From Saccharothrix syringae (GTDB lineage: Bacteria > Actinomycetota > Actinomycetes > Mycobacteriales > Pseudonocardiaceae), in assembly GCF_009498035.1 (NCBI RefSeq), contig NZ_CP034550.1, positions 7,378,001 through 7,442,000 on the forward strand: DNA of 64,000 nt, in the 5' to 3' direction. Below, in pieces: positions 1 through 64,000 of this stretch. Below the pieces are notes generated by a model. It was not told where the DNA came from. It worked only from the letters and a program-made list of their open reading frames with translations, and made no database searches. Within the stretch, counting starts at the first letter, position 1, and the number at the start of each line of letters is the position of its first letter. A program made the translations under genes and the position numbers.

Positions 1-2
1 AC

Positions 3-683
3 GCGGTGATCGAGCGCGAACGGGGCCTGCGGTTCAACTACGACCCGCTGTTCAACAGCCTCGTCCCCGAGTCCTGGTCCGGTGTCACCGCGGGCGTCGG
101 CTTCCGGCCCGAGGAGGTCGAGGCCGCGCTGGGGCGGACCGAGCTGCGCTGGCGCCCGGTGCACCGCAACGGCACCCCGGTCCGCTTCGGCCTCAACCAG
201 GTCGACGGCCGACTGGTGCTGGACCTGTGGAGCTCCGACACCGGCCTGGTGCCCCGGGCCGACATGGAGGCGTTGCTGACCGCGGTCGAACGCCTGCTGG
301 TGGCCGCCTCCCGGGCCGACCTGGACGCCGGTCGCGTCCGGGAGGCCATCGCGCTGGAGCCGATCGCCCGTCCCCCGGACTGGGTCCTGGTCGACTCCTG
401 CTGGGTCGACCCCGCCGAGGTGCGGCGGTTGCTGGACCAGGCGCTGGCGCCCGCGGTGACCCGGCTCTTCCCGTCCCTGGGCGGCCGGCCCCTGGTCGCC
501 CACCTGACGGCGACCGACGCGGTCCGCACCCCGGAGGAGGCCCACGCCCGCTGCATGGACGCCCTGGCCGACCACCACACGGCCCTCACGCCCCGGCACT
601 ACGTGATCTGCCGGACGGCCCCGGACGACCCCGACGACCCGCGCGCCTGGACCCCCCTCGTCAGCGGCAGCGGCAGGAGCTGA
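3..683 (+). CDS. NRPS-like protein, C-terminal part (partial)
   Basis: The reading frame is open to the window edge, so the gene begins upstream; the GTG at 6 need not be a start. The visible ~225 residues look like the end of a condensation-type domain (hydrophobic stretch LRFNYDPLFN, then a FGLNQVDGRLVLDLWSSDT strand-turn-strand). A C-terminal extension follows (DSCWVDPAEVRRLL, VRTPEEAHARCM, PRHYVIC) of the kind found at the ends of some actinomycete NRPS-like proteins. No adenylation or carrier motif lies in the visible part. It ends 6 bp from a convergent small gene. The family call rests on pattern recognition only. Confidence 0.5.
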   Translation, partial: AVIERERGLRFNYDPLFNSLVPESWSGVTAGVGFRPEEVEAALGRTELRWRPVHRNGTPVRFGLNQVDGRLVLDLWSSDTGLVPRADMEALLTAVERLLVAASRADLDAGRVREAIALEPIARPPDWVLVDSCWVDPAEVRRLLDQALAPAVTRLFPSLGGRPLVAHLTATDAVRTPEEAHARCMDALADHHTALTPRHYVICRTAPDDPDDPRAWTPLVSGSGRS

Positions 684-689
684 CCGGGA

Positions 690-1076
690 TCAGGTCTCGG
701 CCGCCTTCCGGCAGCCCTCCTCGGCGATCGCCGCGGGCACACCGGCGATCCGGAGCGTGCCCCGGCAGATCACCGCGTCGCCGCCCGCGCCCGAGGCGCA
801 GCCGATGTCCACCAGCAGGCCGGAGTAGCCCTGCGAGGCCAGGTAGAACGCGCAGGCCCACTGGTTGGCGGCGGTGACCCGGCCGGCGGTGCCGGCCGGG
901 CCGGCGGCGTTCGCCCGGTCGGCGGCCACCGCCGTCGGTCCGGGGCCGAGCACCGCGGCCGCGACGGCCGCCACCACCACGCCGAGCCGGAGCAGCACCA
1001 CCCCGCCACGGTGCCGCGCCGCCGCCGCGACGGCAAGACCGCGTTCGGGGCAACGCGGTGGCAGCCGGTTTCCCAC
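690..1076 (-). CDS. small secreted Cys-containing protein, unknown function
   Basis: A 128-residue protein. It has a basic N-terminus, a hydrophobic segment (VVVAAVAAAVLGPGPTAVAA) that looks like a signal peptide, and a mature part of about 75 residues with four cysteines (WACAF, IGCAS, VICRG, EGCRK), which could form two disulfides. No family was recognised. The GTG at 1076 lacks a clear ribosome-binding site. A later GTG near 1000, just before the hydrophobic stretch, is a plausible alternative that would make a normal-length signal peptide. It is divergent from the protease at 1166. Confidence 0.55.
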   Translation of the reverse strand: MGNRLPPRCPERGLAVAAAARHRGGVVLLRLGVVVAAVAAAVLGPGPTAVAADRANAAGPAGTAGRVTAANQWACAFYLASQGYSGLLVDIGCASGAGGDAVICRGTLRIAGVPAAIAEEGCRKAAET

Positions 1077-1165
1077 CCGTTTGCCGGAAACGGTCGCGGG
1101 TTCCGCTGAGTAACTTCCACTCCACGGTCCCCTGCCGTTGATCGACCCACGAGAGGTGGAAGATC

Positions 1166-2071
1166 ATGAACCGTACCGCGAGGAAACTGGTCACCCTGGC
1201 GAGCGCGCTCGCGCTGTCGCTCGTCGCCGCACCGGCCGCGCAGTCCGCACCGGCCGCCCAGTCCGCGCCGGAGACCTACTGGACCCCCGACCGGATGCGC
1301 TCCGCCGTCCCGCTCGACGCGCCCACCGTCAGCCCGTGGCGGGTGCGCGCCACCGTCCCGACCGGCGAGCCCGCGACCGTGGCACCGCTGGCCTTCCCCA
1401 ACGGCGGCAGCGCGTGGACCGGCGGCGGCGCGGTCGTGACGACCGCGGGCCGCGTGTTCTTCACCTACCAGGGCCGCAACGCCTCGTGCAGCGGCAACGC
1501 CGTCACCAGCACCAACAAGAGCACGGTGATCACGGCCGGCCACTGCGTCAAGCTCGACGGCGCGTACCACACGAACGTGGTCTTCGTCCCGGCCTACGAC
1601 AACGGCAACGCCCCGTACGGCACGTGGAGCGCCCGCGCCACGAAGTCCACCCCGCAGTGGGAGGCGACCGAGGACATCAACTTCGACGTCGGCGCCATCG
1701 TCGTCTCGCAGCTCAACGGCCAGTCCCTGACCGACGTGGTCGGGGCGCAGGGCATCGCGTTCAACCAGCCGCGCGCGGACAACATGTACGCCTTCGGCTA
1801 CCCCGCCGCCTCGCCGTACGACGGCACCAAGCTGATCTACTGCAGCGGGCGGACGTTCAACGCCTTCCTCAGCACCGGCATCGGCATGACGTGCAACATG
1901 ACCGGCGGCGCCAGCGGCGGTCCCTGGTTCCGGGCGTTCTCCGAGGCGACCGGCACCGGCACGCTCACCTCGGTGAACAGCTACAAGATCAACCTGATCC
2001 CGACCTGGATGTTCGGCCCGTACTTCGGCGCGGACGCCCAGAACCTCTACAACCTCGCCCAGGCGCTGTAG
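1166..2071 (+). CDS. secreted trypsin-like serine protease
   Basis: 301 residues. A Sec signal peptide (about residues 1-27, ending APAAQSA) is followed by a short propeptide-like stretch and a chymotrypsin-fold domain. The triad is visible: His126 in TAGHC, Asp174 in NFDVGAIVV, Ser250 in GGASGGPW. Cysteines near the His and Ser motifs suggest disulfides as in secreted S1 enzymes. The ATG has a GAGAGGTGG Shine-Dalgarno sequence upstream. It probably degrades extracellular protein. It stands alone, convergent with argG, with a shared hairpin between them. Substrate specificity cannot be read from the sequence. Confidence 0.9.
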   Translation: MNRTARKLVTLASALALSLVAAPAAQSAPAAQSAPETYWTPDRMRSAVPLDAPTVSPWRVRATVPTGEPATVAPLAFPNGGSAWTGGGAVVTTAGRVFFTYQGRNASCSGNAVTSTNKSTVITAGHCVKLDGAYHTNVVFVPAYDNGNAPYGTWSARATKSTPQWEATEDINFDVGAIVVSQLNGQSLTDVVGAQGIAFNQPRADNMYAFGYPAASPYDGTKLIYCSGRTFNAFLSTGIGMTCNMTGGASGGPWFRAFSEATGTGTLTSVNSYKINLIPTWMFGPYFGADAQNLYNLAQAL

Positions 2072-2080
2072 ACCCGCGCG

Positions 2081-2110
2081 GGTCCGGGGGCGGAGCACCG
2101 CCCCCGGACC
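2081..2110. terminator. bidirectional hairpin terminator
   Basis: GGTCCGGGGGCGG and CCGCCCCCGGACC form a perfect 13-bp stem with a 4-nt loop. It lies between the convergent protease and argG and starts 9 bp after the protease stop. There is no U-tract, as is common in actinomycetes. Confidence 0.75.
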
Positions 2111-2116
2111 ACCGGG

Positions 2117-3655
<1,539 letters not shown>

Positions 3656-3745
3656 TCAGGTGTGGTGACGTCCGGGGCACCGCCGCGCGAACCCGACCTC
3701 TCCCCCGACTACGACGCCGGGGGCCGCGAGGCCCCCGGCTCCCCC

Positions 3746-4909
3746 TCACTCGCAGGGGTGGTCGTTGAAGGCGCTGGGGAAGGCGTGGATCCAGGCGCAG
3801 AAGTTGTCGGACCGGGCGCCGGTCACCCTGGTGCCCCAGTTGCCGTGGTAGGCGAGGACCGCGATCACCCGCCGGTCGCCGCCGTTGTACTGGTAGATCG
3901 GCGACCCGCTCTGACCGGTCTGGGCGTCGGCGTGGGTCTTGATCTGCTTGGCCAGCACCAGTTGCGTCGAGTTGTCGTCGCCGTAGAGGTAGTTGTCGCA
4001 CAGGCCGCCCGGCGAGGGGGACGCGGCGCACGCGTGCGACCAGCCCGGGTAGCCGAACGTCCAGTGCCCGCCCCAGTGCCCGCTGGAGCGCCACCCCAGC
4101 CAGCCCAGGCCCGCGGTGGACGGCAGGTCCTGGAGCACGATCATCCCGTAGTCGTAGGCCGGGTCGGCGTGGTCGAACCAGCCGACCACGCTGAAGTACC
4201 AGGAGTGGTCCTTGAGGCCGTTGGGGTAGGTGCCGATGCCGCGCTGGCCCGGCGCGACCTCGCGGTCGGGGTACCAGCCCGCGTCCGCGCCGGTGCCGCC
4301 CACGTGGATGCAGTGGCCGGCGGTGAGGAAGTGGCGCGGCCCGATGAGCGAGCCCGAGCAGTTCGACGTGGTGGAGCCGGGCGCCGAGACCGAGCCCATC
4401 ACCCGCCACGGGTAGTTCGTGGTCGACAGCCGCAGCACGCGGTCGTCCGGGCCGAACACCGTCCGGGTCCCGACCTCGCCGACCTGCCCCGTGCCCGCCA
4501 ACTGCCCCGTGCCCGCCGACTGCCCCGTGCCGGTCGGCTGCGGTTCGCCCTCGGGGTCGGCGTCCGGCGGGGTCGGGTTGACCGGGCGCACCTGGTCCGG
4601 CCCGGTCGGCGACGGCGCGGTCTGCCGGTACAGCCGGCCGTCCGGGGAGACCGCGACCCCCAGCTCCCAGCTCGCCGGCCTGGTCACGTCGAGGCGCCGG
4701 GCCTGCTCGTCGGTGAGCCCACCGTCCCGGGGCTCGGCCTCGGGGTCGGCGTAGGTGGCGAGGCCGACGCAGCGCCAGTCGCCGCGCCGGTCCAGCTCGG
4801 TCGGCGCGCGGTCGGCGCACGGGTCCTCGGCCCGGGCGAGCGGCGCGGCCACCAGCGGTGCCAGTGCCGCGACCAGCAGCAGCACCACCGCGCGGTGTGC
4901 CTTCTTCAT
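3746..4909 (-). CDS. secreted trypsin-like serine protease
   Basis: 387 residues from the ATG at 4909, chosen because AAAGGTGGGA lies just upstream and MKKAHRAVVLLLVAALAPL begins a clean signal peptide (cut near ARA-EDPC). A Pro/Gly/Thr-rich stretch with a repeated (A)GTGQ motif links an N-terminal region of about 120 residues to the protease domain. The triad is visible: His in LTAGHCIH, Asp in AYDYGMIVL, Ser in TGQSGSPIY. Paired cysteines (NCSGS/GHC, ACAAS/LCDN) suggest disulfides. It resembles the glutamyl endopeptidase/V8-like secreted S1 group. The divergent regulator at 5056 shares the 146-bp upstream region. Confidence 0.88.
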   Translation of the reverse strand: MKKAHRAVVLLLVAALAPLVAAPLARAEDPCADRAPTELDRRGDWRCVGLATYADPEAEPRDGGLTDEQARRLDVTRPASWELGVAVSPDGRLYRQTAPSPTGPDQVRPVNPTPPDADPEGEPQPTGTGQSAGTGQLAGTGQVGEVGTRTVFGPDDRVLRLSTTNYPWRVMGSVSAPGSTTSNCSGSLIGPRHFLTAGHCIHVGGTGADAGWYPDREVAPGQRGIGTYPNGLKDHSWYFSVVGWFDHADPAYDYGMIVLQDLPSTAGLGWLGWRSSGHWGGHWTFGYPGWSHACAASPSPGGLCDNYLYGDDNSTQLVLAKQIKTHADAQTGQSGSPIYQYNGGDRRVIAVLAYHGNWGTRVTGARSDNFCAWIHAFPSAFNDHPCE

Positions 4910-5055
4910 CGTGTCCCACCTTTCGGACGTGGTGGAGGATCGGTCGCGCACCACGGTCGTCACGGCCCTTCGGGTGGCCTTAACGCCGGCATAAAGCGCC
5001 CGGTCGGCTGACCACATCGGGTGAATCCGCCCGCGACGCGGTACGCACCGGCGCG
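4910..5055. promoter_or_regulatory. divergent promoter region (protease / regulator)
   Basis: 146 bp between two divergent starts. A relatively AT-rich patch (TGGCCTTAACGCCGGCATAAAG, near 4975-4996) could carry -10 elements for either direction. No clear operator was found. Confidence 0.35.
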
Positions 5056-8000
5056 GTGCGGGATCGGGAACGTGTGAGGACGTCCCGGTCCACCGGCACC
5101 GTCGCGCGGCCACGCCTGGACCACCTGCTGGTCGCGGCGCGCTCGAACCGGGTCACGACGGTGGTGGCGCCCGCCGGGTACGGCAAGACCACGCTGCTCG
5201 CCGGGTGGACCGGGCGGGCCGCGGTCGCCTGGCACACCCTGACCGAGCAGGACCGCTCCGCCCGGCGGCTGCTCGACCACCTGGCCGGCGCCCTGCGCGC
5301 GGTGCTGCCCTCGCTCCGGTTCCGGCCGCCCGACGTGCTGGCCGACGACGAGGCCGCGGGCGAGGCCGGGCGGACCGACCGGGCACGCGCCCTGGCCGCC
5401 TCCCTGTGCGACGCGGTCGCCGAGGCCGCCGCCGGGCGCCGGGAACTGCTGTTGGTGCTGGACGACCTGCACGTCGTCGGCCGCGACGACCGGGCGTGCG
5501 CCCTGCTGGAGGCCGTGTGCCTGCACGCTCCCCCGGCCCTGCGCGTGGTGCTGTCGAGCCGCGAACCGCCACCGTTCCCGGTGCGGCGCCCGGCCGGGCC
5601 GGGCGGGCCGGTGGAGGTCTCCGCCGCCCACCTGGCGTTCACCGCGCGCGAGACCCGGGAGCTGGTGCCCGACGGTGCCGCCGCGGAGGTCCACCGCCTG
5701 ACCGGCGGCTGGCCGGTGGCGGTGCGGATGGCCGCCGAGGCGCTGGGCCGGGACCCCGCGCACGGCTGCCCGCCGCCGCACGACCACACCCCGCCCCACA
5801 CCCACACGCCGCACTCCGCGCCACCCACCCCACCGCCCCACAACCACACGCCACACCCCGCATCACCCACCCCACCGCCCCACACCCACACACCGCACCC
5901 CGCGCCACCCACCCCACCGCCCCACAACCCCCTCCCCCCACCGCCAGGCCACAACCAAGCGCCACCCCACGCCCCCTCCCCCCACGCCCCCTCCCCCAGC
6001 GCCCCCTACGACCACGCCTTGTACGACTACCTGGCCCACGAGGTCTTCGACCGCGAACCACCCCCGGTGCGGAACCTCCTGTCCGCCGCGGCGCTGTTCG
6101 ACCGCTTCGACGCCGACCTGATGACCGCCCTGGGCTTCACCGACGCCGCCGGGGTGCTGGCCGACCTGGCGACCCGCGGCCTGTTCGTCGAACGCCTGGT
6201 CGCACACCCGGGCCGGCTCGCCCTGATCCCGCTGGCTCGCGCGTTCATCACCAGCCGCGCCCCGCTGGGCGCCGCCGAGCGGCACCGGCTCGGCACGGCC
6301 GCCGCCGCGTGGCTGGCCGACCGCGGTCACCTCGCGGAGGCCGTCACCGCGCTGACCGACCACCGGGCGGTCGGCGCCCTGCTGGCCGCCCGGGGCGAGG
6401 AGCTGCTGCAACGGGGCGGCGCGGACACCGTGATCACCGCCGTCGCCGGCATACCGCCCGAGCAGCGCACCCCGGCCACCTGGCAGTTGGCCGGCGTGGC
6501 GCACCAGGTCCGCGGCGAGTGGGGCCGGGCCCTGGCCTGCCTGCGCCGCGCGACCCCGCCGGGCACCCGCACCCCCGCCGCCCTGGCCGCCCGCATCGCC
6601 GCCATGCATTACTTCAGCGGTGCGCCGGACCGCGCGCTGGCCGCGTGCCGGGAGTGCGCGACCACGGGCGAGGACCCCGCGGCCGAGGCCCGCCTGCACG
6701 CCTTCGCGGCGAGCGCGCACTGGGCGCGCGGCGACATCGCGGCGAGCCGGACCGCCCTCGCCACCGCCACCGCCCTGGCCGAGGAGTCCGGTGACGACGC
6801 GGCGCTGGCGACCGCGCACACCGTGCTGGCCATGGTCGCCGAGGCGGAGGGCGACCGCGCGGCGATCGCCGACCACTGCGCGCGGGCGCTGGCGCACGCG
6901 CGGCTGGCCGGCGACGTGCTGGCGGAGATCAGGATCCGGGTCAACCGGTCCGCGCACCTCGTGCACGAGGCGGACCACCGGGAGGCGCTGGCCGAGCTGG
7001 AGACCGCGCTGCGGCTGGCCGACCTCACCGGGTTCACCGGCTACCGGGCGCTGGCGCTGAACAACCGGGGCGCGGCCTGGCTCGGCCTGGGCCGGCTGGA
7101 CGAGGCCGCGGCCGACCTGGCCGCGGCACGACAGGTCTACGCCGAGACGGGGTCCCGGCTGGCGAGCCTGGTGCTGGAGTCGCTGGGCGAGGTCCACCGG
7201 CTGCGCGGCGAACCGGTGCCCGCCCGGCACGCCTTCGCCGAGGCGGTGCGGCTGGCCGAGGAGAACGACGCGGTGCCGCAGCTGGTGCCCGCGCTGGCCG
7301 GGCTCGCCCGGGTGCTGGCCGACGAGCGGCCCGAGGCCGCGCACGACCTCGTGCGCCGCGCGTTGGCGCGCGGTCCGGGCCACCCGGCGGCGCTGCTGGC
7401 CGCCGCCCGCCTGGCGCTGGCCGGGGGCGACCCCGAGGAGGCGGCCGTCCACGCGGGGCAGGCCCGGGAGGTGGCGGCCCGCCGCGGCGACCGGGCCGCC
7501 GTCGCCGCGGCCCTGGAACTGCTCGGCCGCGCGTGCCCCGGGCGCGACGAGGCGCTGTCGCTGCTGGACCGGGCCGCCGCGGCGTGGGCCGGGATCGGCA
7601 ACCCGATCGGCGGCGTCGAGGTGTCGATCGCCAGGGCGCGGGTGCTGGGCGGCGCGGACGGGCTGGCGGTGGCCACCGCGGCGGGCCGGGACGCCGCCCG
7701 GGTCGGGGCGCGCGGGCTGGTCGCGGAGGCGGCGGCGGTCGCCGAGACCTGCGGCCGGTCGACCGGGCCCGCGGTGTCGATCCGGACCCTCGGCGGGTTC
7801 CGGGTGCTGCGCCGCGGCGCGGCGGTGCCGGCCACGGCGTGGCAGTCGCGCAAGGCGCGCGACCTGGTCAAGATCCTGGTCGCGCGCCGGGGGCGGCCCA
7901 CGGCCCGCGAGGCGCTGATGGCGCTGCTGTGGCCGGGTGAGCCGCCGGAGCGGGTGGCCAACCGGCTGTCGGTGGCGCTGTCCACCGCGCGCCTGGTGCT

Positions 8001-8481
8001 CGACCCCGACCGGAGCGACCGGCACGGCATCGTCGCCGACGCCGACCAGGTGCGCCTGGACCCGACCGCGGTGGACGTGGACGTGCTGCGGTTCCTCGAC
8101 GGGGCCAGGGCCGGGCTGGCGGGCGGGTCGCCGGCGCTGCTCGCCGCCGCGGAGACCGCCTACAGCGGTGACTTCCTGGAGGAGGAGCCCTACGCCGACT
8201 GGGCGGCCGAGCTGCGCGAGGACGCCCGGCTGACCTACCTCCAGGTCGCCTCGGCGCTGGCCGGGCACGCCGCCGCGGGCGGTGACCACGTGGCGAGCAG
8301 CCGGTACTGCCTGCGCGTGCTGGAGCGCGACCGCTACGACGAGACCGCGCACCTCGCGCTCGTCCGCGCCCTGACCGCGGCGGGCAGCCACGGCGAGGCG
8401 CGCCGCCGCTACCGGGCCTACGTGGCGCGGATGCGCGAGATCGACGTGGAGCCCGGCCCGTTCCCCGGCACCGGGAGATGA
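5056..8481 (+). CDS. MalT-like STAND NTPase with C-terminal SARP (wHTH-BTAD) module
   Basis: About 1141 residues. The Walker A motif APAGYGKTTLL lies near residue 40 and the Walker B-like LLLVLDDLHV near 135, as in MalT/LuxR-type signal-transduction ATPases. A very unusual His/Pro linker with a 14-residue repeat spans about residues 240-315. After it come winged-helix-like and TPR-type helical repeats to about 900. An OmpR-type winged helix (SIRTLGGFRVL, WQSRKARDLVKILV) and a BTAD domain occupy the C-terminal ~230 residues. The DNA-binding part is therefore C-terminal, the reverse of AfsR. It is probably a transcription activator; its targets are unknown. GTG 5074 is an alternative start. Confidence 0.8.
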   Translation: MRDRERVRTSRSTGTVARPRLDHLLVAARSNRVTTVVAPAGYGKTTLLAGWTGRAAVAWHTLTEQDRSARRLLDHLAGALRAVLPSLRFRPPDVLADDEAAGEAGRTDRARALAASLCDAVAEAAAGRRELLLVLDDLHVVGRDDRACALLEAVCLHAPPALRVVLSSREPPPFPVRRPAGPGGPVEVSAAHLAFTARETRELVPDGAAAEVHRLTGGWPVAVRMAAEALGRDPAHGCPPPHDHTPPHTHTPHSAPPTPPPHNHTPHPASPTPPPHTHTPHPAPPTPPPHNPLPPPPGHNQAPPHAPSPHAPSPSAPYDHALYDYLAHEVFDREPPPVRNLLSAAALFDRFDADLMTALGFTDAAGVLADLATRGLFVERLVAHPGRLALIPLARAFITSRAPLGAAERHRLGTAAAAWLADRGHLAEAVTALTDHRAVGALLAARGEELLQRGGADTVITAVAGIPPEQRTPATWQLAGVAHQVRGEWGRALACLRRATPPGTRTPAALAARIAAMHYFSGAPDRALAACRECATTGEDPAAEARLHAFAASAHWARGDIAASRTALATATALAEESGDDAALATAHTVLAMVAEAEGDRAAIADHCARALAHARLAGDVLAEIRIRVNRSAHLVHEADHREALAELETALRLADLTGFTGYRALALNNRGAAWLGLGRLDEAAADLAAARQVYAETGSRLASLVLESLGEVHRLRGEPVPARHAFAEAVRLAEENDAVPQLVPALAGLARVLADERPEAAHDLVRRALARGPGHPAALLAAARLALAGGDPEEAAVHAGQAREVAARRGDRAAVAAALELLGRACPGRDEALSLLDRAAAAWAGIGNPIGGVEVSIARARVLGGADGLAVATAAGRDAARVGARGLVAEAAAVAETCGRSTGPAVSIRTLGGFRVLRRGAAVPATAWQSRKARDLVKILVARRGRPTAREALMALLWPGEPPERVANRLSVALSTARLVLDPDRSDRHGIVADADQVRLDPTAVDVDVLRFLDGARAGLAGGSPALLAAAETAYSGDFLEEEPYADWAAELREDARLTYLQVASALAGHAAAGGDHVASSRYCLRVLERDRYDETAHLALVRALTAAGSHGEARRRYRAYVARMREIDVEPGPFPGTGR
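5779..6010 (+). repeat. in-frame His/Pro-coding tandem repeat
   Basis: A C-rich tract with about three 42-bp units, encoding variants of PPPHNHTPHPASPT, then decaying into PPPPGHNQAPPHAPSPHAPS. It lies within the regulator at 5056 and keeps its frame. Confidence 0.85.
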
Positions 8482-8511
8482 CAGGGCCGGCACCCGGCGA
8501 ACAGCACCCCC

Positions 8512-9330
8512 TCACACCCCGGTGAGGCAGATCGCGTAAGCCTTCATGCCCCACGGGCTGGCCCCCTTCACCCCGGTGGCCGTCACCGAGTCGGTCACCG
8601 GGTCCGGTTCGAGCCCCACCAGGACCGCGTCGGCGTCGGGGGTGTTGCCGAACGCCGACCCGCCACCCCCGACCAGCTCGTCCCCCTCGGCGCACGTCGC
8701 GGTGACCGACTGGAGGTACGCGCCGGACAGCGCCCCCGTGCCGACCTCGACCCGCACCAGGTCCCCGACCAGCGCGGCGTCGCAGATCGCCCACGCGTCC
8801 ACGTCCCAGTCCGCGTCGGTCGGCCCGGACGCCCTCGCGGTGGCCGCGGCCAGGCCGGCGTCGGGCACCAGCCCGAACAGCGCCGCCCCGCCGACGACCT
8901 CGCCGCCCACGCCGGTCAGCCCGCCGGCCACCGGGCAGGCGGCCGAGTCCTCGTCGAGGTCGACCAGCTCCGCCCGGAACCGGACGCCGCCCGAGAGCAC
9001 CGGCGAGCCCGCGGCGCACAGGGCGCGGGCGGTCACCGCCCACGGGGTGGCGGTCCGCCCGCGCACGGCGGCGCTCACCACGACCCCGGACAGGTCCGCC
9101 AGTGGCCGGACGGCCTCGACCGCCACGCGCCCCGACCGGTCGTCGACCCCGGCGCCCGCCGAGTGCAGCTTCGTGCCCCCGGGGCACCGGGCCGTCACGG
9201 ACTTGTCGAGCAGGTCGGACGCGCTCACCCGCTCCACCAGCCGGACGTCGACCGCCGCCCGCGCGGGCGTCACCGCCCCGCCCAGCACCACCGCGCACCC
9301 GAGCAGCGCCACCCACGTCGTCCTCGCCAT
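8512..9330 (-). CDS. secreted three-repeat protein, unknown function
   Basis: 272 residues with a signal peptide (residues 1-26, ending ARAA). The mature protein is built from three repeats of about 80 residues. Each has a CPxGxxL..GAG-like start (CPGGTKLHSAGAG, ACPVAGGLTGVGGE, CAEGDELVGGGGS) and a W..xAxC end (WAVTARALC, WDVDAWAIC, WGMKAYAIC). Each repeat therefore carries a start and an end cysteine that could pair. No enzyme motif is visible. Function unknown; it may be a cell-wall or matrix protein. The start is the ATG with a GGAGGGTGGGAG-type upstream sequence. Confidence 0.7.
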   Translation of the reverse strand: MARTTWVALLGCAVVLGGAVTPARAAVDVRLVERVSASDLLDKSVTARCPGGTKLHSAGAGVDDRSGRVAVEAVRPLADLSGVVVSAAVRGRTATPWAVTARALCAAGSPVLSGGVRFRAELVDLDEDSAACPVAGGLTGVGGEVVGGAALFGLVPDAGLAAATARASGPTDADWDVDAWAICDAALVGDLVRVEVGTGALSGAYLQSVTATCAEGDELVGGGGSAFGNTPDADAVLVGLEPDPVTDSVTATGVKGASPWGMKAYAICLTGV

Positions 9331-9413
9331 CGCACTCCCACCCTCCTGCCCGCGGTCCGCGCCGCGGCGCCGCGGACCAGGGTGGGTGCCGGGATTACGG
9401 TGGCCTTAAAGCA

Positions 9414-9454
9414 GCGCCGCGGTGCGACGACCCGAAGTCGTCGCACCGCGGCGC
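9414..9454 (-). terminator. hairpin terminator of the xylanase gene
   Basis: A perfect 18-bp stem (GCGCCGCGGTGCGACGAC and its complement) with a 5-nt loop, 33 bp past the xylanase stop. On the minus strand it is followed by GCTGCTTTAAGG. Confidence 0.8.
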
Positions 9455-9486
9455 GTGAACGGCCCGCCGTTCCCCGAGCGGCCCGC

Positions 9487-10167
9487 TCAGCTCACCGTGA
9501 CGTTGGAGCTGCCGCTGCTCTGGTAGCCCTCGGTGGCCATGATCATGTAGTAGTTGAAGCTGCCCAGCCGCATGTTGTACCGGGCCCACGCGTCGAAGTG
9601 GTTGCCCGTGGTGATGCTGCCGCCGACCCGCTTCTGCTGCCGGACGCTCCAGAACTGGGGGAAGGTCTTGGTGCCCTCGACGGACGGCGCGTTGTACCGC
9701 ATCGTCTGGTACACGTCGTAGGTGCCGCCGTCGCTGGTGACCGTGCCCTTGTACGTCCCGGTCGGCCGCCAGGAGCCCCAGCTGTCGACGATGTAGTACT
9801 CGACGAGCGGGTTCGACGTCCACCCGTACAGGGTCAGGTAGGCGTTGCCGGACGGGTTGAAGCTGCCCGAGTAGTTCACCGTCCGCCGACTGCCGTTGCT
9901 CCAGCCCTTGCCCGCGACGAAGTTGCCGGTGTTGCGCCAGGAGGTGCTGTAGTTGCCACCGTTGTTCAGCGTCATCGAGACGGTGCCCTGGCTGTCGGTC
10001 CAGAACGAGTAGTAGTACCCGCCGTGGGTTCCGGTCCGGTTCGTGTTGATCGTCTCGGCGTTGGCGGTACCGGGCAGCGCCAAGGCGGACGTCAGCGCCA
10101 GGGTGCCCGCGCCGCCGAGGAACAGCCTGCGGTTGATCGGGCGGGCGGGGACGTCTTCCGAGTCCAT
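9487..10167 (-). CDS. GH11 endo-1,4-beta-xylanase
   Basis: 226 residues, a single GH11 beta-jelly-roll without a binding module. It hydrolyses internal beta-1,4 bonds of xylan outside the cell. The family signatures are clear: [12 protein letters not shown], the nucleophile Glu123 in [11 protein letters not shown] and the acid/base Glu213 in [10 protein letters not shown]. The N-terminus [19 protein letters not shown] looks like a Tat signal (twin arginine then FLGG), cleaved near ANA-ET. The ATG is preceded by GAGGAGGAAGC. It stands alone between terminators, but its upstream region holds a CTTTCGAAAC element related to boxes in front of the CE15 gene at 38772. Confidence 0.95.
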
Positions 10168-10467
10168 GCTTCCTCCTCGTTGAGGCCGGCGAAGCCAGGC
10201 AGCGGGTGGCCGAGCCGATGGGCTTGTTGACGCCGATGAGTGTTCGTCCGACTGCGCAGAGTTGTCAACAATTATCGGAATGTTTCGAAAGAATTACCGT
10301 GAAATTGCGAAAATTCGCCCGGCGCGAGGCTTCACCGGTAAAGTACCGCGTCCGGTGCCCATTTGCTGGACAACGGGGCTTCCCGACCGGTGAAGAAAGC
10401 GACCGCGCCGCTCCCGGGTGGTGGGGACGGCGCGGCCGGGTGGTCCGCCTGGTCCGACGGGCCCAGG
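10168..10467 (-). promoter_or_regulatory. xylanase promoter region with TTTCGAAA element
   Basis: A 300-bp gene-free stretch. On the minus strand it has CTTTCGAAAC (10282-10291), an AT-rich segment GATAATTGTTGACA with a consensus -35 (TTGACA at 10268-10263), and the strong Shine-Dalgarno sequence. A short G+C hairpin near 10411-10436 may end an upstream transcript. Confidence 0.5.
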
Positions 10468-11730
10468 TCAGAGGCGACCGGACGGGCGACGCCCGCTGGT
10501 CAGCTGCTCGACCTGCTCGTCCGTGAACGGCGGGTCGAACAGGTCCGCGCGCTGCGCGTGGCAGCGGAACATGTCGGCGATGTAGTGCATCCGGTCGGGC
10601 AGGTCCGACCAGTCCCGCGCGGCGGTGTCGAGCAGGCTGTCCTTCGTCGGGTCGACGGTCGCCAGCAGCGCCAGCAGCTCGGGGTTGACGAGCTGGGCCA
10701 GCAGCGGCGGGAACCGGGCGGGCAGGTCCTCGCCCAGGTCGAGCACCTCGCCGCCGGGCAGCGCCAGCGTCATCAGGTGCTCGGTGACCACGCGCCGGGC
10801 CAGCGCCCGGACGTGGTCGGCCAGCTGCTCGCCCGCCAGGCGCACCGGGGTCCGCCTGCCGAGCACGGTCAGCAGCGCCAGGCGCAGCCACCTGAGCACC
10901 CGGTTGTCCGGCAGGACCAGGTCGAGCAGGCGGCGCTCCAGCTCGCGCGGGTCGACCACCGGGCCCTCCAGCGCGGCGGTGATCTCCGGCTGCAACCGGG
11001 TCTGCTCGTGCAGGCCGACCTCGATGTTGGCCAGCAGCAGCAGCTCGGCGCGCTGCTTGGGGTCGTCGGTGACCATCGCCCGGTGGTAGCGGGCGAACGC
11101 GTAGCGCAGGTAGCGCTGCCCCTCGGGCGGCTCGCCGGGCCGCAGCGCCTCGCAGAACTCCGCGACCCGCCGGTCCTCGCCGACTCCGTCGCCGGAGCCG
11201 GAACCGGAGCCGGAACCGGAGCTGGAACCGGAACCGGGGAACTCGCGCCCCGGGAACTCGGCGAGGAACCGGGCGAACTCGCGGGCGATCTCCTCGAAGA
11301 CCTTCCGGTTGCCCCGGGCCGCCGCGTCGCCGACCGCGTCGAGCCGCGCGGTCGCCACCACGACCCGGCGCACCAGCCCCTCGGCGTCGGCCACCGCGCG
11401 CCCGGGCACGGCCCGCCGCAGCCCGCGCACCACCAGGTCGACCCCGGCCGCCACCTCGGGCGAGCCGGCCAGCAGCCGCTCCAGCGCGCGGGCCAGGTCC
11501 TCCTGCCGGATGGTCTGGCCGACCTGCTTGGACGCCCACACCGCGAAGGTGCACCAGTTGGCGGCACCTCCGGTGCGGGCGGCCAGCGCCCGGGACAGCT
11601 CGGCGTAGCAGTGGGTGATCTGGAGGTTGCGGACGACGGGGTCGGGGTTCGCGGCGATCCGGTCGACATCGGCGACCGCCGGCGGGCGGCCGCTGCCGGT
11701 CTCGCGCACGTCCGCGCTGGGTTGGTTCAC
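10468..11730 (-). CDS. conserved-looking cytoplasmic protein, unknown function
   Basis: 420 residues, no signal peptide or membrane segment. The first ~165 residues are helical and contain the phrase LAARTGGAANWCTFAVWASKQ. A Ser-Gly linker (alternating SG, about residues 167-180) separates them from a C-terminal helical half with LRYAFARYHRAMV, a QRAELLLLANIEVGLHEQTRLQPEI stretch (split here only by description) and LMTLALPGG. The helix-rich halves joined by a repetitive linker resemble actinomycete proteins of unknown function. The start is the GTG at 11730, with GAGAGGT about 12 nt upstream. Confidence 0.65.
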   Translation of the reverse strand: MNQPSADVRETGSGRPPAVADVDRIAANPDPVVRNLQITHCYAELSRALAARTGGAANWCTFAVWASKQVGQTIRQEDLARALERLLAGSPEVAAGVDLVVRGLRRAVPGRAVADAEGLVRRVVVATARLDAVGDAAARGNRKVFEEIAREFARFLAEFPGREFPGSGSSSGSGSGSGSGDGVGEDRRVAEFCEALRPGEPPEGQRYLRYAFARYHRAMVTDDPKQRAELLLLANIEVGLHEQTRLQPEITAALEGPVVDPRELERRLLDLVLPDNRVLRWLRLALLTVLGRRTPVRLAGEQLADHVRALARRVVTEHLMTLALPGGEVLDLGEDLPARFPPLLAQLVNPELLALLATVDPTKDSLLDTAARDWSDLPDRMHYIADMFRCHAQRADLFDPPFTDEQVEQLTSGRRPSGRL

Positions 11731-11809
11731 GGGATGTCGACCTCTCCTGTCCGGGCTTGCACCACCTTCCTGATCGTCGCGGGGCGCGCGGATGTGACAG
11801 GGCGTCGGT

Positions 11810-14800
11810 TCAGCGCGTCTGGTAGGCCCGGACCACGGTCTGGGTCACCGAGTTCCCGTCGGCGTCGCGGGCGGTGATCCGCAGCGACGTGAAGCCGGGC
11901 GCGGCCGGGTGGGTCACCAGCGCCACGCCGGTGCCCGCCGGGGTGAGGGCGGTCGGCGCGGTGCGCCACGTGACCCCGTCGTCGGACGACGACTCGACCC
12001 GCAACGCCACCACGCGGGCCGCGGGCGCCCCGGGCTGGTGCCGGGCCACCAGCCGCACCGGGAACACCCGGCCGGCCGGCGCGCGGCCCTGCTCGTCGAC
12101 GTCCGCCGCGGCCCGCACCAGCAGCAGCGGCGCCGGGCCGCCGGACTCGCGGAACGTCCACGTCACGTCCGCCGCCGTGCCGATCACCGACCACGGCACG
12201 GACCGCCGCGCGGTCGACCGCAGCGTGTAGGTGCCGGGCTCCTCGGGCACCTCGAACAGCCCCGCGCCGGGCAGCTCGCTCACGCCCAGCGAGCGGCCGT
12301 CGCGCAGCAGCTCGGTGGTGCCGGTCATGCCGTACGGGGGCATGGTGAAGTGGTCGGGGTCGCCGCCGGAGAGCAGCGTCAGGTTCACCGACATCACCCC
12401 GCCGTCGCGCCGCACGCCGAAGCCCAGCTCCGCCTCGCCGAACGCCGGGCCCAGCGGCGCGCTGTTCCAGTGGGTCTCGTAGCGGCCCGGCCGGTAGGTG
12501 CGGTAGGTCGCCAGGTTCTCCGCGTCCTCCACGCCCGGCGGGAACACCGCGGTCAGGTGCATCCACCGCACGCCCGGCGCGGCGGTGTAGAACTCGGTGC
12601 GGCGGCTGGGGATCTCGTGCTCCCGCGCCTCCTGGATGCCGCTGTTGGCGCCGGGGTCGTCGAGGTAGGCGTAGTCCAGCCGCAGGCTCTCCGCGGGCGC
12701 GCCCTGCGCGTGGTACCGGGCGTCCACCCGGGCCAGGTCGCGGTCGTGCGCGGTGAACCGGCCGTCCGGGATGGCGCCCCGGGACAGGAACGCCAGGTGG
12801 TACTCGGCGTCCGGAGCGGTCAGCTCGACCCGGTAGGACAGCGAGAACACGTGGTCGGTGACCTTGCCGGGGGTGGCGACCAGGTGCACGCGCTGGCCGG
12901 GCCGGGCGAACCAGCCCAGGCCGGAGGTGCGCCCGGCCGTGCCGGAGACCAGCAGCAGCTCGCTGACGACGAGCCGCGCGCCGGGCTGGTCGACGGTGGT
13001 GGTGACCGGGGTGCCCGCGGTCGCGTCGAGCGCGACGGTGGTGGCCCGGTCCACGGTGACGCCGGTCTTGGCGAGCACGGTCACGTCGTTGCGGTCGGAC
13101 TGCTCGACGGCGTTGACGTCGTAGCGGCCCTTGGGCAGGCGGACCGTGCCGACGCCGTCGACCACGCGGATGCCGTAGGCCGCGCCGGTGGCGTTGTCCA
13201 CGGCCTTGACCACGGTCGACGCCGACGTGCCGGTGCGGCCGCGCAGCGTGACCCGCAGGTCGTGGGTCTCGGCTTCGAGCACCGCGGTCAGCGCCGTGCG
13301 CACGACCACGCCCGGCGCCTCGCCGGTCAGCCGCGCGCCCAGCCGGCCCGACGCGCCCGCCGGGTCGAGGCGCACGGTCACCGACGCAGTGCCGCCCGCG
13401 GGCACGTGCACGCTCGGCGCGGAGGCGGTGAACCGCGGCGAGTCGGTGGTCAGGGCGAGCGTCACGGGCGCCGCGCCGTCGTTGCGGTAGGTCACGGTGC
13501 GCTCGACCGGGGCGTCGTGCGGCCAGCGCAGCGCCCCGAAGCCGACGCCGCCGGACGCGCTGACGTCCTGCGCGACCGCGCGTGCCGCGTCGACCCGGCC
13601 GGCGCCCTGCTCGAACACGTCGGCCGTCGGCCGCGCGGTGCTGACCAGCAGCGGCTTGAGCCGGTCGGCCGACCAGCCGGGGTGCCGCTGCCGCAGCAGG
13701 GCGGCGGTGCCGGCCACGTGCGGTGCGGCCATCGACGTGCCGGACAGCGACGCGTAGTGCTCGTCCACCGGCGCGGTGTCGCCCGCCGGCGTGCCGGGCA
13801 CGCGGGCCGAGACCACGTCGGCGCCGGGCGCGGCGACGTCGGGCTTGACCGCGAGGTCGCCCCGGCGCGGCTGGCGCGGGGAGAACGGGCTGGTGCCGCC
13901 GTCCCGGTCGGTGCTGCCCACGGCGAGCGCGGCGTCGGCCGCGGCGGGCGAGGTCACCGAGGCCAGCGGGTCGGGCTGGCCGAGGGCGCGGTCGTTGCCG
14001 GCGGCGACCACGAACAGGGTGCCGTGGCGGGCGGTCAGCTCGTTGAGCGCGCGGGAGACCGGGTCGTTGCCGTCGCTGTAGCCGCCGCCGAGGCTCATGT
14101 TCACCACGGGCGCGCGCGGCGCGATCCACTCCATGCCCGCGATCACCGCCGAGTCCGGGCAGCCGATCGCCGTGCACACCTTGCCGCTGACCAGGGTCGC
14201 GGCCGGGGCGACACCCCGGTAGCGCCCGCCGGAGGCCGCGCCGTCCCCCGCGATGATCCCGGCGACGTGCGTGCCGTGGCCCACCTGGTCGGCCGTGCCG
14301 GTGCCGGTGAAGTCGGCCTGCTCGACCACGCGGCCGGCCAGGTCGGGGTGGCCGGCGTCGACACCGGTGTCCAGCACGCCGACCGCGACGCCGGCCCCGG
14401 TGAACCCGGCGGCCCAGGCGGCGGGGGCGCCGATCTGCGGGACGGTGACGTCCAGGGTGGGCCGGGACACGCCGTCCAGCCACGCCGAGGCCGTGGAGCG
14501 GGTGAACCAGTCCCAGAAGCCGTCGGCGGGGCGCAGGGCCGCGCCGCGCACGCTCGGCAGCTCCCGCACGTCGGTCGCCGGCACGGCCGCGGCGGCGACG
14601 CGGGCGTCGGCCTGCTCACCGCTCGCGGTCCCCAGGTCCGTCACGATCACCGGCGCGGTCCGGTCGCGCGGCAGCAGCGCCGGGTCGAACAGGCGCGGGT
14701 CCAGGCGCCCCGAGTCGATCAGCGGCAGGGCGTCCGCGGGCACCACCCGGTCACCGTCGCGCAGGAACCCCACGTGCTCGCGCCCCGGCCCCGGTCTCAC

Positions 14801-14980
14801 CCGCACGACCGATCCCGGCAGGAGTTCCAGCCGGTCGCCGGTGACCAGCGCGACCTCCTGCCCCGTGACGACCCCGGTCCCGGTCCGCCCGGCTTCCGCG
14901 GTCGGCGCGCCCTCGGCAACGGGCGCGGTCAGCAGGCCGGCTACCAGCAGGGGCACCAGAACGAGCTTCGGCGAACGCAC
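11810..14980 (-). CDS. secreted subtilisin-like (S8) serine protease
   Basis: 1056 residues. A signal peptide ends near residue 25, and a propeptide of about 150 residues follows. The S8 catalytic domain has Asp204 (VLDTGVD), His235 (HGTHVAG) and Ser416 (SGTSMAAPHVAG), with oxyanion Asn in VVAAGND. About 580 residues of beta-rich C-terminal domains of unknown fold follow, including an Ig-like part near 480-560. The size and layout match the large secreted actinomycete subtilases. The GTG at 14980 is supported by GGAGGGCGGAC. It probably degrades extracellular protein. Confidence 0.92.
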   Translation of the reverse strand: MRSPKLVLVPLLVAGLLTAPVAEGAPTAEAGRTGTGVVTGQEVALVTGDRLELLPGSVVRVRPGPGREHVGFLRDGDRVVPADALPLIDSGRLDPRLFDPALLPRDRTAPVIVTDLGTASGEQADARVAAAAVPATDVRELPSVRGAALRPADGFWDWFTRSTASAWLDGVSRPTLDVTVPQIGAPAAWAAGFTGAGVAVGVLDTGVDAGHPDLAGRVVEQADFTGTGTADQVGHGTHVAGIIAGDGAASGGRYRGVAPAATLVSGKVCTAIGCPDSAVIAGMEWIAPRAPVVNMSLGGGYSDGNDPVSRALNELTARHGTLFVVAAGNDRALGQPDPLASVTSPAAADAALAVGSTDRDGGTSPFSPRQPRRGDLAVKPDVAAPGADVVSARVPGTPAGDTAPVDEHYASLSGTSMAAPHVAGTAALLRQRHPGWSADRLKPLLVSTARPTADVFEQGAGRVDAARAVAQDVSASGGVGFGALRWPHDAPVERTVTYRNDGAAPVTLALTTDSPRFTASAPSVHVPAGGTASVTVRLDPAGASGRLGARLTGEAPGVVVRTALTAVLEAETHDLRVTLRGRTGTSASTVVKAVDNATGAAYGIRVVDGVGTVRLPKGRYDVNAVEQSDRNDVTVLAKTGVTVDRATTVALDATAGTPVTTTVDQPGARLVVSELLLVSGTAGRTSGLGWFARPGQRVHLVATPGKVTDHVFSLSYRVELTAPDAEYHLAFLSRGAIPDGRFTAHDRDLARVDARYHAQGAPAESLRLDYAYLDDPGANSGIQEAREHEIPSRRTEFYTAAPGVRWMHLTAVFPPGVEDAENLATYRTYRPGRYETHWNSAPLGPAFGEAELGFGVRRDGGVMSVNLTLLSGGDPDHFTMPPYGMTGTTELLRDGRSLGVSELPGAGLFEVPEEPGTYTLRSTARRSVPWSVIGTAADVTWTFRESGGPAPLLLVRAAADVDEQGRAPAGRVFPVRLVARHQPGAPAARVVALRVESSSDDGVTWRTAPTALTPAGTGVALVTHPAAPGFTSLRITARDADGNSVTQTVVRAYQTR

Positions 14981-15007
14981 GTCCGCCCTCCTTTCGCACT
15001 TTCGCGG

Positions 15008-15550
15008 TCAGCCGGCCAGGAACGCGCCCGCCAGCGCCGCGGTGAACGCGCCGCCGAGCACGACGGCCAGGCGGGTCGAGTGGCGACCCCACAACGCGTG
15101 CCAGTCACCCGGGTGGCGCAGCGCCGCCGTCGTCATCAGCGCCCGCCCCAGGCCGAACCCGATCCCCGCCAGCAGCGCCGCCACCGGCGGCGCGGTCAGC
15201 AGCACCGCCACCGCCGCCACGTGCGGCAGGCCGCTGGGCAGGTACGTCCGGACCCCGGTGCCCATCTCCACGCCGAACTGGAGCGGACCGAGCAGCCGCC
15301 CGAGCCGGAACACGCTCTCCGGCACCAGCCGCCGGTTCTCCGGCAGCGGGAACCGCAGCACGCGCAACTCCTTCAGCAGCACGACGAGCAGCGCGAGCGC
15401 CACCGCCGCCCACCGCGCCCAGACCGGCAGCGGCGCGCGCAGCAGCGAACCGACCACCAGCAGGACCGCGGCGCTCAGCGCGCCACCGAGGAGCAGGCCG
15501 GCGCGGAACGCCAGCGCGGGTGGACCTCGCCAGACCGGCGAGCTCAGCAC
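15008..15550 (-). CDS. polytopic membrane protein of the Mau-like cluster
   Basis: 180 residues with about five hydrophobic segments (for example ALSAAVLLVVGSLL, VALALLVVLLK, VAAVAVLLTAPPVAALLAG, LAVVLGGAFTAALAGAFLA). A conserved-looking polar loop EMGTGVRTYLPSGLPH lies in the middle. No Cys pair is visible. It is the last gene of a coupled minus-strand set whose other members look like redox maturation proteins, so it may help build or anchor the same complex. I do not recognise the family. The GTG at 15550 lies 18 bp after the previous stop. Confidence 0.6.
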   Translation of the reverse strand: MLSSPVWRGPPALAFRAGLLLGGALSAAVLLVVGSLLRAPLPVWARWAAVALALLVVLLKELRVLRFPLPENRRLVPESVFRLGRLLGPLQFGVEMGTGVRTYLPSGLPHVAAVAVLLTAPPVAALLAGIGFGLGRALMTTAALRHPGDWHALWGRHSTRLAVVLGGAFTAALAGAFLAG

Positions 15551-15568
15551 GTGGGCCGAGTTCCGGCT

Positions 15569-15709
15569 TCAAGTGGAGCCGGACGTGGCGAACCCGGCCG
15601 TGACGCCGACCAGCAGCCACGGCGCGAACTCGGTGCCCCCGAGGGGGAGCACGGCCAGCGAGGCGATCGCGAGGACGCCCGCCAGCAGGAACGGGTGCCA
15701 GCGGGTCAC
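15569..15709 (-). CDS. 46-residue membrane peptide
   Basis: A small ORF whose GTG overlaps the stop of the gene before it in a GTGA. It encodes 46 residues beginning MTRWHPFLLAGVLAIASLAV and ending AGFATSGST, with two hydrophobic segments that would make a helical hairpin. The position inside a coupled operon and the 4-bp overlap are the main evidence that it is real. No family known. Confidence 0.5.
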   Translation of the reverse strand: MTRWHPFLLAGVLAIASLAVLPLGGTEFAPWLLVGVTAGFATSGST

Positions 15710-16245
15710 ACCGGCGCCCGGCAGATCGTCAGGTAGGTCTGCCCGGTGTAGCCGGCGCCCCAGTAGGTGCTGAACCCGTCGGAGCAGCGGTACACCCGGC
15801 CGTCCGGGGTGGTCCAGCGCCACGCGTTCTTGGTCGTGGTGGTGCCGCACGCGGTGGCGATGGGCATGTGGTCGACCTGCACGTCGCCGACGTTGACCGT
15901 GCCGTGCTTGTGCCAGCCGGCCTCGCAGAAGTCGCTGCCGCGCCAGGCACCCGCGTAGCAGGCGGCGTAGGTGCCGGTGTACGCGCCGCTGGTGTCCCCC
16001 TCCTCGGGGTAGCCGTTCGGGTAGGCGTCGCGGCAGTCCGCGCGGTCCCACCCGTTCAGCGCGTTCGGGCCGACCTCACCGCGCGCCCGGCGCGGCGGCG
16101 TCAGCGCGGCCGCCCCGACGGTCAGCGCGCCCAGCACCACGGCCTTGAGCACGGTGCGGCGGCGGCGCGGCGCCTTCAGGTCGCGCAACGCGCGGCTGCG
16201 CCCCGTGCCCGCGTCGTGGTCAGGGATCAAGTCGAACGCCAGCAC
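15706..16245 (-). CDS. MauA-like Cys/Trp-rich exported protein
   Basis: 179 residues. A basic RRRR patch before a hydrophobic stretch (TVLKAVVLGALTVGAAAL) gives a Tat-like or signal-anchor N-terminus after about 30 cytoplasmic residues. The mature part (about 120 residues) has six cysteines (ADCRD, AACYA, DFCEA, TACGT, YRCSD, TICRAPV) and many Trp/Tyr. The small Cys-rich exported domain and its C-terminal TYLTICRAPV recall methylamine dehydrogenase light chains, which have a Tat-like leader and a Trp-derived quinone. MauD- and MauE-like neighbours support this. TTQ formation is not shown. The GTG overlaps the upstream gene by 26 bp. Confidence 0.5.
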   Translation of the reverse strand: MLAFDLIPDHDAGTGRSRALRDLKAPRRRRTVLKAVVLGALTVGAAALTPPRRARGEVGPNALNGWDRADCRDAYPNGYPEEGDTSGAYTGTYAACYAGAWRGSDFCEAGWHKHGTVNVGDVQVDHMPIATACGTTTTKNAWRWTTPDGRVYRCSDGFSTYWGAGYTGQTYLTICRAPV

Positions 16246-16687
16246 CGCGCACCCCCCACTCGTCGAGCACCTCGTCCACCTGCTCCTCGCGCACCGGCAG
16301 CACCAGCCGCGCCACCCGCCCGGTCGCGTCGACCCGCATCAGCACCGGCGGCGCCAGGTGCGACACGGCCCGCCACGCCTCGCGGTCGCTGACCACGTCC
16401 AGCGGCGTGTCCCACACCTCCGGCCGCTCGTGGGTGAGCAGCACGGCGTCGGTCAACCGCCGCGACACCGCCAGGCACAGCGGGCACCCGGAGTCCGCGG
16501 CCAGCACGACCCGGTTCGCGAACCGCTCGCCCAGCACCACGTCCGGCTGCGCCGCCGAGAACCCCCGCGGGTCCCGCGCCACGGCCGCGCGCAGCAACCG
16601 GACCTCGCGCAGCACCGCCGCCAGGCCCAGGAACAGCACGACGATCGCGGCCCAGGTGATGACCAGGAACGCGGTGCCCGGGTTCAC
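16220..16687 (-). CDS. membrane-anchored thioredoxin-like protein (MauD-like)
   Basis: 155 residues from the GTG at 16687, which overlaps the preceding stop as GTGA. One N-terminal transmembrane helix (AFLVITWAAIVVLFLGLAAVL) is followed by a soluble domain with a CPLC active-site-like pair (ADSGCPLCLAV). This is the arrangement of MauD, the protein needed for disulfide formation in methylamine dehydrogenase light chain. The pair would face outside. It sits between a lipoprotein and the Cys-rich MauA-like gene, consistent with acting on the latter. A general thiol-disulfide role is the safer reading. Confidence 0.65.
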   Translation of the reverse strand: MNPGTAFLVITWAAIVVLFLGLAAVLREVRLLRAAVARDPRGFSAAQPDVVLGERFANRVVLAADSGCPLCLAVSRRLTDAVLLTHERPEVWDTPLDVVSDREAWRAVSHLAPPVLMRVDATGRVARLVLPVREEQVDEVLDEWGVRGAGVRLDP

Positions 16688-17433
16688 GCCGCCTCCCAGG
16701 CCACGCCGATGCCGTCCAGCCAGTCCAGCCGCTCCCGGTCGGTGCGGTGCGGCGAGGAGGACAGCCGCACCTCGGCCACGCCGGCCGCGCAACCGAGCAC
16801 GAACGTGTGATCCGCCGGAGCCCTCGACGCCCCGGGCAGGGCCACCTTCCACACCTCGCCGTGGCGGGTGGGCGCGCCCGCGTGCGCGGGGACGTGGTCG
16901 TGGGCCTGGCGGGGGCCGGGCACGGACACCGTGCCGAAGTCGCGCACCACGACCACGACGTGCTCGCTCATCGCGTCCAGCAGCGTGGCCGAGCGCGGCG
17001 CGACCACCATGCCCGCCACCCGGTCGTCCACGCGCAGCGAGTTGAACAGCGAGAACACCCGGTCGCGGCGCGGCGCGGGACCCGCGTACACGGTCATCAG
17101 CTCGTGGTAGGCGCCGATCAGCGTGGCGAACGACGACTCGCCGTCGCGCGCCTCGGCCACCACGACCTCGCGGCCGTGCACCAGGAAGCGGTCGGTGGTG
17201 ACGGCGGGGGCGACGTGCGTGCTCGCGAAGTCGTGGTAGCCGCGCGGACCGATCTGGAAACCGGTGCCGTGGGAACCACCCGCGAACCGCACGGCCGCCG
17301 CGACGCTGGAGACCGGGGCGGTGCCGGGCAGCGTGAGGGTGACCCGGTCCCCGCTGGGGGCCACGAGGTCCAGGCGTTGTTCGGCGGTCACGGCGGTGCA
17401 CGCTAGAACAACCGCGCCGCCGCCCACCACCAC
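16684..17433 (-). CDS. putative lipoprotein, first gene of Mau-like operon
   Basis: 249 residues. A very short N-terminus leads into GGGAVVLACTAV, which fits a lipobox (L-A-C) with lipidation near residue 12. The rest is beta-rich, with DLVAPSGDRVTLTLPG and GTGFQIGPRGYHDFAST. No known domain was recognised, and it lacks the length of a MauB beta-propeller heavy chain (about 370 residues or more). Three GTG codons in a row make the exact start uncertain. It is divergent from the MauE-like gene at 17489. It may be the partner subunit of the Cys-rich protein, but this is a guess from position. Confidence 0.55.
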   Translation of the reverse strand: MVVGGGAVVLACTAVTAEQRLDLVAPSGDRVTLTLPGTAPVSSVAAAVRFAGGSHGTGFQIGPRGYHDFASTHVAPAVTTDRFLVHGREVVVAEARDGESSFATLIGAYHELMTVYAGPAPRRDRVFSLFNSLRVDDRVAGMVVAPRSATLLDAMSEHVVVVVRDFGTVSVPGPRQAHDHVPAHAGAPTRHGEVWKVALPGASRAPADHTFVLGCAAGVAEVRLSSSPHRTDRERLDWLDGIGVAWEAA

Positions 17434-17488
17434 GTGCTACCGGGTGTGTGCCTGCCCGAAGCCACGCCGCACCAGTAGGTTTGAACCC
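17434..17488 (+). promoter_or_regulatory. divergent promoter; leaderless -10 for MauE-like gene
   Basis: 55 bp between divergent GTGs. TAGGTT at 17476-17481 ends 7 bp before the GTG at 17489, the spacing expected for a -10 of a leaderless transcript. There is no Shine-Dalgarno sequence. Confidence 0.4.
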
Positions 17489-17884
17489 GTGTTCACCGCC
17501 GGAGGGGCCCTGCTGCTGGTGTTCGCCGCGCTCGGGCACGCCCGGGACCGCCGGGCGCTCGCGGCGCTGGAAGTGGTGGTCGCGCTGTCGGCGGTGGTGA
17601 CGCCGTACGCGGTGGCCGCGCTCTACGCGGCGTTCGCGGTGTACCTGGTGCGGCTGAAGGTGCGCCGCCCCGGTGCGCCGTGCGGGTGCTTCCGGGACGC
17701 CGGTCCGGTGACGTGGGCGACGGTGGGGCGGGCGGTGGTGTTCGCGGTGGGCGCGGCGGTGGAACCCGCGGTGCCGCTGCCGATCGCGTTGTCGGGTGGC
17801 TTCGTGCTGGCGATGGCGGGGTACCTGCTGCCGGAACTCGCTGGTGCTTTCGGCGGCTCCCGGGCGGGGCGGGGCGGACGGTAG
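17489..17884 (+). CDS. MauE-like membrane protein
   Basis: 131 residues with about four membrane segments (AGGALLLVFAALGHA, LEVVVALSAVVTPYAVAALYAAF, VVFAVGAAVEPAV, SGGFVLAMAGYLLPE). A CGC motif in the central loop (GAPCGCFRDAG) matches the pattern of the MauE family, membrane proteins that work with MauD in methylamine dehydrogenase maturation. The start at GTG 17489 is chosen because the upstream frame is shadow sequence of the divergent gene. It probably moves reducing or oxidising equivalents across the membrane for the MauD-like protein on the opposite strand. Confidence 0.65.
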   Translation: MFTAGGALLLVFAALGHARDRRALAALEVVVALSAVVTPYAVAALYAAFAVYLVRLKVRRPGAPCGCFRDAGPVTWATVGRAVVFAVGAAVEPAVPLPIALSGGFVLAMAGYLLPELAGAFGGSRAGRGGR

Positions 17885-17926
17885 GTCGGCCGCCGGCCCG
17901 AAGTTCCCGCGTCGGGAGCGCGCAAC

Positions 17927-17954
17927 GGGCGCGTTCGGGATTCCGAACGCGCCC
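17927..17954. terminator. bidirectional hairpin terminator
   Basis: GGGCGCGTTCGG-gatt-CCGAACGCGCCC, a perfect 12-bp stem between the MauE-like gene and the convergent CoA ligase. Confidence 0.7.
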
Positions 17955-17999
17955 GCTCCACGCTTTCCCGCTGCCGCAAACGTGGTGCCGCTGCCGGGG

Positions 18000-19496
18000 T
18001 CAGGCCCGCCAGCCGCGCACCACGTGCCGGCGCAGCTTGCCCGACCCGGTGCGCGGCAACGACGGCACGAACACGACCTCGCGCGGCACCTTGTAGGCCG
18101 TCAGGTGCCGGCGCGCCAGGGCGATCAGGTCGTCGGCCAGTTCGGCGTCGGTCGGTTCGCCCGCCGGTTCACCGGTCGGCTCGTCCGTTGGCCGTACGTC
18201 GGCCGGTTCGCCGGCCCGCACCACGTAGGCGCGGAGCCGGGCCGCCCCGTCGCGGTCGGCCGCGGCGCACACCGCCGCCTCCCGGACCAGCGGGTGCCCC
18301 GCCAGCAGGTGCTCCACCTCCAGCGGGTGGACCTTGATCCCGCCCACGTTCTCGACGTCGTCCAACCGACCGGTGACGCGCACGAAGCCGTCGGCGTCCA
18401 CCGACGCCAGGTCCCCGGTGGCGTACCAGTCGCGCGTGCGCCGGGGCTCACCGCCCTCGTCGACGCCGAGCACCACGGTCGGCCCGCGCACCTGCAACCG
18501 CCCCACCACGTCCGGTTCGACCGGTCCGCCCCGGTCGTCCACCACCCGCACCTCGAACGGCGGCAGCACCCGCCCCACCGTGCCCACCCGCCGCGCGGTC
18601 GGGGTGTTGTGGGTGAACGCCTGCCCGACCTCGGTCGAGCCGATGCCGTTGAGCAGCCGGTCGCCCAGCACCTCCATCAACCGCTCCTCCAACGCCGGCA
18701 GCAGCACCTCGCCCCCGGCGGCGGCGAGGCGGAGGTTCGCCAACCGCTCGCCGCCCGGGTGCGCGATGAGCCGGGCGTAGAACGTCGGCACGGCGAACAG
18801 CGCGGTCACGTCGTACTTGTCGACGATCGCCAGCACGTCGTCCACCACGGGCGGCTCCGGGTTCAGCACCACGCGGCTGCCGCTCATCAGCGGGTAGAGC
18901 AGCGAGTTGCCCAGGCCGTACGCGAAGTACAGCTTGGACACCGAGTGGACGACGTCGTCGGGCGACAGGCGCAGCGCGGGCACGCAGAACGACCGGTGGT
19001 GGACGAGCGCGTCGCCGTGCGCGTGCGGGCACAGCCGGGGCACCCCGGTGGTGCCGGAGGTGAACGTCGCGTAAGCCTGGTCGCCCGCGTCGCGCGGCAC
19101 GACCGGCACCGGCCGGGCCCCGCCGAGCCCGGCGGAGGTCGTCGCGGGCGCGGCCGAGGGCGGCACGTCGCCCGGCCGGTGCACGACCAGCGCGGGCCGG
19201 GCGGCGTCGAGCACCTGGCGCAGCTCGTCGCGGTGCAGCCGGGGGTTGATCGCGACCGGCACGGCGCCGGCGTGCACCGCGCCCAGGAACGCCAGGACGA
19301 AGTCCGGGCTGTCGTCGAGCAGGACCACGACCCGGTCGCCGACCCGCACGCCGTCGCGGACCAGGGCACCGGCCACGCGGGCCGCCCCGTCGTAGACCTC
19401 GGCGTGCGTCAGCGCGGCACCGTCGACCTCGTAGGCCGGGCGGTCGAGCCACCCGCCGGCGGCGGCCCCGGTGCGCAGCACCTCGACCAGGTTCAT
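18000..19496 (-). CDS. benzoate-CoA-ligase-like acyl-CoA synthetase
   Basis: 498 residues, an ANL-family ligase that activates a carboxylic acid with ATP and CoA. Motifs: ATFTSGTTGVPRLCPHAH (P-loop-like), NGIGSTEVGQ, DWYATGDL, GRLDDVENVGG hinge and the catalytic Lys in PRTGSGKLRR. The phrase SKLYFAYGLGNSLLYPLMSG is typical of benzoate/4-hydroxybenzoate-CoA ligases, suggesting an aryl acid. No carrier domain is attached. The ATG overlaps the stop of the glycosyltransferase fusion as ATGA, so the two are co-translated. A short TGEPAGEP repeat interrupts the C-terminal domain. Confidence 0.85.
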   Translation of the reverse strand: MNLVEVLRTGAAAGGWLDRPAYEVDGAALTHAEVYDGAARVAGALVRDGVRVGDRVVVLLDDSPDFVLAFLGAVHAGAVPVAINPRLHRDELRQVLDAARPALVVHRPGDVPPSAAPATTSAGLGGARPVPVVPRDAGDQAYATFTSGTTGVPRLCPHAHGDALVHHRSFCVPALRLSPDDVVHSVSKLYFAYGLGNSLLYPLMSGSRVVLNPEPPVVDDVLAIVDKYDVTALFAVPTFYARLIAHPGGERLANLRLAAAGGEVLLPALEERLMEVLGDRLLNGIGSTEVGQAFTHNTPTARRVGTVGRVLPPFEVRVVDDRGGPVEPDVVGRLQVRGPTVVLGVDEGGEPRRTRDWYATGDLASVDADGFVRVTGRLDDVENVGGIKVHPLEVEHLLAGHPLVREAAVCAAADRDGAARLRAYVVRAGEPADVRPTDEPTGEPAGEPTDAELADDLIALARRHLTAYKVPREVVFVPSLPRTGSGKLRRHVVRGWRA

Positions 19497-21235
19497 CCCC
19501 GTGCCCTCCCCGTCTCCGAACGCCACGCCGACACCACGCCGAGCAGCCCGCCGACCGCGGTCAGCTCCGTCAGCGGCGCGGGACCACCGCGCAACGCGCC
19601 GACGAAGTCCGCGCAAGCCCCGCTCACCGACGGCGCGACGAGGTCGACGACCAGGTCGTCGCCCGTCCCCGCCACCGCGATGCGGAACCGGGGTTCCCCC
19701 CACCCGATCTCGACCGTTCCGGTGACCTCACCGGCCACCGCCTCGGCCCGGACGAGGTCGGGGGTCGCCTCCACCGCGCGCACCCCCGTCACCGGCACGC
19801 CGAGCACCCGCTCGACCGCGTCCAGCGCGTCCGGCCCGAGTTCGGCGACCACGTCCGCACCCGGCACCTCGGGCCGGACCAGCCGCACCTCGAAACCACG
19901 CGGGACCCCGGCACCGCCCTCGGTCACCGCCTTGCCCGCCGCGATCAGCTCCGGGTGGTGCGCCCAGGGCAGGTCGACCGAGCACCGGCCGGGCGCCGCC
20001 CGCGCGGCCCCGACGAGGCTCGCCAGGTCGTCCACGGCCTGCTTGGCCAGCAGGACGTGCAGCCCCCGGCGCAACGCGGTGACGACCGCGGCGGTGTCCG
20101 GCCCGCACACCACGACGCCCTCCGCCGGAACCTCTTCGACCAGTCGCGCCCCGTCGCGCAGCGCCCAGGGCGCTCCGTGCGCCCGGGCAGTCGGCAGCAG
20201 GGAGCGGAGGTCCGAGTCGGCCACGCCGACCACGCGCACACCGGGCACCGCGCCCAGGTCCGGCACCGCCGCCGCCGTCCCGACGACCAGGACCCTGACA
20301 TCAGCGGGCTCCGGCGTGGCCAGCACCCGGTCGCTCGCGAAGAAGCTCAGGTCGGCCGGGGCCTCCGCCGCGTCGTCGAGCACCGCCACCCGGGGCCGGT
20401 CCAGGTCGGAGTAGTCCTTCCGGACCGGCACCCACTCCAGCGCGGCGGGCGGGTGCGCCGGTCCCCGCGCGAACAACCCGGCCCACCGGCTGCGGATCAC
20501 GCGCGTGTGGCGCTTCCAGATGGGCAGCTTGTCGTGCCCGACGTGGTTGAACGTGGTGCCCTCGAAGTGCCGCACGGCCACCGATCCGACGTAGCGCAGC
20601 CGCTCGCCCCCGGCGCGCAGCCGGCAGCACAGGTCGACGTCCTCGCACAGCGACACCGGGTCGAACGCCTCGTCGAACCCGCCGACCCGGCGGAAGGAGC
20701 TGTGCCGGACCATCAGCGCGGCCGTGGGCGCCCACGTCTGCTCCCGGTGCTCCCGGTGCTCGGGCCCCGGCGGCCGACCGCGCCCGACCGCGCCGATGCG
20801 ACCGTCGACGGTGGACCCGCCGCCCGCGCACTGCACCAGCTCCACCTCACCGGGGTAGAGCAGCAGCGGCGACACCGCGCCCAACCCCGGGTCCGCGGCC
20901 AGCTCGGCGGCCAGCACCTCGACCACCCGCGGGTCGTCGACGAGCACGTCGTTGTCCAGGAAGAACAGGTACTCGCCGCGGGCCGCCGCCGCGCCGGTGT
21001 TGCGGCGCTCGCTGCCGCCGCGGTCGTCCTCGTGGCGCAGGACGGTCAGGGGGTGCCCGAGGTCCACCGCGGCCAGGTGCTCGGCGGTGCCGTCGCGCGA
21101 CCCGTTGTCCACCACCACGACCTCGAAGTCCCCGGACGCGCGGGCGAGCGACGCCAGCGCCCTGCGGGTGTACTCCAGGCGGTTCCTGACCAGCATCACG
21201 ACCGAGACCAGGCCCGGTACGGGGGTCGGGTGCAC
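19493..21235 (-). CDS. GT2 glycosyltransferase fused to a Gfo/Idh-like oxidoreductase domain
   Basis: About 580 residues from GTG 21235, chosen for the GAAGGG upstream. Residues 1 to about 260 are a GT-A family 2 transferase: SVVMLVRNRLEYTRRAL, VVVDNGSRDGT, FLDNDVLVDD as the DXD region and FDPVSLCEDVDLC. The second half begins near RVAVLDDA and shows a Rossmann-like region (VRVVGVADSDLRSLL, GVVVCGPDTAAVVTALRRGLH) and a C-terminal beta-rich part, like Gfo/Idh/MocA sugar dehydrogenases. The usual GxGxxG loop is degenerate (VVGTAAAVPDL), so redox activity is uncertain. A fused sugar-transfer and sugar-modifying protein coupled to an aryl-CoA ligase suggests a glycosylated aryl metabolite. Confidence 0.75.
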   Translation of the reverse strand: MHPTPVPGLVSVVMLVRNRLEYTRRALASLARASGDFEVVVVDNGSRDGTAEHLAAVDLGHPLTVLRHEDDRGGSERRNTGAAAARGEYLFFLDNDVLVDDPRVVEVLAAELAADPGLGAVSPLLLYPGEVELVQCAGGGSTVDGRIGAVGRGRPPGPEHREHREQTWAPTAALMVRHSSFRRVGGFDEAFDPVSLCEDVDLCCRLRAGGERLRYVGSVAVRHFEGTTFNHVGHDKLPIWKRHTRVIRSRWAGLFARGPAHPPAALEWVPVRKDYSDLDRPRVAVLDDAAEAPADLSFFASDRVLATPEPADVRVLVVGTAAAVPDLGAVPGVRVVGVADSDLRSLLPTARAHGAPWALRDGARLVEEVPAEGVVVCGPDTAAVVTALRRGLHVLLAKQAVDDLASLVGAARAAPGRCSVDLPWAHHPELIAAGKAVTEGGAGVPRGFEVRLVRPEVPGADVVAELGPDALDAVERVLGVPVTGVRAVEATPDLVRAEAVAGEVTGTVEIGWGEPRFRIAVAGTGDDLVVDLVAPSVSGACADFVGALRGGPAPLTELTAVGGLLGVVSAWRSETGRARG

Positions 21236-21547
21236 GCTGAGCCCTTCGCTGAATGGGTTCCGTCCGGTCACGGCACGGGGTCGGGGCGGTGCGCTCGGGC
21301 CCCGGCGTCGGGATCGGTCCGACCGGTCGGGGTTCCACGTCACCGGACGCGCAGCGCCGGCGCCGCCGACCGCCTCCGGCCGTTGTCCGCTCCACTATGG
21401 TGGGATCGACAACGGCGAATCAGCGCCGGCCGTGCGGAAAAACGTGAACACAGCACGCCTCCCGGCGGGCCGAATGTTTCCGGGCCCGAGCGTAGGGTCT
21501 GTTCAACGCGTGCGCCAGCCCACGAATCGGACTCCCGAAGGGAAAGC
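21236..21547. promoter_or_regulatory. divergent intergenic region
   Basis: 312 bp between divergent genes. It holds the likely promoters of both. The sequence near 21395-21445 (CACTATGGTGGGATCGAC and GAAAAACGTGAACAC) is less G+C-rich than its surroundings. No defined operator or small gene was seen. Confidence 0.3.
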
Positions 21548-22438
21548 GTGGACGAGAACGCGGGTTTCCGCTACGAGCCGCATTCGGCGGACGGTCGCGC
21601 ACAAACGGGATCGACCATCCGGACGGCATTGTTCTGCCATGCAGCAGGCTTCACCGGTCTGGTATGGCGGTCCTGCGCGGTACAACTGTCAACGCCGCTG
21701 CGGGTCGTCGCCCCGGACCTGCGCGGCCACGGCGGCGCGCCACCACTGGCCGAGGACGACGACTGGGGTGTGTTCGCCGAGGACGTCCTGGCCGAGGCCG
21801 CGGAACTGGGTCCCGGACCCCTGATCGGCGTGGGCCACTCCCTGGGCGGCACGGCCCTGCTGCTGGCGGAGGCCCGCAGGCCCGGCACGTTCGACCTGCT
21901 GGTCTGCTTCGAACCGATCCTCGCCACCCACCACGACCCGACCTTCGCCGAGGCGGCCGCCCGCAGGCGCGCGGTGTTCCCGTCGCGAGCCGAGGCGCTG
22001 GCCCGCTACGCCTCCCGCCCGCCGCTGTCGCTGCTGGCGCCGGAGGTCCTGGCCGATTACGTCGACTCCGGCCTGGCCCCCGACCCGGACGGCCGGATGA
22101 GACTCCGGTGCGCACCGGAAGTGGAAGCACACCTGTTCCGAACGGCGATCTCGTGCCCGTGGCGCGCGGCGCTGCCCCGGGTGACCTGCCCGACGCTGCT
22201 CCTGCGCGGCGGCGAATCGGTCGTGGTGACCCGGAAATCACTCGTGGCGGCGTGCGCGGAACTGCCGGCCGGGCAACTGCGGGAAATACCGGGAATGGAC
22301 CACCTGGGCCCCCTCACCCGGCCCGCGGTATTCGCGGAAGTGCTCGACGGGCTGTTCGCCGACTTCCTCAAGTCCTCCGATCCGGCCGCACCCACCAACC
22401 CAGCCCCGCTCACGCCGACCGACCACCGGAACGCCTGA
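21548..22438 (+). CDS. alpha/beta hydrolase
   Basis: 296 residues. The start is GTG 21548, with AAGGGAAAG upstream. Features of the fold: LFCHAAGFTGLVW (oxyanion region), VAPDLRGHGGA, the nucleophile elbow GVGHSLGGTAL with Ser98, CPTLLLRGGES before the acid residue region, and the catalytic His in GMDHLGPLTRP. No signal peptide, so it is cytoplasmic. Substrate unknown; the family includes esterases, haloperoxidase-like and thioesterase-like enzymes. It is convergent with the AfsR-type regulator. Confidence 0.85.
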   Translation: MDENAGFRYEPHSADGRAQTGSTIRTALFCHAAGFTGLVWRSCAVQLSTPLRVVAPDLRGHGGAPPLAEDDDWGVFAEDVLAEAAELGPGPLIGVGHSLGGTALLLAEARRPGTFDLLVCFEPILATHHDPTFAEAAARRRAVFPSRAEALARYASRPPLSLLAPEVLADYVDSGLAPDPDGRMRLRCAPEVEAHLFRTAISCPWRAALPRVTCPTLLLRGGESVVVTRKSLVAACAELPAGQLREIPGMDHLGPLTRPAVFAEVLDGLFADFLKSSDPAAPTNPAPLTPTDHRNA

Positions 22439-22474
22439 CGCCATACCCACCGGCCGATCCCCCGCATCCCCCTG

Positions 22475-25450
22475 TTACCGGCGCACCTCCACCTCCACCA
22501 GCTTGGCCTCGATCTCGACCGCGTCCGGGTGCGCCAGCGGTTCGAGCACTTCCAGCGCCCGCCCCCACGCCTCGAACGCCCCCGCCCGGTCCCCCGCCGC
22601 CCGGAGCGCGTTCCCGAGGTGGTCCAGGCTCGTCGCCTCCAGGTACGGACTGCCCAGCTCGCGGAACAGCGCCGCAGCGTCCCGGTAGCACCGCGCGGCC
22701 TCGGCGTGCCGCCCCAGGTTGTGGTGCGCCCGCCCCAGGCAGTGGAGGTTGTGGGCCTTGCCGTCCCGGTCACCGATCCGGTCCAGCAGCGGTGCCGCCT
22801 CGATCCCGTGCGCGAGGGCCTGCGCGTGCCGGCCTGCCTTGCCGTGGTACCAGCCGACGGCGGTGAGGGAGAACGCCTCCCACGCCTGGTCGCCGGTCTC
22901 GCGGAACAGTTGCAGCGCGTTGCGGGCGTGCCGCAGGGCCCGCACGGGCCGCCCGCGCAGGTCGTAGGCCGCGCCCAGGGAGAAGTGGGTGATGGCCGTG
23001 CCCGTGGTGTCGCCGGCCCGCGCGTGGAGGTCGAGCGCGCACCGCAGGTGCGCCAGGGCGTCGTCCTGGTTGCCCAGCAGGATTTCGGCCCGGCCCAGCA
23101 GGTGGTGGCAGGTGGCGCGGGCGACGTCGTCACCGAGGCGGTCGGCGGCCTCCAGCGCGGTGCGCTGGGTCTCGGCGCGCTGCGCCCAGTGCCCCCGCCT
23201 GCTCAGGTACGTGCTGAGCACCCACGGCAACTGCCACGCGTGCACGTCCAGCCCGGCGCGGGTCGCCTCGGCCGTGGCGGCCAGCAGCGCGTCGTGCTCG
23301 GCGCCGAACCACTCCAGGGCCTCGTGGTAGTCGGCGACGGGCAGGCGCGCGACGCCCTCCCCCGCCGCGACCGGGGTGATCGGCGGCCAGTGCGGCGCCA
23401 GGTGCCGCTCGGCGGCGAACCCGGTGTGCAGGTAGAAGTCGAGGCACCGCCGCAGTGCCGCGCGCCGCTCGGGCGCGTCGTCCGCCAGCTCGGCCAGCTC
23501 GGCCGCGTAGGCGCGGAGCAGGTCGTGCGAGCGGAACCGGCCGGGGCGGTGCTCCTCCACCAGGTGCGTCCGGGTCAGCTCGCCCAGCAGGGCGCGGGCG
23601 CGCGACATGCCCAGCCCGGCCAGCGAGGCCACCGCGCACCGGTCCGCGTCGGGCCCGGGGTGCAGGCCCAGGAGCCGGAACAGCCGGGCCGCCTCCGGGC
23701 TGAGCGTGCGGTACGACCAGGAGAACACCGCGCGCACGCCCGACGTCGTGCCCCCCGGTTCCAGCGCGTCCAACCGGGCCCGCTCGTCACCCAGGTCGGC
23801 GGCCAGCGCGCCCAGCGGGAACGCCGGGTTGCTCACCGCCAGCCCCGCGACCACGGCCAGGGCCAGCGGGAGCCGGGCGGAGTGCGCCACGAGCCGCGCG
23901 ACCGCCTCGGGTTCGGCGGCCACCCGTTCGGGCCCCAACCGCCTGGCCAGCAGCGCCACCGCCTCGGGTTCGTCGAGCACGCCCAGCGGAACGGGGACCG
24001 CGCCCTCCCGGGTGACCAGGTCGGCGAGCCGGTCCCGGCTGGTGACCACCGCGAGGCAGGCCGCGTCACCGGGCAGCAGGGGCCTGACCTGGTCGGCGTC
24101 GTAGGCGTTGTCCAGCACCACCAGCACCCGCCGACCGACCAGCCGCCCCCGGTAGAGCGCGGCCCGCGCCTCCACCCCGGCCGGGACCTGCTCCGGTGGC
24201 ACGCCCAGGGCCTCCAGGAAGCCGCCCAGCACGTCCGCCGGGCACACCGGGCGGCCGGCCCGGTCGAACCCGCGCAGGTCGGCGTGCAGTTGGCCGTCCG
24301 GGAACCGCGCGGACTCGCGGTGCGCCCAGTGCAACGCCAACGACGTCTTGCCCGCACCACCGGTCCCGGTCACCACGACCACGCCGGCGGTGCCCACCGC
24401 GCCGTCGAGCAGGCCGAGTTCGCGGGTGCGGGAGACGAACCACGGCGACGCCGCCGGGAGCTGTCGAGGCACGGGTTCCGGTGGGTCGTTGCCGGGCGGT
24501 GACGTTTCGGCGGCGTTGTCGGGCGGTGGTCTCCCGGCGGCGTTGCCAGGCGGCGACACCCCGGCGGCCTCGTTGAGCGGCGGTACGTCGGCGGCCTTGG
24601 TCGGCTGCCGCGCCTCGGCGGCGTCGCCGGACAACGGCACCTCGGCGGCGTAGTCGAGCGGTGGCGCCTCGGCGGCGAGCACCTGCTGGTGCAGGCGTTG
24701 CAGCCGGTCACCGGGCTCGACACCGATTTCCGCCACGAGCCGGGTGCGGAACTCGCGGTAGTGCGCCAACGCCTCGACCCGGCGCCCGCACCGGTACAGG
24801 GCGAGCACGTGCTGGGCGGCGAGCCCTTCGTCGTACGGGTGCTCCGCGCTCGCGACGGCCAACTCGGGCATCAACTCGGCGTGCCGACCGAGGTCGAGCG
24901 CCACCTCACGGCGCCGGACCTCGGCGGCGAACCGCTCCTGCAGCAGCCGGTCGCGCACCGAGGCCAGCCAGGGGCTGTCCAGCTCCCCGAACGGCGTGCC
25001 CCGCCACAGCCGCAGGGCGCGGTCGAACAGGTCCAGCACCCGCCATTCCTCATCAGCCTGCCGCGCCTGTGGACCTCCGCCGGCCCTTCGCACCGGCCCT
25101 CCCTCGTCAGCCTCCCGCGCCTGCCCGAGCGTGGCGCGGAACAGGTGCAGGTCGACGGCCCCCGGATCGGCGCGCAGCACGTACCCGCCGTGGAGGCGGG
25201 CGATGGCGACCCCCGAGACCCCGTCCAGAACGGCCCGGAGCCGGCACAGGTAGCTGTACACCGCGTGCCGGGCGCGTCGCGGCGGTTGCTCGCCCCACAC
25301 CCGGTCGACGAGCTGGTCCGCGGTCACGGTCCGGCCCAGCTCGACCAGCAGCACGGCGAGCACGGCGCGCTGGCGGGCGTGCCCGACGTCGACATCGCGC
25401 CCGTCCACTTGGACGCGGACGTCGCCGAGCACGGCGAAATCCACAGCCAC
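22475..25450 (-). CDS. AfsR-type SARP regulator (wHTH-BTAD-NB-ARC-TPR)
   Basis: About 991 residues. An OmpR-type winged helix (residues 1-95, FAVLGDVRVQVDGRDV) and a BTAD domain (to about 260) are followed by a degenerate linker of six 9-residue repeats (such as AAGVSPPGN, AAETSPPGN). Then come an NB-ARC ATPase with P-loop GTGGAGKTSLALHWA and LVVLDNAYD, and TPR repeats to the C-terminus. AfsR-type proteins activate secondary-metabolite genes. It lies next to the enduracididine cassette and could control it, an inference from position. GTG 25450 has GGGGGCAG upstream; GTG 25444 is an alternative. Confidence 0.88.
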   Translation of the reverse strand: MAVDFAVLGDVRVQVDGRDVDVGHARQRAVLAVLLVELGRTVTADQLVDRVWGEQPPRRARHAVYSYLCRLRAVLDGVSGVAIARLHGGYVLRADPGAVDLHLFRATLGQAREADEGGPVRRAGGGPQARQADEEWRVLDLFDRALRLWRGTPFGELDSPWLASVRDRLLQERFAAEVRRREVALDLGRHAELMPELAVASAEHPYDEGLAAQHVLALYRCGRRVEALAHYREFRTRLVAEIGVEPGDRLQRLHQQVLAAEAPPLDYAAEVPLSGDAAEARQPTKAADVPPLNEAAGVSPPGNAAGRPPPDNAAETSPPGNDPPEPVPRQLPAASPWFVSRTRELGLLDGAVGTAGVVVVTGTGGAGKTSLALHWAHRESARFPDGQLHADLRGFDRAGRPVCPADVLGGFLEALGVPPEQVPAGVEARAALYRGRLVGRRVLVVLDNAYDADQVRPLLPGDAACLAVVTSRDRLADLVTREGAVPVPLGVLDEPEAVALLARRLGPERVAAEPEAVARLVAHSARLPLALAVVAGLAVSNPAFPLGALAADLGDERARLDALEPGGTTSGVRAVFSWSYRTLSPEAARLFRLLGLHPGPDADRCAVASLAGLGMSRARALLGELTRTHLVEEHRPGRFRSHDLLRAYAAELAELADDAPERRAALRRCLDFYLHTGFAAERHLAPHWPPITPVAAGEGVARLPVADYHEALEWFGAEHDALLAATAEATRAGLDVHAWQLPWVLSTYLSRRGHWAQRAETQRTALEAADRLGDDVARATCHHLLGRAEILLGNQDDALAHLRCALDLHARAGDTTGTAITHFSLGAAYDLRGRPVRALRHARNALQLFRETGDQAWEAFSLTAVGWYHGKAGRHAQALAHGIEAAPLLDRIGDRDGKAHNLHCLGRAHHNLGRHAEAARCYRDAAALFRELGSPYLEATSLDHLGNALRAAGDRAGAFEAWGRALEVLEPLAHPDAVEIEAKLVEVEVRR

Positions 25451-25739
25451 GGCTGCCCCCGAAGACCTGTCCGACCTGGTGATTCCAGGTTAGGGCGGGG
25501 AATGCGCGGGTTCATCACTCGAATCGGTGATCTTGACGAGCGTCCTCACGGGAGTGTCCACACGCTGCGTTTCCGACGCCTCCACCACAGGACGAGCCGC
25601 CGAAGAGCCGTCACGCTCCTGTCAGGTGCGGCGGGGAATCCTGGGGCCGGCACACGGCGGGATGGGGTTGTGCGGACCGCCTCGGACAACGGCACCGGCC
25701 CGTCGTCAATTCGACGAGGAGCGAGGAGCCAGGAGGTCG
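25451..25739. other. gene-free upstream region of the AfsR-type regulator
   Basis: 289 bp without a convincing gene. TTCATCACTCGAATCGGTGAT (25509-25530) contains an imperfect inverted repeat (ATCAC/GGTGAT) that could be an operator. The far end carries several GAGGAGC/AGGAGG runs in front of the small ORF at 25740. Confidence 0.3.
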
Positions 25740-25970
25740 ATGATGGATAAACAAACGGCCTGGACAAGCACCTGGGTGGTGGATAAATGTGGCGGCGGGC
25801 CGGTCTCGGCTGGGAAACCGGCATACGACGACCGACGAGGGCTCCGTCCCGCGCGTTCCTGTGGCCCGAGGGTCGCATCACCCACCTGGGCTCGCCGGCC
25901 GACGGCGCGGTCAAGCCGGCGCGGTGGACCGCCTCGCCCTTCGGGCGCACGGACCGGCTCCCACCGGTAG
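25740..25970 (+). CDS. possible small peptide gene, unknown
   Basis: A 77-codon ORF behind an excellent Shine-Dalgarno sequence (CCAGGAGGTCG-ATGATG). The first ~28 residues (MMDKQTAWTSTWVVDKCG, then GGPVSAGKPAYDD) use AT-rich codons and look like a designed peptide. The rest is Arg/Pro/Ser-rich and looks like out-of-frame translation, so the real product may be shorter or the ORF may be spurious. It converges on mppR. Reported because of the start signal. Confidence 0.25.
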   Translation: MMDKQTAWTSTWVVDKCGGGPVSAGKPAYDDRRGLRPARSCGPRVASPTWARRPTARSSRRGGPPRPSGARTGSHR

Positions 25971-25971
25971 T

Positions 25972-26763
25972 TCAGAGCAAAGTGCCCCCGCACAGCGTCT
26001 CGGCGTAGGAAAAAACGTAACCCCGGCCCACCTCGACGGGCGCCAAGAGGCCGAAGTCGTCGTCCGCGCCGAGGAACCGCAGGTCCGCCCGACCCGCCCA
26101 GATGTCGGAGAACTCGACGTCGGTCACCTCCGAGGTGACCAGCTGGGCGGGGTGCGAGACCCCGGCCACCCAGTCGGGGAACACGCGGCTGTGCACCAGT
26201 GGCACGGCGTGCAGCGCGGGGGGCTCGTCGACCCGCCCCTCCAGGGTCACGGCGGCCTCGGCCACCCGCCGCCCGTGCACGGACACCGTGCCGTGGAACC
26301 GCCCGCCGCCGGCCAGGCGCGGGCCCGCCCTGCCGACCGCCGCCGGTCGGGTCTGGTGGATCTCCCCGAACTGCTTGGGCATCCCCTGCACCCAGCCGCG
26401 GACCAGGGGGACCGCGCTGTCCACCCAGGCGTAGCAGCACCGCGCCATCGGCCGGTCCCGGTGGGTGCACGCCAGCAGGACCAGGAACTCGGTGAACTGG
26501 GTCCGGCCCGGGTCGGGCAGCTCGGCGCCGGACGCGGAGCACCACTGCCACTCGGCGAACACCGCGGCGGCCGCGCCGGGGTCGGGGCCCGGCGTCAGCT
26601 CCGGCGGGAGGAAGCGCCCGGCCTCGGCCGGGTCCACCCGGTAGTCGACCATGACGACGTTGCCGGAGAAGTGCCACGGTGGGGGCGTGAGCATGGACGC
26701 GGTGCCGGACGGCGACAGCGGCAGGCTGTAGCCGTGCGGACCCGCCGCGGTGGTGGGGCGCAT
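25972..26763 (-). CDS. mppR: MppR-like enduracididine biosynthesis protein (acetoacetate-decarboxylase fold)
   Basis: 263 residues of the acetoacetate-decarboxylase-like superfamily. In the mannopeptimycin pathway MppR forms the cyclic guanidine ring from 2-oxo-4-hydroxy-5-guanidinovaleric acid. The Schiff-base Lys is visible at about residue 130 in WVQGMPKQFGEIHQTRP, a motif of the MppR-type rather than true decarboxylases. EWQWC and QFTEFLVLLAC lie in the expected N-terminal strand region. The ATG has GGAAGGAGCTG upstream and lies 2 bp after the mppQ stop, so it is the last gene of the mppP-mppQ-mppR operon. Confidence 0.85.
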   Translation of the reverse strand: MRPTTAAGPHGYSLPLSPSGTASMLTPPPWHFSGNVVMVDYRVDPAEAGRFLPPELTPGPDPGAAAAVFAEWQWCSASGAELPDPGRTQFTEFLVLLACTHRDRPMARCCYAWVDSAVPLVRGWVQGMPKQFGEIHQTRPAAVGRAGPRLAGGGRFHGTVSVHGRRVAEAAVTLEGRVDEPPALHAVPLVHSRVFPDWVAGVSHPAQLVTSEVTDVEFSDIWAGRADLRFLGADDDFGLLAPVEVGRGYVFSYAETLCGGTLL

Positions 26764-26765
26764 GA

Positions 26766-28094
26766 TCAGCTCCTTCCCCCGGTCAGGGCGGCGGCCAGCC
26801 GGCGGCCCGCGGCGGCCAGGGTCCCGGGCGGGGTGAAGCTGTAGGCCAGGCGCAGGCTCGGTGCGGCGGGCGTGCCGAACCGGGTGCCGCCCGCCAGGTG
26901 GACGCCTGCCCGCCCGGCGGCGGCCAGCAGGTCGGCCTCGGTGCGCCCGCCCCGCGAGGTCAGCCACAGGAAGAAACCGCCCGCGGGCAGCTCGAAACCG
27001 AGGTCGGCGGGCAGTCCGGCGCGCAGGGCGTCGGCCAGCGCGTCCCGCCGCGCCCGCAGCCGGCCGCGCAACCAGCCCAGGTGCCGGTCGTAGGCACCGG
27101 TGCGGATCAACTCGGCGACGGCCAGGGACGCGACGTGGTTCATCGAGCCGCCGCTGACGAAGACGCCCTGCGCCACCAGGGCGCGCACGAACTCCGGCGC
27201 GGCCAGCAGCCAGCCCAGGCGCAGGCCGGGCGCCAGGGTCTTGGAGAACGTGCGCAGCCGCACGACGCCGCGGTAGCCGGCCAGCCCGGCCAGCGAGCAC
27301 TCCACCGGGGTGCCGCCCAGCTCCAGGCCGGCGTAGGCGTCGTCCTCGACCACGAGCACGTCGTGCCGGGCCGCCACCGCCAGCAGCTCCCGCCTGCGCT
27401 CGGCGGGCACCAGCAGGCCGGTGGGGTTGTGGAAGGTCGGGGTGAGGCAGGCGAACGCGATCCGGCCCCCCGCGGCCCGTTCCGCGACCATCGCGTCGTG
27501 CAGCGCCCCGGGGTGCACGCCCTCGCCGTCCATCGCGACCGGGCGCAGCCGCAGGCCGCGGTCGGTGAGGATCCGGCGGCCGAAGTCGTAGCTGGTCTGC
27601 TCGACCAGCACCACGTCGCCGGGTGCCGCCAGCCGGGTCGCGAGCAGGTGCAGTGCGTGCGAGGTGCCCGCGGTGACCAGCACGTTGTCCGGGCCGCAGG
27701 CGTGCAGCTCGGCCTCGGCGGTCCTGGCGGCCAGCGCCGAGCGCAGGACCAGCGCGCCCTGGTCGGCGCCGTAGGACAGGGCGGCCGCGCCGAACTCGGT
27801 GAACGCCCGCTGGTAAGCCTCGGCGAGCAGGTCGACGGGCAGGAGGTCCGGGTCGAGGTAGCCGGGCCTGAGGTCGACCACGCCCGGCGGGGACACCGAC
27901 TGCACCACGCCGGGACGCCAGTGCCTGCGGTGCGACAGCGGACCGGCGGAACTCCCCGGAGCCGAGGAACCGCCAGAAGCCGAGGAACCGCCAGAAGCCG
28001 AGGAACCCCCGGACGCCGCCGGATCCCCGTAGCCCGCAGGACCTCCCGAGCCCGCGGCCTCCCCGGGCCCACCCCCGTCACCCGGCGCGGTCAT
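26766..28094 (-). CDS. mppQ: MppQ-like fold-type I aminotransferase
   Basis: 442 residues, a PLP aminotransferase. In enduracididine synthesis MppQ aminates the cyclic 2-ketoenduracididine to L-enduracididine. Visible: YGADQGALVLRSALA, TAGTSHALHLLA, FACLTPTFHNPTGLL, VVEDDAYAGLE and the PLP Lys in RTFSKTLAPGLRLGW. The start ATG overlaps the mppP stop as ATGA. The first ~55 residues are a low-complexity Gly/Ser stretch from an 18-bp repeat and are unlike the family, so they may be a recent insertion or the true start may be later (near LSHRRHWRPG). The order P-Q-R supports the call. Confidence 0.83.
   Translation of the reverse strand: MTAPGDGGGPGEAAGSGGPAGYGDPAASGGSSASGGSSASGGSSAPGSSAGPLSHRRHWRPGVVQSVSPPGVVDLRPGYLDPDLLPVDLLAEAYQRAFTEFGAAALSYGADQGALVLRSALAARTAEAELHACGPDNVLVTAGTSHALHLLATRLAAPGDVVLVEQTSYDFGRRILTDRGLRLRPVAMDGEGVHPGALHDAMVAERAAGGRIAFACLTPTFHNPTGLLVPAERRRELLAVAARHDVLVVEDDAYAGLELGGTPVECSLAGLAGYRGVVRLRTFSKTLAPGLRLGWLLAAPEFVRALVAQGVFVSGGSMNHVASLAVAELIRTGAYDRHLGWLRGRLRARRDALADALRAGLPADLGFELPAGGFFLWLTSRGGRTEADLLAAAGRAGVHLAGGTRFGTPAAPSLRLAYSFTPPGTLAAAGRRLAAALTGGRS
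27961..28008 (-). repeat. 18-bp in-frame tandem repeat in mppQ N-terminus
   Basis: About 2.6 copies of GCCGAGGAACCGCCAGAA (plus strand), encoding repeated SASGGS on the minus strand. Confidence 0.85.
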
Positions 28095-29254
28095 CGCCCC
28101 GGCAGCAGCACCGACCGCAGCGCCCGCGCACCGGCCAGCACCGACGACGTCGGCCGGGCCAGCGCGACGCGCAGGCCGTGCTCCCCCCGCGCGGGGTCGG
28201 CCCAGTGGAACTTCCGGCACGGCAGGGCGTGCACGCCGTGCTCGCGCAGCGCCGACCACACCTCCAAAGCCGAGCGCGCGCCCAGCTCGACCCGCTCCAC
28301 GCTTCCCCGCGAGTGCGGGTGCGGGAACCCGATCCCGGGCACGCCGGCCAACACCTCCCGCACCACCGCCCGGTTCCCGGCGATGAACCGGTGCAGCTCG
28401 GCCAACCCGCCACCGGCCGCGTCCTCGGCGAAGCGCCGGACCATCGACAGCACCAGCGGCGAGACGCCCAGCAGGATGTCGGAGTACACCTCGGACAGCG
28501 GCAGGCCGACCGGTTCCGGGAACACCAGCCAGCCGACCTTCAGCTCCAGGGTCGGCCACAGCTTCCCGGTGTCCTCGATGACCACCCAGCGGCAGCCGCT
28601 CCCGTCCAGCACCGCGTAGTGGTCGTACTGGGCCCTGGTGTCGAAGCCGCGGAAGGACGTGTCCAGGGCCAGCACCACGTCGTGCTCGGCGCACTGGGCG
28701 GCCAGGGCGCGCAACCGCTCCTCGGCCAGCACGCGCCCGGTCGGGTTGTTGGGCGTGGTGACGAAGACGCAGCCCACCGACCGGAGCACGGCCGGGTCGA
28801 GGTCGCCGCCGTGCAGCGCCTCCTCCTCCAGCGGTCGCAGCGCCAGACCGGCGCCGCGCAGGATGTCCGGGATGTTGTCGAACGTCGGGTGGATCAGCAG
28901 CGCGGTGTCGGCCACCGCCGCCAGCGACCTGGCGAAGATCTCCATGGCCACCGAGGACGAGTAGCAGCTCAGCACGCGGGTCGACGGCAACCGGTGCCCG
29001 TACTGGCCCAGCAGCTCGAAGTAGGTGCGGTACGCCTCCGCCTCCACCTCCTCCACGGGCCGCGCGAGCACGTCGGCCCACAGGGCCGGCAGTTCCCCGA
29101 CGATCCGGGACTGCCCCGGGGTCAGCTCCTGGCGGGCGTGCCCGTCGGCCAGGTTGACCGGGCTGCTCAGGGCCAGGTGCTCGAACTGGGTCAGGTTGCC
29201 GGGCACGGGGGTCGGCCGGGTGTGCGGCACGGCGGTCACCGGTACCCGCGTCAC
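28091..29254 (-). CDS. mppP: MppP-like PLP-dependent L-arginine hydroxylase/oxidase
   Basis: 387 residues. MppP oxidises L-arginine with O2, without a metal, to 2-oxo-4-hydroxy-5-guanidinovaleric acid, the first committed step to enduracididine. The match to the characterised Streptomyces enzyme is strong along its length: NLTQFEHLAL and NLADGHARQ (holding Thr22, Glu25 and Asp37, equivalent to Thr12, Glu15, Asp27), RVLSCYSSSVAMEI, VFVTTPNNPTGRVL, LDTSFRGFD and the PLP Lys231 in VIEDTGKLWPTL. The N-terminal motif that covers the active site is intact, so it should be an oxidase rather than a plain aminotransferase. GTG 29254 overlaps the flavin-reductase remnant as GTGA. Confidence 0.92.
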   Translation of the reverse strand: MTRVPVTAVPHTRPTPVPGNLTQFEHLALSSPVNLADGHARQELTPGQSRIVGELPALWADVLARPVEEVEAEAYRTYFELLGQYGHRLPSTRVLSCYSSSVAMEIFARSLAAVADTALLIHPTFDNIPDILRGAGLALRPLEEEALHGGDLDPAVLRSVGCVFVTTPNNPTGRVLAEERLRALAAQCAEHDVVLALDTSFRGFDTRAQYDHYAVLDGSGCRWVVIEDTGKLWPTLELKVGWLVFPEPVGLPLSEVYSDILLGVSPLVLSMVRRFAEDAAGGGLAELHRFIAGNRAVVREVLAGVPGIGFPHPHSRGSVERVELGARSALEVWSALREHGVHALPCRKFHWADPARGEHGLRVALARPTSSVLAGARALRSVLLPGR

Positions 29255-29430
29255 AGGACGGCCCACGACGAGCAGGTCGTGCCCCGCGCCCGCCCGCCGG
29301 GTCCCGCGGTGGTCACGGTGGTCACCCCGCCGGGGAACCCCGACATCGGCGGGCGGAACCGCGCCGGGTCCACCGCCGTCGCACTCGTCCCCCGGGCACC
29401 CAGCTCCGCTGCTGGATCCGTCATCGTCAT
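29251..29430 (-). pseudogene. truncated flavin-reductase N-terminus, coupled to mppP
   Basis: A 59-codon ORF with a good start (GGAAGG before ATG 29430). From about residue 20 it reads VDPARFRPPMSGFPGGVTTV and then GTTCSS, the N-terminal pattern of flavin-reductase-like FMN-binding proteins (FRxxMxxFPxGVxVVTT..G..xGxTCSS). It stops where that fold (about 160 residues) has barely begun. The stop overlaps mppP in a GTGA, so it now acts at most as a translated leader for mppP. Likely a deletion remnant. Confidence 0.6.
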
Positions 29431-29751
29431 GCGCCGCCTTCCACCAGGGCCGCCGGCTTCGCGCGGCGGGCCGCACTCCAGTCGAGCGGGCCGCCGACCA
29501 TCCCCGCCCCCTCGATCCGCACCGTCCTCGGGAGGACGGTGCGGATCGAGCCTCCCAAAACCACGGCCCGGCAGCCACATCCTTGAGCCACAGGTGAAAT
29601 TGGGCGTCGCGGTCACGAGCGCGGCCAGGTCGGCACCAACGGCACCCGGCGGAACCCGGCGGTGCCCGGCATCCCCGGACCGGCCGAACTCGCGGAAGAC
29701 GCTGCCAATGTCCTTGCGCTGCAACAAGATCTCACGACCGGACCGCCGGCG
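29431..29751. other. promoter region of the mpp operon with a long palindrome
   Basis: 321 bp without a convincing gene, upstream of the mpp operon and downstream of the DUF418 gene. It contains the 40-nt inverted repeat at 29511-29550. A frame open across it on the minus strand reads GSVFREFG and similar, without recognised homology. Confidence 0.4.
29511..29550. repeat. 40-nt near-perfect palindrome
   Basis: CTCGATCCGCACCGTCCTC, two G, then its exact complement: a 19-bp stem with a 2-nt centre. It lies 201 bp past the DUF418 stop and 81 bp before the remnant start. It could be a terminator (no U-tract), a large operator or a mobile-element trace. Confidence 0.85.
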
Positions 29752-30915
29752 CTACGACCGGTACACCAGGCGCCGCAGCACCGCCTCGGCCGGTCCGGGC
29801 CGCCCGCGCCGGTCGAGCCACCGGGCGCCCAGCACGGTCGCGAGCCAGACCGCGAACGCGACGACCAGCGCGGTCACCGTGCTCCCGCCGAGGGACAGCG
29901 CGAAGGGCGCCAGCAGGACGAGCCAGGCCACCGACTGGACCAGGTAGCCCGACAGGGACCGCCGCCCCAGGGCCGCCAGGGCGCCGACCACCGGACCCGG
30001 CCGGGCGACCCGCAGGGCGGCCAGGCCGAACAGGGCCGCGTACCCGGGCCCGGCGAACATCCCGCTCGCGCCGTGGAGCAGCAGCGCCAGGCCGGCGGTC
30101 GACTCGTCCACGCGCAGCCACCCCGCGCCGACCAGGGCGGCCGGCAGACCGCCGACCACGGCGACGCCGAGGCCGACGACGGCGGTCCGGCCGAGCAGCG
30201 CGCGGTGCCGCGCCGGTTCCTCCAGGACGCGGCGGCGGGCCGCCCACATGCCCAACCAGGCGATGATGACGAACGGCAGCACGGTCAGCGTGTGCACCGG
30301 CCACTCGGCGAGGCGGTCCACCAGGGACGTCCCGTAGTCCGGCGCGGCCAGGGAGTCGACGCGGCCCACCGGCAGCGGCGCCGCGCCGTCCCCGGACAGG
30401 CCGCCGACCACGATCGCGCCGAGGACCGCCACTTCGACCGCCGACAGCGCCCAGAGCACCAGCACGACCCGGTGGAACCGGTCGCCGCGGCGCAGCAGCA
30501 CCAGCGTCATCACCAGGCCGGTGATGCCGTAGGCGCCGAGGAAGTCGCCGTAGTACAGCAGGGTGGCGTGCACGGCGCCGAAGGCGATCAGCCAGAGGTT
30601 GCGGCGCACCAGCACCGCGCGGACCCGCCCCGGTGACGCGCCGGAGGACTCCTGGCGGCGGGCGAGCTGGACGATCCCGTAGCCGAACATCACCGCGAAC
30701 ACCGGGTAGCCGCGGGCGTGCACGAGTTCCAGCAGCAGGAAGTTGAGGCCCCGGTCCAGGCCCGCGGGCGTGGTGTCGAGGCCCGGTTCGCCGGCGAAGG
30801 CGACGCCCGCGGCGTTGGCCAGGGCGATGATCAGCAGCATCGCCCCGCGAGCCAGGTCCGGGACCAGCGCGCGGTCGGCGCGCCGGACCGGACCCGGTGC
30901 CACATCAGTGCTCAT
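29752..30915 (-). CDS. DUF418-family membrane protein
   Basis: 387 residues from ATG 30915 (GGGGGAG upstream) with about nine to ten membrane helices. The family pattern is visible: DLARGAMLLIIALANAAGV at the N-terminus, ARGYPVFAVMFGYGIVQL, LIAFGAVHATLLYYGDFLGAYG, and the C-terminal LGRRSLSGYLVQS typical of DUF418. The role of the family is unknown; it resembles acyltransferase-3-like membrane proteins. It is divergent from a TetR regulator whose likely operator lies in the shared promoter, so it is probably repressed by it. Confidence 0.82.
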   Translation of the reverse strand: MSTDVAPGPVRRADRALVPDLARGAMLLIIALANAAGVAFAGEPGLDTTPAGLDRGLNFLLLELVHARGYPVFAVMFGYGIVQLARRQESSGASPGRVRAVLVRRNLWLIAFGAVHATLLYYGDFLGAYGITGLVMTLVLLRRGDRFHRVVLVLWALSAVEVAVLGAIVVGGLSGDGAAPLPVGRVDSLAAPDYGTSLVDRLAEWPVHTLTVLPFVIIAWLGMWAARRRVLEEPARHRALLGRTAVVGLGVAVVGGLPAALVGAGWLRVDESTAGLALLLHGASGMFAGPGYAALFGLAALRVARPGPVVGALAALGRRSLSGYLVQSVAWLVLLAPFALSLGGSTVTALVVAFAVWLATVLGARWLDRRGRPGPAEAVLRRLVYRS

Positions 30916-30929
30916 GTCTCCCCCAAGAC

Positions 30930-31013
30930 TAAGTTTCACCGACAAAGTATCACAGACAAACTAATGCCGTCTGGCACAATGGCGGCCGATCTTGCGAGCC
31001 TGGACGAGGAGCC
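30930..31013. promoter_or_regulatory. divergent promoter with likely TetR operator
   Basis: An AT-rich segment between DUF418 and tetR starts. AGTTTcaccgacaaagtat at 30932 begins an interval ending in AAACT at 30962, giving inverted AGTTT/AAACT ends, and GACAAA occurs twice (30941, 30955). This pattern suits a TetR-family operator overlapping both promoters. Confidence 0.5.
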
Positions 31014-31778
31014 ATGACCAGCGAGGACGTTCCGGCGCCGCTGCGCCGGCTGTGGCGGGTGTCGGAGCCCTCGCGCCTCGGGCGGCCCGCGGCGCTCGAC
31101 GTCGACCAGGTCGTCGCCGCGGCGGTGGCGATCGCCGACCGGGACGGGCTCGACGGCGTGACGCTGCCCAAGGTGGCCCGGGCGCTCGGCTTCACCGGGA
31201 TGTCGCTCTACCGGCACGTCGGCTCGAAGGACGAACTGCTCGCGCTCATGGCCGACGCCGCACTGGGGCTCCCGCCGGACCTCGCCGGCGACGACTGGCG
31301 CGCCGGGCTGCGCGACTGGGCCTTCGCGCAGCGCGCCGTGCTGCGGCGCAGGCTGTGGCTGACCCGGGTGCCCCGGTCCGGACCGCCGTCGGGCCCCCAC
31401 CAGGTCGCGTGGATGGAGGCCGCCCTGGCGGTCCTGGCCCGCACCGGCCTCGACTGGGCGCACAAGGTGGGCATCCTGTCGCTGGTCAGCGGCTACGTGC
31501 TCCAGTCGGTGCGGCAGCACGCCGAGCTGGCCGGTGGCCGGGCCGCGGCGCAGGAGCAGGGGCAGGCGCAGGGCCAGGCCGAGGCCGAGCGCGACTACGG
31601 CCGCGCCCTGGCCCGGCTCGTCGACCCCGGGCGGTTCCCCGAGACCGCCCGGCTGTTCGCCTCGACCGTGTTCGAGGCGACGCCGCCGGACACCCCGGAC
31701 GAGGTGGTCGACGACGCCGACTTCGCCCTGGGCCTGGACATCGTCCTCGACGGCGTGGCCGCCCGGGTCGGCGGCTGA
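31014..31778 (+). CDS. TetR-family transcriptional regulator
   Basis: 254 residues. The N-terminal helix-turn-helix is clear: VVAAAVAIADRDGLDGVTLP, VARALGFTGMSLYRHVGSK, then DELLALMADAAL. The C-terminal ligand domain is of the larger TetR_C_1-like type with WRAGLRDWAFAQRAVLRRR. A Gln/Ala repeat (QEQGQAQGQAEAE) sits in a late loop. ATG 31014 has GAGGAG 6 nt upstream. Probably a local repressor of the divergent DUF418 gene. Ligand unknown. Confidence 0.9.
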   Translation: MTSEDVPAPLRRLWRVSEPSRLGRPAALDVDQVVAAAVAIADRDGLDGVTLPKVARALGFTGMSLYRHVGSKDELLALMADAALGLPPDLAGDDWRAGLRDWAFAQRAVLRRRLWLTRVPRSGPPSGPHQVAWMEAALAVLARTGLDWAHKVGILSLVSGYVLQSVRQHAELAGGRAAAQEQGQAQGQAEAERDYGRALARLVDPGRFPETARLFASTVFEATPPDTPDEVVDDADFALGLDIVLDGVAARVGG

Positions 31779-31880
31779 CGGGCGCTCGGCGCGGCGTCGG
31801 GAACCGGCGCGGGGCGGGGCTCAGGGCACTGCCCGCGGCGACGGCACCCCTCCGCACCGGCGAGCCCCACCCCGAACAGG

Positions 31881-31919
31881 CCGGAGGGCGCGCCCCGGAC
31901 CCCGGGACGCGCCCTCCGG
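31881..31919. terminator. bidirectional hairpin terminator
   Basis: CCGGAGGGCGCGCCCCGG and CCGGGACGCGCCCTCCGG form an 18-bp stem with one mismatch and a 3-nt loop, between convergent tetR and the metalloprotease. Confidence 0.75.
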
Positions 31920-31924
31920 TCGAC

Positions 31925-33793
31925 TCAGCCGGTCCCGCGGACGAACGCCCACGCGGTGCGGTTGACGGTGTCCTCGGTGCCGGTGAAGCCCTCCCCGGGG
32001 TTCAGCCGCTCCTCGACGAAGTCGAGGTCCGGGTCGTCGGCCGTGCCGCCGACGCCGTCGGGGCCGACCGCGAACATCACGGCCGGGTCGCCGCCCGGGT
32101 CCATGATGCCCTTGACGTCGTTGAGCAGGTCGGTGTGCCAGCTGCCCGAGATGTGCCCGGCCTCGTGGCTGGTGATGTTGCCGACCGCGCGGCCGATGAA
32201 CGCCACCCGGTCGCTGCCCGGACCGAGGTAGGAGTTGAGCGAGATCTGCGGCCCGGCGGGCGAGCTGATCTCGTCGAGCAGCACCAGCGCGGTCTCCTCG
32301 CGGCCGAAGTTGCCCGCGTCGATGGACTGGGCGATGCCGACGGTCGGGATGCCGGACTCGGCGATCGTGCCGCCGACGACCACCCGGCTCACGTTCGGCT
32401 GCCCCCATGGGTCGGCGTGGTCGCGGCTGTTGAGGATGCGCAGCGCGAACCTCGGGTTGGTGCCCTTGGCGAGCATGTCCCGCTCCAGGTTCTCCCGCAC
32501 GGTCGCGGTGATCGCGGTGATCAGCGCGCGCTCGTCCCGCGCGGTCAGCCCCCACCTCGGCAGGAAGGCCGACAGCGGCGACAGGTCCCGCAGGCCGCCG
32601 CCCGTGCCGAAGACCGCGGTGTTGACCCGGGCGCCGTCGAAGTCCAGGAAGATCGTGTGCACGGAGCCGCGGGGCGCGGTCTCCGTGCCGGGGCGGAACG
32701 CCTCCAGCTTCACGTCGTACGCGCCCTCGCCCGCCTCGACGCCGAGCAGGTAGCGGCCGGCGCGCGGTGCCACGAAGTCCACCACCGCGTTGCCGCCGCC
32801 GGGCATCGGCGAGTCGAAGGCGAAGATGGCGGTGAGGTCCTGGCTGGAGCCGAACACCTCGCGGCCCGCCGGGTCGAGCACCGCCAGCCGCGTCCCACCG
32901 CCGGACACGGACGCGCCGAGCACGTCGCCCGCGCGCAGGTCGAACGAGTAGTAGTCGAGGTCCCCGCCGCGCCTGCCGCTGTTGATCGTCAGCTGGTAGG
33001 GGCCCTCGGTGAGCACGCCGCCGCCGGTGCCGGGCGTCTTCGGGTCGGTCGGCAGCCCGACCGGGTCCGAGCCCACCATCAGGTAGAAGTCCCGGTTGGG
33101 CGGCGGGGTGATGGTGAGCGCGGCGTCGGGCGAACCGGCCGACTCGCTGCTGAGCGTCCACAGGTTGCCGTCGACGTCGAACAGCGCCAGGAAGGTGTCG
33201 AGGCCACCGGTCGGCGTCGCGGTGCGGGCGCTGAACGTCGCGCCGTCGGGACCGCTGTTGAACCGGTAGAAGTCGACGTCGCCGGTGCCGTCGCCGGCGC
33301 TGCCGTACGGCCCGTCGCCGATGGTGCCGCTGGCGCGGACGGCCTGCCCGCCGCCGACCAGGCCGGTGTCGCCCGCCTGGCCGATGGAGTCGTTGGGCTC
33401 CGCGAGCGGCGGCAGCACCGGGATCGTCTCGTCGAACTTGAGGTCACCGGTGAGCGCGACCTTCGAGTTGGTGCCGCGGCCGGTGCCGAAGCCCGCGATG
33501 TGCTCGGCCGTCGCCGGGGTGTCGTTGGCGCCGTTGGTGCCGGCCGCCTCCTCCTCCCGGTACGGCAGGGCGGCCTGCGCGGTGACCCGCTGCAGCCGCG
33601 CCCGCACCTTGGCCTCGCGGTCGCGGACGACCTCGGCCCAGTCGACCCCCGCCGGCTTCGACGGGAACATGAGCAGCGGGTCGGGTTGGATCATCGGGAC
33701 TGCCTGCGGCTCCGGCGCGGCGACGGCCTGGCCACCCAACAGCAGCGTGAGGGCCGTCCCGGTCGCGAGCACGCCGAGCAAGCGCTTTTCCAT
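31925..33793 (-). CDS. secreted metzincin-like zinc metalloprotease
   Basis: 622 residues with a signal peptide (1-25). The N-terminal half has two beta-rich segments resembling bacterial pre-peptidase C-terminal (PPC) domains (DVDFYRFNSGPDG, DLDYYSFDLRAGD). The C-terminal half begins at VHTIFLDFDGA and carries TSHEAGHISGSWHTD, matching HExxHxxGxxH of metzincins, followed by a Met-turn-like KGIMDPGG. The three His would bind zinc and Glu is the general base. It acts outside the cell. ATG 33793 has GGGGGGAG upstream. Substrate unknown. Confidence 0.8.
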   Translation of the reverse strand: MEKRLLGVLATGTALTLLLGGQAVAAPEPQAVPMIQPDPLLMFPSKPAGVDWAEVVRDREAKVRARLQRVTAQAALPYREEEAAGTNGANDTPATAEHIAGFGTGRGTNSKVALTGDLKFDETIPVLPPLAEPNDSIGQAGDTGLVGGGQAVRASGTIGDGPYGSAGDGTGDVDFYRFNSGPDGATFSARTATPTGGLDTFLALFDVDGNLWTLSSESAGSPDAALTITPPPNRDFYLMVGSDPVGLPTDPKTPGTGGGVLTEGPYQLTINSGRRGGDLDYYSFDLRAGDVLGASVSGGGTRLAVLDPAGREVFGSSQDLTAIFAFDSPMPGGGNAVVDFVAPRAGRYLLGVEAGEGAYDVKLEAFRPGTETAPRGSVHTIFLDFDGARVNTAVFGTGGGLRDLSPLSAFLPRWGLTARDERALITAITATVRENLERDMLAKGTNPRFALRILNSRDHADPWGQPNVSRVVVGGTIAESGIPTVGIAQSIDAGNFGREETALVLLDEISSPAGPQISLNSYLGPGSDRVAFIGRAVGNITSHEAGHISGSWHTDLLNDVKGIMDPGGDPAVMFAVGPDGVGGTADDPDLDFVEERLNPGEGFTGTEDTVNRTAWAFVRGTG

Positions 33794-33961
33794 GCGTTCT
33801 CCCCCCTGGGTTCGCGGACGTCCAGGAAACCGTTGGCGCGCGGCCGGGGGGCGTGGTTCGGGTGACGTTGGTCTGTTCGTGCCGGCTTTTGGTGCGGACC
33901 ACGCAGCGGCGGGTGGGGCGTTCGGCGGCTTCGCCGGGGCCGGTCGGCGCCCGCCGGGTCT

Positions 33962-34654
33962 TCAGCAGGTGCCGCCGAGGGCGCCGGGCACCGAGCGCAG
34001 CGCGTCGTACCAGGCGGCGGCCATCTTGCGGTAGCCGTCCGCGTTGGGGTGGATCTCGTCGGGCAGGTCGGTTTCGGGCACCACCGGGTGCATGTCGACC
34101 AGGTGGACCTTCCGGCCCGCGGCGGCCTCCCGCCGGACGATGCCGGGGATCGCCGCGTTGTAGGCGCGCACGGCCTCGTCGGCGAAGCCGATCGGGATGA
34201 TGGTGGCGACAAACAGGTCGGCGTCGGGCGCCTCGGTGGTGATGCGGTCGACGAGCGCGGACAGCCGTCGGGGGGCGCCGGCGGGGTCGTCGCCGTAGAT
34301 GTCGTTGGTGCCGATGTGCAGCAGGACCACCCGCGGCGCGTGGGTGCGCAGCCAGCCGGTCACCTCCGCGTCGACCTCGGCGACGGTCCACGCCGTGTGG
34401 CCCTCGTGGTCGCGGTCGCCCAGGCTGCTCGGGCCGTTGGCGGCCGAGCCGACGAAGTCGACGGCGCAGCCGTCCGCCACGAGCCGCCGCCACAGGTCGA
34501 CCCGGTAGCCGCCGGGCACGGCGGCGCCGTCGGTGATCGAGTCGCCCAGGGGCATCACGCGGGTGGGCTGCCGGTGGGACGGGGTCCCGGCGGCGCACGC
34601 GGCCGTCAGCAGCGCCGCGGCGACCGCGGCGGTGAGCGCCCTCCCCGTCGACAC
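33962..34654 (-). CDS. SGNH/GDSL-family lipoprotein esterase
   Basis: 230 residues. The N-terminus AAVAAALLTAACAAG ends in a lipobox (L-T-A-A-C), so it should be membrane-anchored outside. SGNH blocks: PLGDSITDG (Ser), VVLLHIGTNDIYGDD (Asn) and LPDEIHPNADGY (Asp/His). The family deacylates sugars or lipids; next to the CBM2 genes it may act on acetylated plant polysaccharide. GTG 34654 is 8 bp after the kinase stop, so it is probably translated with the kinase. Confidence 0.82.
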   Translation of the reverse strand: MSTGRALTAAVAAALLTAACAAGTPSHRQPTRVMPLGDSITDGAAVPGGYRVDLWRRLVADGCAVDFVGSAANGPSSLGDRDHEGHTAWTVAEVDAEVTGWLRTHAPRVVLLHIGTNDIYGDDPAGAPRRLSALVDRITTEAPDADLFVATIIPIGFADEAVRAYNAAIPGIVRREAAAGRKVHLVDMHPVVPETDLPDEIHPNADGYRKMAAAWYDALRSVPGALGGTC

Positions 34655-34662
34655 CGGACCGC

Positions 34663-36066
34663 TCAGCCGTCGGACGTGCAGGTCATGTCCGGCTGCGGGG
34701 TCGCGGGGCCGTTGGCGGTGAAGCCGAAGGAGGTGGAGCCGTCCACGGGGAGGGTGGCGTTGTAGTCGGCGCTGGTGACCCGGACGGAGCCCGCGTCCGC
34801 GCGGAGGTTGCCGTCCCAGAGCCTGCTGATCGCGTGGCCGGCCGGCTGGAGCCAGGTCACGGTCCACTCGGTGAGCGCGCGTCGACCCGCGTTGCGCACG
34901 ACGACCCGGACCTGGTAGCCGCCCGGCCAGGAGTTCACGATCTCGAACCGGGCGGTGCAGTCCGGGACGGGTGGGGTGGTGGTGGTCGTGGTCGGGGCGG
35001 GCAGCGCGTCGTTCGACGGCGCGTCGCCCCGCAGGGACGCGCCGATCGCGATGCCGCCGGCGACCAGGACCGCGGCACCGGCCAGCAGCGCGATCCGCCG
35101 CCTCGACCTGCGGGACGGCGCGGAAGACGGCGCCGAAGACGGCGCGGGGATCGGCAGCGTGGTGCCGGGTGGTCCGAGGTCGTCGACCGGCGGCGCCTGG
35201 TCGACCGGCGGCGCGTCACCGGTCGGCGCGTCGTCGGCCGGCACGTCCTCGACCGGGTGCCGCCCCGACACGACCGCGCCCAGCAGGGCGTGCACCTCGG
35301 CCATGGTCGGCCGCTCCCCCGGGTCGCGCCGCAGCACGCGCAGCAGCACCTCGCCCAGCGGCCCGGGGAACCGCAGCGGCGCCACCTGCCCCTCCGACAC
35401 GCGCCGCAGCAGCGCGTACGGGTTGTCGTCGATCGTCCCGAACGGCGGGTGGCCTTCGAGCGCCGCGTACAGGGTCGCGCCGAGCGAGTACACGTCGGAC
35501 GCGAACACGGCCTGCTCCCCCGCCGCCACCTCCGGCGCGAGGAACGCGGGCGTGCCGACCACGACCCGGGGGTCGGTCACCGTGCCCTCGCCGATCGCGC
35601 GGGCGATGCCGAAGTCGGCGATCTTGGCGGTGCCGTCCTCGCCCAGCAGCACGTTGAACGTGGTGACGTCCCGGTGCACGACGCCCACCGCGTGCGCCGC
35701 CGCCAGCGCCGAGGCCACCTGCCAGCCGACCCCGGCCACCAGCTCCTCCGGCAGCGGCCCGCGCTCGTCGACCAGCTCGGCCAGCGTCCGCGACGGCAGG
35801 TACTCCATCACCAGGCACGGCTTGCCGCCGTGCTCGATGACGTCGTGCACGGTCACCGCGTGCGGGTGCCGCAGCCGGGCCGCGACGCGGCCCTCCCGCA
35901 CGATCCGCTCCACCGCGTCCGCCGGGCTCCCCGCGCCGAGGAACTTGATCGCCACGACCCGGCCCAACCGCTCGTCGCGCGCCCGCCAGACGACCCCGGT
36001 GGCACCGCGTCCGACCTGGTCCACGAGCCGGTACCGCCCGGCGATGACCTCGTCCCGTTCCGACAC
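34663..36066 (-). CDS. transmembrane Ser/Thr kinase with extracellular CBM2 domain
   Basis: 467 residues. The kinase domain (about 12-275) has VGRGATGVVW, Lys41 in VVAIK, Asp133 and Asn138 in HRDVTTFN, Asp151 in ADFG and APE. The catalytic-loop Lys-Pro of HRDxKPxN is Thr-Thr here. A Pro-rich juxtamembrane segment and one helix (IALLAGAAVLVAGGIAIGA) are followed by a Thr linker and a C-terminal CBM2 (CTARFEIVNSWPGGYQVRV, W..xNYNATLP, FGFTANGP, with flanking Cys). CBM2 binds cellulose or xylan, so this looks like a sensor for plant wall polymers. The first residues beyond the membrane face outside. Confidence 0.88.
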   Translation of the reverse strand: MSERDEVIAGRYRLVDQVGRGATGVVWRARDERLGRVVAIKFLGAGSPADAVERIVREGRVAARLRHPHAVTVHDVIEHGGKPCLVMEYLPSRTLAELVDERGPLPEELVAGVGWQVASALAAAHAVGVVHRDVTTFNVLLGEDGTAKIADFGIARAIGEGTVTDPRVVVGTPAFLAPEVAAGEQAVFASDVYSLGATLYAALEGHPPFGTIDDNPYALLRRVSEGQVAPLRFPGPLGEVLLRVLRRDPGERPTMAEVHALLGAVVSGRHPVEDVPADDAPTGDAPPVDQAPPVDDLGPPGTTLPIPAPSSAPSSAPSRRSRRRIALLAGAAVLVAGGIAIGASLRGDAPSNDALPAPTTTTTTPPVPDCTARFEIVNSWPGGYQVRVVVRNAGRRALTEWTVTWLQPAGHAISRLWDGNLRADAGSVRVTSADYNATLPVDGSTSFGFTANGPATPQPDMTCTSDG

Positions 36067-36201
36067 AGCCAGAAGCTACTTCGCCACCCGGCCCGCCGGC
36101 CACCTCCGCGCGGACGGTGATCGATCCGCGGTCCGGTGCCGCCGTCCACCTCCCCGGTCACCGGACCCCATTATTTGAGACGCGGTAAGCCGGAATGACG
36201 C

Positions 36202-36230
36202 TTCACGGTGCGTAAGTCTTTCGCTACAGT
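36202..36230 (+). promoter_or_regulatory. promoter of CBM2-CE2 gene
   Basis: TTCACG (36202-36207), 17 bp, TACAGT (36225-36230): a good sigma-70-like pair. The predicted start of transcription falls in the operator just downstream. Confidence 0.55.
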
Positions 36231-36235
36231 CCACC

Positions 36236-36249
36236 TGGGAGCGCTCCCA
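36236..36249 (+). promoter_or_regulatory. CebR-type cellulose-utilisation operator
   Basis: TGGGAGCGCTCCCA, a perfect 14-bp palindrome identical to the known CebR box of actinomycetes, where a LacI-type repressor is released by cellobiose/cellotriose. It overlaps the predicted transcription start. Confidence 0.9.
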
Positions 36250-36276
36250 GTACTCTCGTCGTCGATCAACGAAGAT

Positions 36277-37791
36277 ATGGCGGTACCCATGCTCCCCCGA
36301 GCCAGTTCTCCCCCGCGCGGCCGCCGCGGGTCCCTGCCGGCGCTCGTCATCGCGGCCACCGCCGCCGTGACCGCCGTCGCCACCCTCGGCACCCTCCCCG
36401 CGCAGGCCGCACCCGGCTGCCGCGTCACCTACCAGGTCGGCAGCCAGTGGCAGGGCGGCTTCAGCGCGACCGTGAACCTCACCAACCTCGGGGACCCGGT
36501 CACCTCCTGGCGGCTGACCTGGTCGTTCGCCGCCGGGCAGCGGGTCACCCAGCTGTGGAACGGCACCGCGACCCAGTCGGGGGCGCAGGTGTCGGTGGAC
36601 AACGCGGGCTGGAACGGCAACCTGGGCACCGGCGCGAGCGCCGGGCTCGGCTTCACCGGCTCGTGGAACAACTCCGCCAACCCCCTGCCCACCGACTTCG
36701 CCCTCAACGGCCACCGGTGCAACGGGCCCGTCACCACCACCACGACGACGACCACCACGACCACCAGCACGCCGGACCCGCTCACCCGCGTCCACACCGC
36801 GGGCCGCGTCAAGGCCACCACCGGCGCGCTCCAGTACACCTGGCCCGGCGTCTACTTCGAGGGCCGCTTCCGGGGCACCGGCGTGGGCATCGCGCTCGAC
36901 GACGCCGAGAACGACTACGACGTCCAGGTCGACGGCGCCACCGTCGCCACGCTGGTCACCCCGGGCCGCACCACCCACTGGGTCAACGGCCTGACCAACG
37001 CCGAGCACACCGTGCGCCTGGTCAAGCGCACCGAGAGCCCGTGGGCCCCGGGCCGGTTCGGCGGCTTCACCGCCGCGCCCGGCGGCGAACTGCTCGCCAA
37101 GCCCGCCGCCCGCACCAGGCAGGTCGAGTTCATCGGCGACTCGCTGACCGCCGGCTACGGCAACACCTCCACCACCCGCGACTGCTCGGCCAACGGCGGC
37201 GTCAACCGCAACACCAACGCCGACCTGAGCTTCGGCGCCCTGGCCGCCCGCGGCCTCGGCGCGGACTACCAGCTCAACGCCCACTCCGGCCGCGGCATGG
37301 TGCGCAACTACAACGGCGGCGACCCCGGCACCGACTACCGCACCTACTACGACCGGGGCCTGCAGAACGTCGCCGGCGACGTGTGGCAGAACCCCGGCAC
37401 GTGGCGGCCCCAGCTGATCGTGATCGGCCTGGGCGCCAACGACTTCTCCACCGCCATCAACCCCGGCGAGCCGTGGACCCCGGACAGCCTGGTGGCCGCC
37501 TACAAGACCGCCTACCTGGGCTTCATCGACAAGCTCCGCGCCCGGTACGGCCCCGACGCCACCATCGTGGTCAGCGCCAACGCCTACACCGGCACCACGA
37601 CGTTCCCGCAGGCCGCCCAGCAGGTCGTGCAGGAGCGCAACCAGCGCGGCGACGCCAAGGTCCGCTACTGGTACTACGACGACCCCGGCCTGGACCGCCT
37701 GGGCTGCGACTGGCACTTCTCGCTGCGCGACCACCGCCTCATCGCCGGCCTGCTCACCGACTACGTCGCCACCCTGCCGCTCGGCTGGTGA
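36277..37791 (+). CDS. CBM2 plus CE2-like acetyl(xylan) esterase
   Basis: 504 residues from ATG 36277 (ATG 36289 possible). Signal peptide to about 45, CBM2 (about 48-148: CRVTYQVGSQWQGGFSATV, WRLTWSF, WNGTAT, GFTGSW), a poly-Thr linker, then a two-part CE2-like enzyme. That enzyme has a jelly-roll region (YTWPGVYFEGRF) and an SGNH domain with Ser289 in FIGDSLTAGYG, GLGANDF and Asp478/His480 in CDWHFS. CE2 enzymes remove acetyl groups from xylan and mannan oligomers. It is secreted and its CebR operator predicts induction by cello-oligosaccharides. Confidence 0.88.
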   Translation: MAVPMLPRASSPPRGRRGSLPALVIAATAAVTAVATLGTLPAQAAPGCRVTYQVGSQWQGGFSATVNLTNLGDPVTSWRLTWSFAAGQRVTQLWNGTATQSGAQVSVDNAGWNGNLGTGASAGLGFTGSWNNSANPLPTDFALNGHRCNGPVTTTTTTTTTTTSTPDPLTRVHTAGRVKATTGALQYTWPGVYFEGRFRGTGVGIALDDAENDYDVQVDGATVATLVTPGRTTHWVNGLTNAEHTVRLVKRTESPWAPGRFGGFTAAPGGELLAKPAARTRQVEFIGDSLTAGYGNTSTTRDCSANGGVNRNTNADLSFGALAARGLGADYQLNAHSGRGMVRNYNGGDPGTDYRTYYDRGLQNVAGDVWQNPGTWRPQLIVIGLGANDFSTAINPGEPWTPDSLVAAYKTAYLGFIDKLRARYGPDATIVVSANAYTGTTTFPQAAQQVVQERNQRGDAKVRYWYYDDPGLDRLGCDWHFSLRDHRLIAGLLTDYVATLPLGW

Positions 37792-37808
37792 CGCGAAACC
37801 CCGGGTGC

Positions 37809-37854
37809 TCCCCCTCCGCTTGGGCCATGCTGGCGTGGTCGAGGCGGAGGGGGA
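37809..37854 (+). promoter_or_regulatory. hairpin masking a Shine-Dalgarno sequence
   Basis: TCCCCCTCCGC (37809-37819) pairs perfectly with GCGGAGGGGGA (37844-37854), and the latter contains the ribosome-binding site of the gene at 37859. It could attenuate translation or serve as a terminator for the CE2 gene. Confidence 0.5.
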
Positions 37855-37858
37855 CCGG

Positions 37859-38521
37859 GTGACACCCGAGGACGAGGCGATGGTGATCGGCGGACCGCGC
37901 CGGGTCGCCGAGGTGGCCGTGGCGGCGCTGGTCCAGGCGGGCGCGCTGGAGTTCGACGACTACGGCGGCGTGCGCGCCGCGCGCACGGGCGGGGCGACGA
38001 CGCGGGCGCAGCAGCACGTGCTGGCGCTCGCGCGCCGCCCCGGCCCGCTGGGCGCGCTGGTGGACGCGACGGCCGCGCACGTGCGCGTGGAGCCGTACAT
38101 CGAGCGGGGGCTGCTGGTCACGCCGCGGCGGTGGCGGGTGCTCACCCCCGTGTTCTGGCTGGGCAACGCGGGCGCGGTCGGCGTGCTGGTGGCCACCGCG
38201 CTCGGGCTGCCCTCCCCCCTGGTGCTGCCGCTGCTGCTGACGAGCCTGGCCGCGGCCGCGATCGCGGCCTACCTGCGCGGGCCGCTCGCCGGGGAGGCCC
38301 GGGCGTTCCACTCGGCGCTGCGCCGCACGCCGCTGGCCTCCCTGCCGCCGCTCAACCAGGTCGCGCGGGTGGGCCTGGCGGGCGGTGCGGCGGTGACCCC
38401 CGGGCGCAGGGCCGTCGGCGAGCTGCTGGGCGTGCCCGGCCCGGCGCTGGCGTCCCTGGCGCCGGGAGACCGCGGCCGTGTGGGCGGCTGGTGGAAGAGC
38501 TGGGTGTCGACCCCGGTCTGA
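37859..38521 (+). CDS. TIGR04222-type membrane protein, unknown function
   Basis: 220 residues from GTG 37859, chosen for the strong GGAGGGGG 5 nt upstream. N-terminal part VIGGPRRVAEVAVAALVQAG followed by an LEFDDYGGV stretch matches the start of TIGR04222 proteins. Two membrane helices lie in the middle (FWLGNAGAVGVLVATALG, LVLPLLLTSLAAAAIAAYL). The C-terminal ~70 residues are cytoplasmic and helical. The family is common in actinobacteria and its role is unknown. It sits between the two CBM2 enzymes, perhaps only by chance. Confidence 0.7.
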   Translation: MTPEDEAMVIGGPRRVAEVAVAALVQAGALEFDDYGGVRAARTGGATTRAQQHVLALARRPGPLGALVDATAAHVRVEPYIERGLLVTPRRWRVLTPVFWLGNAGAVGVLVATALGLPSPLVLPLLLTSLAAAAIAAYLRGPLAGEARAFHSALRRTPLASLPPLNQVARVGLAGGAAVTPGRRAVGELLGVPGPALASLAPGDRGRVGGWWKSWVSTPV

Positions 38522-38771
38522 CCCGAACCCTTCAGAAACTTTCGACACCACGCCCGCGTCCATTCGCCAACGCTGGGCCGAACCAACCAATCCCATTAGG
38601 CGCAACAGCCTGGTCGGATTCGGACGATCACCAAGCAAGACCGAAAAGCAGAGATGGGCACCTCCGGCTTCGTTGACAACTTTCGGCGAGCCGGCCGAAA
38701 CTTCAGGCATCGCAGTACCTGATCGAGCGACTGCCGCCGTCGCTCCCCATCCTGCTCAAAGGAGAGCTTCG
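38522..38771 (+). promoter_or_regulatory. promoter region with GAAACTTTCG-type boxes
   Basis: A 250-bp region, clearly less G+C-rich than its neighbours. GAAACTTTCG (38535-38544), CAACTTTCGG (38677-38686) and CCGAAACTTCAGG (38695-38707) are variants of one motif. Similar GAAA/TTTC boxes are known upstream of Streptomyces xylanase genes. AAAGGAG precedes the start of the CE15 gene. Confidence 0.6.
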
Positions 38772-40421
38772 ATGATCAGATCGGGCCGCTTCAGGATTCG
38801 CTCGGCAGTGGTCGTGGTGGCGACGGCGGCGCTGGCCGCGACCGGTGCGCTGGCGACAGCGGCGGCGAACACCGGGACCACGGCGCAGGTCGACGACGTG
38901 GTGGCCGCGGCGGTGGAGGACGAGGGTGCCGACTGCCCGGTCGCACTGCCCGGTTCGACCCCCTCGAACTCGCGCCTGCCCGACCCCTTCACCCGCCTCA
39001 ACGGCACCCGCATCACGTCGAGGTCCGACTGGCGCTGCCGACGCGCGGAGATCCGCGAGATGGCCGAGCGGTACGTCTACGGCGACAAACCGGCCAAGCC
39101 CGCCACCGTCACCGGCACCGTGTCCGGTTCGAGCATCACGGTCAACGTCTCCCACAACGGGCGCACCGCCAGCTTCTCCGCCGGCGTACAACTCCCCAGC
39201 GGCACCGGCCCGTTCCCGGCCGTGCTGGTCGTCGGCGGCTTCGGCGCCGACACCGCCACCATCCGCGCCGCCGGCGCCGCCGTGATCAGCTACGACCCCA
39301 TCGCGGTGGGCCGTGAGGGCACCGGACGCGCCAACAAGCAGGGCGCCTTCTACAGCATCTACGGCAACACCAGCACCACCGGCCTGCTCGCCGCCTGGGC
39401 GTGGGGCGCCAGCCGCATCATCGACGTCATCGAAGCCTCCGGCGGCACCACCCTGCGCGCCGACGGCGTCGGGGTGACCGGGTGTTCGCGCTACGGCAAG
39501 GCCGCCTTCTCCGTCGGCGTGCTCGACCAGCGCATCGCACTCACCATGCCCATCGAGTCCGGCACCGCCGGCCTGCCCATCTACCGGGGCGTCAACGCCG
39601 AGGGCGGGCAGACCCTGGCCAGCGCCTACGGCGAACAACCCTGGTTCGGCGACGCCTTCGGCTCCTACACGAACAACCCCAACGCCCTCCCCCTCGACAC
39701 CCACGAGCTGGTGGCCATGGTCGCCCCCCGCGGCCTGTTCATCATGGACAACCCCCACATCGCCAACCTCGGACCGCGTTCGGCATCCGTGGCGGCGTTG
39801 GGCGGCGCCGAGGTCTACAAAGCACTGGGCGCGGGCAACAACATCCTCTACCACTCCAACGTCTCCGACGGCACCCACTGCGCCACCCGGTCGGAGTGGC
39901 GCACCCCGCTCCAGCAAGCCATCGGCAAGTTCCTCCGCAACACCGGCAGCTTCACCGGCGGCATCACCATGCACAGCAAGGCCACCGGCAACCTCTCCCA
40001 GTGGCGCGACTGGACCACCCCCACCCTGACCGACGGGACCACCACGACGACCACCACGAGCACCACCACGACGACCACCACCACCACTGACACGACCCCG
40101 ACCACCCCGACCACGCCGACGAACCCGGCGGGCGGCTGCACGGCCTCGGTGTCGGTCAACCAGTGGAACGGCGGTTTCGTGGCCGCGGTCCGCGTCACCG
40201 CGGGCTCCTCGCCGGTCAGCGGCTGGACGGTGTCGATGACCCTGCCCCCGGGCGCGACCATCACCAGCGCGTGGAACGCCAACCGCAGCGGCAACTCCGG
40301 TGCGGTCGACTTCACGAACGTCAGCTTCAACGGCTCCGTCGCCGCGGGCCAGTCGACCGAGTTCGGCTACCAGGCCACCGGCACCGGCGCGGGCATGACC
40401 CCCACCTGCTCCGCCAGGTAG
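38772..40421 (+). CDS. CE15 glucuronoyl esterase with C-terminal CBM2
   Basis: 549 residues. Signal peptide to about 35. CE15 domain with the signature GVTGCSRYGKAAF (Ser239), Glu262 in MPIESG and His369 in SDGTHC, a complete triad. CE15 enzymes cut the ester between 4-O-methyl-glucuronic acid of xylan and lignin alcohols. A Thr-rich linker leads to a CBM2 (CTASVSVNQWNGGFVAAVRV, WTVSMTLPPG, WNANRSG, FGYQATG). ATG 38772 has AAAGGAG 8 nt upstream. The upstream boxes suggest xylan control, and a strong terminator follows. Confidence 0.92.
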   Translation: MIRSGRFRIRSAVVVVATAALAATGALATAAANTGTTAQVDDVVAAAVEDEGADCPVALPGSTPSNSRLPDPFTRLNGTRITSRSDWRCRRAEIREMAERYVYGDKPAKPATVTGTVSGSSITVNVSHNGRTASFSAGVQLPSGTGPFPAVLVVGGFGADTATIRAAGAAVISYDPIAVGREGTGRANKQGAFYSIYGNTSTTGLLAAWAWGASRIIDVIEASGGTTLRADGVGVTGCSRYGKAAFSVGVLDQRIALTMPIESGTAGLPIYRGVNAEGGQTLASAYGEQPWFGDAFGSYTNNPNALPLDTHELVAMVAPRGLFIMDNPHIANLGPRSASVAALGGAEVYKALGAGNNILYHSNVSDGTHCATRSEWRTPLQQAIGKFLRNTGSFTGGITMHSKATGNLSQWRDWTTPTLTDGTTTTTTTSTTTTTTTTTDTTPTTPTTPTNPAGGCTASVSVNQWNGGFVAAVRVTAGSSPVSGWTVSMTLPPGATITSAWNANRSGNSGAVDFTNVSFNGSVAAGQSTEFGYQATGTGAGMTPTCSAR

Positions 40422-40438
40422 CACCGCGACGCCCGCCG

Positions 40439-40482
40439 GGGCCCGGTGCGGAGGTGACCGACCTCCGCACCGGGCCCTTTTC
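40439..40482 (+). terminator. Rho-independent terminator of the CE15 gene
   Basis: GGGCCCGGTGCGGAGGT pairs with ACCTCCGCACCGGGCCC (17-bp stem, 5-nt loop) and is followed by TTTT. Confidence 0.9.
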
Positions 40483-40651
40483 CACGCCCGGGACCGCCGA
40501 CCACGGGGCGTCACTATTCACCCGATGGCGCTGAGGGCGCGAAATACCCCTGGTCACCGGTTCACCGCCGCGCGGTGAACCCCGACGGCGTGACAAAAAG
40601 AGCACGACCGCCGCGGGAGGTCGATCCCCAACAGCTGGGGGCAGCTACCAG

Positions 40652-41092
40652 ATGAGCACAACCACGTCGCACACCTCGCCGTCCTGCGCCTTCGCGCCCG
40701 TCGAAACCCGGACCGGTCCCGGGCCGGCCCTGCCGGCCAGGGTCGACTGCACCACCACGACCGGGCACCCGGAACCCGTCGACGGCGTGCCGACTTCGCG
40801 GGTACACCTGGAGGTCGGCGTGCTCGTGGCGGCGGGGGTGCTGCACGCCCTCGGTGAGGTGGTGCAGGTGGCCGCCGCCTGGTCGCCGGCGTTCGAGCCG
40901 GCGCCGGAGCACGCGCACGGGCAGTACCAGGGCTTGTTCAGCACCAGCACCTCGGCGGGGCTCATGGCGGGGTCGGCGGTGGTGGCGCTGCCGGCGGTGG
41001 ACGGCGGTCTCGCCGGCCGGCTCGCGCTGGGCGGGGTCTTCCCGGTCTCCTCGGCGGCGCTGCCGCTGGTCGTGCGCGACACCGACCGCTGA
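40652..41092 (+). pseudogene. MFS transporter C-terminal remnant
   Basis: A 146-codon ORF. The first ~50 codons have no similarity and few hydrophobics. From VLVAAGVLHALGEVVQVAAA on it matches the last ~95 residues of a major-facilitator transporter (PEHAHGQYQGLFSTSTSAG, then an LALGGVFPVSSAALPLVVR helix). A full MFS protein has about 400 residues and 12 helices; only about three remain. A deletion remnant with a chance start. Confidence 0.6.
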
Positions 41093-41314
41093 TCGCCGGT
41101 CGCGCGGATCGTCGCCCAGCGGCTCCGGCCGAACGCGTGCCGTGCGCGGCCCGGACCGCCGATCGGCGGCTCCTCCCCGGCACCCGACCTGGCCGGGAGC
41201 CCCGACCGCGGGCGCTCGGCCCAGCGCCCGCCCGCCCCGTGGCGCAGCGGGCGCGACCGGGTGGCCGAATTCCCGGCCCGGGCGATCTTGACAGGGCTGG
41301 TCAACTTGTTCGCT
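41093..41314. other. upstream region of the KAP operon
   Basis: 222 bp. TTGACA at 41288-41293 is a consensus -35 box; no good -10 was fixed. An in-frame GTG at 41261 extends the next gene but would overlap this promoter. Confidence 0.35.
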
Positions 41315-43840
41315 ATGGGGGTTTTCGCAGGCCACGAGGGTGGCATCCGCACTCTTGCGGTCAGCGCCGACCGCGGTCGGGTGGTCACCGGCGGCGAGGA
41401 CGGCACCGTGCGCCTGTGGGACCTGCTGTCCGGGGACGGGCTGGGCGTGCTGCGCGGCCCCGAGGCGCCGGTGCGGGCGGTCGGGGTGTCCGGCGACCTC
41501 GTGGTCGCCTGCGACGAGGACGGCGTCGCGTGGAGCTGGGAGGCGGGCCGCGAGGCCGGTCGGCGCCTGGGCGTGCCGCACCGCGGCGCGGTGTCGAGCG
41601 CGGCCGTGGCGGCCGACGCCGGGCGGGTGGTGACCGGGTCGCCGGGCGGCGAGGTGGTGCGCTGGGACGCGGCGTCGAAGCGGGCGGAGCCGATGCCCGG
41701 CGGTCGCGGCTGGGTGCGGTCGCTGGCGGTCGGGCCGCAGGCGGAGCTGGTCGTCGCCGGGGTGGACGGGGGCGGGGTGCACCTGTGGCGCGGCGGGGAC
41801 GTGCGGGTGCTCGACCTGGGCACGGTGCACGCCGTCGCGCTGCACGGGGACGAGGTGCTGGCGGGCGGGCCGGGCGGCGTGGTGGAGCTGTGGGGCGTCG
41901 GCGGCGAGCGGCTGGCCGCGTTCCCCGGGTTGACCGGGCGGGTGTCCGCGGTGGCGCTCGACGCGGCGTTCGCGGTCGCCGGCGACGCCGGCGGCACGGT
42001 CCGGGTGTGGTTCCGGGCCGAGCCTGGCGAGTCGCTGGCCCTGCACGGGCACGGCCGGGCCGTGCGCGCGGTGGCCCTGGTCGGCGAGCGCCTGGTCAGC
42101 GCGGGCGACGACGGCGCGATCCTGGTCTGGGACCTGCGGCGCGGCGTGCAGGTCGCGGGCACCGGGTTCAGCGGTCCGGCGCCGTCCCGGCGGCTGGCGG
42201 ACTTCGCCGGCGACGTGCCCAGCCCGCGCGACCTGCTGGGGTTCACCGAGGACGTGCACGGCCTGGCCGCGCTGCTCACCGACCGGTCCACCGAGCCGCC
42301 GCTGTGCGTGGCGCTGCTGGGCGCGTGGGGTTCGGGCAAGTCGAGCTTCCTGCGGCAGCTGCGGGACCGGGTGGACCGGCTGGCGGCCGTGTCGCGCGAC
42401 AACCCCGGCCGCAGCGCGTTCGCCGCCGAGGTGCGGCAGGTCCACTTCAACGCGTGGCACTACAACGACGACCGGCTGTGGGTGGGGCTGGTGGAGCGGC
42501 TGTTCCGCGGGCTGGCGCCGGACGGCGGCGACCTGGGCGCCGAGCAGCGGGGGCTGCGCGAGCGGCTGCGCACCCTGGAGGCGGTGCGGGGCGCGCTGGA
42601 GGACGCCTCGCTGACGCGGCTGTTCCGGCTGCTGGTGTCCGGCGTGGACGACAACGTGCGGCGGGCGCGGCGCAGGACCCTGCTGCTGGGCTCGGTGGCG
42701 GCGGGGCTGGGGCTCGTGGGCGCGGTGGTCGGCTGGGTCCTCGGGCAGGGCGCGCTGCTCGCGGCGGCGGCCTCGGTGGTGGCGGTGGCGGCCGTGCTCA
42801 CGCCGGCCATCGCGTTCTTCGGGCTGGTGCTCAAGCCGCTGGCGGGCCTGCCCGCCCTGGTGCGCGGCAAGGCCGAGGAGCGCCGGGCCGAGCTGGACCG
42901 CGAGGTGGTCCAGGTGCGGGAGCGGCTCAACCAGCTCGACGCCGCGCGCCGGCTGGCCGACCTGGTCGACGAGGCGCGGACCGCGCGCTACGAGCAGTAC
43001 CGGGGGCTGCTGGGCCGGGTGCACGAGGACCTGCGGCGGCTCAACGCCGACATGGCCGCGGTCCGGCTGGAGTGGGAGCGCGCCGGGGCGAAGGGGCAGC
43101 CGCCGCTGGAACGCGTGGTGCTCTACGTGGACGACCTGGACCGCTGCACGCCGGACAGGGTGATCGACGTGCTGGCCGCGGTGCACCTGCTGCTGGCGCT
43201 GCCCATGTTCGTCGTGGTCGTCGCCGTGGACCCGCACTACCTGCGGCACTGCCTGCGCGAGCGCGGCCTGGCACCCGACTACCTGGACAAGATCTTCCAG
43301 GTGGTGTTCGCCCTGCGGCCCATGGGCGACGGCGCCCGCGCCCTGGTGGACGCGCTGGTGCCGCGGGTGGCCGTGACCACCGACGCCCCCGCCGGCGACC
43401 CGGTGGCGGACGCACCCGCGGTGACGCCCCCGGACCGCGCCCCGGCGCCCCCGCCGGTCGCCACGCCGACCGCCGACCTGCGGCCGGACCGCCTGCTGCT
43501 GCGCGCCGAGGAGCGCGAGGCGCTGCACGACGTCGCCGCGCTGCTGGGCACCCCGCGCGCGGTGAAGAAGCTGGTGAACCTGTACCTGCTGGTGCGCACC
43601 GGCGGTGACGACCTGCCGCACCGGGACGTGCTGGTGCTGCTGGCCCTGCTGGTCGCCGACCCGCCGCAGGCGCGGCGCGTGTTCGAGGCGGTGCTGGCCG
43701 GGCAGCCGGCCGCCGGGGCCGCTTCACCCGGTTGGGCGCACCACCTGGACGGCGATCCCGCGTCGTACCGGGAGTGGGTCGGCACGGTCTCGCGGTTCGG
43801 GTTCGAGACCCACGACCTGGTCGCACCGAGGAGGGGGTAG
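41315..43840 (+). CDS. WD40 repeats fused to a membrane KAP P-loop NTPase
   Basis: About 841 residues. The first ~300 form about seven WD40 blades (GHEGGIRTLAVSADRG, GGEDGTVRLWDLL, AGDDGAILVWDLR). Then comes a KAP-type NTPase: Walker A LGAWGSGKSSFLRQL near residue 340, two membrane helices inserted near 455-510 (RTLLLGSVAAGLGLVGAVVG and AVAAVLTPAIAFFGLVL), a coiled-coil and Walker B VVLYVDDLDRC near 605. KAP proteins with inserted helices include phage-exclusion PifA and other conflict proteins. I use ATG 41315 because the first WD40 repeat begins there; GTG 41261 is possible. Confidence 0.83.
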   Translation: MGVFAGHEGGIRTLAVSADRGRVVTGGEDGTVRLWDLLSGDGLGVLRGPEAPVRAVGVSGDLVVACDEDGVAWSWEAGREAGRRLGVPHRGAVSSAAVAADAGRVVTGSPGGEVVRWDAASKRAEPMPGGRGWVRSLAVGPQAELVVAGVDGGGVHLWRGGDVRVLDLGTVHAVALHGDEVLAGGPGGVVELWGVGGERLAAFPGLTGRVSAVALDAAFAVAGDAGGTVRVWFRAEPGESLALHGHGRAVRAVALVGERLVSAGDDGAILVWDLRRGVQVAGTGFSGPAPSRRLADFAGDVPSPRDLLGFTEDVHGLAALLTDRSTEPPLCVALLGAWGSGKSSFLRQLRDRVDRLAAVSRDNPGRSAFAAEVRQVHFNAWHYNDDRLWVGLVERLFRGLAPDGGDLGAEQRGLRERLRTLEAVRGALEDASLTRLFRLLVSGVDDNVRRARRRTLLLGSVAAGLGLVGAVVGWVLGQGALLAAAASVVAVAAVLTPAIAFFGLVLKPLAGLPALVRGKAEERRAELDREVVQVRERLNQLDAARRLADLVDEARTARYEQYRGLLGRVHEDLRRLNADMAAVRLEWERAGAKGQPPLERVVLYVDDLDRCTPDRVIDVLAAVHLLLALPMFVVVVAVDPHYLRHCLRERGLAPDYLDKIFQVVFALRPMGDGARALVDALVPRVAVTTDAPAGDPVADAPAVTPPDRAPAPPPVATPTADLRPDRLLLRAEEREALHDVAALLGTPRAVKKLVNLYLLVRTGGDDLPHRDVLVLLALLVADPPQARRVFEAVLAGQPAAGAASPGWAHHLDGDPASYREWVGTVSRFGFETHDLVAPRRG

Positions 43841-43843
43841 TTC

Positions 43844-45625
43844 GTGGCAGGACGGTTACCGGCGCTCGTGGCGAGCGCCGCGGTCGGTGCGGCGGCGCTG
43901 CTGGCGACCGGGCTGGTGCCCGCGAAGGTCGACCGCACCAACTGCACCAGGGTCGTGGTCAGCTCGTCCACCGAGAAGGGCGACCTGGTCAAGCAGCTGG
44001 CCGACCGGTACAACCGCGCCGACCGGGCCGTCGGCGGCCGGTGCGTGCAGGTCGACGCCTACCAGCTGACCTCAGGGCGCGGCCTGACCCAGATCAAGGA
44101 CGGCTGGAGGTCACCGGTGGACGGCCAGCCCCGGCCGCACGTGTGGCTGCCCAGCACGTCGCTGTGGGTCGACCTGCTGGAGCACCAGGCCGTCAGCCCG
44201 ATGGTGGTGTGGGGCCGCGACAAGTCGATCGCGCGCAGCCCGCTGGTGTTCGCCATGCCGCGGGTGATGGCCGAGCACCTGTCCGGGCAGGTCGGCGAGA
44301 TCCGGTGGGAGCACCTCCAGCGGCTGGCCAACGAGGGCTGGGGCGCGTTCGGCAAGCCCGAGTGGGGGCCGTTCGCCATGGGCAAGGACAGCGCGCGGCT
44401 GTCGTCCTCCGGCCTGGCCGCCACCATCTCCACCTACGCCGCGGGCATCGCCAAGGACGGCCGGTCCGACTACGACGACGAGGCGCTGCTCGACCCGGAC
44501 GTGATCAGCTTCGTGAAGAACATCGAGTCGTCCGTGGCCTACTACGACGACGACTCCGTGGTGTTCCTGGGCCACCTGTACCGGGAGGACCGGAAGGGGC
44601 GCGACGTGCCCTACATCAGCGGCATGATCATGCAGGAGCAGATGGCGTTCCTCTACAACTCGGGCGCGCCCACCGGCAAGGTGGCCGACGTGGGGCACAA
44701 CCCGGAGCCCAACGACCCGCTGGTGGCCGTGCAGCCCGGCGAGGGCACGGTCATGCTGGACCACCCGTTCGCCGTGCTGTCCAACGCCGACTCGACCGTC
44801 CGGGCCGCCGCCCGGGACTTCCACGACTTCCTGCTGGAGCGGGAGCAGCAGGAGGCGTTCGTGGCCACCGGCTTCCGCCGCCAGGACGGCAAACCGCAGC
44901 AGGGCATCGCCGACAAGGTCGGCGACCGCGACCTCAAGGAGGTCAAGCTGATCAAGACCCCGCCGGCCGCGGCCGTGGAGAAGATCCTCGACGGCTGGGA
45001 CGTCGCCCGCAGGCGCGCCCGGGTGCTGCTCGTGCTGGACGTCTCCGGGTCCATGAAGGAACTGGCCGACCCCGGCTCGATCCACTCCGCGACCCGGTTG
45101 GACGTGGTGAAGGCGGCCGTGGAGCGCGGCCTGGGGCTGCTGGACAACGACGACGAGGTCGGGCTGTGGACGTTCTCCTCCGCCGCCGACCCCGCCGTGC
45201 CGCCCTACACCGAGGTGGTGCCCATCTCGCCGGTGGGCGCGGTCAAGGAGCGGTTGAAGACCGCGGTCGCCGCGCTCGAACCCAACGGTGACACGGCGTT
45301 GTACGACACCGTGCGCGCCGCGCGGCAGGAGGTGCTGGCCGACCTGGACCGCTCGAAGATCAACGCGGTGGTGCTGCTCAGCGACGGCGCGGACACCAGC
45401 AGTCGCCAGGTCGGCAAGGAGCAGCTGCTGGCCGAGTCCGACGCGACGCAGTTGGAGACGTCCGTGCGCATCTTCACCATCCCGTTCGGCCACGACGCCG
45501 ACGTGGCCACGCTCGCCGAGATCGCGGCCGTGTCCAAGGCGGGTTCCTACGACGCGAGCAACCCGGTGGACATCGACCAGGTGTTCACCCGCGTGTTCAA
45601 CCACTTCTTCCGCAATGAGCGCTGA
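43844..45625 (+). CDS. membrane-anchored substrate-binding plus VWA domain protein
   Basis: 593 residues. An N-terminal hydrophobic segment (LVASAAVGAAALLATGLV) is followed by a periplasmic-binding-protein type 2 domain (about 30-340; VVVSSSTEKGDLVKQLADRYN) and a C-terminal von Willebrand A domain. The MIDAS is intact: DVSGSMKEL, Thr in NGDTALYDT and Asp in LLSDGADTS. It should face outside. GTG 43844 lies 3 bp after the KAP stop behind GAGGAGGGGG, so the two genes are co-translated. Partners and ligand unknown. Confidence 0.82.
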   Translation: MAGRLPALVASAAVGAAALLATGLVPAKVDRTNCTRVVVSSSTEKGDLVKQLADRYNRADRAVGGRCVQVDAYQLTSGRGLTQIKDGWRSPVDGQPRPHVWLPSTSLWVDLLEHQAVSPMVVWGRDKSIARSPLVFAMPRVMAEHLSGQVGEIRWEHLQRLANEGWGAFGKPEWGPFAMGKDSARLSSSGLAATISTYAAGIAKDGRSDYDDEALLDPDVISFVKNIESSVAYYDDDSVVFLGHLYREDRKGRDVPYISGMIMQEQMAFLYNSGAPTGKVADVGHNPEPNDPLVAVQPGEGTVMLDHPFAVLSNADSTVRAAARDFHDFLLEREQQEAFVATGFRRQDGKPQQGIADKVGDRDLKEVKLIKTPPAAAVEKILDGWDVARRRARVLLVLDVSGSMKELADPGSIHSATRLDVVKAAVERGLGLLDNDDEVGLWTFSSAADPAVPPYTEVVPISPVGAVKERLKTAVAALEPNGDTALYDTVRAARQEVLADLDRSKINAVVLLSDGADTSSRQVGKEQLLAESDATQLETSVRIFTIPFGHDADVATLAEIAAVSKAGSYDASNPVDIDQVFTRVFNHFFRNER

Positions 45626-46094
45626 CCAGGGGTGGCGCGACCCGCTCGCGCTGGTGCCGGCACTGGCGTTCGGCGTGGCCGCGGGCCTGCTCACCAGGGA
45701 CCGCCTGGGGTGGTGGGCCGTGCTCGCGGGCGCGGTGACCGGCCTGCTGGTGCTGCTGACGTACGCGCTGGTGCGGTCGCTCGGGGGGCCGCGGGCGCGC
45801 CGGGGCCCGACCGACGTGGAGCGGGCCGGGGTGCTGCTGGCGGAGGCGCGGCGGGCCGGGCGGGACGTACCCGGTTCGGCGCCGGTGATCGCCGCGCTGG
45901 ACCGGCACCTGGTGCTGGTCGCGGTGCCCGCGGACGAGGTGCCGGTGGCCAAGGTGCTCGGCGAGATGGAGGCGACGAGGGACCTGCTGCGCCGGGCCGC
46001 GGCGGGGGACGAGGCGGTGGACGAGGACCTGGCCGTGATGCTGCGCGTGCTGCGGGCGACCCAGCAGGCGGTGGACGGCGACCGGGCCGGGTAG
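45615..46094 (+). CDS. small two-helix membrane protein of the KAP operon
   Basis: 159 residues from ATG 45615, which overlaps the end of the VWA gene by 11 bp. Two membrane helices near the start (LVPALAFGVAAGLL, WAVLAGAVTGLLVLLTYALV), then a soluble helical part with LVLVAVPADEVPVAKVLGEM. No family recognised. Overlap with the upstream gene shows it belongs to the same operon. Confidence 0.7.
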   Translation: MSADQGWRDPLALVPALAFGVAAGLLTRDRLGWWAVLAGAVTGLLVLLTYALVRSLGGPRARRGPTDVERAGVLLAEARRAGRDVPGSAPVIAALDRHLVLVAVPADEVPVAKVLGEMEATRDLLRRAAAGDEAVDEDLAVMLRVLRATQQAVDGDRAG

Positions 46095-46132
46095 CCGTTC
46101 CGGGCGGGGTCCGGAGTCCGGCGCGGCTCCGC

Positions 46133-47305
46133 TCAGCCGAGCACGTGCTCGGGCGCGGAGAGGACGGCGGTGACGCGGGGCGCCCTGCCCAGCCGCGTCA
46201 GGGGGAGCGGCCGGTCGGCCAGGCGCGCGGCGACGGCGCCCAGCAGGCGCACCTCCGACGTCGCGGCCACGCACGCGCCGGGGCCGACCGCGAAGGGCAG
46301 GAAGGCGTCGGGGCGGTCCGGCAGGTTCTCCCAGCGCTCGGGGCGGAAGTCGTCCGGGTCCGGCCAGTGGCGCGGGTGCCGGTGCAGGGCGTAGGTCGGG
46401 ACCACGACGTCGTCGCCCCGCAGCACCGACAGCGTGCCGAGGCGGTGGTCGTGCCGCACCGGGCGGCGGTGCTGCCAGGCCGGTGGCCACAGGCGCAGGG
46501 CTTCGAGGGCGACGTGACCGGGGTGGGCGTCCCGCGGGTCGGTCGCGCGGCGGACCGCGATCGGGCCGGTCGGGTGGTGGGCGCAGACCAGCCAGGTCAG
46601 TGCGGCCGCGGAGGCGCCGACGAACGCCGTGACAGCACGCAGGTACATCTCACCGCGCACCGCGGGTCCCGCGGGTCCCGCATCGGACGAGCCGGGCGCG
46701 GGCTCGTCGGCCGGCGCGGCCGGTGGTCCCGCTTCACCGGGACGGGCGGCCGGGCCGGGCGCACCGGCCAGGTCGGGCAGACCGGGCACGGGCTCGTCGG
46801 CCAGCGCGGCGGCGGCCCGCGCGCACAGCCGCTCGAAGGCCCGGTCGTCCGCGCCGCGCCGGGAGCCGGTGACCATGGCGTGGAACACGGTGTCCAGGAA
46901 CTCGTCGACAACAGCGCGCAGCTCGGCGTGGTCGAGCCCCAACGACCGGCCGTGCGCCTCGGCCACCGCGTGCAGGCAGGCGCGGTGCAGGTCGCCGCGA
47001 GCGGCGGCCAGCGACTCGACCGCGAGCTCGGCCGCGCGATCCTCGTCCTCGGCGGCGAGGGCGCGGTGGACCCACCGGTTCCACGCGGTGCACTGGACCG
47101 GTGGCAGCGCCACGCCGCCGGGTCGCCAGAACGCGGGCACGTGGTCGAGCCGCTCGTCACCGTCGACCAGGACCTGCCTGGCCAGCCGCGCGTCGCAGAC
47201 CACGACGCTGCCCGCCAGCGTCCGGAACACCGGCTTGCGCACGCACCGGCGGTGCAGCCGGCGCAGCGCCCGCCAGTCGGCTCGGCGGATCGGACCGAAC
47301 GACAT
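46133..47305 (-). CDS. cytochrome P450, likely peptide-crosslinking
   Basis: 390 residues. Heme ligand Cys345 in FLPFAVGPGACVAAT (normally FGxGxHxC; His is Gly-Ala here), ExxR in ALEALRLWPP and I-helix AVTAFVGASAAALTWL. A Pro/Ala-rich insert replaces part of the F-G region. The start ATG lies 25 bp after the stop of a 30-codon gene whose product ends YTYY. P450s in this setting (CitB of cittilin, BytO of biarylitides, atropopeptide enzymes) form aryl-aryl or aryl-ether links between Tyr/Trp side chains. The same is inferred here; electron-transfer partners are not adjacent. Confidence 0.88.
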   Translation of the reverse strand: MSFGPIRRADWRALRRLHRRCVRKPVFRTLAGSVVVCDARLARQVLVDGDERLDHVPAFWRPGGVALPPVQCTAWNRWVHRALAAEDEDRAAELAVESLAAARGDLHRACLHAVAEAHGRSLGLDHAELRAVVDEFLDTVFHAMVTGSRRGADDRAFERLCARAAAALADEPVPGLPDLAGAPGPAARPGEAGPPAAPADEPAPGSSDAGPAGPAVRGEMYLRAVTAFVGASAAALTWLVCAHHPTGPIAVRRATDPRDAHPGHVALEALRLWPPAWQHRRPVRHDHRLGTLSVLRGDDVVVPTYALHRHPRHWPDPDDFRPERWENLPDRPDAFLPFAVGPGACVAATSEVRLLGAVAARLADRPLPLTRLGRAPRVTAVLSAPEHVLG

Positions 47306-47330
47306 GCGTCGGCAGACCGAACGGCACGCG

Positions 47331-47423
47331 TCAGTAGTAGGTGTAGATCGGCCTCCAGGCCAGTCGCCGGATTCCGCGTTCCACCCCGAGCCGGCGCAGC
47401 AGCGGCCTGATCATCCTCTTCAC
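47331..47423 (-). CDS. cittilin-like RiPP precursor peptide
   Basis: A 30-codon gene directly upstream of the P450 and on its strand. GTG 47423 has GAGGGGG 4 nt upstream; ATG 47414 would shorten it to 27 codons, the length of CitA. The leader is basic (MKRMIRPLLRRLGVERG) and the C-terminus is LAWRPIYTYY. Cittilin is made from a peptide ending YIYY by a P450, so YTYY is the likely crosslinked core here. The small size, absent protease and lone P450 fit that class. Proof needs comparison with relatives and product analysis. Confidence 0.75.
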   Translation of the reverse strand: MKRMIRPLLRRLGVERGIRRLAWRPIYTYY

Positions 47424-47458
47424 TCGTCCCCCTCGATGTTCGGCTGTGCTCACATCCC

Positions 47459-47501
47459 ACTGAACGCGCCTGCGTCCCGGCTGTCAATTACCTCTTGAGG
47501 T
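47459..47501 (-). promoter_or_regulatory. promoter and operator-like palindrome of the RiPP operon
   Basis: On the minus strand TTGACA (47487-47482), 17 bp, then TTCAGT (47464-47459) place the transcript start about 29 nt before GTG 47423. The palindrome ACCTCTTGAGGT (47490-47501) sits just upstream of the -35 box and may bind a regulator. Confidence 0.5.
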
Positions 47502-47617
47502 GATGCGACAGGCAACGCAGAGCAACCATCCACAATGGACAAAGAAACCGGCACCTGTGCCACGACCGTCCACAAAGGACTACAAAGGGAGTGCCGCGGT
47601 CCTCACCCCGCAAGCGG

Positions 47618-49219
47618 TCACGCCCCCTTCTCCTCGATCCTGCGGCGCACCACCTCCACGTAGTCGTCGACCGCGGGTTCGGCGGCCCGGAGGTCGTACG
47701 GCGGTTCGCGCAGCAGGTCCCACGCCCGGCCGTACGCCCCGCCCAGCTCAAGGTCCTCGACCAAGCCGTGGTCGCGGGCCTTCTCCGCGTAGGCGTCGAA
47801 CCGGGCGCGCAGCAGGTCGTAACGGTCCACCAGCCCGTCGAGCACGGCCCGCCACCGCCTGCCCTCGGCCAGCGCGCGGGCGACCTCCCGCTCCGACTCA
47901 CCCACGTACCGCTCCACCCACGCGGTGTCGCCCGCCGCCCACGCCGACCGCAGCCGGTTCACCGCGCCGCGCAGGCGCGTCGCCCGCGCCCCGAGCACCG
48001 GGAGCCCGACGAACCGGGGCACGACGGTCACCTGGTGCTCCTCGATCGCCGCGAGTTCGGCCACCAGGGCGCCCAACGCCCCCAGCCGCACCGGGACGCC
48101 GTCCTCGACCGGTCCACCCGCGCCCGGCTTGGCACGCACCACGTCGACCTGCGACGACTCGCGCCGGAACGCCGCCACCACCCGGATGCCCTCGCGCCGG
48201 GCCAGCGGCACCAGCACCTCCTCGACCAGGCGGTCCGGCTCGGCGGCGTCGTCGACCGCGTCGACCACGACGGTGCCGCCGAAGCGGACCGCACGCCCGA
48301 GCCGTTCGTCCACGCGCCGCCGAACCTCGTCGGCGGTCCGCCCCGACGCGTCGACCGCGAGCACCACGCTGCCGGCGGGCGGGCGGCCGACCTCTCGGGG
48401 CGGGTCCGGCAGGCGGGCGGAGCGCTCGCGGTCGGCGAGGGCGACGACCAGCCGCAACGCCGCCGCCCCGGCCGACCCCCGATCCCCGGTGACCACAGGC
48501 CACAGCGCGCCGGCGCCCACACCCGTCACCCAGTCGAACAGGGCGTTCGCCAACGACACGTCAACGGCATCAGCGCGAGTGGCGGCCAGGCTCTCGTCGA
48601 CCGCGGGCACCCCCTGCACCCACCGGCCCAGCAGCGGCAGGTGGCCCAGCACCGTCTCGACCGGGATCATCCACCCGACCAGGCCGGCGTCGCCGCTGCA
48701 GTGGCCGACGACCACGCCGACGACACAGCCACTGGCCTCGTCGACGACGGCGCCACCGCGGTAACCCGCCACGATCGGTTCGGCCTCGCCGACGCGGTTC
48801 AGCCGAACCCACTCGCCGGCCGAGCCGGCGAGGTGGGCCGGGGTCCACAGGCCGCCGCCCGAGCCGTCCGGGAAGCCGTGGACGCGGACCGCCTGGTGGT
48901 CGCCCAGCGGCATGCGGCGCAGCGGCGCGCCGTGCGCGGCGGGTTCGGGCCGCTCCAGGCGCAGCAGGGCGACGTCGCCGCGTTCCCCCTCGGTCGCCGG
49001 CACCCACGCGCCCTCGACGACCGACGCGGCACCCCGGGCCGCCTCGGGCACGCCGACGAAGTCGACCACCACCCGCGCGTCCGGCCCACCCGCCTCCCCG
49101 ACCACGCGCGCGCAGGTGAGCAGGTGTCGTTCGTCGAGCATCGTGCCGCCGCCGCGGAACCGCCCGGATTCGTCGGACAACCGCACCCGCCAGCGTCGCC
49201 GCTCGCGCTCGAACCCCAT
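47618..49219 (-). CDS. trypsin-fold protein lacking two catalytic residues, C-terminal domain unknown
   Basis: 533 residues from ATG 49219. The first ~190 residues have the trypsin-like fold of VMAP-type actinobacterial proteins: GGGTMLDERHLLTCARVVG and GDVALLRLE, but His is Arg38 (LLTCAR) and the Ser is Arg (VAGYRGGAVV). The Asp site is kept. It is therefore probably a non-catalytic binding version. The rest is helix-rich: LFDWVTGVGAGALWPVVTGD, RRVDERLGRAVRF, and a coiled C-terminal. In related genomes such proteins accompany VMAP-type conflict systems. No partner is directly adjacent here. Confidence 0.65.
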   Translation of the reverse strand: MGFERERRRWRVRLSDESGRFRGGGTMLDERHLLTCARVVGEAGGPDARVVVDFVGVPEAARGAASVVEGAWVPATEGERGDVALLRLERPEPAAHGAPLRRMPLGDHQAVRVHGFPDGSGGGLWTPAHLAGSAGEWVRLNRVGEAEPIVAGYRGGAVVDEASGCVVGVVVGHCSGDAGLVGWMIPVETVLGHLPLLGRWVQGVPAVDESLAATRADAVDVSLANALFDWVTGVGAGALWPVVTGDRGSAGAAALRLVVALADRERSARLPDPPREVGRPPAGSVVLAVDASGRTADEVRRRVDERLGRAVRFGGTVVVDAVDDAAEPDRLVEEVLVPLARREGIRVVAAFRRESSQVDVVRAKPGAGGPVEDGVPVRLGALGALVAELAAIEEHQVTVVPRFVGLPVLGARATRLRGAVNRLRSAWAAGDTAWVERYVGESEREVARALAEGRRWRAVLDGLVDRYDLLRARFDAYAEKARDHGLVEDLELGGAYGRAWDLLREPPYDLRAAEPAVDDYVEVVRRRIEEKGA

Positions 49220-49421
49220 TGGTCGGAGGCTACGCGGACCACCGCGCGGCCCGCTCCGGGTTCGCGCAACGGTCCCGGGCCGGCGCAGTGGTCTCACCCG
49301 ATCGGCGGAACTCGGGGCATTTGCACGATCACAATTCCGGCGAAAAGAAGCGCCGGAGGAATTCGCGCGCAATCCGGCGGAATTCACGCGCAACCCGATC
49401 AGCCGCGCGCGGCCCGACCGG

Positions 49422-49931
49422 TCAGCGGACGACCAGGGTCGCCGGGCCGAGCCGCAGCACCCCGTCGTCGAGGGGCACGCACCGCTTGCCGCCGCGCCCG
49501 CGCAGCGCCTTGAACGCGCCGGGGGCGATCACCGCGTCCATCCACGCGCACGGGTTGGCCGGCCGGTGCACCTCGAACCGCACCGGCCCGTCGCCGGAGT
49601 CCAGGCTGAAGACGGCGCGGCGCGCGAGCCCGTCCACGTCGAACCCGCGCAGCACGACGTTGCGCCGCACGACCAGCGGGTCCGGCGCGCCGGCCAGGCC
49701 GAGCCGGCCGGCGACGTGCTCCAGCGCCTCGGCGGCGAAGACCGTGACGGCGGCCAGCCGGTGCGCGGGGTGGTTGAAGTAGCGGTCACCCACCAGGCCG
49801 AGCCCCGCCCTGACCGCGACCTGGTCCCGGGAGACCGGCCCCGGGTCGGGTCGCGGTCCGTCACCGGGCCGCCCCTCGTAGGCGTGCACGGGCGAGACGT
49901 GCAGCGCCACGACGTCGACGGCCGTGCTCAC
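49422..49931 (-). CDS. MOSC-domain protein
   Basis: 169 residues. MOSC fold pattern: [38 protein letters not shown] and the Cys in [13 protein letters not shown] that may carry the sulfur (or bind molybdenum cofactor). The first residues ([18 protein letters not shown]) begin the domain directly. GTG 49931 overlaps the msrA stop in a GTGA, so the two are co-translated. Many MOSC proteins act in Mo-cofactor sulfur transfer, but the substrate here is unknown. Confidence 0.85.
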
Positions 49932-50431
49932 CGCTCGCCGAGCTGCCACTCCGGCCGCACGTAGTGGCACGTGTAGCCGTTGGGGTAGCGCTCCAGGTAG
50001 TCCTGGTGCTCCGGCTCGGCCTCCCAGAAGTCGCCGAGCGGGGTCACCTCGGTGACCACGGGGCCGGGCCACTTGCCGGAGGCGTCCACGTCCGCGATGG
50101 TCTCCTCGGCCACGACCTTCTGGTCGTCGCCGTCGTAGAAGATCGCCGAGCGGTAGCTGGTGCCGATGTCGTTGCCCTGGCGGTTGCGCGTCGTCGGGTC
50201 GTGGATCTGGAAGAAGAACTCCAGGACCTGCCGGTAGCTCAGCCGCGTCGGGTCGAAGACGATCTCGATGGCCTCGGCGTGGGTGCCGTGGTTGCGGTAG
50301 GTGGCGTTGGGTACGTCGCCGCCCGTGTAGCCGACCCGGGTGGACACGACGCCCGGGTGGCGGCGGAACAGGTCTTGCACGCCCCAGAAACACCCGCCCG
50401 CGAGGACAGCCTTCTCGGTCACAGTGGCCAT
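49928..50431 (-). CDS. msrA: peptide methionine-S-sulfoxide reductase
   Basis: 167 residues, the usual length. It reduces methionine-S-sulfoxide in proteins and free Met. Catalytic Cys in [13 protein letters not shown], then [17 protein letters not shown] and TSYRSAIFY, all diagnostic. The second Cys, in [11 protein letters not shown], may resolve the disulfide. Cytoplasmic. It is the first gene of a two-gene unit with the MOSC protein. Confidence 0.97.
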
Positions 50432-50792
50432 GTGGTCGCTCCGCTCTTCGACTGGTTGGTGCCCACCACGGTGAACGCTTTCACACCTCGGTGTCATCCC
50501 GCTGTGACGTGTGACCCGTGCCGTGGGTCGAGGCCCGCCCGCCCCCGGCCCAGCGCACGCCCCCGGCCCCGCGCATGCCCCCGCCCGCGCACGCCCCCCA
50601 GCCCCGCGCATCCCCCCGCCCGCGCACGCCCTCCAGCCCCGCGCAGGTGCCCCAGCCCCGCGCAGGTGCCCCGGCCGGGTGCACCTGTCCCACCTCCGGG
50701 TGGAGCACGCGCCGCCGCCCGGCGTGACGGGCGCGGGCGGGGTTAGAACCGAAGCGTCGATTCCCACCCAGCGGGCGCAGAGGGGTTCCACC
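50432..50792. other. gene-free region with a C-rich repeat tract
   Basis: 361 bp between divergent msrA and the lipase. 50460-50520 carries the msrA upstream region. 50535-50690 is a low-complexity C-rich tract with repeated CCCGCGCAGGTGCCC and CCCGCCCGCGCACGCCC units. No gene is supported; the open frames through it are Pro/Arg artefacts. The lipase Shine-Dalgarno AGAGGGG lies at the end. Confidence 0.6.
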
Positions 50793-51611
50793 ATGTCCGT
50801 CCAGACGTTCGACCAGGCCACCACCGGCTACAGCCTCCGGCAGGCGTACTGCATGGCCCAGGCCGCCAAGCTCGCCTACCAGTCGCCGGCCGAGGTGGAG
50901 GCGGCCGCGCGGGAGTGGGGCTTCGACCGCGTGCGCCACCACGAGACGACATTCCGGCCGCCGTTCCCGCTGGAGGACACCCAGGGCTACACGGTGGCCG
51001 GGGACCGCATGATCATCACCGCGTTCCGGGGCACCGAGCCGAAGAAGATCCAGGACTGGCTGTCCGACGCCACCACCCCGCCGTGGCCCGGCCCGGCGAA
51101 CAGGGGTTTCGTGCACTACGGCTTCGGCGAGGCCCTCCAGTCGATCTACCCGCAGGTGCGCGACGCCATCACCGAGTTCCGCGACGCCGACCAGACGATC
51201 TGGTTCACCGGCCACAGCCTCGGCGGCGCGCTCGCCTCGCTGGCCGCCATGCGCCTGTACTTCGAGGACCCGGGGCTGCTCGCCGACGGCGTCTACACCT
51301 TCGGCCAGCCGCGCGTGTGCGACGCCACCCTGGCCGCGGCGCACGACGAGGCGTTCCGCGACCGCACGCACCGGTTCGTCAACAACAACGACGTCGTCCC
51401 GCTGATGCCGCCCGAGCCGGTGTTCAAGCACGTCTCGGCCGTGCACCACATCGACGCGAACGGCAAGGTCCGCGACCGCACGTCGCCGGTGGGCGGCCTG
51501 ACCGACCGCGCCAAGGGCATGACCGCCGACCCGCTCGCCCCGGCGAGCGACGGCGTCCGCGACCACCTCATGGCCCGCTACCTGGAGGCGTTGGAGAAGA
51601 ACCTCGACTGA
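50793..51611 (+). CDS. class 3 lipase
   Basis: 272 residues of the fungal-type lipase_3 family. The nucleophile is Ser142 in [14 protein letters not shown]. The acid is probably Asp in [13 protein letters not shown], and the His lies in [19 protein letters not shown] and [11 protein letters not shown] are family phrases. No signal peptide, so it may be cytoplasmic or released by another route. It cuts acylglycerol or similar esters. ATG 50793 has AGAGGGG upstream. It is convergent, 3 bp away, with the kinase-like gene. Confidence 0.9.
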
Positions 51612-51614
51612 CCG

Positions 51615-52370
51615 CTACCCGACGACGACCCGGTCCCACGTCGCCCGGTGGGCCTCGAAGTGCTCGACGTCGCGCAGGTAGAGGTCCGCGTGGCCCTCCT
51701 CGATGTGCCGGGCGAAGTTCGGGTCGCCCCGCGCGGCGGCGGCGCGCATGAACGCCACCAGGGCCAGCAGCCGGGGCCCGAACGCGTCGACCACGTCGCG
51801 CCGCTCGTCGCGGGTGCGGCCGTAGGCGTCGAGGAACAGCCTGACCCGCCGGGCCTGCCCCGGCACGTCCGGCACGTCCGGCGCCTCCACCGTGGACACC
51901 GGGGCGAACCGGTACACCGCGTAGGCGAGGTCCCAGCACCTCGGCCCGGGGTGGGCACCGTCGAAGTCAAACACGCCGGTCGTCTCACCGCCCTGGAACA
52001 CGCAGTTGTAGGGCGCGAAGTCGCCGTGGCAGATCACCTCGACGGGCTCGACGGGCGGCGTCTGCCAGGGGTGCGCGGTCTTGTCCGGCAGCGGCGCGGT
52101 GGCGTCGTGGAGGCTGCGCAGCAGCCTCGCCGCGCTGGTCAGCGCGCTGTCGCGGCGGGCCTGCTCGGGCACCGGGTACGTGCCGACGACACCGGGCAGG
52201 AAGTCCAGCACCTCGCGGCCCTGCACGTCCACCCCGTGCCACCGGGGCACGCCGCGCACCCCGGCGGCGGCGAGCCGGCCGAGCAGCCACTGCACCGCCT
52301 CGCTCCACTCGCGCACCGGCCGCCGCACGGTGCGCCCTATTCGGACGACCGTCGTGGTGCCGCCGGACAT
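51615..52370 (-). CDS. APH-family phosphotransferase
   Basis: 251 residues from ATG 52370, chosen for GGGGGAGGAG upstream. Kinase-like fold: ICHGDFAPYNCVF (Brenner motif with the catalytic Asp) and VFDFDGAHPGPRCWDLAY (metal-binding Asp). An N-terminal region with VVRIGRTVRRP carries little of the nucleotide-binding Lys region, and the protein is shorter than aminoglycoside kinases. It may phosphorylate a hydroxyl of a small molecule. Antibiotic resistance is not shown. Confidence 0.8.
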   Translation of the reverse strand: MSGGTTTVVRIGRTVRRPVREWSEAVQWLLGRLAAAGVRGVPRWHGVDVQGREVLDFLPGVVGTYPVPEQARRDSALTSAARLLRSLHDATAPLPDKTAHPWQTPPVEPVEVICHGDFAPYNCVFQGGETTGVFDFDGAHPGPRCWDLAYAVYRFAPVSTVEAPDVPDVPGQARRVRLFLDAYGRTRDERRDVVDAFGPRLLALVAFMRAAAARGDPNFARHIEEGHADLYLRDVEHFEAHRATWDRVVVG

Positions 52371-52533
52371 CTCCTCCCCCTCCACCCGGCCGACGCTAAC
52401 CGACCACCGCCCGGCGGCAAACCGAATTTCGCCGGGAAAGGCGTCCCGAAGGCGCCAATGCGCCCTGCACAAAACCTTCACGGGAATTCCGGGCCGACAA
52501 ACGAGTCGGCGGCACCACCCCTACCATGACGCC

Positions 52534-53268
52534 ATGACGAACGGATCGCGAACCGTCCCGACCACCGTGGTCGTGCCGACGTACAACGAGCGCGACAACC
52601 TGCCGGTGCTCGCCGGTCGGCTGCTCGACCTCGGCGTCGAGGGCCTGCGCCTGCTCGTGGTCGACGACGACTCGCCCGACGGCACCGGCGAGGTGGCGGA
52701 CAAGCTGGCCGCCGAGCACCCGGACCGGGTCGCGGTGGTCCACCGCGAGGTCAAGGACGGCCTCGGCCGCGCCTACGTCACCGGCATGGGCCGGGCCCTG
52801 GCGGACGGCGCGGAGGTCGTGGTCCAGATGGACGCCGACCTGTCCCACCCGGTCGAGGCGGTACCCCGGCTGCTGGCGCCGCTGGCCGAGGGCGCGGCGG
52901 ACTTCGTGATCGGTTCCCGGTACGTGCCCGGCGGCAGCCTGGACACCTCGTGGCCGTGGCACCGGCGCGCGCTGTCGAGGTGGGCGAACGTCTACGTCAA
53001 CGGGGTGCTGGGGCTGGGCGTGCGGGACGCGACCGCCGGGTTCAAGGCGTGGAGCGCGAAGGCGCTGCGCACCGTGGACCTGGACAGCGTGCGGTCGAAC
53101 GGCTACTCGTTCCAGGTCGAGATGAACCACCGGGCCCTGTCGCGCGGGCTGCGCGTGGTGGAGGTGCCCATCACGTTCACCGAGCGGGTGGAAGGCACCT
53201 CGAAGCTCACGCTGGGCGTGCAGCTGGAGTCCGCGCTGGTGCCCTGGCGCCTGCGGTTCAAGCGCTGA
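52534..53268 (+). CDS. GT2 polyprenol-phosphate sugar transferase (DPM1-like)
   Basis: 244 residues. GT-A motifs: TTVVVPTYNERDNLPVL, LLVVDDDSPDGTGEV, VVQMDADLSHP (DXD) and RDATAGFKAWS, then FQVEMNHRA and PITFTERVEGTSKL. These are diagnostic of polyprenol-phosphate mannose synthases, which load mannose from GDP-mannose on a lipid carrier for glycan or protein mannosylation. It lacks the C-terminal membrane helices of the Ppm1 form. ATG 52534; start region without strong Shine-Dalgarno. It stands alone. Confidence 0.9.
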   Translation: MTNGSRTVPTTVVVPTYNERDNLPVLAGRLLDLGVEGLRLLVVDDDSPDGTGEVADKLAAEHPDRVAVVHREVKDGLGRAYVTGMGRALADGAEVVVQMDADLSHPVEAVPRLLAPLAEGAADFVIGSRYVPGGSLDTSWPWHRRALSRWANVYVNGVLGLGVRDATAGFKAWSAKALRTVDLDSVRSNGYSFQVEMNHRALSRGLRVVEVPITFTERVEGTSKLTLGVQLESALVPWRLRFKR

Positions 53269-53385
53269 CGGGCCTCCTCCCCGTCGCGCGGAGTTCACCC
53301 GGGCTTGGTGATCTCTTCCGCGTCCCGCTGGACAGGGGCGCGACGATCGAGGGGTCCGCTCCTCACCCTGCCCCGGAGGAACCCC

Positions 53386-53799
53386 GTGCACACCCTGCCC
53401 CGCACGACCTGGACCAGGCGCCTGGCCGTCACGATCAGCGCCGTCGCGTCCGTGCTCGGCCTCACCGTCGTGGTCACCCCGGCCGCCGACGCGTCGGTCT
53501 ACGGCTCGTGCACCATCTCCCGCTGCGCCGACGCGCGTTCGGCCAGGACGACCTGGTCGTCGAAGGGCTACCCGAGCACCCGCGGCTGGAACAGCTGGCC
53601 GAACGGCCAGTGCAACTTCGCCGGCGGCCAGTTCTACAACCGCGAGGGCCAGTTGCCCGGCGGGCACTCCTACCTGGAGTTCGACGTCTACCCGCGGGCC
53701 TGCGGCGCGGCCCGCGACGCGTACCGGATCATCGTGGACCGCACCGCGGGCACCGCCTACTTCTCGCCCAACCACTACACCGACTTCTACCGGCTCTGA
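53386..53799 (+). CDS. secreted guanyl-specific ribonuclease (N1/T1 family)
   Basis: 137 residues with a signal peptide (about 1-37, ending ADAS). The mature ~100 residues match microbial RNases such as RNase Sa and barnase. FYNREGQLPG, the general base Glu98 (SYLEFDVYP), Arg110 and Arg114 (AARDAYRII) and the acid His130 (SPNHYTDFY) are all in place. Cysteine pairs may form disulfides. It cuts RNA after G outside the cell. No barstar-like inhibitor is adjacent, as expected if export is immediate. GTG 53386 has CCGGAGGA upstream. Confidence 0.9.
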   Translation: MHTLPRTTWTRRLAVTISAVASVLGLTVVVTPAADASVYGSCTISRCADARSARTTWSSKGYPSTRGWNSWPNGQCNFAGGQFYNREGQLPGGHSYLEFDVYPRACGAARDAYRIIVDRTAGTAYFSPNHYTDFYRL

Positions 53800-53840
53800 G
53801 CCCGACCGGGCCCGCGGTGCCCACGGCGGCACCGCGGGTC

Positions 53841-53996
53841 CTACCGCAGCTCGGTCCAGTAGCTGGTCGCCATGCGGTCCGGGCGGCGGCGCAGCGGGTC
53901 GCCCAGCAGGCGGGCCACCAGGGCGACCGGCGTCACGACGAACAGGTAGACCACCAGCAGCAGCACCGAGACGACGGCGCGGCGCAGCACGGCCAT
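53841..53996 (-). CDS. 51-residue SxtJ-like membrane peptide
   Basis: Begins MAVLRRAVVSVLLLVVYLFV and ends MATSYWTELR, with LLGDPLRRRPD in between. One membrane helix then a charged tail. The tail resembles the C-terminal end of SxtJ-like proteins (LGxDPLRRR...SYW), which sit beside carbamoyltransferases in many saccharide clusters. ATG 53996 has GGGAGGGG 2-3 nt upstream. It lies 17 bp after the carbamoyltransferase stop and is the last gene of the operon. Confidence 0.65.
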   Translation of the reverse strand: MAVLRRAVVSVLLLVVYLFVVTPVALVARLLGDPLRRRPDRMATSYWTELR

Positions 53997-54012
53997 TTCC
54001 CCTCCCGGGAAT

Positions 54013-55839
54013 TCAGTCCAGCGGAATCTCGCGACGCCAGTCGCCCTCTTCGCGCCACTCCGGCTGCTCCTCCTTGAGCAGCAGGAAGTCCCCGATGGCG
54101 AGAGCGTCGATGTCGGTGCGCATGAAGCACCGGTAGGCGTCCTCCGGGGTGGCCACGATGGGTTCGCCGCGGACGTTGAACGAGGTGTTGACCAGCACCG
54201 GGCAGCCGGTGCGGTCCTTGAAGTCGGTCAGCAGCCGGTGCAGGCGGGCGTCGGCGTCCGCGGTGACGGTCTGCACCCGCGCGGAGTGGTCGACGTGGGT
54301 CACCGCCGGGATCGTCGACCGCCTGACCTTGAGCAGGTCCAGGCCGCGCGCGTCGGCGGTGTCCGGCACGGGCAGCCGCCTGGCCTCGGCGACGGGCGCG
54401 ACCACGAGCATGTACGGGCTCGACCCGCGCAGGTCGAAGTAGTCGGTCACGTCCTCGGCGAGCACGATCGGCGCGAACGGCCGGAACGACTCCCGGAACT
54501 TGATCTTCAGGTTCATCGCCGACTGCATCTCCGCGTTGCGGGCGTCGCCGAGGATGGAGCGCGACCCCAGCGCGCGCGGCCCGAACTCCATGCGCCCCTG
54601 GAACCAGCCGACCACGCCGCCGTCCGCGAGCAGCCGGGCGACCTCGGCGGACAGCTCGTCCTCACCCAGCTCCCGGTACGGCAGGCCGTGCGCGTCCAGG
54701 TAGGCGCGGATCCGCTCGGTGCCGTAGCCGGGGCCCAGCCGGGCGCCGCGCATCGCGTCCCGGCCCGTGCCGACGTGCCCGCGCGGCGGGTCCGCGGCCA
54801 GCAGCGCCGCGCCCAGCGCTCCCCCGGCGTCGCCCGCCGCGGGCTGCACCCACACCTCGTCGAACAGCTCCCGCGCGACGATCTTCCCGTTGGCCACGCA
54901 GTTCAGCGCGACCCCGCCGGCCAGGCACAGGTTCGCCTCGCCGGTGCGCTCCCGCGCGGCCGTTGCCAGGCCGAGCATGATCTCCTCGGTCACCTGCTGC
55001 ACCGACGCGGCCAGGTCGAACTCGCGCTCGGTGAGCGGTCCCTCGGGCTCCCGGCGCGGCCCGCCGAACAGCTCCTCGAACGCCCGCCCGGTCATCACCC
55101 GACCGCGCAGGAACTCGAACATCGCGGTGTCCAGCCGGAACGACCCGTCGGGCTTGACGTCGACCAGCCGCTCCCGGATCAGCGGCGCGTAGGTCGGCCT
55201 GCCGTAGGGGGCCAGGCCCATCAGCTTGTACTCGCCGGAGTCGACCTTGAAGCCGCAGAAGTAGGTGAACGCCGAGTACAGCATGCCCAGCGAGTGCGGG
55301 AACCTCAGCTCCGCCACCGGTTCCAGGCGACTGCCGCGGCCGTGCCAGATCGTCGTGGTCGCCCACTCGCCGACGCCGTCCACGCACAGCACGGCCGCCG
55401 ACTCGAACGGGCTGGGCAGGAACGCGGACGCGGCGTGCGACTCGTGGTGCCGGAAGCACCGCACCGGCGGCGGCGCGCCCAGGTCCAGGTCGCGCAACCG
55501 CTCGCGCACCTCGTGCCCGGCCCGCGCCTTCCACGCCAGCCAGCCCGGCACGACGTCGCGGAAGGCCCGCCACGCCGAGGGCGCGGTGGCCACGAACGTG
55601 GACACCACCCGGCGCAGCTTCAGCCGCGGGTCCTCGTAGTAGGCGATGGCGTCGAGGTCGTCGAGCTTGGCGCCCGCCTCCTCCAGGCAGTAGCGGACGG
55701 CCAGGTCCGGGAACCCGGCGTCGTGCCTGCGCCTGCTGAACCGCTCCTGCTGCGCGGCGGCCACGACGCCGCCCGCGTCGACCAGCGCCGCCGCGCTGTC
55801 GTGGTAGAAGGCGGAGATGCCGAGAGCTGTGGTCACCAC
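54013..55839 (-). CDS. NodU/TobZ-family O-carbamoyltransferase
   Basis: 608 residues. Transfers a carbamoyl group from carbamoyl phosphate, via carbamoyl-AMP, to a hydroxyl of a sugar or natural product. Visible: GISAFYHDSAAALV (N-terminal ATPase-like fold), HHESHAASAFLPSPF with the metal-binding His, GVGEWATTTIWHG, LCLAGGVALNC and the C-terminal YrdC-like half FGPRALGSRSILGD and SFNVRGEPIV. The full family length is present. GTG 55839 is 6 bp past the stop of the diiron-enzyme gene. The acceptor is unknown, but the operon hints at a saccharide or polyol. Confidence 0.93.
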   Translation of the reverse strand: MVTTALGISAFYHDSAAALVDAGGVVAAAQQERFSRRRHDAGFPDLAVRYCLEEAGAKLDDLDAIAYYEDPRLKLRRVVSTFVATAPSAWRAFRDVVPGWLAWKARAGHEVRERLRDLDLGAPPPVRCFRHHESHAASAFLPSPFESAAVLCVDGVGEWATTTIWHGRGSRLEPVAELRFPHSLGMLYSAFTYFCGFKVDSGEYKLMGLAPYGRPTYAPLIRERLVDVKPDGSFRLDTAMFEFLRGRVMTGRAFEELFGGPRREPEGPLTEREFDLAASVQQVTEEIMLGLATAARERTGEANLCLAGGVALNCVANGKIVARELFDEVWVQPAAGDAGGALGAALLAADPPRGHVGTGRDAMRGARLGPGYGTERIRAYLDAHGLPYRELGEDELSAEVARLLADGGVVGWFQGRMEFGPRALGSRSILGDARNAEMQSAMNLKIKFRESFRPFAPIVLAEDVTDYFDLRGSSPYMLVVAPVAEARRLPVPDTADARGLDLLKVRRSTIPAVTHVDHSARVQTVTADADARLHRLLTDFKDRTGCPVLVNTSFNVRGEPIVATPEDAYRCFMRTDIDALAIGDFLLLKEEQPEWREEGDWRREIPLD

Positions 55840-55845
55840 GGCTCC

Positions 55846-58149
55846 TCACCGTCGGGCGTACCGTGCGGTACGGGACTTCAGGGTGCTGTAGAGGGTCGCC
55901 GCGACGCCCTCCGGCGGGTTGAGCGACCGGTAGCCGACGCGGATGCGCCGCCACACCCCGTCGTCGGCCCGGGGCTGCTCGGCCAGGTAGCTGTCGATGG
56001 CGTCCACCGCCCACGCGGAGTGCCCGGTGGAGACGTTGTCGATGGTGTTGTGCAGGTCCACGAACTGGGTGCTGAACCCGTGGTGCAGCAGGGCGAGCCG
56101 CGCGTCGCGGTAGCTGCCGCCGACCCCGGACAGCTCCATGGCCAGGTTCAGGCCCAGGATCTCGGGCGCGAACGTGCGCGGGAACCGGGAGACGCACAGC
56201 CAGTACACCGGCAGCTCGAACGACTCGTCGTGGAAGCCGGGGTGGGCGCTGAACGCCGGCGAGTCGGTCGGCGGGAGGTCGACGCCCATCTGGCGGACCA
56301 GGTCGCGGTAGATCTTCGGGTGGTTCAGCTCCCACACGCCGTTGCCCAGCTCGTCCCAGTAGGTCTGGAACAGGAAGTGGCCGGCCGCGGAGCTGCCCAG
56401 CTGGTGGTCGGTGAACCCCTGGAGCCAGCCGCCGTCGATCATGATGAGCGGGGCGAGCTGGAGGGTCGACTCGACCAGTTCCTCGCGCGTGGGCAGGCGT
56501 GGTTCGGTCGCGTCGTGCTCGGCGGCGTGCCGGTCGTGCTCGGCGGCGAGCCAGCCGCGCAGGCCGGTCTCGGGGTCCCAGCGGGGTGGGAGCTGCCGGG
56601 GGGCGCGGTCGAGGTGGTAGGCGGAGCGGGTCAGCCAGCGGGTCGCGTAGTCGTGCGCGAACCGGCGCAGGCCGGGCGGTTCGGCGCGGCTGAGCAGGGC
56701 GCGGTACGCCTCCCTGGCCGAGGGACGACCGAAGTCGTCGCTCGCACCGGCACTAAACGCAACACCAGTCGCAGAGCCGGTATCAAACGCAACACCAGTC
56801 GCAGAGCCGGTATCAAACGCAACACCAGTCGCAGAGCCGGCGCCGGCACCCGCGCCAAACGCAACACCGGTCGCAGAGCCGGCGCCGGCACCCGCGCCAA
56901 ACGCAACACCAGTCGCAGACCCGGCACCGGCCCCGTCCCCGGCGCCCGTCCCCGCGTCCGACCGCCCGGGCGCCCCGTCCGGCCGGTACCAGGACCGCTG
57001 CGCCCGGTGCAGCCGCTCGTGCCCGGCCCCACCCGGCGTCTCGCCGTCCGGCGCCAACCCGGCGATCCACCGCCGCAGCACCGCGACCTCGTCATCGGTG
57101 AACACCCGGAACATCCGCCCGCGCTCCCCGATCAGCCCGCGCAGCAGCGGGCTCCGGTCGGGCTGCCCGGGCCGGACCAGGGTGCTCCGCGCCAGCGCGC
57201 CGAGGAACGCGCCCGGCCCCGCGTCGACGTCGGCGAACCACTCGGCGAGCGGCCTGCCCTCCAGCGGGAAGTCGGCGTGGTAGACGGCCGCCTGCCTGGC
57301 CCGCGACCAGATCAGCCGCCACACGTCGTAGTCGGGGTGGGTGGCCAGGTCCGTCTCCCGCAGCAGCGCGTCGCACCACAGCCGCAGCTCGTGCCCGGCC
57401 CAGCGGAACCCGTGCCGCAACCGGTCGCCCTCGCCGACCTCCAGCACCGCCTCGGCGGCGGCCCGGGACAGCTCCAGCCCGGTGCGCGGGTCGCCGTGCC
57501 GGGCCGCGCCGAGGTCGAGGGTGTCGACGGGCACGCCCAGCACCGCCGGGTCGAGCCCGGCGAGCGGCGGTGGCAGGCCGACCGCGCGCAGGCACAGGTC
57601 CGCGCCCAGCAGCTCGGGCCGGAACTCCTCCGGCAGGCGGCTCATGGCCAGCAGCAGGCCCGGGAAGCGGAAGGCGGAGTTCTCCACCTGGTCGCTGCCC
57701 GCCAGCCGCACGCCCGGTGCCTCGTCGAGCAGGCGGTGGGCGCGCAGCACCGCCCGGTAGTCGCTGCCGCGGTCCGCGTGCGGGTAGCCGACGCCGATGT
57801 CCTGCGCGTAGAGAGACAGTACGCGCAGGACCAGCTCCGACTCGGCGTTGCCCGCGCCGGACAGCCACTGCAGCCACGCGCCCGCGGACAGCGCCAGCGG
57901 CGCGCAGTTGTTCAGCACGCGGTCGCGCGCCGAACCCCGGTCCGGGCCGGCCAGGACCTCGCGGAACCGCCGGCCCTCCTCCTCGGCCCAGGCACGGGCC
58001 CCGGCCACCAGGGCCGGGATCTCCTCCTCACCGCCGGGGTCGACCTCGGCGAGCGCCGCCCGCACGCGCGGCAGCTCGTCCGCGCGGGGCGACGGGCACT
58101 CGGGGTCGAGCGCCCTGAGGTAGGTGGTGCGGTACTCCGAGCCCGACAC
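55846..58149 (-). CDS. heme-oxygenase-like diiron enzyme with repeat-expanded linker
   Basis: 767 residues. The C-terminal third has FQTYWDELGNGVWELNHPKI (Glu/His ligands) and VDLHNTIDNVSTGHSAWAVD (His/Asp/His), the pattern of iron-containing redox (heme-oxygenase-like diiron oxidase) proteins. The N-terminal ~380 residues are helical with FRFPGLLLAMSRLPEEFRPE and may be a second copy of the fold. The two are joined by a SATGVAF repeat (about residues 410-470). Members oxidise amines, fatty acids or amino acids; the substrate is unknown. It lies inside the carbamoyltransferase operon. Confidence 0.72.
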   Translation of the reverse strand: MSGSEYRTTYLRALDPECPSPRADELPRVRAALAEVDPGGEEEIPALVAGARAWAEEEGRRFREVLAGPDRGSARDRVLNNCAPLALSAGAWLQWLSGAGNAESELVLRVLSLYAQDIGVGYPHADRGSDYRAVLRAHRLLDEAPGVRLAGSDQVENSAFRFPGLLLAMSRLPEEFRPELLGADLCLRAVGLPPPLAGLDPAVLGVPVDTLDLGAARHGDPRTGLELSRAAAEAVLEVGEGDRLRHGFRWAGHELRLWCDALLRETDLATHPDYDVWRLIWSRARQAAVYHADFPLEGRPLAEWFADVDAGPGAFLGALARSTLVRPGQPDRSPLLRGLIGERGRMFRVFTDDEVAVLRRWIAGLAPDGETPGGAGHERLHRAQRSWYRPDGAPGRSDAGTGAGDGAGAGSATGVAFGAGAGAGSATGVAFGAGAGAGSATGVAFDTGSATGVAFDTGSATGVAFSAGASDDFGRPSAREAYRALLSRAEPPGLRRFAHDYATRWLTRSAYHLDRAPRQLPPRWDPETGLRGWLAAEHDRHAAEHDATEPRLPTREELVESTLQLAPLIMIDGGWLQGFTDHQLGSSAAGHFLFQTYWDELGNGVWELNHPKIYRDLVRQMGVDLPPTDSPAFSAHPGFHDESFELPVYWLCVSRFPRTFAPEILGLNLAMELSGVGGSYRDARLALLHHGFSTQFVDLHNTIDNVSTGHSAWAVDAIDSYLAEQPRADDGVWRRIRVGYRSLNPPEGVAATLYSTLKSRTARYARR
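56761..56930 (-). repeat. in-frame minisatellite in the diiron-enzyme gene
   Basis: Two 30-bp units and two 42-bp units plus a partial, all starting AACACC[A/G]GTCGCAGA (plus strand). They encode SATGVAF plus DTG or GAGAGAG. Unit lengths are multiples of 3. Confidence 0.92.
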
Positions 58150-58173
58150 GGCTGCCCCCCTGCCACCGATCGA

Positions 58174-58254
58174 TCAGAACATCGGGTAGATCGAGTTGTC
58201 GTTGCGGCGCTTGCGCTTGCGCCGCCGGAAGAACTGCACGATCCTGCGGAACAT
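58174..58254 (-). CDS. 26-residue basic peptide, possibly DUF5989-related
   Basis: Starts MFRRIVQFF, continues with a run of Arg/Lys (RRRKRKRR) and ends NDNSIYPMF. The ATG overlaps the stop of the SGNH gene in TGATG, indicating coupled translation. The C-terminal IYPMF resembles the IYTLF ending of DUF5989 proteins, short membrane proteins seen beside SxtJ and carbamoyltransferases, but the membrane helix is missing. Other options are a RiPP precursor or a small regulator. The overlap is the best evidence that it is real. Confidence 0.5.
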   Translation of the reverse strand: MFRRIVQFFRRRKRKRRNDNSIYPMF

Positions 58255-59294
58255 CAGCCGACCCCCTCCAGTTCGCGGTCGCCGCCGAGGCCGAGCCCGG
58301 TCCGCAGCGCCTCGGCGACCACGCGGTTGCCCTCGTCGTTGAGGTGCACCAGGTCGACGAAGAACCACTCGTCGCCGGACACCGCCGGGTTGGCGTCGAA
58401 GAAGGACACCGACCGCTGCGCGCACACCTCGGCCAGGCGGTCGCGGTAGGCCGCGTGCACGGCCGGGTCGAGGATCGGCCGGAACAGGTCCCAGACCGCC
58501 GCCATCTTCCGGTCGGCGTCGTCGATCAGCGCCCGCTCCTCCGGCGAGCGCCGCTTGCCCGTCCACAGCGCGGTCGGCTGGAGCACGAAGTGCACCCGGG
58601 CACCGGTGGGCGCGGCCAGCTCCAGCAGGCGGTCCAGGTCGCGGGCGCACTGGGCGACCGCCGTGTCGACGCGCTCCTCCGGCGTGGGCGTCCTCGGCTC
58701 CTCCGGCTCGGCCGCGCCGGAGGACAGGCCGATGCGCTGCGCGAGCCTGCCCAGCGCCCACTTGGGCTGGCGCAGCTGCTGGCCGGCCTCGGGCACGCCG
58801 AGCTGGCTGAAGAACTCGCCGGAGAAGAAGAACTGGCCGTAGTCGGCGCGGGCGTCGGGCAGGCCGGCGACCACCAGGTCGTTGAGGCCGGAGAACACGA
58901 TGATGTCGCGCACCCGCGGCAACTGGTGCCGGTGCAGCATGAACAGCACCAGCTCCTGGGTGGAGTTGAACGCGGGCGCGCCGAGGTTGAGCCACGGCAC
59001 CCGCTCGCCGCGCGACAGCGCCGAGGTGATGGTGTGCTCGTCGGCGGTCGCGCCGAAGCCGAACGCGGGCGAGCCGCCGAGCAGCACGTTCACCTCGCCG
59101 TCGGGGCGGTTCTCCAGCAGCGAGCACGGCCCGTCGGGGCCGAGGCCGAGGCGGAACCCGCCCGCGTCGGTGTTGACCACCGGTGAGCGGTAGCCGGTCC
59201 GGTTGAAGAACACCAGGTACGGCAGCCACCGCACGTCACCGGCGGCGAAGTCCTCGTACTGCTTCATCTGCGGGGCGAGATCAGCCTGGTCCAC
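58254..59294 (-). CDS. SGNH-hydrolase-like protein, first gene of the carbamoyltransferase operon
   Basis: 346 residues. The SGNH pattern is recognisable but altered: LGGSPAFGFGATADE (block I, with Gly-Ser-Pro instead of GDS), IVFSGLNDLVVAGL (block III, Gly-Leu-Asn) and FVDLVHLNDEGNRVVAE (block V, Asp/His). YEDFAAGDVRWLPYLVFFNR precedes it. This N-terminal part with the SGNH fold is known from proteins annotated as inducer of phenazine A in streptomycetes. GTG 59294 has GAAGGGGGA upstream. It may act on a saccharide acyl group or only bind it. Confidence 0.7.
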   Translation of the reverse strand: MDQADLAPQMKQYEDFAAGDVRWLPYLVFFNRTGYRSPVVNTDAGGFRLGLGPDGPCSLLENRPDGEVNVLLGGSPAFGFGATADEHTITSALSRGERVPWLNLGAPAFNSTQELVLFMLHRHQLPRVRDIIVFSGLNDLVVAGLPDARADYGQFFFSGEFFSQLGVPEAGQQLRQPKWALGRLAQRIGLSSGAAEPEEPRTPTPEERVDTAVAQCARDLDRLLELAAPTGARVHFVLQPTALWTGKRRSPEERALIDDADRKMAAVWDLFRPILDPAVHAAYRDRLAEVCAQRSVSFFDANPAVSGDEWFFVDLVHLNDEGNRVVAEALRTGLGLGGDRELEGVG

Positions 59295-59636
59295 CGCGTC
59301 CCCCTTCGACGGTGTCGTGTCGTCCGGCCGCGTCCCTGCGGCTGTTCGGACCGCCAGGAGCTAACCACCGGGACGTCCGGTTCGTCCGCCTCCCCGCTAC
59401 GGTGCCCCTGCCCGGGGGACGCGGCGGCGCGACGACCCGGGATCAAGGTGCCTGACCAGGGACGACGCACCGGGGAGGTGAGCACTCCTCGTCGAACGGG
59501 TCGAGCCGGTACCACGGGTGCACGCTTCGGACCACCGCAGTCGGTCCGCAGTGGACGGTAGGGGGACCGGCGGTTCTAGGGGTCGGCCAGGGGTTGCGGG
59601 GACGCGGCGGGCGAACCGGTCACCCGCCGCACCCGC
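59295..59636. other. promoter region of the carbamoyltransferase operon
   Basis: 342 bp without a gene. It lies between the SGNH gene and the HAD gene on the same strand. The stretch CCTCCCCGCTACGGTGCCCC may hold a -10 (on the minus strand CGTAGC); nothing else was seen. Confidence 0.3.
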
Positions 59637-60350
59637 TCACTCCACAACGGACAGCACGCGGGGCGGAACCCCCAGCGGTCCCGTGGTGGCCGGCAGGCGC
59701 CGCCAGCCGCCCGCCTCGGCCTTCCCGACCAGCACCGGGTCCTCGCCCACCACGACCGGGTTGCCGACCGCCTCCAGCATCCCCAGGTCCGACTGGTGGT
59801 CGCCGTAGGCGTAGCAGTCGGCCGGGTCCACGCCCAGCTCGGCCATCCTGGCCCGCACGGCGGCGGTCTTGTTCTCCCCGATCATGGGCACCGCGATCGC
59901 GCCGGTGTACCGGCCGTCCGGCCCGACCTCGGGGTCGCCGCACAGCGCCTCGTCCGCGCCCACGTCCGCCATCAGCGGGCCCAGCACCGGCAGGAACGAG
60001 CCGCTGACCAGCACCACCCGGTTGCCCGCCGCGCGGTGCGCCGCCACGGCCGCGACCGTCGCGGTGAGGAAGCCGTCGGGCCGCCGCCGGTAGGACGCGT
60101 ACCAGTCCTCGCCCGCGGCGCGCACGTCGGCGGCCGACGCGCCCGCGTACCGCCGGTAGTAGTGCCGGTTGACCTCGGCGCGGGGCACGCCGGCGTCGGC
60201 CAGTTCGCGCACCCCGGCCATGAACGACTCGTACGCCGAGCCGTCGTCGCCCTGGGCCGTCATCCAGTGGCGCAGGAACTCGAACATGCTCTTGACCTTG
60301 ATGACCGTCTCGTCGACGTCGAAGAACGCGACTGCGGGAGGTGTGGACAT
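59637..60350 (-). CDS. HAD-IB family phosphatase
   Basis: 237 residues. Motif I FFDVDETVIK (nucleophile Asp), motif II VVLVSGSFLPVL, the Lys in GENKTAAV and motif III YAYGDHQSDLGML are all present. The fold and size match the HAD-IB group (phosphoserine phosphatase-like, including enzymes on lipid or polyol phosphates). Cytoplasmic. It lies upstream of the carbamoyltransferase operon on the same strand, separated by 342 bp, so it is probably a separate unit. Substrate unknown. Confidence 0.9.
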   Translation of the reverse strand: MSTPPAVAFFDVDETVIKVKSMFEFLRHWMTAQGDDGSAYESFMAGVRELADAGVPRAEVNRHYYRRYAGASAADVRAAGEDWYASYRRRPDGFLTATVAAVAAHRAAGNRVVLVSGSFLPVLGPLMADVGADEALCGDPEVGPDGRYTGAIAVPMIGENKTAAVRARMAELGVDPADCYAYGDHQSDLGMLEAVGNPVVVGEDPVLVGKAEAGGWRRLPATTGPLGVPPRVLSVVE

Positions 60351-60606
60351 ACCTCAAGTCCACCACTCCAGCGGCCATCAGGCAACTAAGAGAGATAAGA
60401 AGGCTGATAAGAGATCTGATGACCCCGGCCCCGGCTCCGAGAGCCCCGCCACCCCGACTCCGCGAGTAGCCGGCACCCGCCCACCCGCCACCCGTCCTGC
60501 CGTATAGCTAGGCCGATCGAGTGAACCATTCGCAACGGAGTGTATTGAGCGGGTCGGGCCGGTAGTCCTGGACCCGGGGAGTGGTCGCACGGGGGACGGC
60601 GGGTGC
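60351..60606. promoter_or_regulatory. upstream region of the second AfsR-type gene
   Basis: 256 bp with an AT-rich patch. GATAAGA occurs twice (60395, 60407) 12 bp apart, a direct-repeat pattern like SARP binding sites, though SARP repeats are usually 11 or 22 bp apart. Promoter boxes were not fixed. Confidence 0.4.
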
Positions 60607-63459
60607 ATGGCAGCGGTGGTGAGGCTGCTCGGCGAGGTGGCCGCGGACGTGGGCGGGACGGCGGTCGACCTGGGGCCGGCGCGGCAGCGGTGCGTGGTGG
60701 CCGCGCTGGCGGTGGACGCGGGCCGGGTGGTGCCCGTCGAGCGGTTGGTGGAGCGGGTGTGGGGCCTGGCACCGCCCCGGCGGGCGCGGGCCACGCTGCA
60801 CAGCTACGTGTCCCGGCTGCGGCAGGTCCTGGGCCCGGAGCGGCTGGTGCGGCGGGCGGGCGGCTACCTGCTGGACGCGGACCGCACGACCGTGGACCTG
60901 CACCGGTTCCGCGAGCTGTGCGCGCGGGCCCGGGCCGCCGGGGACCAGCGGGCCGAGTCGCTGCTGGTCGAGGCGCTGCGGCTGTGGCGCGGCGACCCGC
61001 TGACCGGCCTGGCGGGCGAGTGGGCGGAGACCGCGCGGGACCGGTTGCGCCGCGAGCGGCTGACCGCCGAGAACGACCTGGTCGACGTGCGCCTGCGGGC
61101 CGGGCGCGGTGGCGAGCTGGTGGCCGAGCTGTCCGCGCGGGTCGCCGAGCACCCGCTGGACGAGCGCGTGGCGGCGCAGTACCTCCAGGCGCTCTACCGC
61201 GCCGGGCGCACGGCCGACGCGCTGGCGCACTACCGGCTGCTGCGGACCCGCCTGGCCGAGGAGTTGGGCACCGACCCAGGCGCCGAGCTGCGGCGGCTGC
61301 ACCAGCAGGTGCTCGACGCCGACCCGGCGCTGACCGCACCGCGACCGACCGGGACCGCACCCGCGCACACCGCACCCGTCACGCCGGTCCCCCGGCAGCT
61401 CCCGCCACCGCCGCCCGGCTTCGTCGGCCGCGCCGACGAGCTGGCCGCGCTCAGCGCGCACCTCGACGGCACCGCGCTCGACGGCACCGCGCCCGGCACG
61501 CAGCCCGACCCCGCCGGTCAGCCCTACGGCACCGCGCCGCCGGGCCGAACGGTGGTCATCTCGGCCGTGGCGGGCGCGGGCGGCATCGGCAAGACCTGGC
61601 TGGCCCTGCACTGGGCCCACCGCAACGCCCACCGGTTCCCGGACGGCCAGCTGTTCGTGGACCTGCGCGGCTTCAGCCCGGCGGGCACCCCGATGGACCC
61701 GTCGACCGCCCTGCGCGGCTTCCTCGACGCCCTCGGCGTGGAACCGCGCTCCGTCCCGACCGACCCGCACGCCCAGGCCGGCCTGTACCGGAGCCTGATG
61801 GCCGACCGGCGCATCCTCGTCGTGGCCGACAACGCGCGCGACAACGAGCAGGTGGTCCCGCTGCTGCCGGGCAGCCCGACCTGCACCGTCCTGGTCACCA
61901 GCCGGCAGCGGCTCACCGGCCTGGTCAGCGGCCACGGCGCGCGGCTGGTGCGGGTGGACGTGCTCTCCGACGACGAGGCGCGCCAGGTCCTGGTGAACCG
62001 GCTGGGCGCGGAGCGGGTCGCGGCCGAGCCGGAGGCGGTGGCCGAGCTGCTGCTGTGCTGCAAGGGGTTTCCGCTGGCGCTGGGCGTGGTGGTCGGCCGC
62101 GCGGTGGCGCACCCGGAGTTCCCGCTGGCGGCGCTGGCCGAGGAGCTGCGCGAGGCGGTGCTCGACCCGCTGGACGACGACAACCCGCCCGCCGGCCTGC
62201 GGGCCGTGCTGTCCTGGTCGGTCCAGGCGCTGGCGGTCGAGCAGGCCCGGGTGCTCGCGCTGCTGGGCCTGGCGCCCGGTCCGGACATCGGCCTGCACGC
62301 CGCCGCCGCGCTCGTCGGGCTGCCCGGGTCCGGCACCCGGTCGGTCCTGCGGGCCCTGGAGAACCTGCACCTGGTCGAGCAGCACAGCCCGGCGCGCTGG
62401 CGCATGCACGACCTGGTCAAGACCTACGCCGCCGAGCAGGCCCACCGCGAGCTGCCCGAGGCCGACCGGGCCCGCGCGCTGGCCCGGCTGGTCGACCACC
62501 ACCTGCACACCGCGCACGCCGCCGACCGGCTGCTGCACCCGTACCGGCCGCCGATCCGGCTGCCCGCGCCCCACCCCGGCAGCCGCCCCCGCGACCCGGG
62601 CACCGCCGGCGCCGCGCTGGACTGGTTCACCGCCGAGCGGCACAACCTGCTGGCGCTGGTCCGCGAACCGCCCGCGCCCGGCACCGCCGGCCCGGTCTGG
62701 CGGCTCGCCTGGGCGCTGGACACGTTCCTGTACCGGCAGGGGCACCTCGACGACGCGGTGGAGGTGTGGCGGGCCGGGCTGGCCGACGCCGAGCGGTACG
62801 GAGACCCGGCCGTGCGGACCCTGGCCCACCGCCTGCTGGGCGCCGCGCTGACCTACGCCGACCGGCTCGACCCGGCCGCCGCGCACCTGACCGCCGCCCT
62901 GGCGCTGGCCGAGGGCACCGGCGACCTCCTCGCCCAGGCCCACACCCACCGCTCGCTCGCGCAGGTCGCCGAGCGGCAGGGCCGGGGGCGGGACGCGGTG
63001 GAGCACGCCACCCGCGCCCTGGGGCTGTACCGGGGCCTGGGCCTGTCGGAGCTGGAGGCGCTGGCGCTCAACGCGGTCGGCTGGTACCTGGCCCGGGTGG
63101 GCGACCACGAGCGGGCGCGCGCCCACTGCGAGGCCGCCCTGGAGCTGGCGCGGGGCCGCCACCACGAGGTCGAGGCCGCCGCGCTGGACAGCCTGGCCTA
63201 CATCGCGCACCGCACCGGCGGGCACGACGTGGCCGTGGAGCACTACCGGCACGCCATCGCCCTGTTCCGCCTCCAGGGCGACGTGCACAGCGAGAGCGGC
63301 ACCCTCGAACGCCTGGGCCGCGCCTACCGGGCCCTGGGCCGGACCGACGAGGCCCGCCGGGCGTGGCGGCGGGCGGTCGAGCTGTACCGGGCCCAGCACC
63401 GCGCCGAGGAGGCCCGCGCGGTGGTGGCGCTGCTGCACGAGCTGGACCGGGACACGTGA
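60607..63459 (+). CDS. AfsR-type SARP regulator (wHTH-BTAD-NB-ARC-TPR)
   Basis: 950 residues. Winged helix (RLLGEVAADVGGTAVDLG, LHSYVSRLRQVLG) and BTAD (to about 245), then NB-ARC with P-loop GAGGIGKTWLALHWA and ILVVADNARDNEQ, then TPR repeats (WRAGLADAERYGD, ALNAVGWYLARVGDHERAR). It is a paralogue of the regulator at 22475 and shares its layout, with a short Thr/Pro/Ala linker. Likely an ATP-dependent activator of nearby secondary-metabolite or developmental genes. ATG 60607 is preceded by GGGGGACGG. Confidence 0.88.
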   Translation: MAAVVRLLGEVAADVGGTAVDLGPARQRCVVAALAVDAGRVVPVERLVERVWGLAPPRRARATLHSYVSRLRQVLGPERLVRRAGGYLLDADRTTVDLHRFRELCARARAAGDQRAESLLVEALRLWRGDPLTGLAGEWAETARDRLRRERLTAENDLVDVRLRAGRGGELVAELSARVAEHPLDERVAAQYLQALYRAGRTADALAHYRLLRTRLAEELGTDPGAELRRLHQQVLDADPALTAPRPTGTAPAHTAPVTPVPRQLPPPPPGFVGRADELAALSAHLDGTALDGTAPGTQPDPAGQPYGTAPPGRTVVISAVAGAGGIGKTWLALHWAHRNAHRFPDGQLFVDLRGFSPAGTPMDPSTALRGFLDALGVEPRSVPTDPHAQAGLYRSLMADRRILVVADNARDNEQVVPLLPGSPTCTVLVTSRQRLTGLVSGHGARLVRVDVLSDDEARQVLVNRLGAERVAAEPEAVAELLLCCKGFPLALGVVVGRAVAHPEFPLAALAEELREAVLDPLDDDNPPAGLRAVLSWSVQALAVEQARVLALLGLAPGPDIGLHAAAALVGLPGSGTRSVLRALENLHLVEQHSPARWRMHDLVKTYAAEQAHRELPEADRARALARLVDHHLHTAHAADRLLHPYRPPIRLPAPHPGSRPRDPGTAGAALDWFTAERHNLLALVREPPAPGTAGPVWRLAWALDTFLYRQGHLDDAVEVWRAGLADAERYGDPAVRTLAHRLLGAALTYADRLDPAAAHLTAALALAEGTGDLLAQAHTHRSLAQVAERQGRGRDAVEHATRALGLYRGLGLSELEALALNAVGWYLARVGDHERARAHCEAALELARGRHHEVEAAALDSLAYIAHRTGGHDVAVEHYRHAIALFRLQGDVHSESGTLERLGRAYRALGRTDEARRAWRRAVELYRAQHRAEEARAVVALLHELDRDT

Positions 63460-63560
63460 GGTGGCAACGGCTTTCGCCTGATTGGTCGGTAGACCGGGCG
63501 TGGTGGCGCGAGGAGACTTCGCCGTGGTTTCCGGGCGTTCGACGGTGGGAGGGGCCTGGG

Positions 63561-63737
63561 ATGCAGAAGCCTCAACGGCTCGCGCTGGCAGCGGCGCTGG
63601 CCGCGGCACTGGGCATGACCGCGGTGGTCACGGCCCAGGCCCGCTCGGCCGCCGCGGACGGCGGTCACCAGGTGGTGGCGCCGCACCAGCTCACGACCGT
63701 CCCGCCATCGCCGTCGGACCCGAAACCCGGCAGCTGA
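63561..63737 (+). CDS. 58-residue secreted peptide
   Basis: MQKPQRLALAAALAAALGMT starts a signal peptide, cleaved near ARS-AAADGG. The remaining ~28 residues (VVAPHQLTTVPPSPSD and a KPGS end) are Pro/Ser-rich without cysteine. ATG 63561 is preceded by GGGAGGGGCCTGGG. It follows the AfsR-type gene by 101 bp on the same strand, recalling AfsR-afsS pairs, but AfsS is not exported and there is no sequence likeness. Function unknown. Confidence 0.55.
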   Translation: MQKPQRLALAAALAAALGMTAVVTAQARSAAADGGHQVVAPHQLTTVPPSPSDPKPGS

Positions 63738-63828
63738 GCGCCGGTCGGCCGGGCACCGGGCCGACCGATCCCGAGCCGGCGCGGCGGGCGCCGAGCCGGA
63801 CCGACCGACCCCCAGCCGGCTCGGCACC

Positions 63829-63872
63829 GACCGGCGAACACCAGCCGGCGAACACCGACCGGCGAACACCAG
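63829..63872. repeat. short tandem repeat
   Basis: About three 14-bp copies of ACCGGCGAACACC[A/G] in a non-coding stretch between the secreted peptide and the next gene. Confidence 0.7.
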
Positions 63873-63910
63873 CGCGGCTCCGCCCCCGTCCCCCTGCCGA
63901 CGAGCCCGGA

Positions 63911-64000
63911 TCAGCCCAGCACCCGGTCCAGGAACCGCGCCAGGTTGCCCGCGGTCCGCTCGACCTTCTCCTCCAGCGGGATCGACTCGTGCAGCCGCCC
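63911..64000 (-). CDS. C-terminal end of an unidentified protein (partial)
   Basis: 29 codons to the window edge and a TGA at 63911-63913. The tail LHESIPLEEKVERTAGNLAR and FLDRVLG looks like the C-terminal helix of an alpha/beta-hydrolase-like enzyme, but this is a guess. The gene continues outside the window. Confidence 0.5.
   Translation of the reverse strand, partial: GRLHESIPLEEKVERTAGNLARFLDRVLG

Follow-up and report, generated by a model that had tools for sequence, protein, structure and literature searches.

A 30-codon gene and the cytochrome P450 gene that follows it form a conserved two-gene cassette in Saccharothrix syringae, in which the P450 is, on balance, predicted to join aromatic residues in the tail of the encoded peptide. 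The small gene is almost certainly a RiPP precursor gene, and there is a good probability that the P450 performs aryl crosslinking. The cassette lies in a window of 64,000 nucleotides, the whole stretch of DNA analysed here, which is part of a single contig of 10,929,570 bp. Judged from sequence, it very likely specifies a P450-modified ribosomal peptide. It is best described as a P450-modified RiPP variant with a Trp-Pro-Tyr signature.

The precursor gene occupies positions 47331-47423 of the minus strand (30 codons, GTG start, TGA stop; MKRMIRPLLRRLGVERGIRRLAWRPIYTYY). Its translation, with GTG read as the start, is KRMIRPLLRRLGVERGIRRLAWRPIYTYY, and its GC3 is 0.87. Codons 23-30 (47334-47357, minus strand) encode W-R-P-I-Y-T-Y-Y, the conserved aromatic tail and predicted core, as delimited by an alignment of seven actinobacterial peptides and a motif test on 14 peptides. 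The gap between the precursor stop and the ATG of the P450 gene at 47305 is 25 bp (47306-47330), and no clear Shine-Dalgarno sequence was seen before this ATG on reading the sequence. The precursor gene is preceded by GAGGGGGA (47427-47434, minus strand), a Shine-Dalgarno sequence rated good on the same reading. An alternative in-frame GTG lies 10 codons 5' of the annotated start; conservation among the precursors begins at MKR, and an ATG takes that position in loci L046, L047, L048, and L065. Further upstream, a possible promoter was read at 47459-47487 (minus strand), with a perfect TTGACA (47482-47487), a 17-nt spacer, and a weak TTCAGT (47459-47464) that agrees with a -10 element in three of six positions. 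A promoter consensus scan of 45900-47900 reported no hit, the TTGACA/TTCAGT pair included. Nothing stands out in the palindrome ACCTC-TT-GAGGT (47490-47501), whose arms are 5 bp long. The original prediction had described a 30-codon gene with its own Shine-Dalgarno sequence 25 bp before a P450 gene on the same strand, and the sequence bears this out; the -35/-10 pair that it added is the weaker part of the description. Additionally, two 16-nt direct repeats (ACCATCCACAATGGAC), 88% alike and 40 nt apart, are present upstream of the cassette at 47525-47580 and are possible operator sites.

The P450 gene (46133-47305, minus strand) encodes a protein of 390 residues, which was characterized by Pfam, alignment, tree, AlphaFold model, and fold comparison. 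It matches PF00067 with an E value of 5.9e-16, and its residues Gly230, Glu268, Arg271, and the heme ligand Cys345 are invariant in 22 aligned P450s. A Gly/Pro/Ala-rich insert of 33 residues (P450 residues 180-212; 46670-46768, minus strand) is absent from five aligned relatives. The AlphaFold model (pLDDT 83.7, pTM 0.86) predicts a P450 fold, with low confidence in this insert and in residues 331-350 before Cys345, the heme-binding loop. Among the top-ranking Foldseek rows for the protein are structures of P450Blt. At E <= 1e-20, a P450 profile returned 22 proteins including the window's own (7997 candidates scored out of 5.8 billion), and two peptide patterns run on GTDB contigs gave six named loci. 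Eleven of the 22 clade proteins lie outside the gene-neighbourhood survey, as do Saccharothrix xinjiangensis and two Actinosynnema. In a tree of 46 P450s, the 22 proteins and a second Luteimonas copy (L131) form one clade with support of 100/100. The nearest outside group (99/98) consists of the first P450s of eight two-P450 loci together with the P450 of L103 from the same genome as the window, a placement that is less sure, as for all P450s outside the clade, owing to the midpoint root and some long branches.

Relatives of the precursor were found with a profile built from three precursors and run against 390 family genomes at E <= 1e-14. Eight places in seven genomes matched, and among these genomes G001 and G005 had already been found before the search. 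Seven of the eight places, including the window, directly precede a P450 of the same type; five of the other loci are intact and one is broken. The conserved part of the peptide ends in Y[ST]YY at all seven actinobacterial loci, the one with the broken P450 included. A conserved end WRPIYxYY had been predicted; the relatives instead have W[AN]P[VFQ](G)Y[ST]YY. The distance from the peptide stop to the P450 start is only 2-3 nt in L045, L046, L047, L048, and L065, compared with 25 nt in the window, which suggests that translation of peptide and P450 is coupled at those five loci. In Saccharothrix luteola (L044/L003), loss of the stop codon lets the peptide continue in frame into the start of the P450, whose own frame breaks after about 20 codons, a defect attributable to decay or to a sequencing error. 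In S. carnea, only C-terminal pieces of the P450 remain, and the search for a peptide gave nothing. A single chromosomal site, different from that of the window, is common to Saccharothrix NRRL B-16348, luteola, and carnea. A second locus of Goodfellowiella (L050) holds an orphan precursor, MKRLIRPLMRRFGAERGVRRLAWAPFGYETF, without an adjacent P450 match, in a genome that also carries an intact pair (L065). The orphan ends in GYETF, with Trp, Pro, and the first Tyr kept and the last two Tyr lost, and the frame after it still resembles a P450 start (SIHRTGWRGMRQ). This change of tail is of the kind that relaxed selection would leave, with the caution that one case proves little.

From these sequences, the pairing of precursor and P450 is judged not to be due to chance, since the same pair occurs in six further actinobacterial loci and pN/pS ranges from 0 to 0.55 in 21 of 21 precursor pairs. 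The aromatic end is strongly conserved alongside many synonymous changes. Moreover, short ORFs of 15-60 aa on both strands of the 64-kb window have 398 distinct ends, and that of the precursor alone matches Y.YY. Such an end was met once among 2371 short ORFs of other loci, in a true relative, and never among 17056 ORFs from 20 mononucleotide shuffles. The original prediction of a P450-modified RiPP precursor is thus strongly supported by the conserved gene and P450 pairing, the purifying selection, and the 2-3 nt gaps in five relatives. It would have been refuted had the small ORF not been conserved among close relatives, and this check, fixed beforehand, found the ORF conserved.

In Luteimonas, which belongs to another phylum, six loci in five genomes likewise carry a gene for a small basic peptide shortly before a same-clade P450. 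The peptides are MKRVMKQAVRSMARAVGAESRPRKWIWPAYYKI (L070), MKRLLRSALRTASGRQKAVWQFAYLWPTIYFEG (L131), MKRFVRSVLRTGSGRQTAVWTYAYLWPSIYLG (L144), and those of L145, L146, and L147, which are as L144 with K for both T of TAVWT. Their genes stand 68-81 nt before the P450 and are not closely coupled to it. They align poorly with the other peptides except in the motif described below and the MKR start, and none of the six contains YxYY. Luteimonas is not named among the literature matches listed, a search in which subscription papers are mostly not covered, and no claim is made that the cassette is missing from print.

The arrangement W-(x)-P-x-(x)-Y is found in all 13 peptides beside a clade P450 (seven actinobacterial and six from Luteimonas). 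The corresponding pattern W.?P.{1,2}Y, worded after the peptides were seen, matches these 13 and the L050 orphan (n = 14), against a background of 15 in 17056 shuffled ORFs. Among 2371 other ORFs it has three matches, including one relative and one candidate precursor of the P450 locus L081. As the peptides of L145-L147 are identical, the independent Luteimonas evidence for the motif amounts to about four wordings. The Trp-Tyr distance varies from i+3 to i+5, and the natural tails are WRPIYTYY, WNPQYTYY, WAPVGYSYY, WAPVGYTYY, WAPFGYSYY, WPAYYKI, WPSIYLG, and WPTIYFEG. Given that YxYY occurs at seven of seven actinobacterial and none of six Luteimonas loci and the W-(x)-P-x-(x)-Y arrangement at all 13, we conclude from the peptide sequences that YxYY is an actinobacterial trait and that the constant part of the clade is Trp, Pro, and Tyr.

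These tails bear directly on a strict cittilin type of chemistry, in which the P450 would couple only the three tyrosines of YTYY into a bicyclic tetrapeptide with one biaryl and one aryl-ether bond, and Trp23 would belong to the leader. The cittilins of Myxococcus xanthus (CitA/CitB) are alike in having one adjacent P450 and in the YIYY end of CitA, as against YTYY in the window. The window precursor, with its P450 25 bp on, has 30 residues, near the 27 of the cittilin precursor according to an excerpt of PMC8708641. Y[ST]YY is kept throughout the actinobacterial loci, and the loss of the last two Tyr in the P450-less orphan L050 if anything ties the P450 to YxYY. However, YxYY is not kept across relatives of the P450, being missing from every Luteimonas peptide encoded beside a same-clade enzyme; furthermore, Trp and Pro are as invariant as the tyrosines. 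The strict cittilin type is regarded as a tentative alternative, and a confinement of the rings to YTYY appears rather doubtful. The earlier description of the cassette as cittilin-like stands as far as a P450-modified RiPP is concerned, and membership of the cittilins is not established. A ring within YTYY only is no more likely than one that spans Pro25 and includes Trp23 and Tyr27. For Trp23 to be part of a ring at all, the chances are about even; the residue could instead lie in a recognition site.

Other known systems share some of these features. The cittilins differ further from the window family in that Trp-x-Pro is conserved before the tail of the latter. A methyltransferase is said of the myxobacterial clusters only, and no methyltransferase domain was found in 16 Pfam-scanned frames from 40.5 to 53.8 kb of the window, which include the P450 and some of which overlap and need not be genes. 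Biarylitide clusters outside the myxobacteria without a methyltransferase gene are mentioned in the excerpted part of PMC8708641. The hyalucidin A family (NF053510) has precursors of ~30 residues with aromatic ends, and the first of its two P450s falls in the nearest group outside the window's clade; it differs in having two P450s per locus, where the window has one. NF053510 is matched by the precursors of L005 and L004, the two scanned out of the eight two-P450 loci; at E <= 10 it gave no match for the peptides of the window, L045, L065, and L070, and no NCBIfam model matched any of these four family peptides. Loci L004, L005, L006, L008, L009, L010, L012, and L132 each have two P450s with a peptide gene beside or between them (e.g. 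...YRWYLYHHI). Atropopeptides of the tryptorubin type likewise combine a leader and an aromatic core with one defining P450 in a two-gene cluster, but the KSLK-type motif of their precursors, as excerpted from PMC11450843, occurs in none of the 14 peptides of the window family. Biarylitides (BytA/BytO, P450Blt) share the minimal precursor-P450 operon, with a precursor of five residues in the same excerpt of PMC8708641 in contrast to 30 in the window. The broad cyptide superfamily is marked by a small conserved precursor gene with a dedicated P450, which is what the seven actinobacterial and six Luteimonas loci contain.

The surroundings of the cassette were compared between the window's 40-54 kb and 14 other stretches, of which 13 contain a P450 and one the orphan. 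All 13 share with the window P450 frames and overlapping frames only, bar a weak 96-residue match (34-36%) to two Saccharothrix at the edge of the compared stretch, and the orphan stretch (L050) has nothing in common with it. The other loci have a few distant neighbour frames in common among themselves, the best being between one Amycolatopsis and three Saccharothrix (46-47%). Pfam gave a weak match to trypsin for an upstream frame at 47618-49393 and a solute-binding plus VWA match for another frame. PF00067 matched 69 stretches of the genome, with the next P450 matches more than 50 kb away. A motif filter on the loci taken gave 52 P450 frames (two being repeats of one gene and one the window's own) and missed nine loci. 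Outside the window, a second P450-peptide pair is found at L079 (2798-2884, minus strand; G000:C1 near 7014900), with the peptide MKHLRHVAARLLGKTRMGGFYVYWAIAE (GGFYVYWAIAE). It belongs to a broad family of 253 proteins at E <= 1e-30, of which the 120 listed include Saccharopolyspora and Catellatospora citrea, and which occurs in 10 of 386 family genomes at E <= 1e-90; an upstream YxYW peptide (Y[VTF]YW plus a short tail) is present in seven of these 10 loci. A third candidate pair, L081 (616-711, plus strand; G000:C1 near 4680200), has a peptide ending in RYWPFYYDDGM, which holds W-P-x-Y, and a P450 outside the window's clade. At L103 (G000:C1 5131500-5135300), the P450 falls among the hyalucidin-type first P450s, and the 20-codon ORF after it, MAAVLRRVFRTAPARRWNWE, which has a Shine-Dalgarno sequence, is a shorter candidate precursor.

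The presence of L079 in the same genome is relevant to whether the cassette is already known as the syr cluster that makes syrinamides. The syrinamide, shandoamide, and citreamide clusters were reportedly described by Hu et al. in 2023. In the available excerpts of PMC12352619 and PMC12299652, all three are cittilin-type P450 RiPP clusters, and syrinamides are made by the P450 SyrB, which would suit the window. SyrB is also reported to accept SanA, a point against the identity. The window's clade was not seen in Saccharopolyspora or Catellatospora, whereas the L079 family includes both, and the san (shandoamide) and cre (citreamide) clusters could by name stem from such genera, a weak argument. 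The syr cluster may come from S. syringae; the prefix 'syr' may also denote another species. Going by the names, a weak guide, L079 may fit syr, san, and cre better than the window cassette does, and identity of the cassette with syr is considered unlikely.

It is more improbable still that the P450 makes no aryl crosslink and alters the peptide in some other way, such as hydroxylation or a different oxidation. The type of bond is not readable from sequence, and the solved structures found are at most 40% alike to the window P450, over a partial stretch. On the other hand, aromatics at fixed places beside a dedicated P450 resemble the crosslinked P450 RiPPs, and among the NCBIfam P450 models the window protein scores best with the crosslinking ApyO (NF050147, E 7.8e-14), though at 51.2 bits against a 525-bit cut-off. 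This distant score and a peptide without the YLYD end also separate the window from the aminopyruvatides. Finally, a regulatory leader peptide acting on the P450 by translation attenuation, as the position of the ORF just upstream and the tight spacing in actinobacterial loci might suggest, is very improbable in view of the amino-acid-level conservation of the aromatic end amid synonymous change, the persistence of a related peptide without an adjacent P450 at L050, and the lack of any Rfam match in 44-50 kb.

Under the favoured reading, in which the P450 crosslinks the tail of a RiPP precursor, a single transcript probably serves for the translation of both genes. The peptide would bind to the P450 through its basic leader (about residues 1-22), bringing the tail to the heme. 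The enzyme would then oxidise Tyr or Trp to radicals, which couple. The most likely ring would be Trp23-Tyr27 across Pro25, formed by residues common to the whole clade, and in the actinobacterial peptides Tyr29 and Tyr30 may enter an additional coupling. Removal of the leader would then fall to host peptidases, since the pair has no conserved peptidase gene next to it.

The fullest form of the proposal, a RiPP family of Actinomycetota and Luteimonas in which one small P450 closes a Trp-Tyr ring over Pro (W-x-P-x-Y) and in actinobacteria couples two more Tyr, is put forward as a possibility that is rather less likely than not. If true, the predicted product would be a compact polycyclic octapeptide, unlike the cittilins, biarylitides, and atropopeptides. 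The natural tail variants are a ready panel for asking which aromatics the P450 joins, and a YxYY end alone is insufficient for assignment to the cittilins. Cassettes of just a peptide gene and a P450 gene offer an economical route to rigid cyclic peptides, and genes this small easily escape notice.
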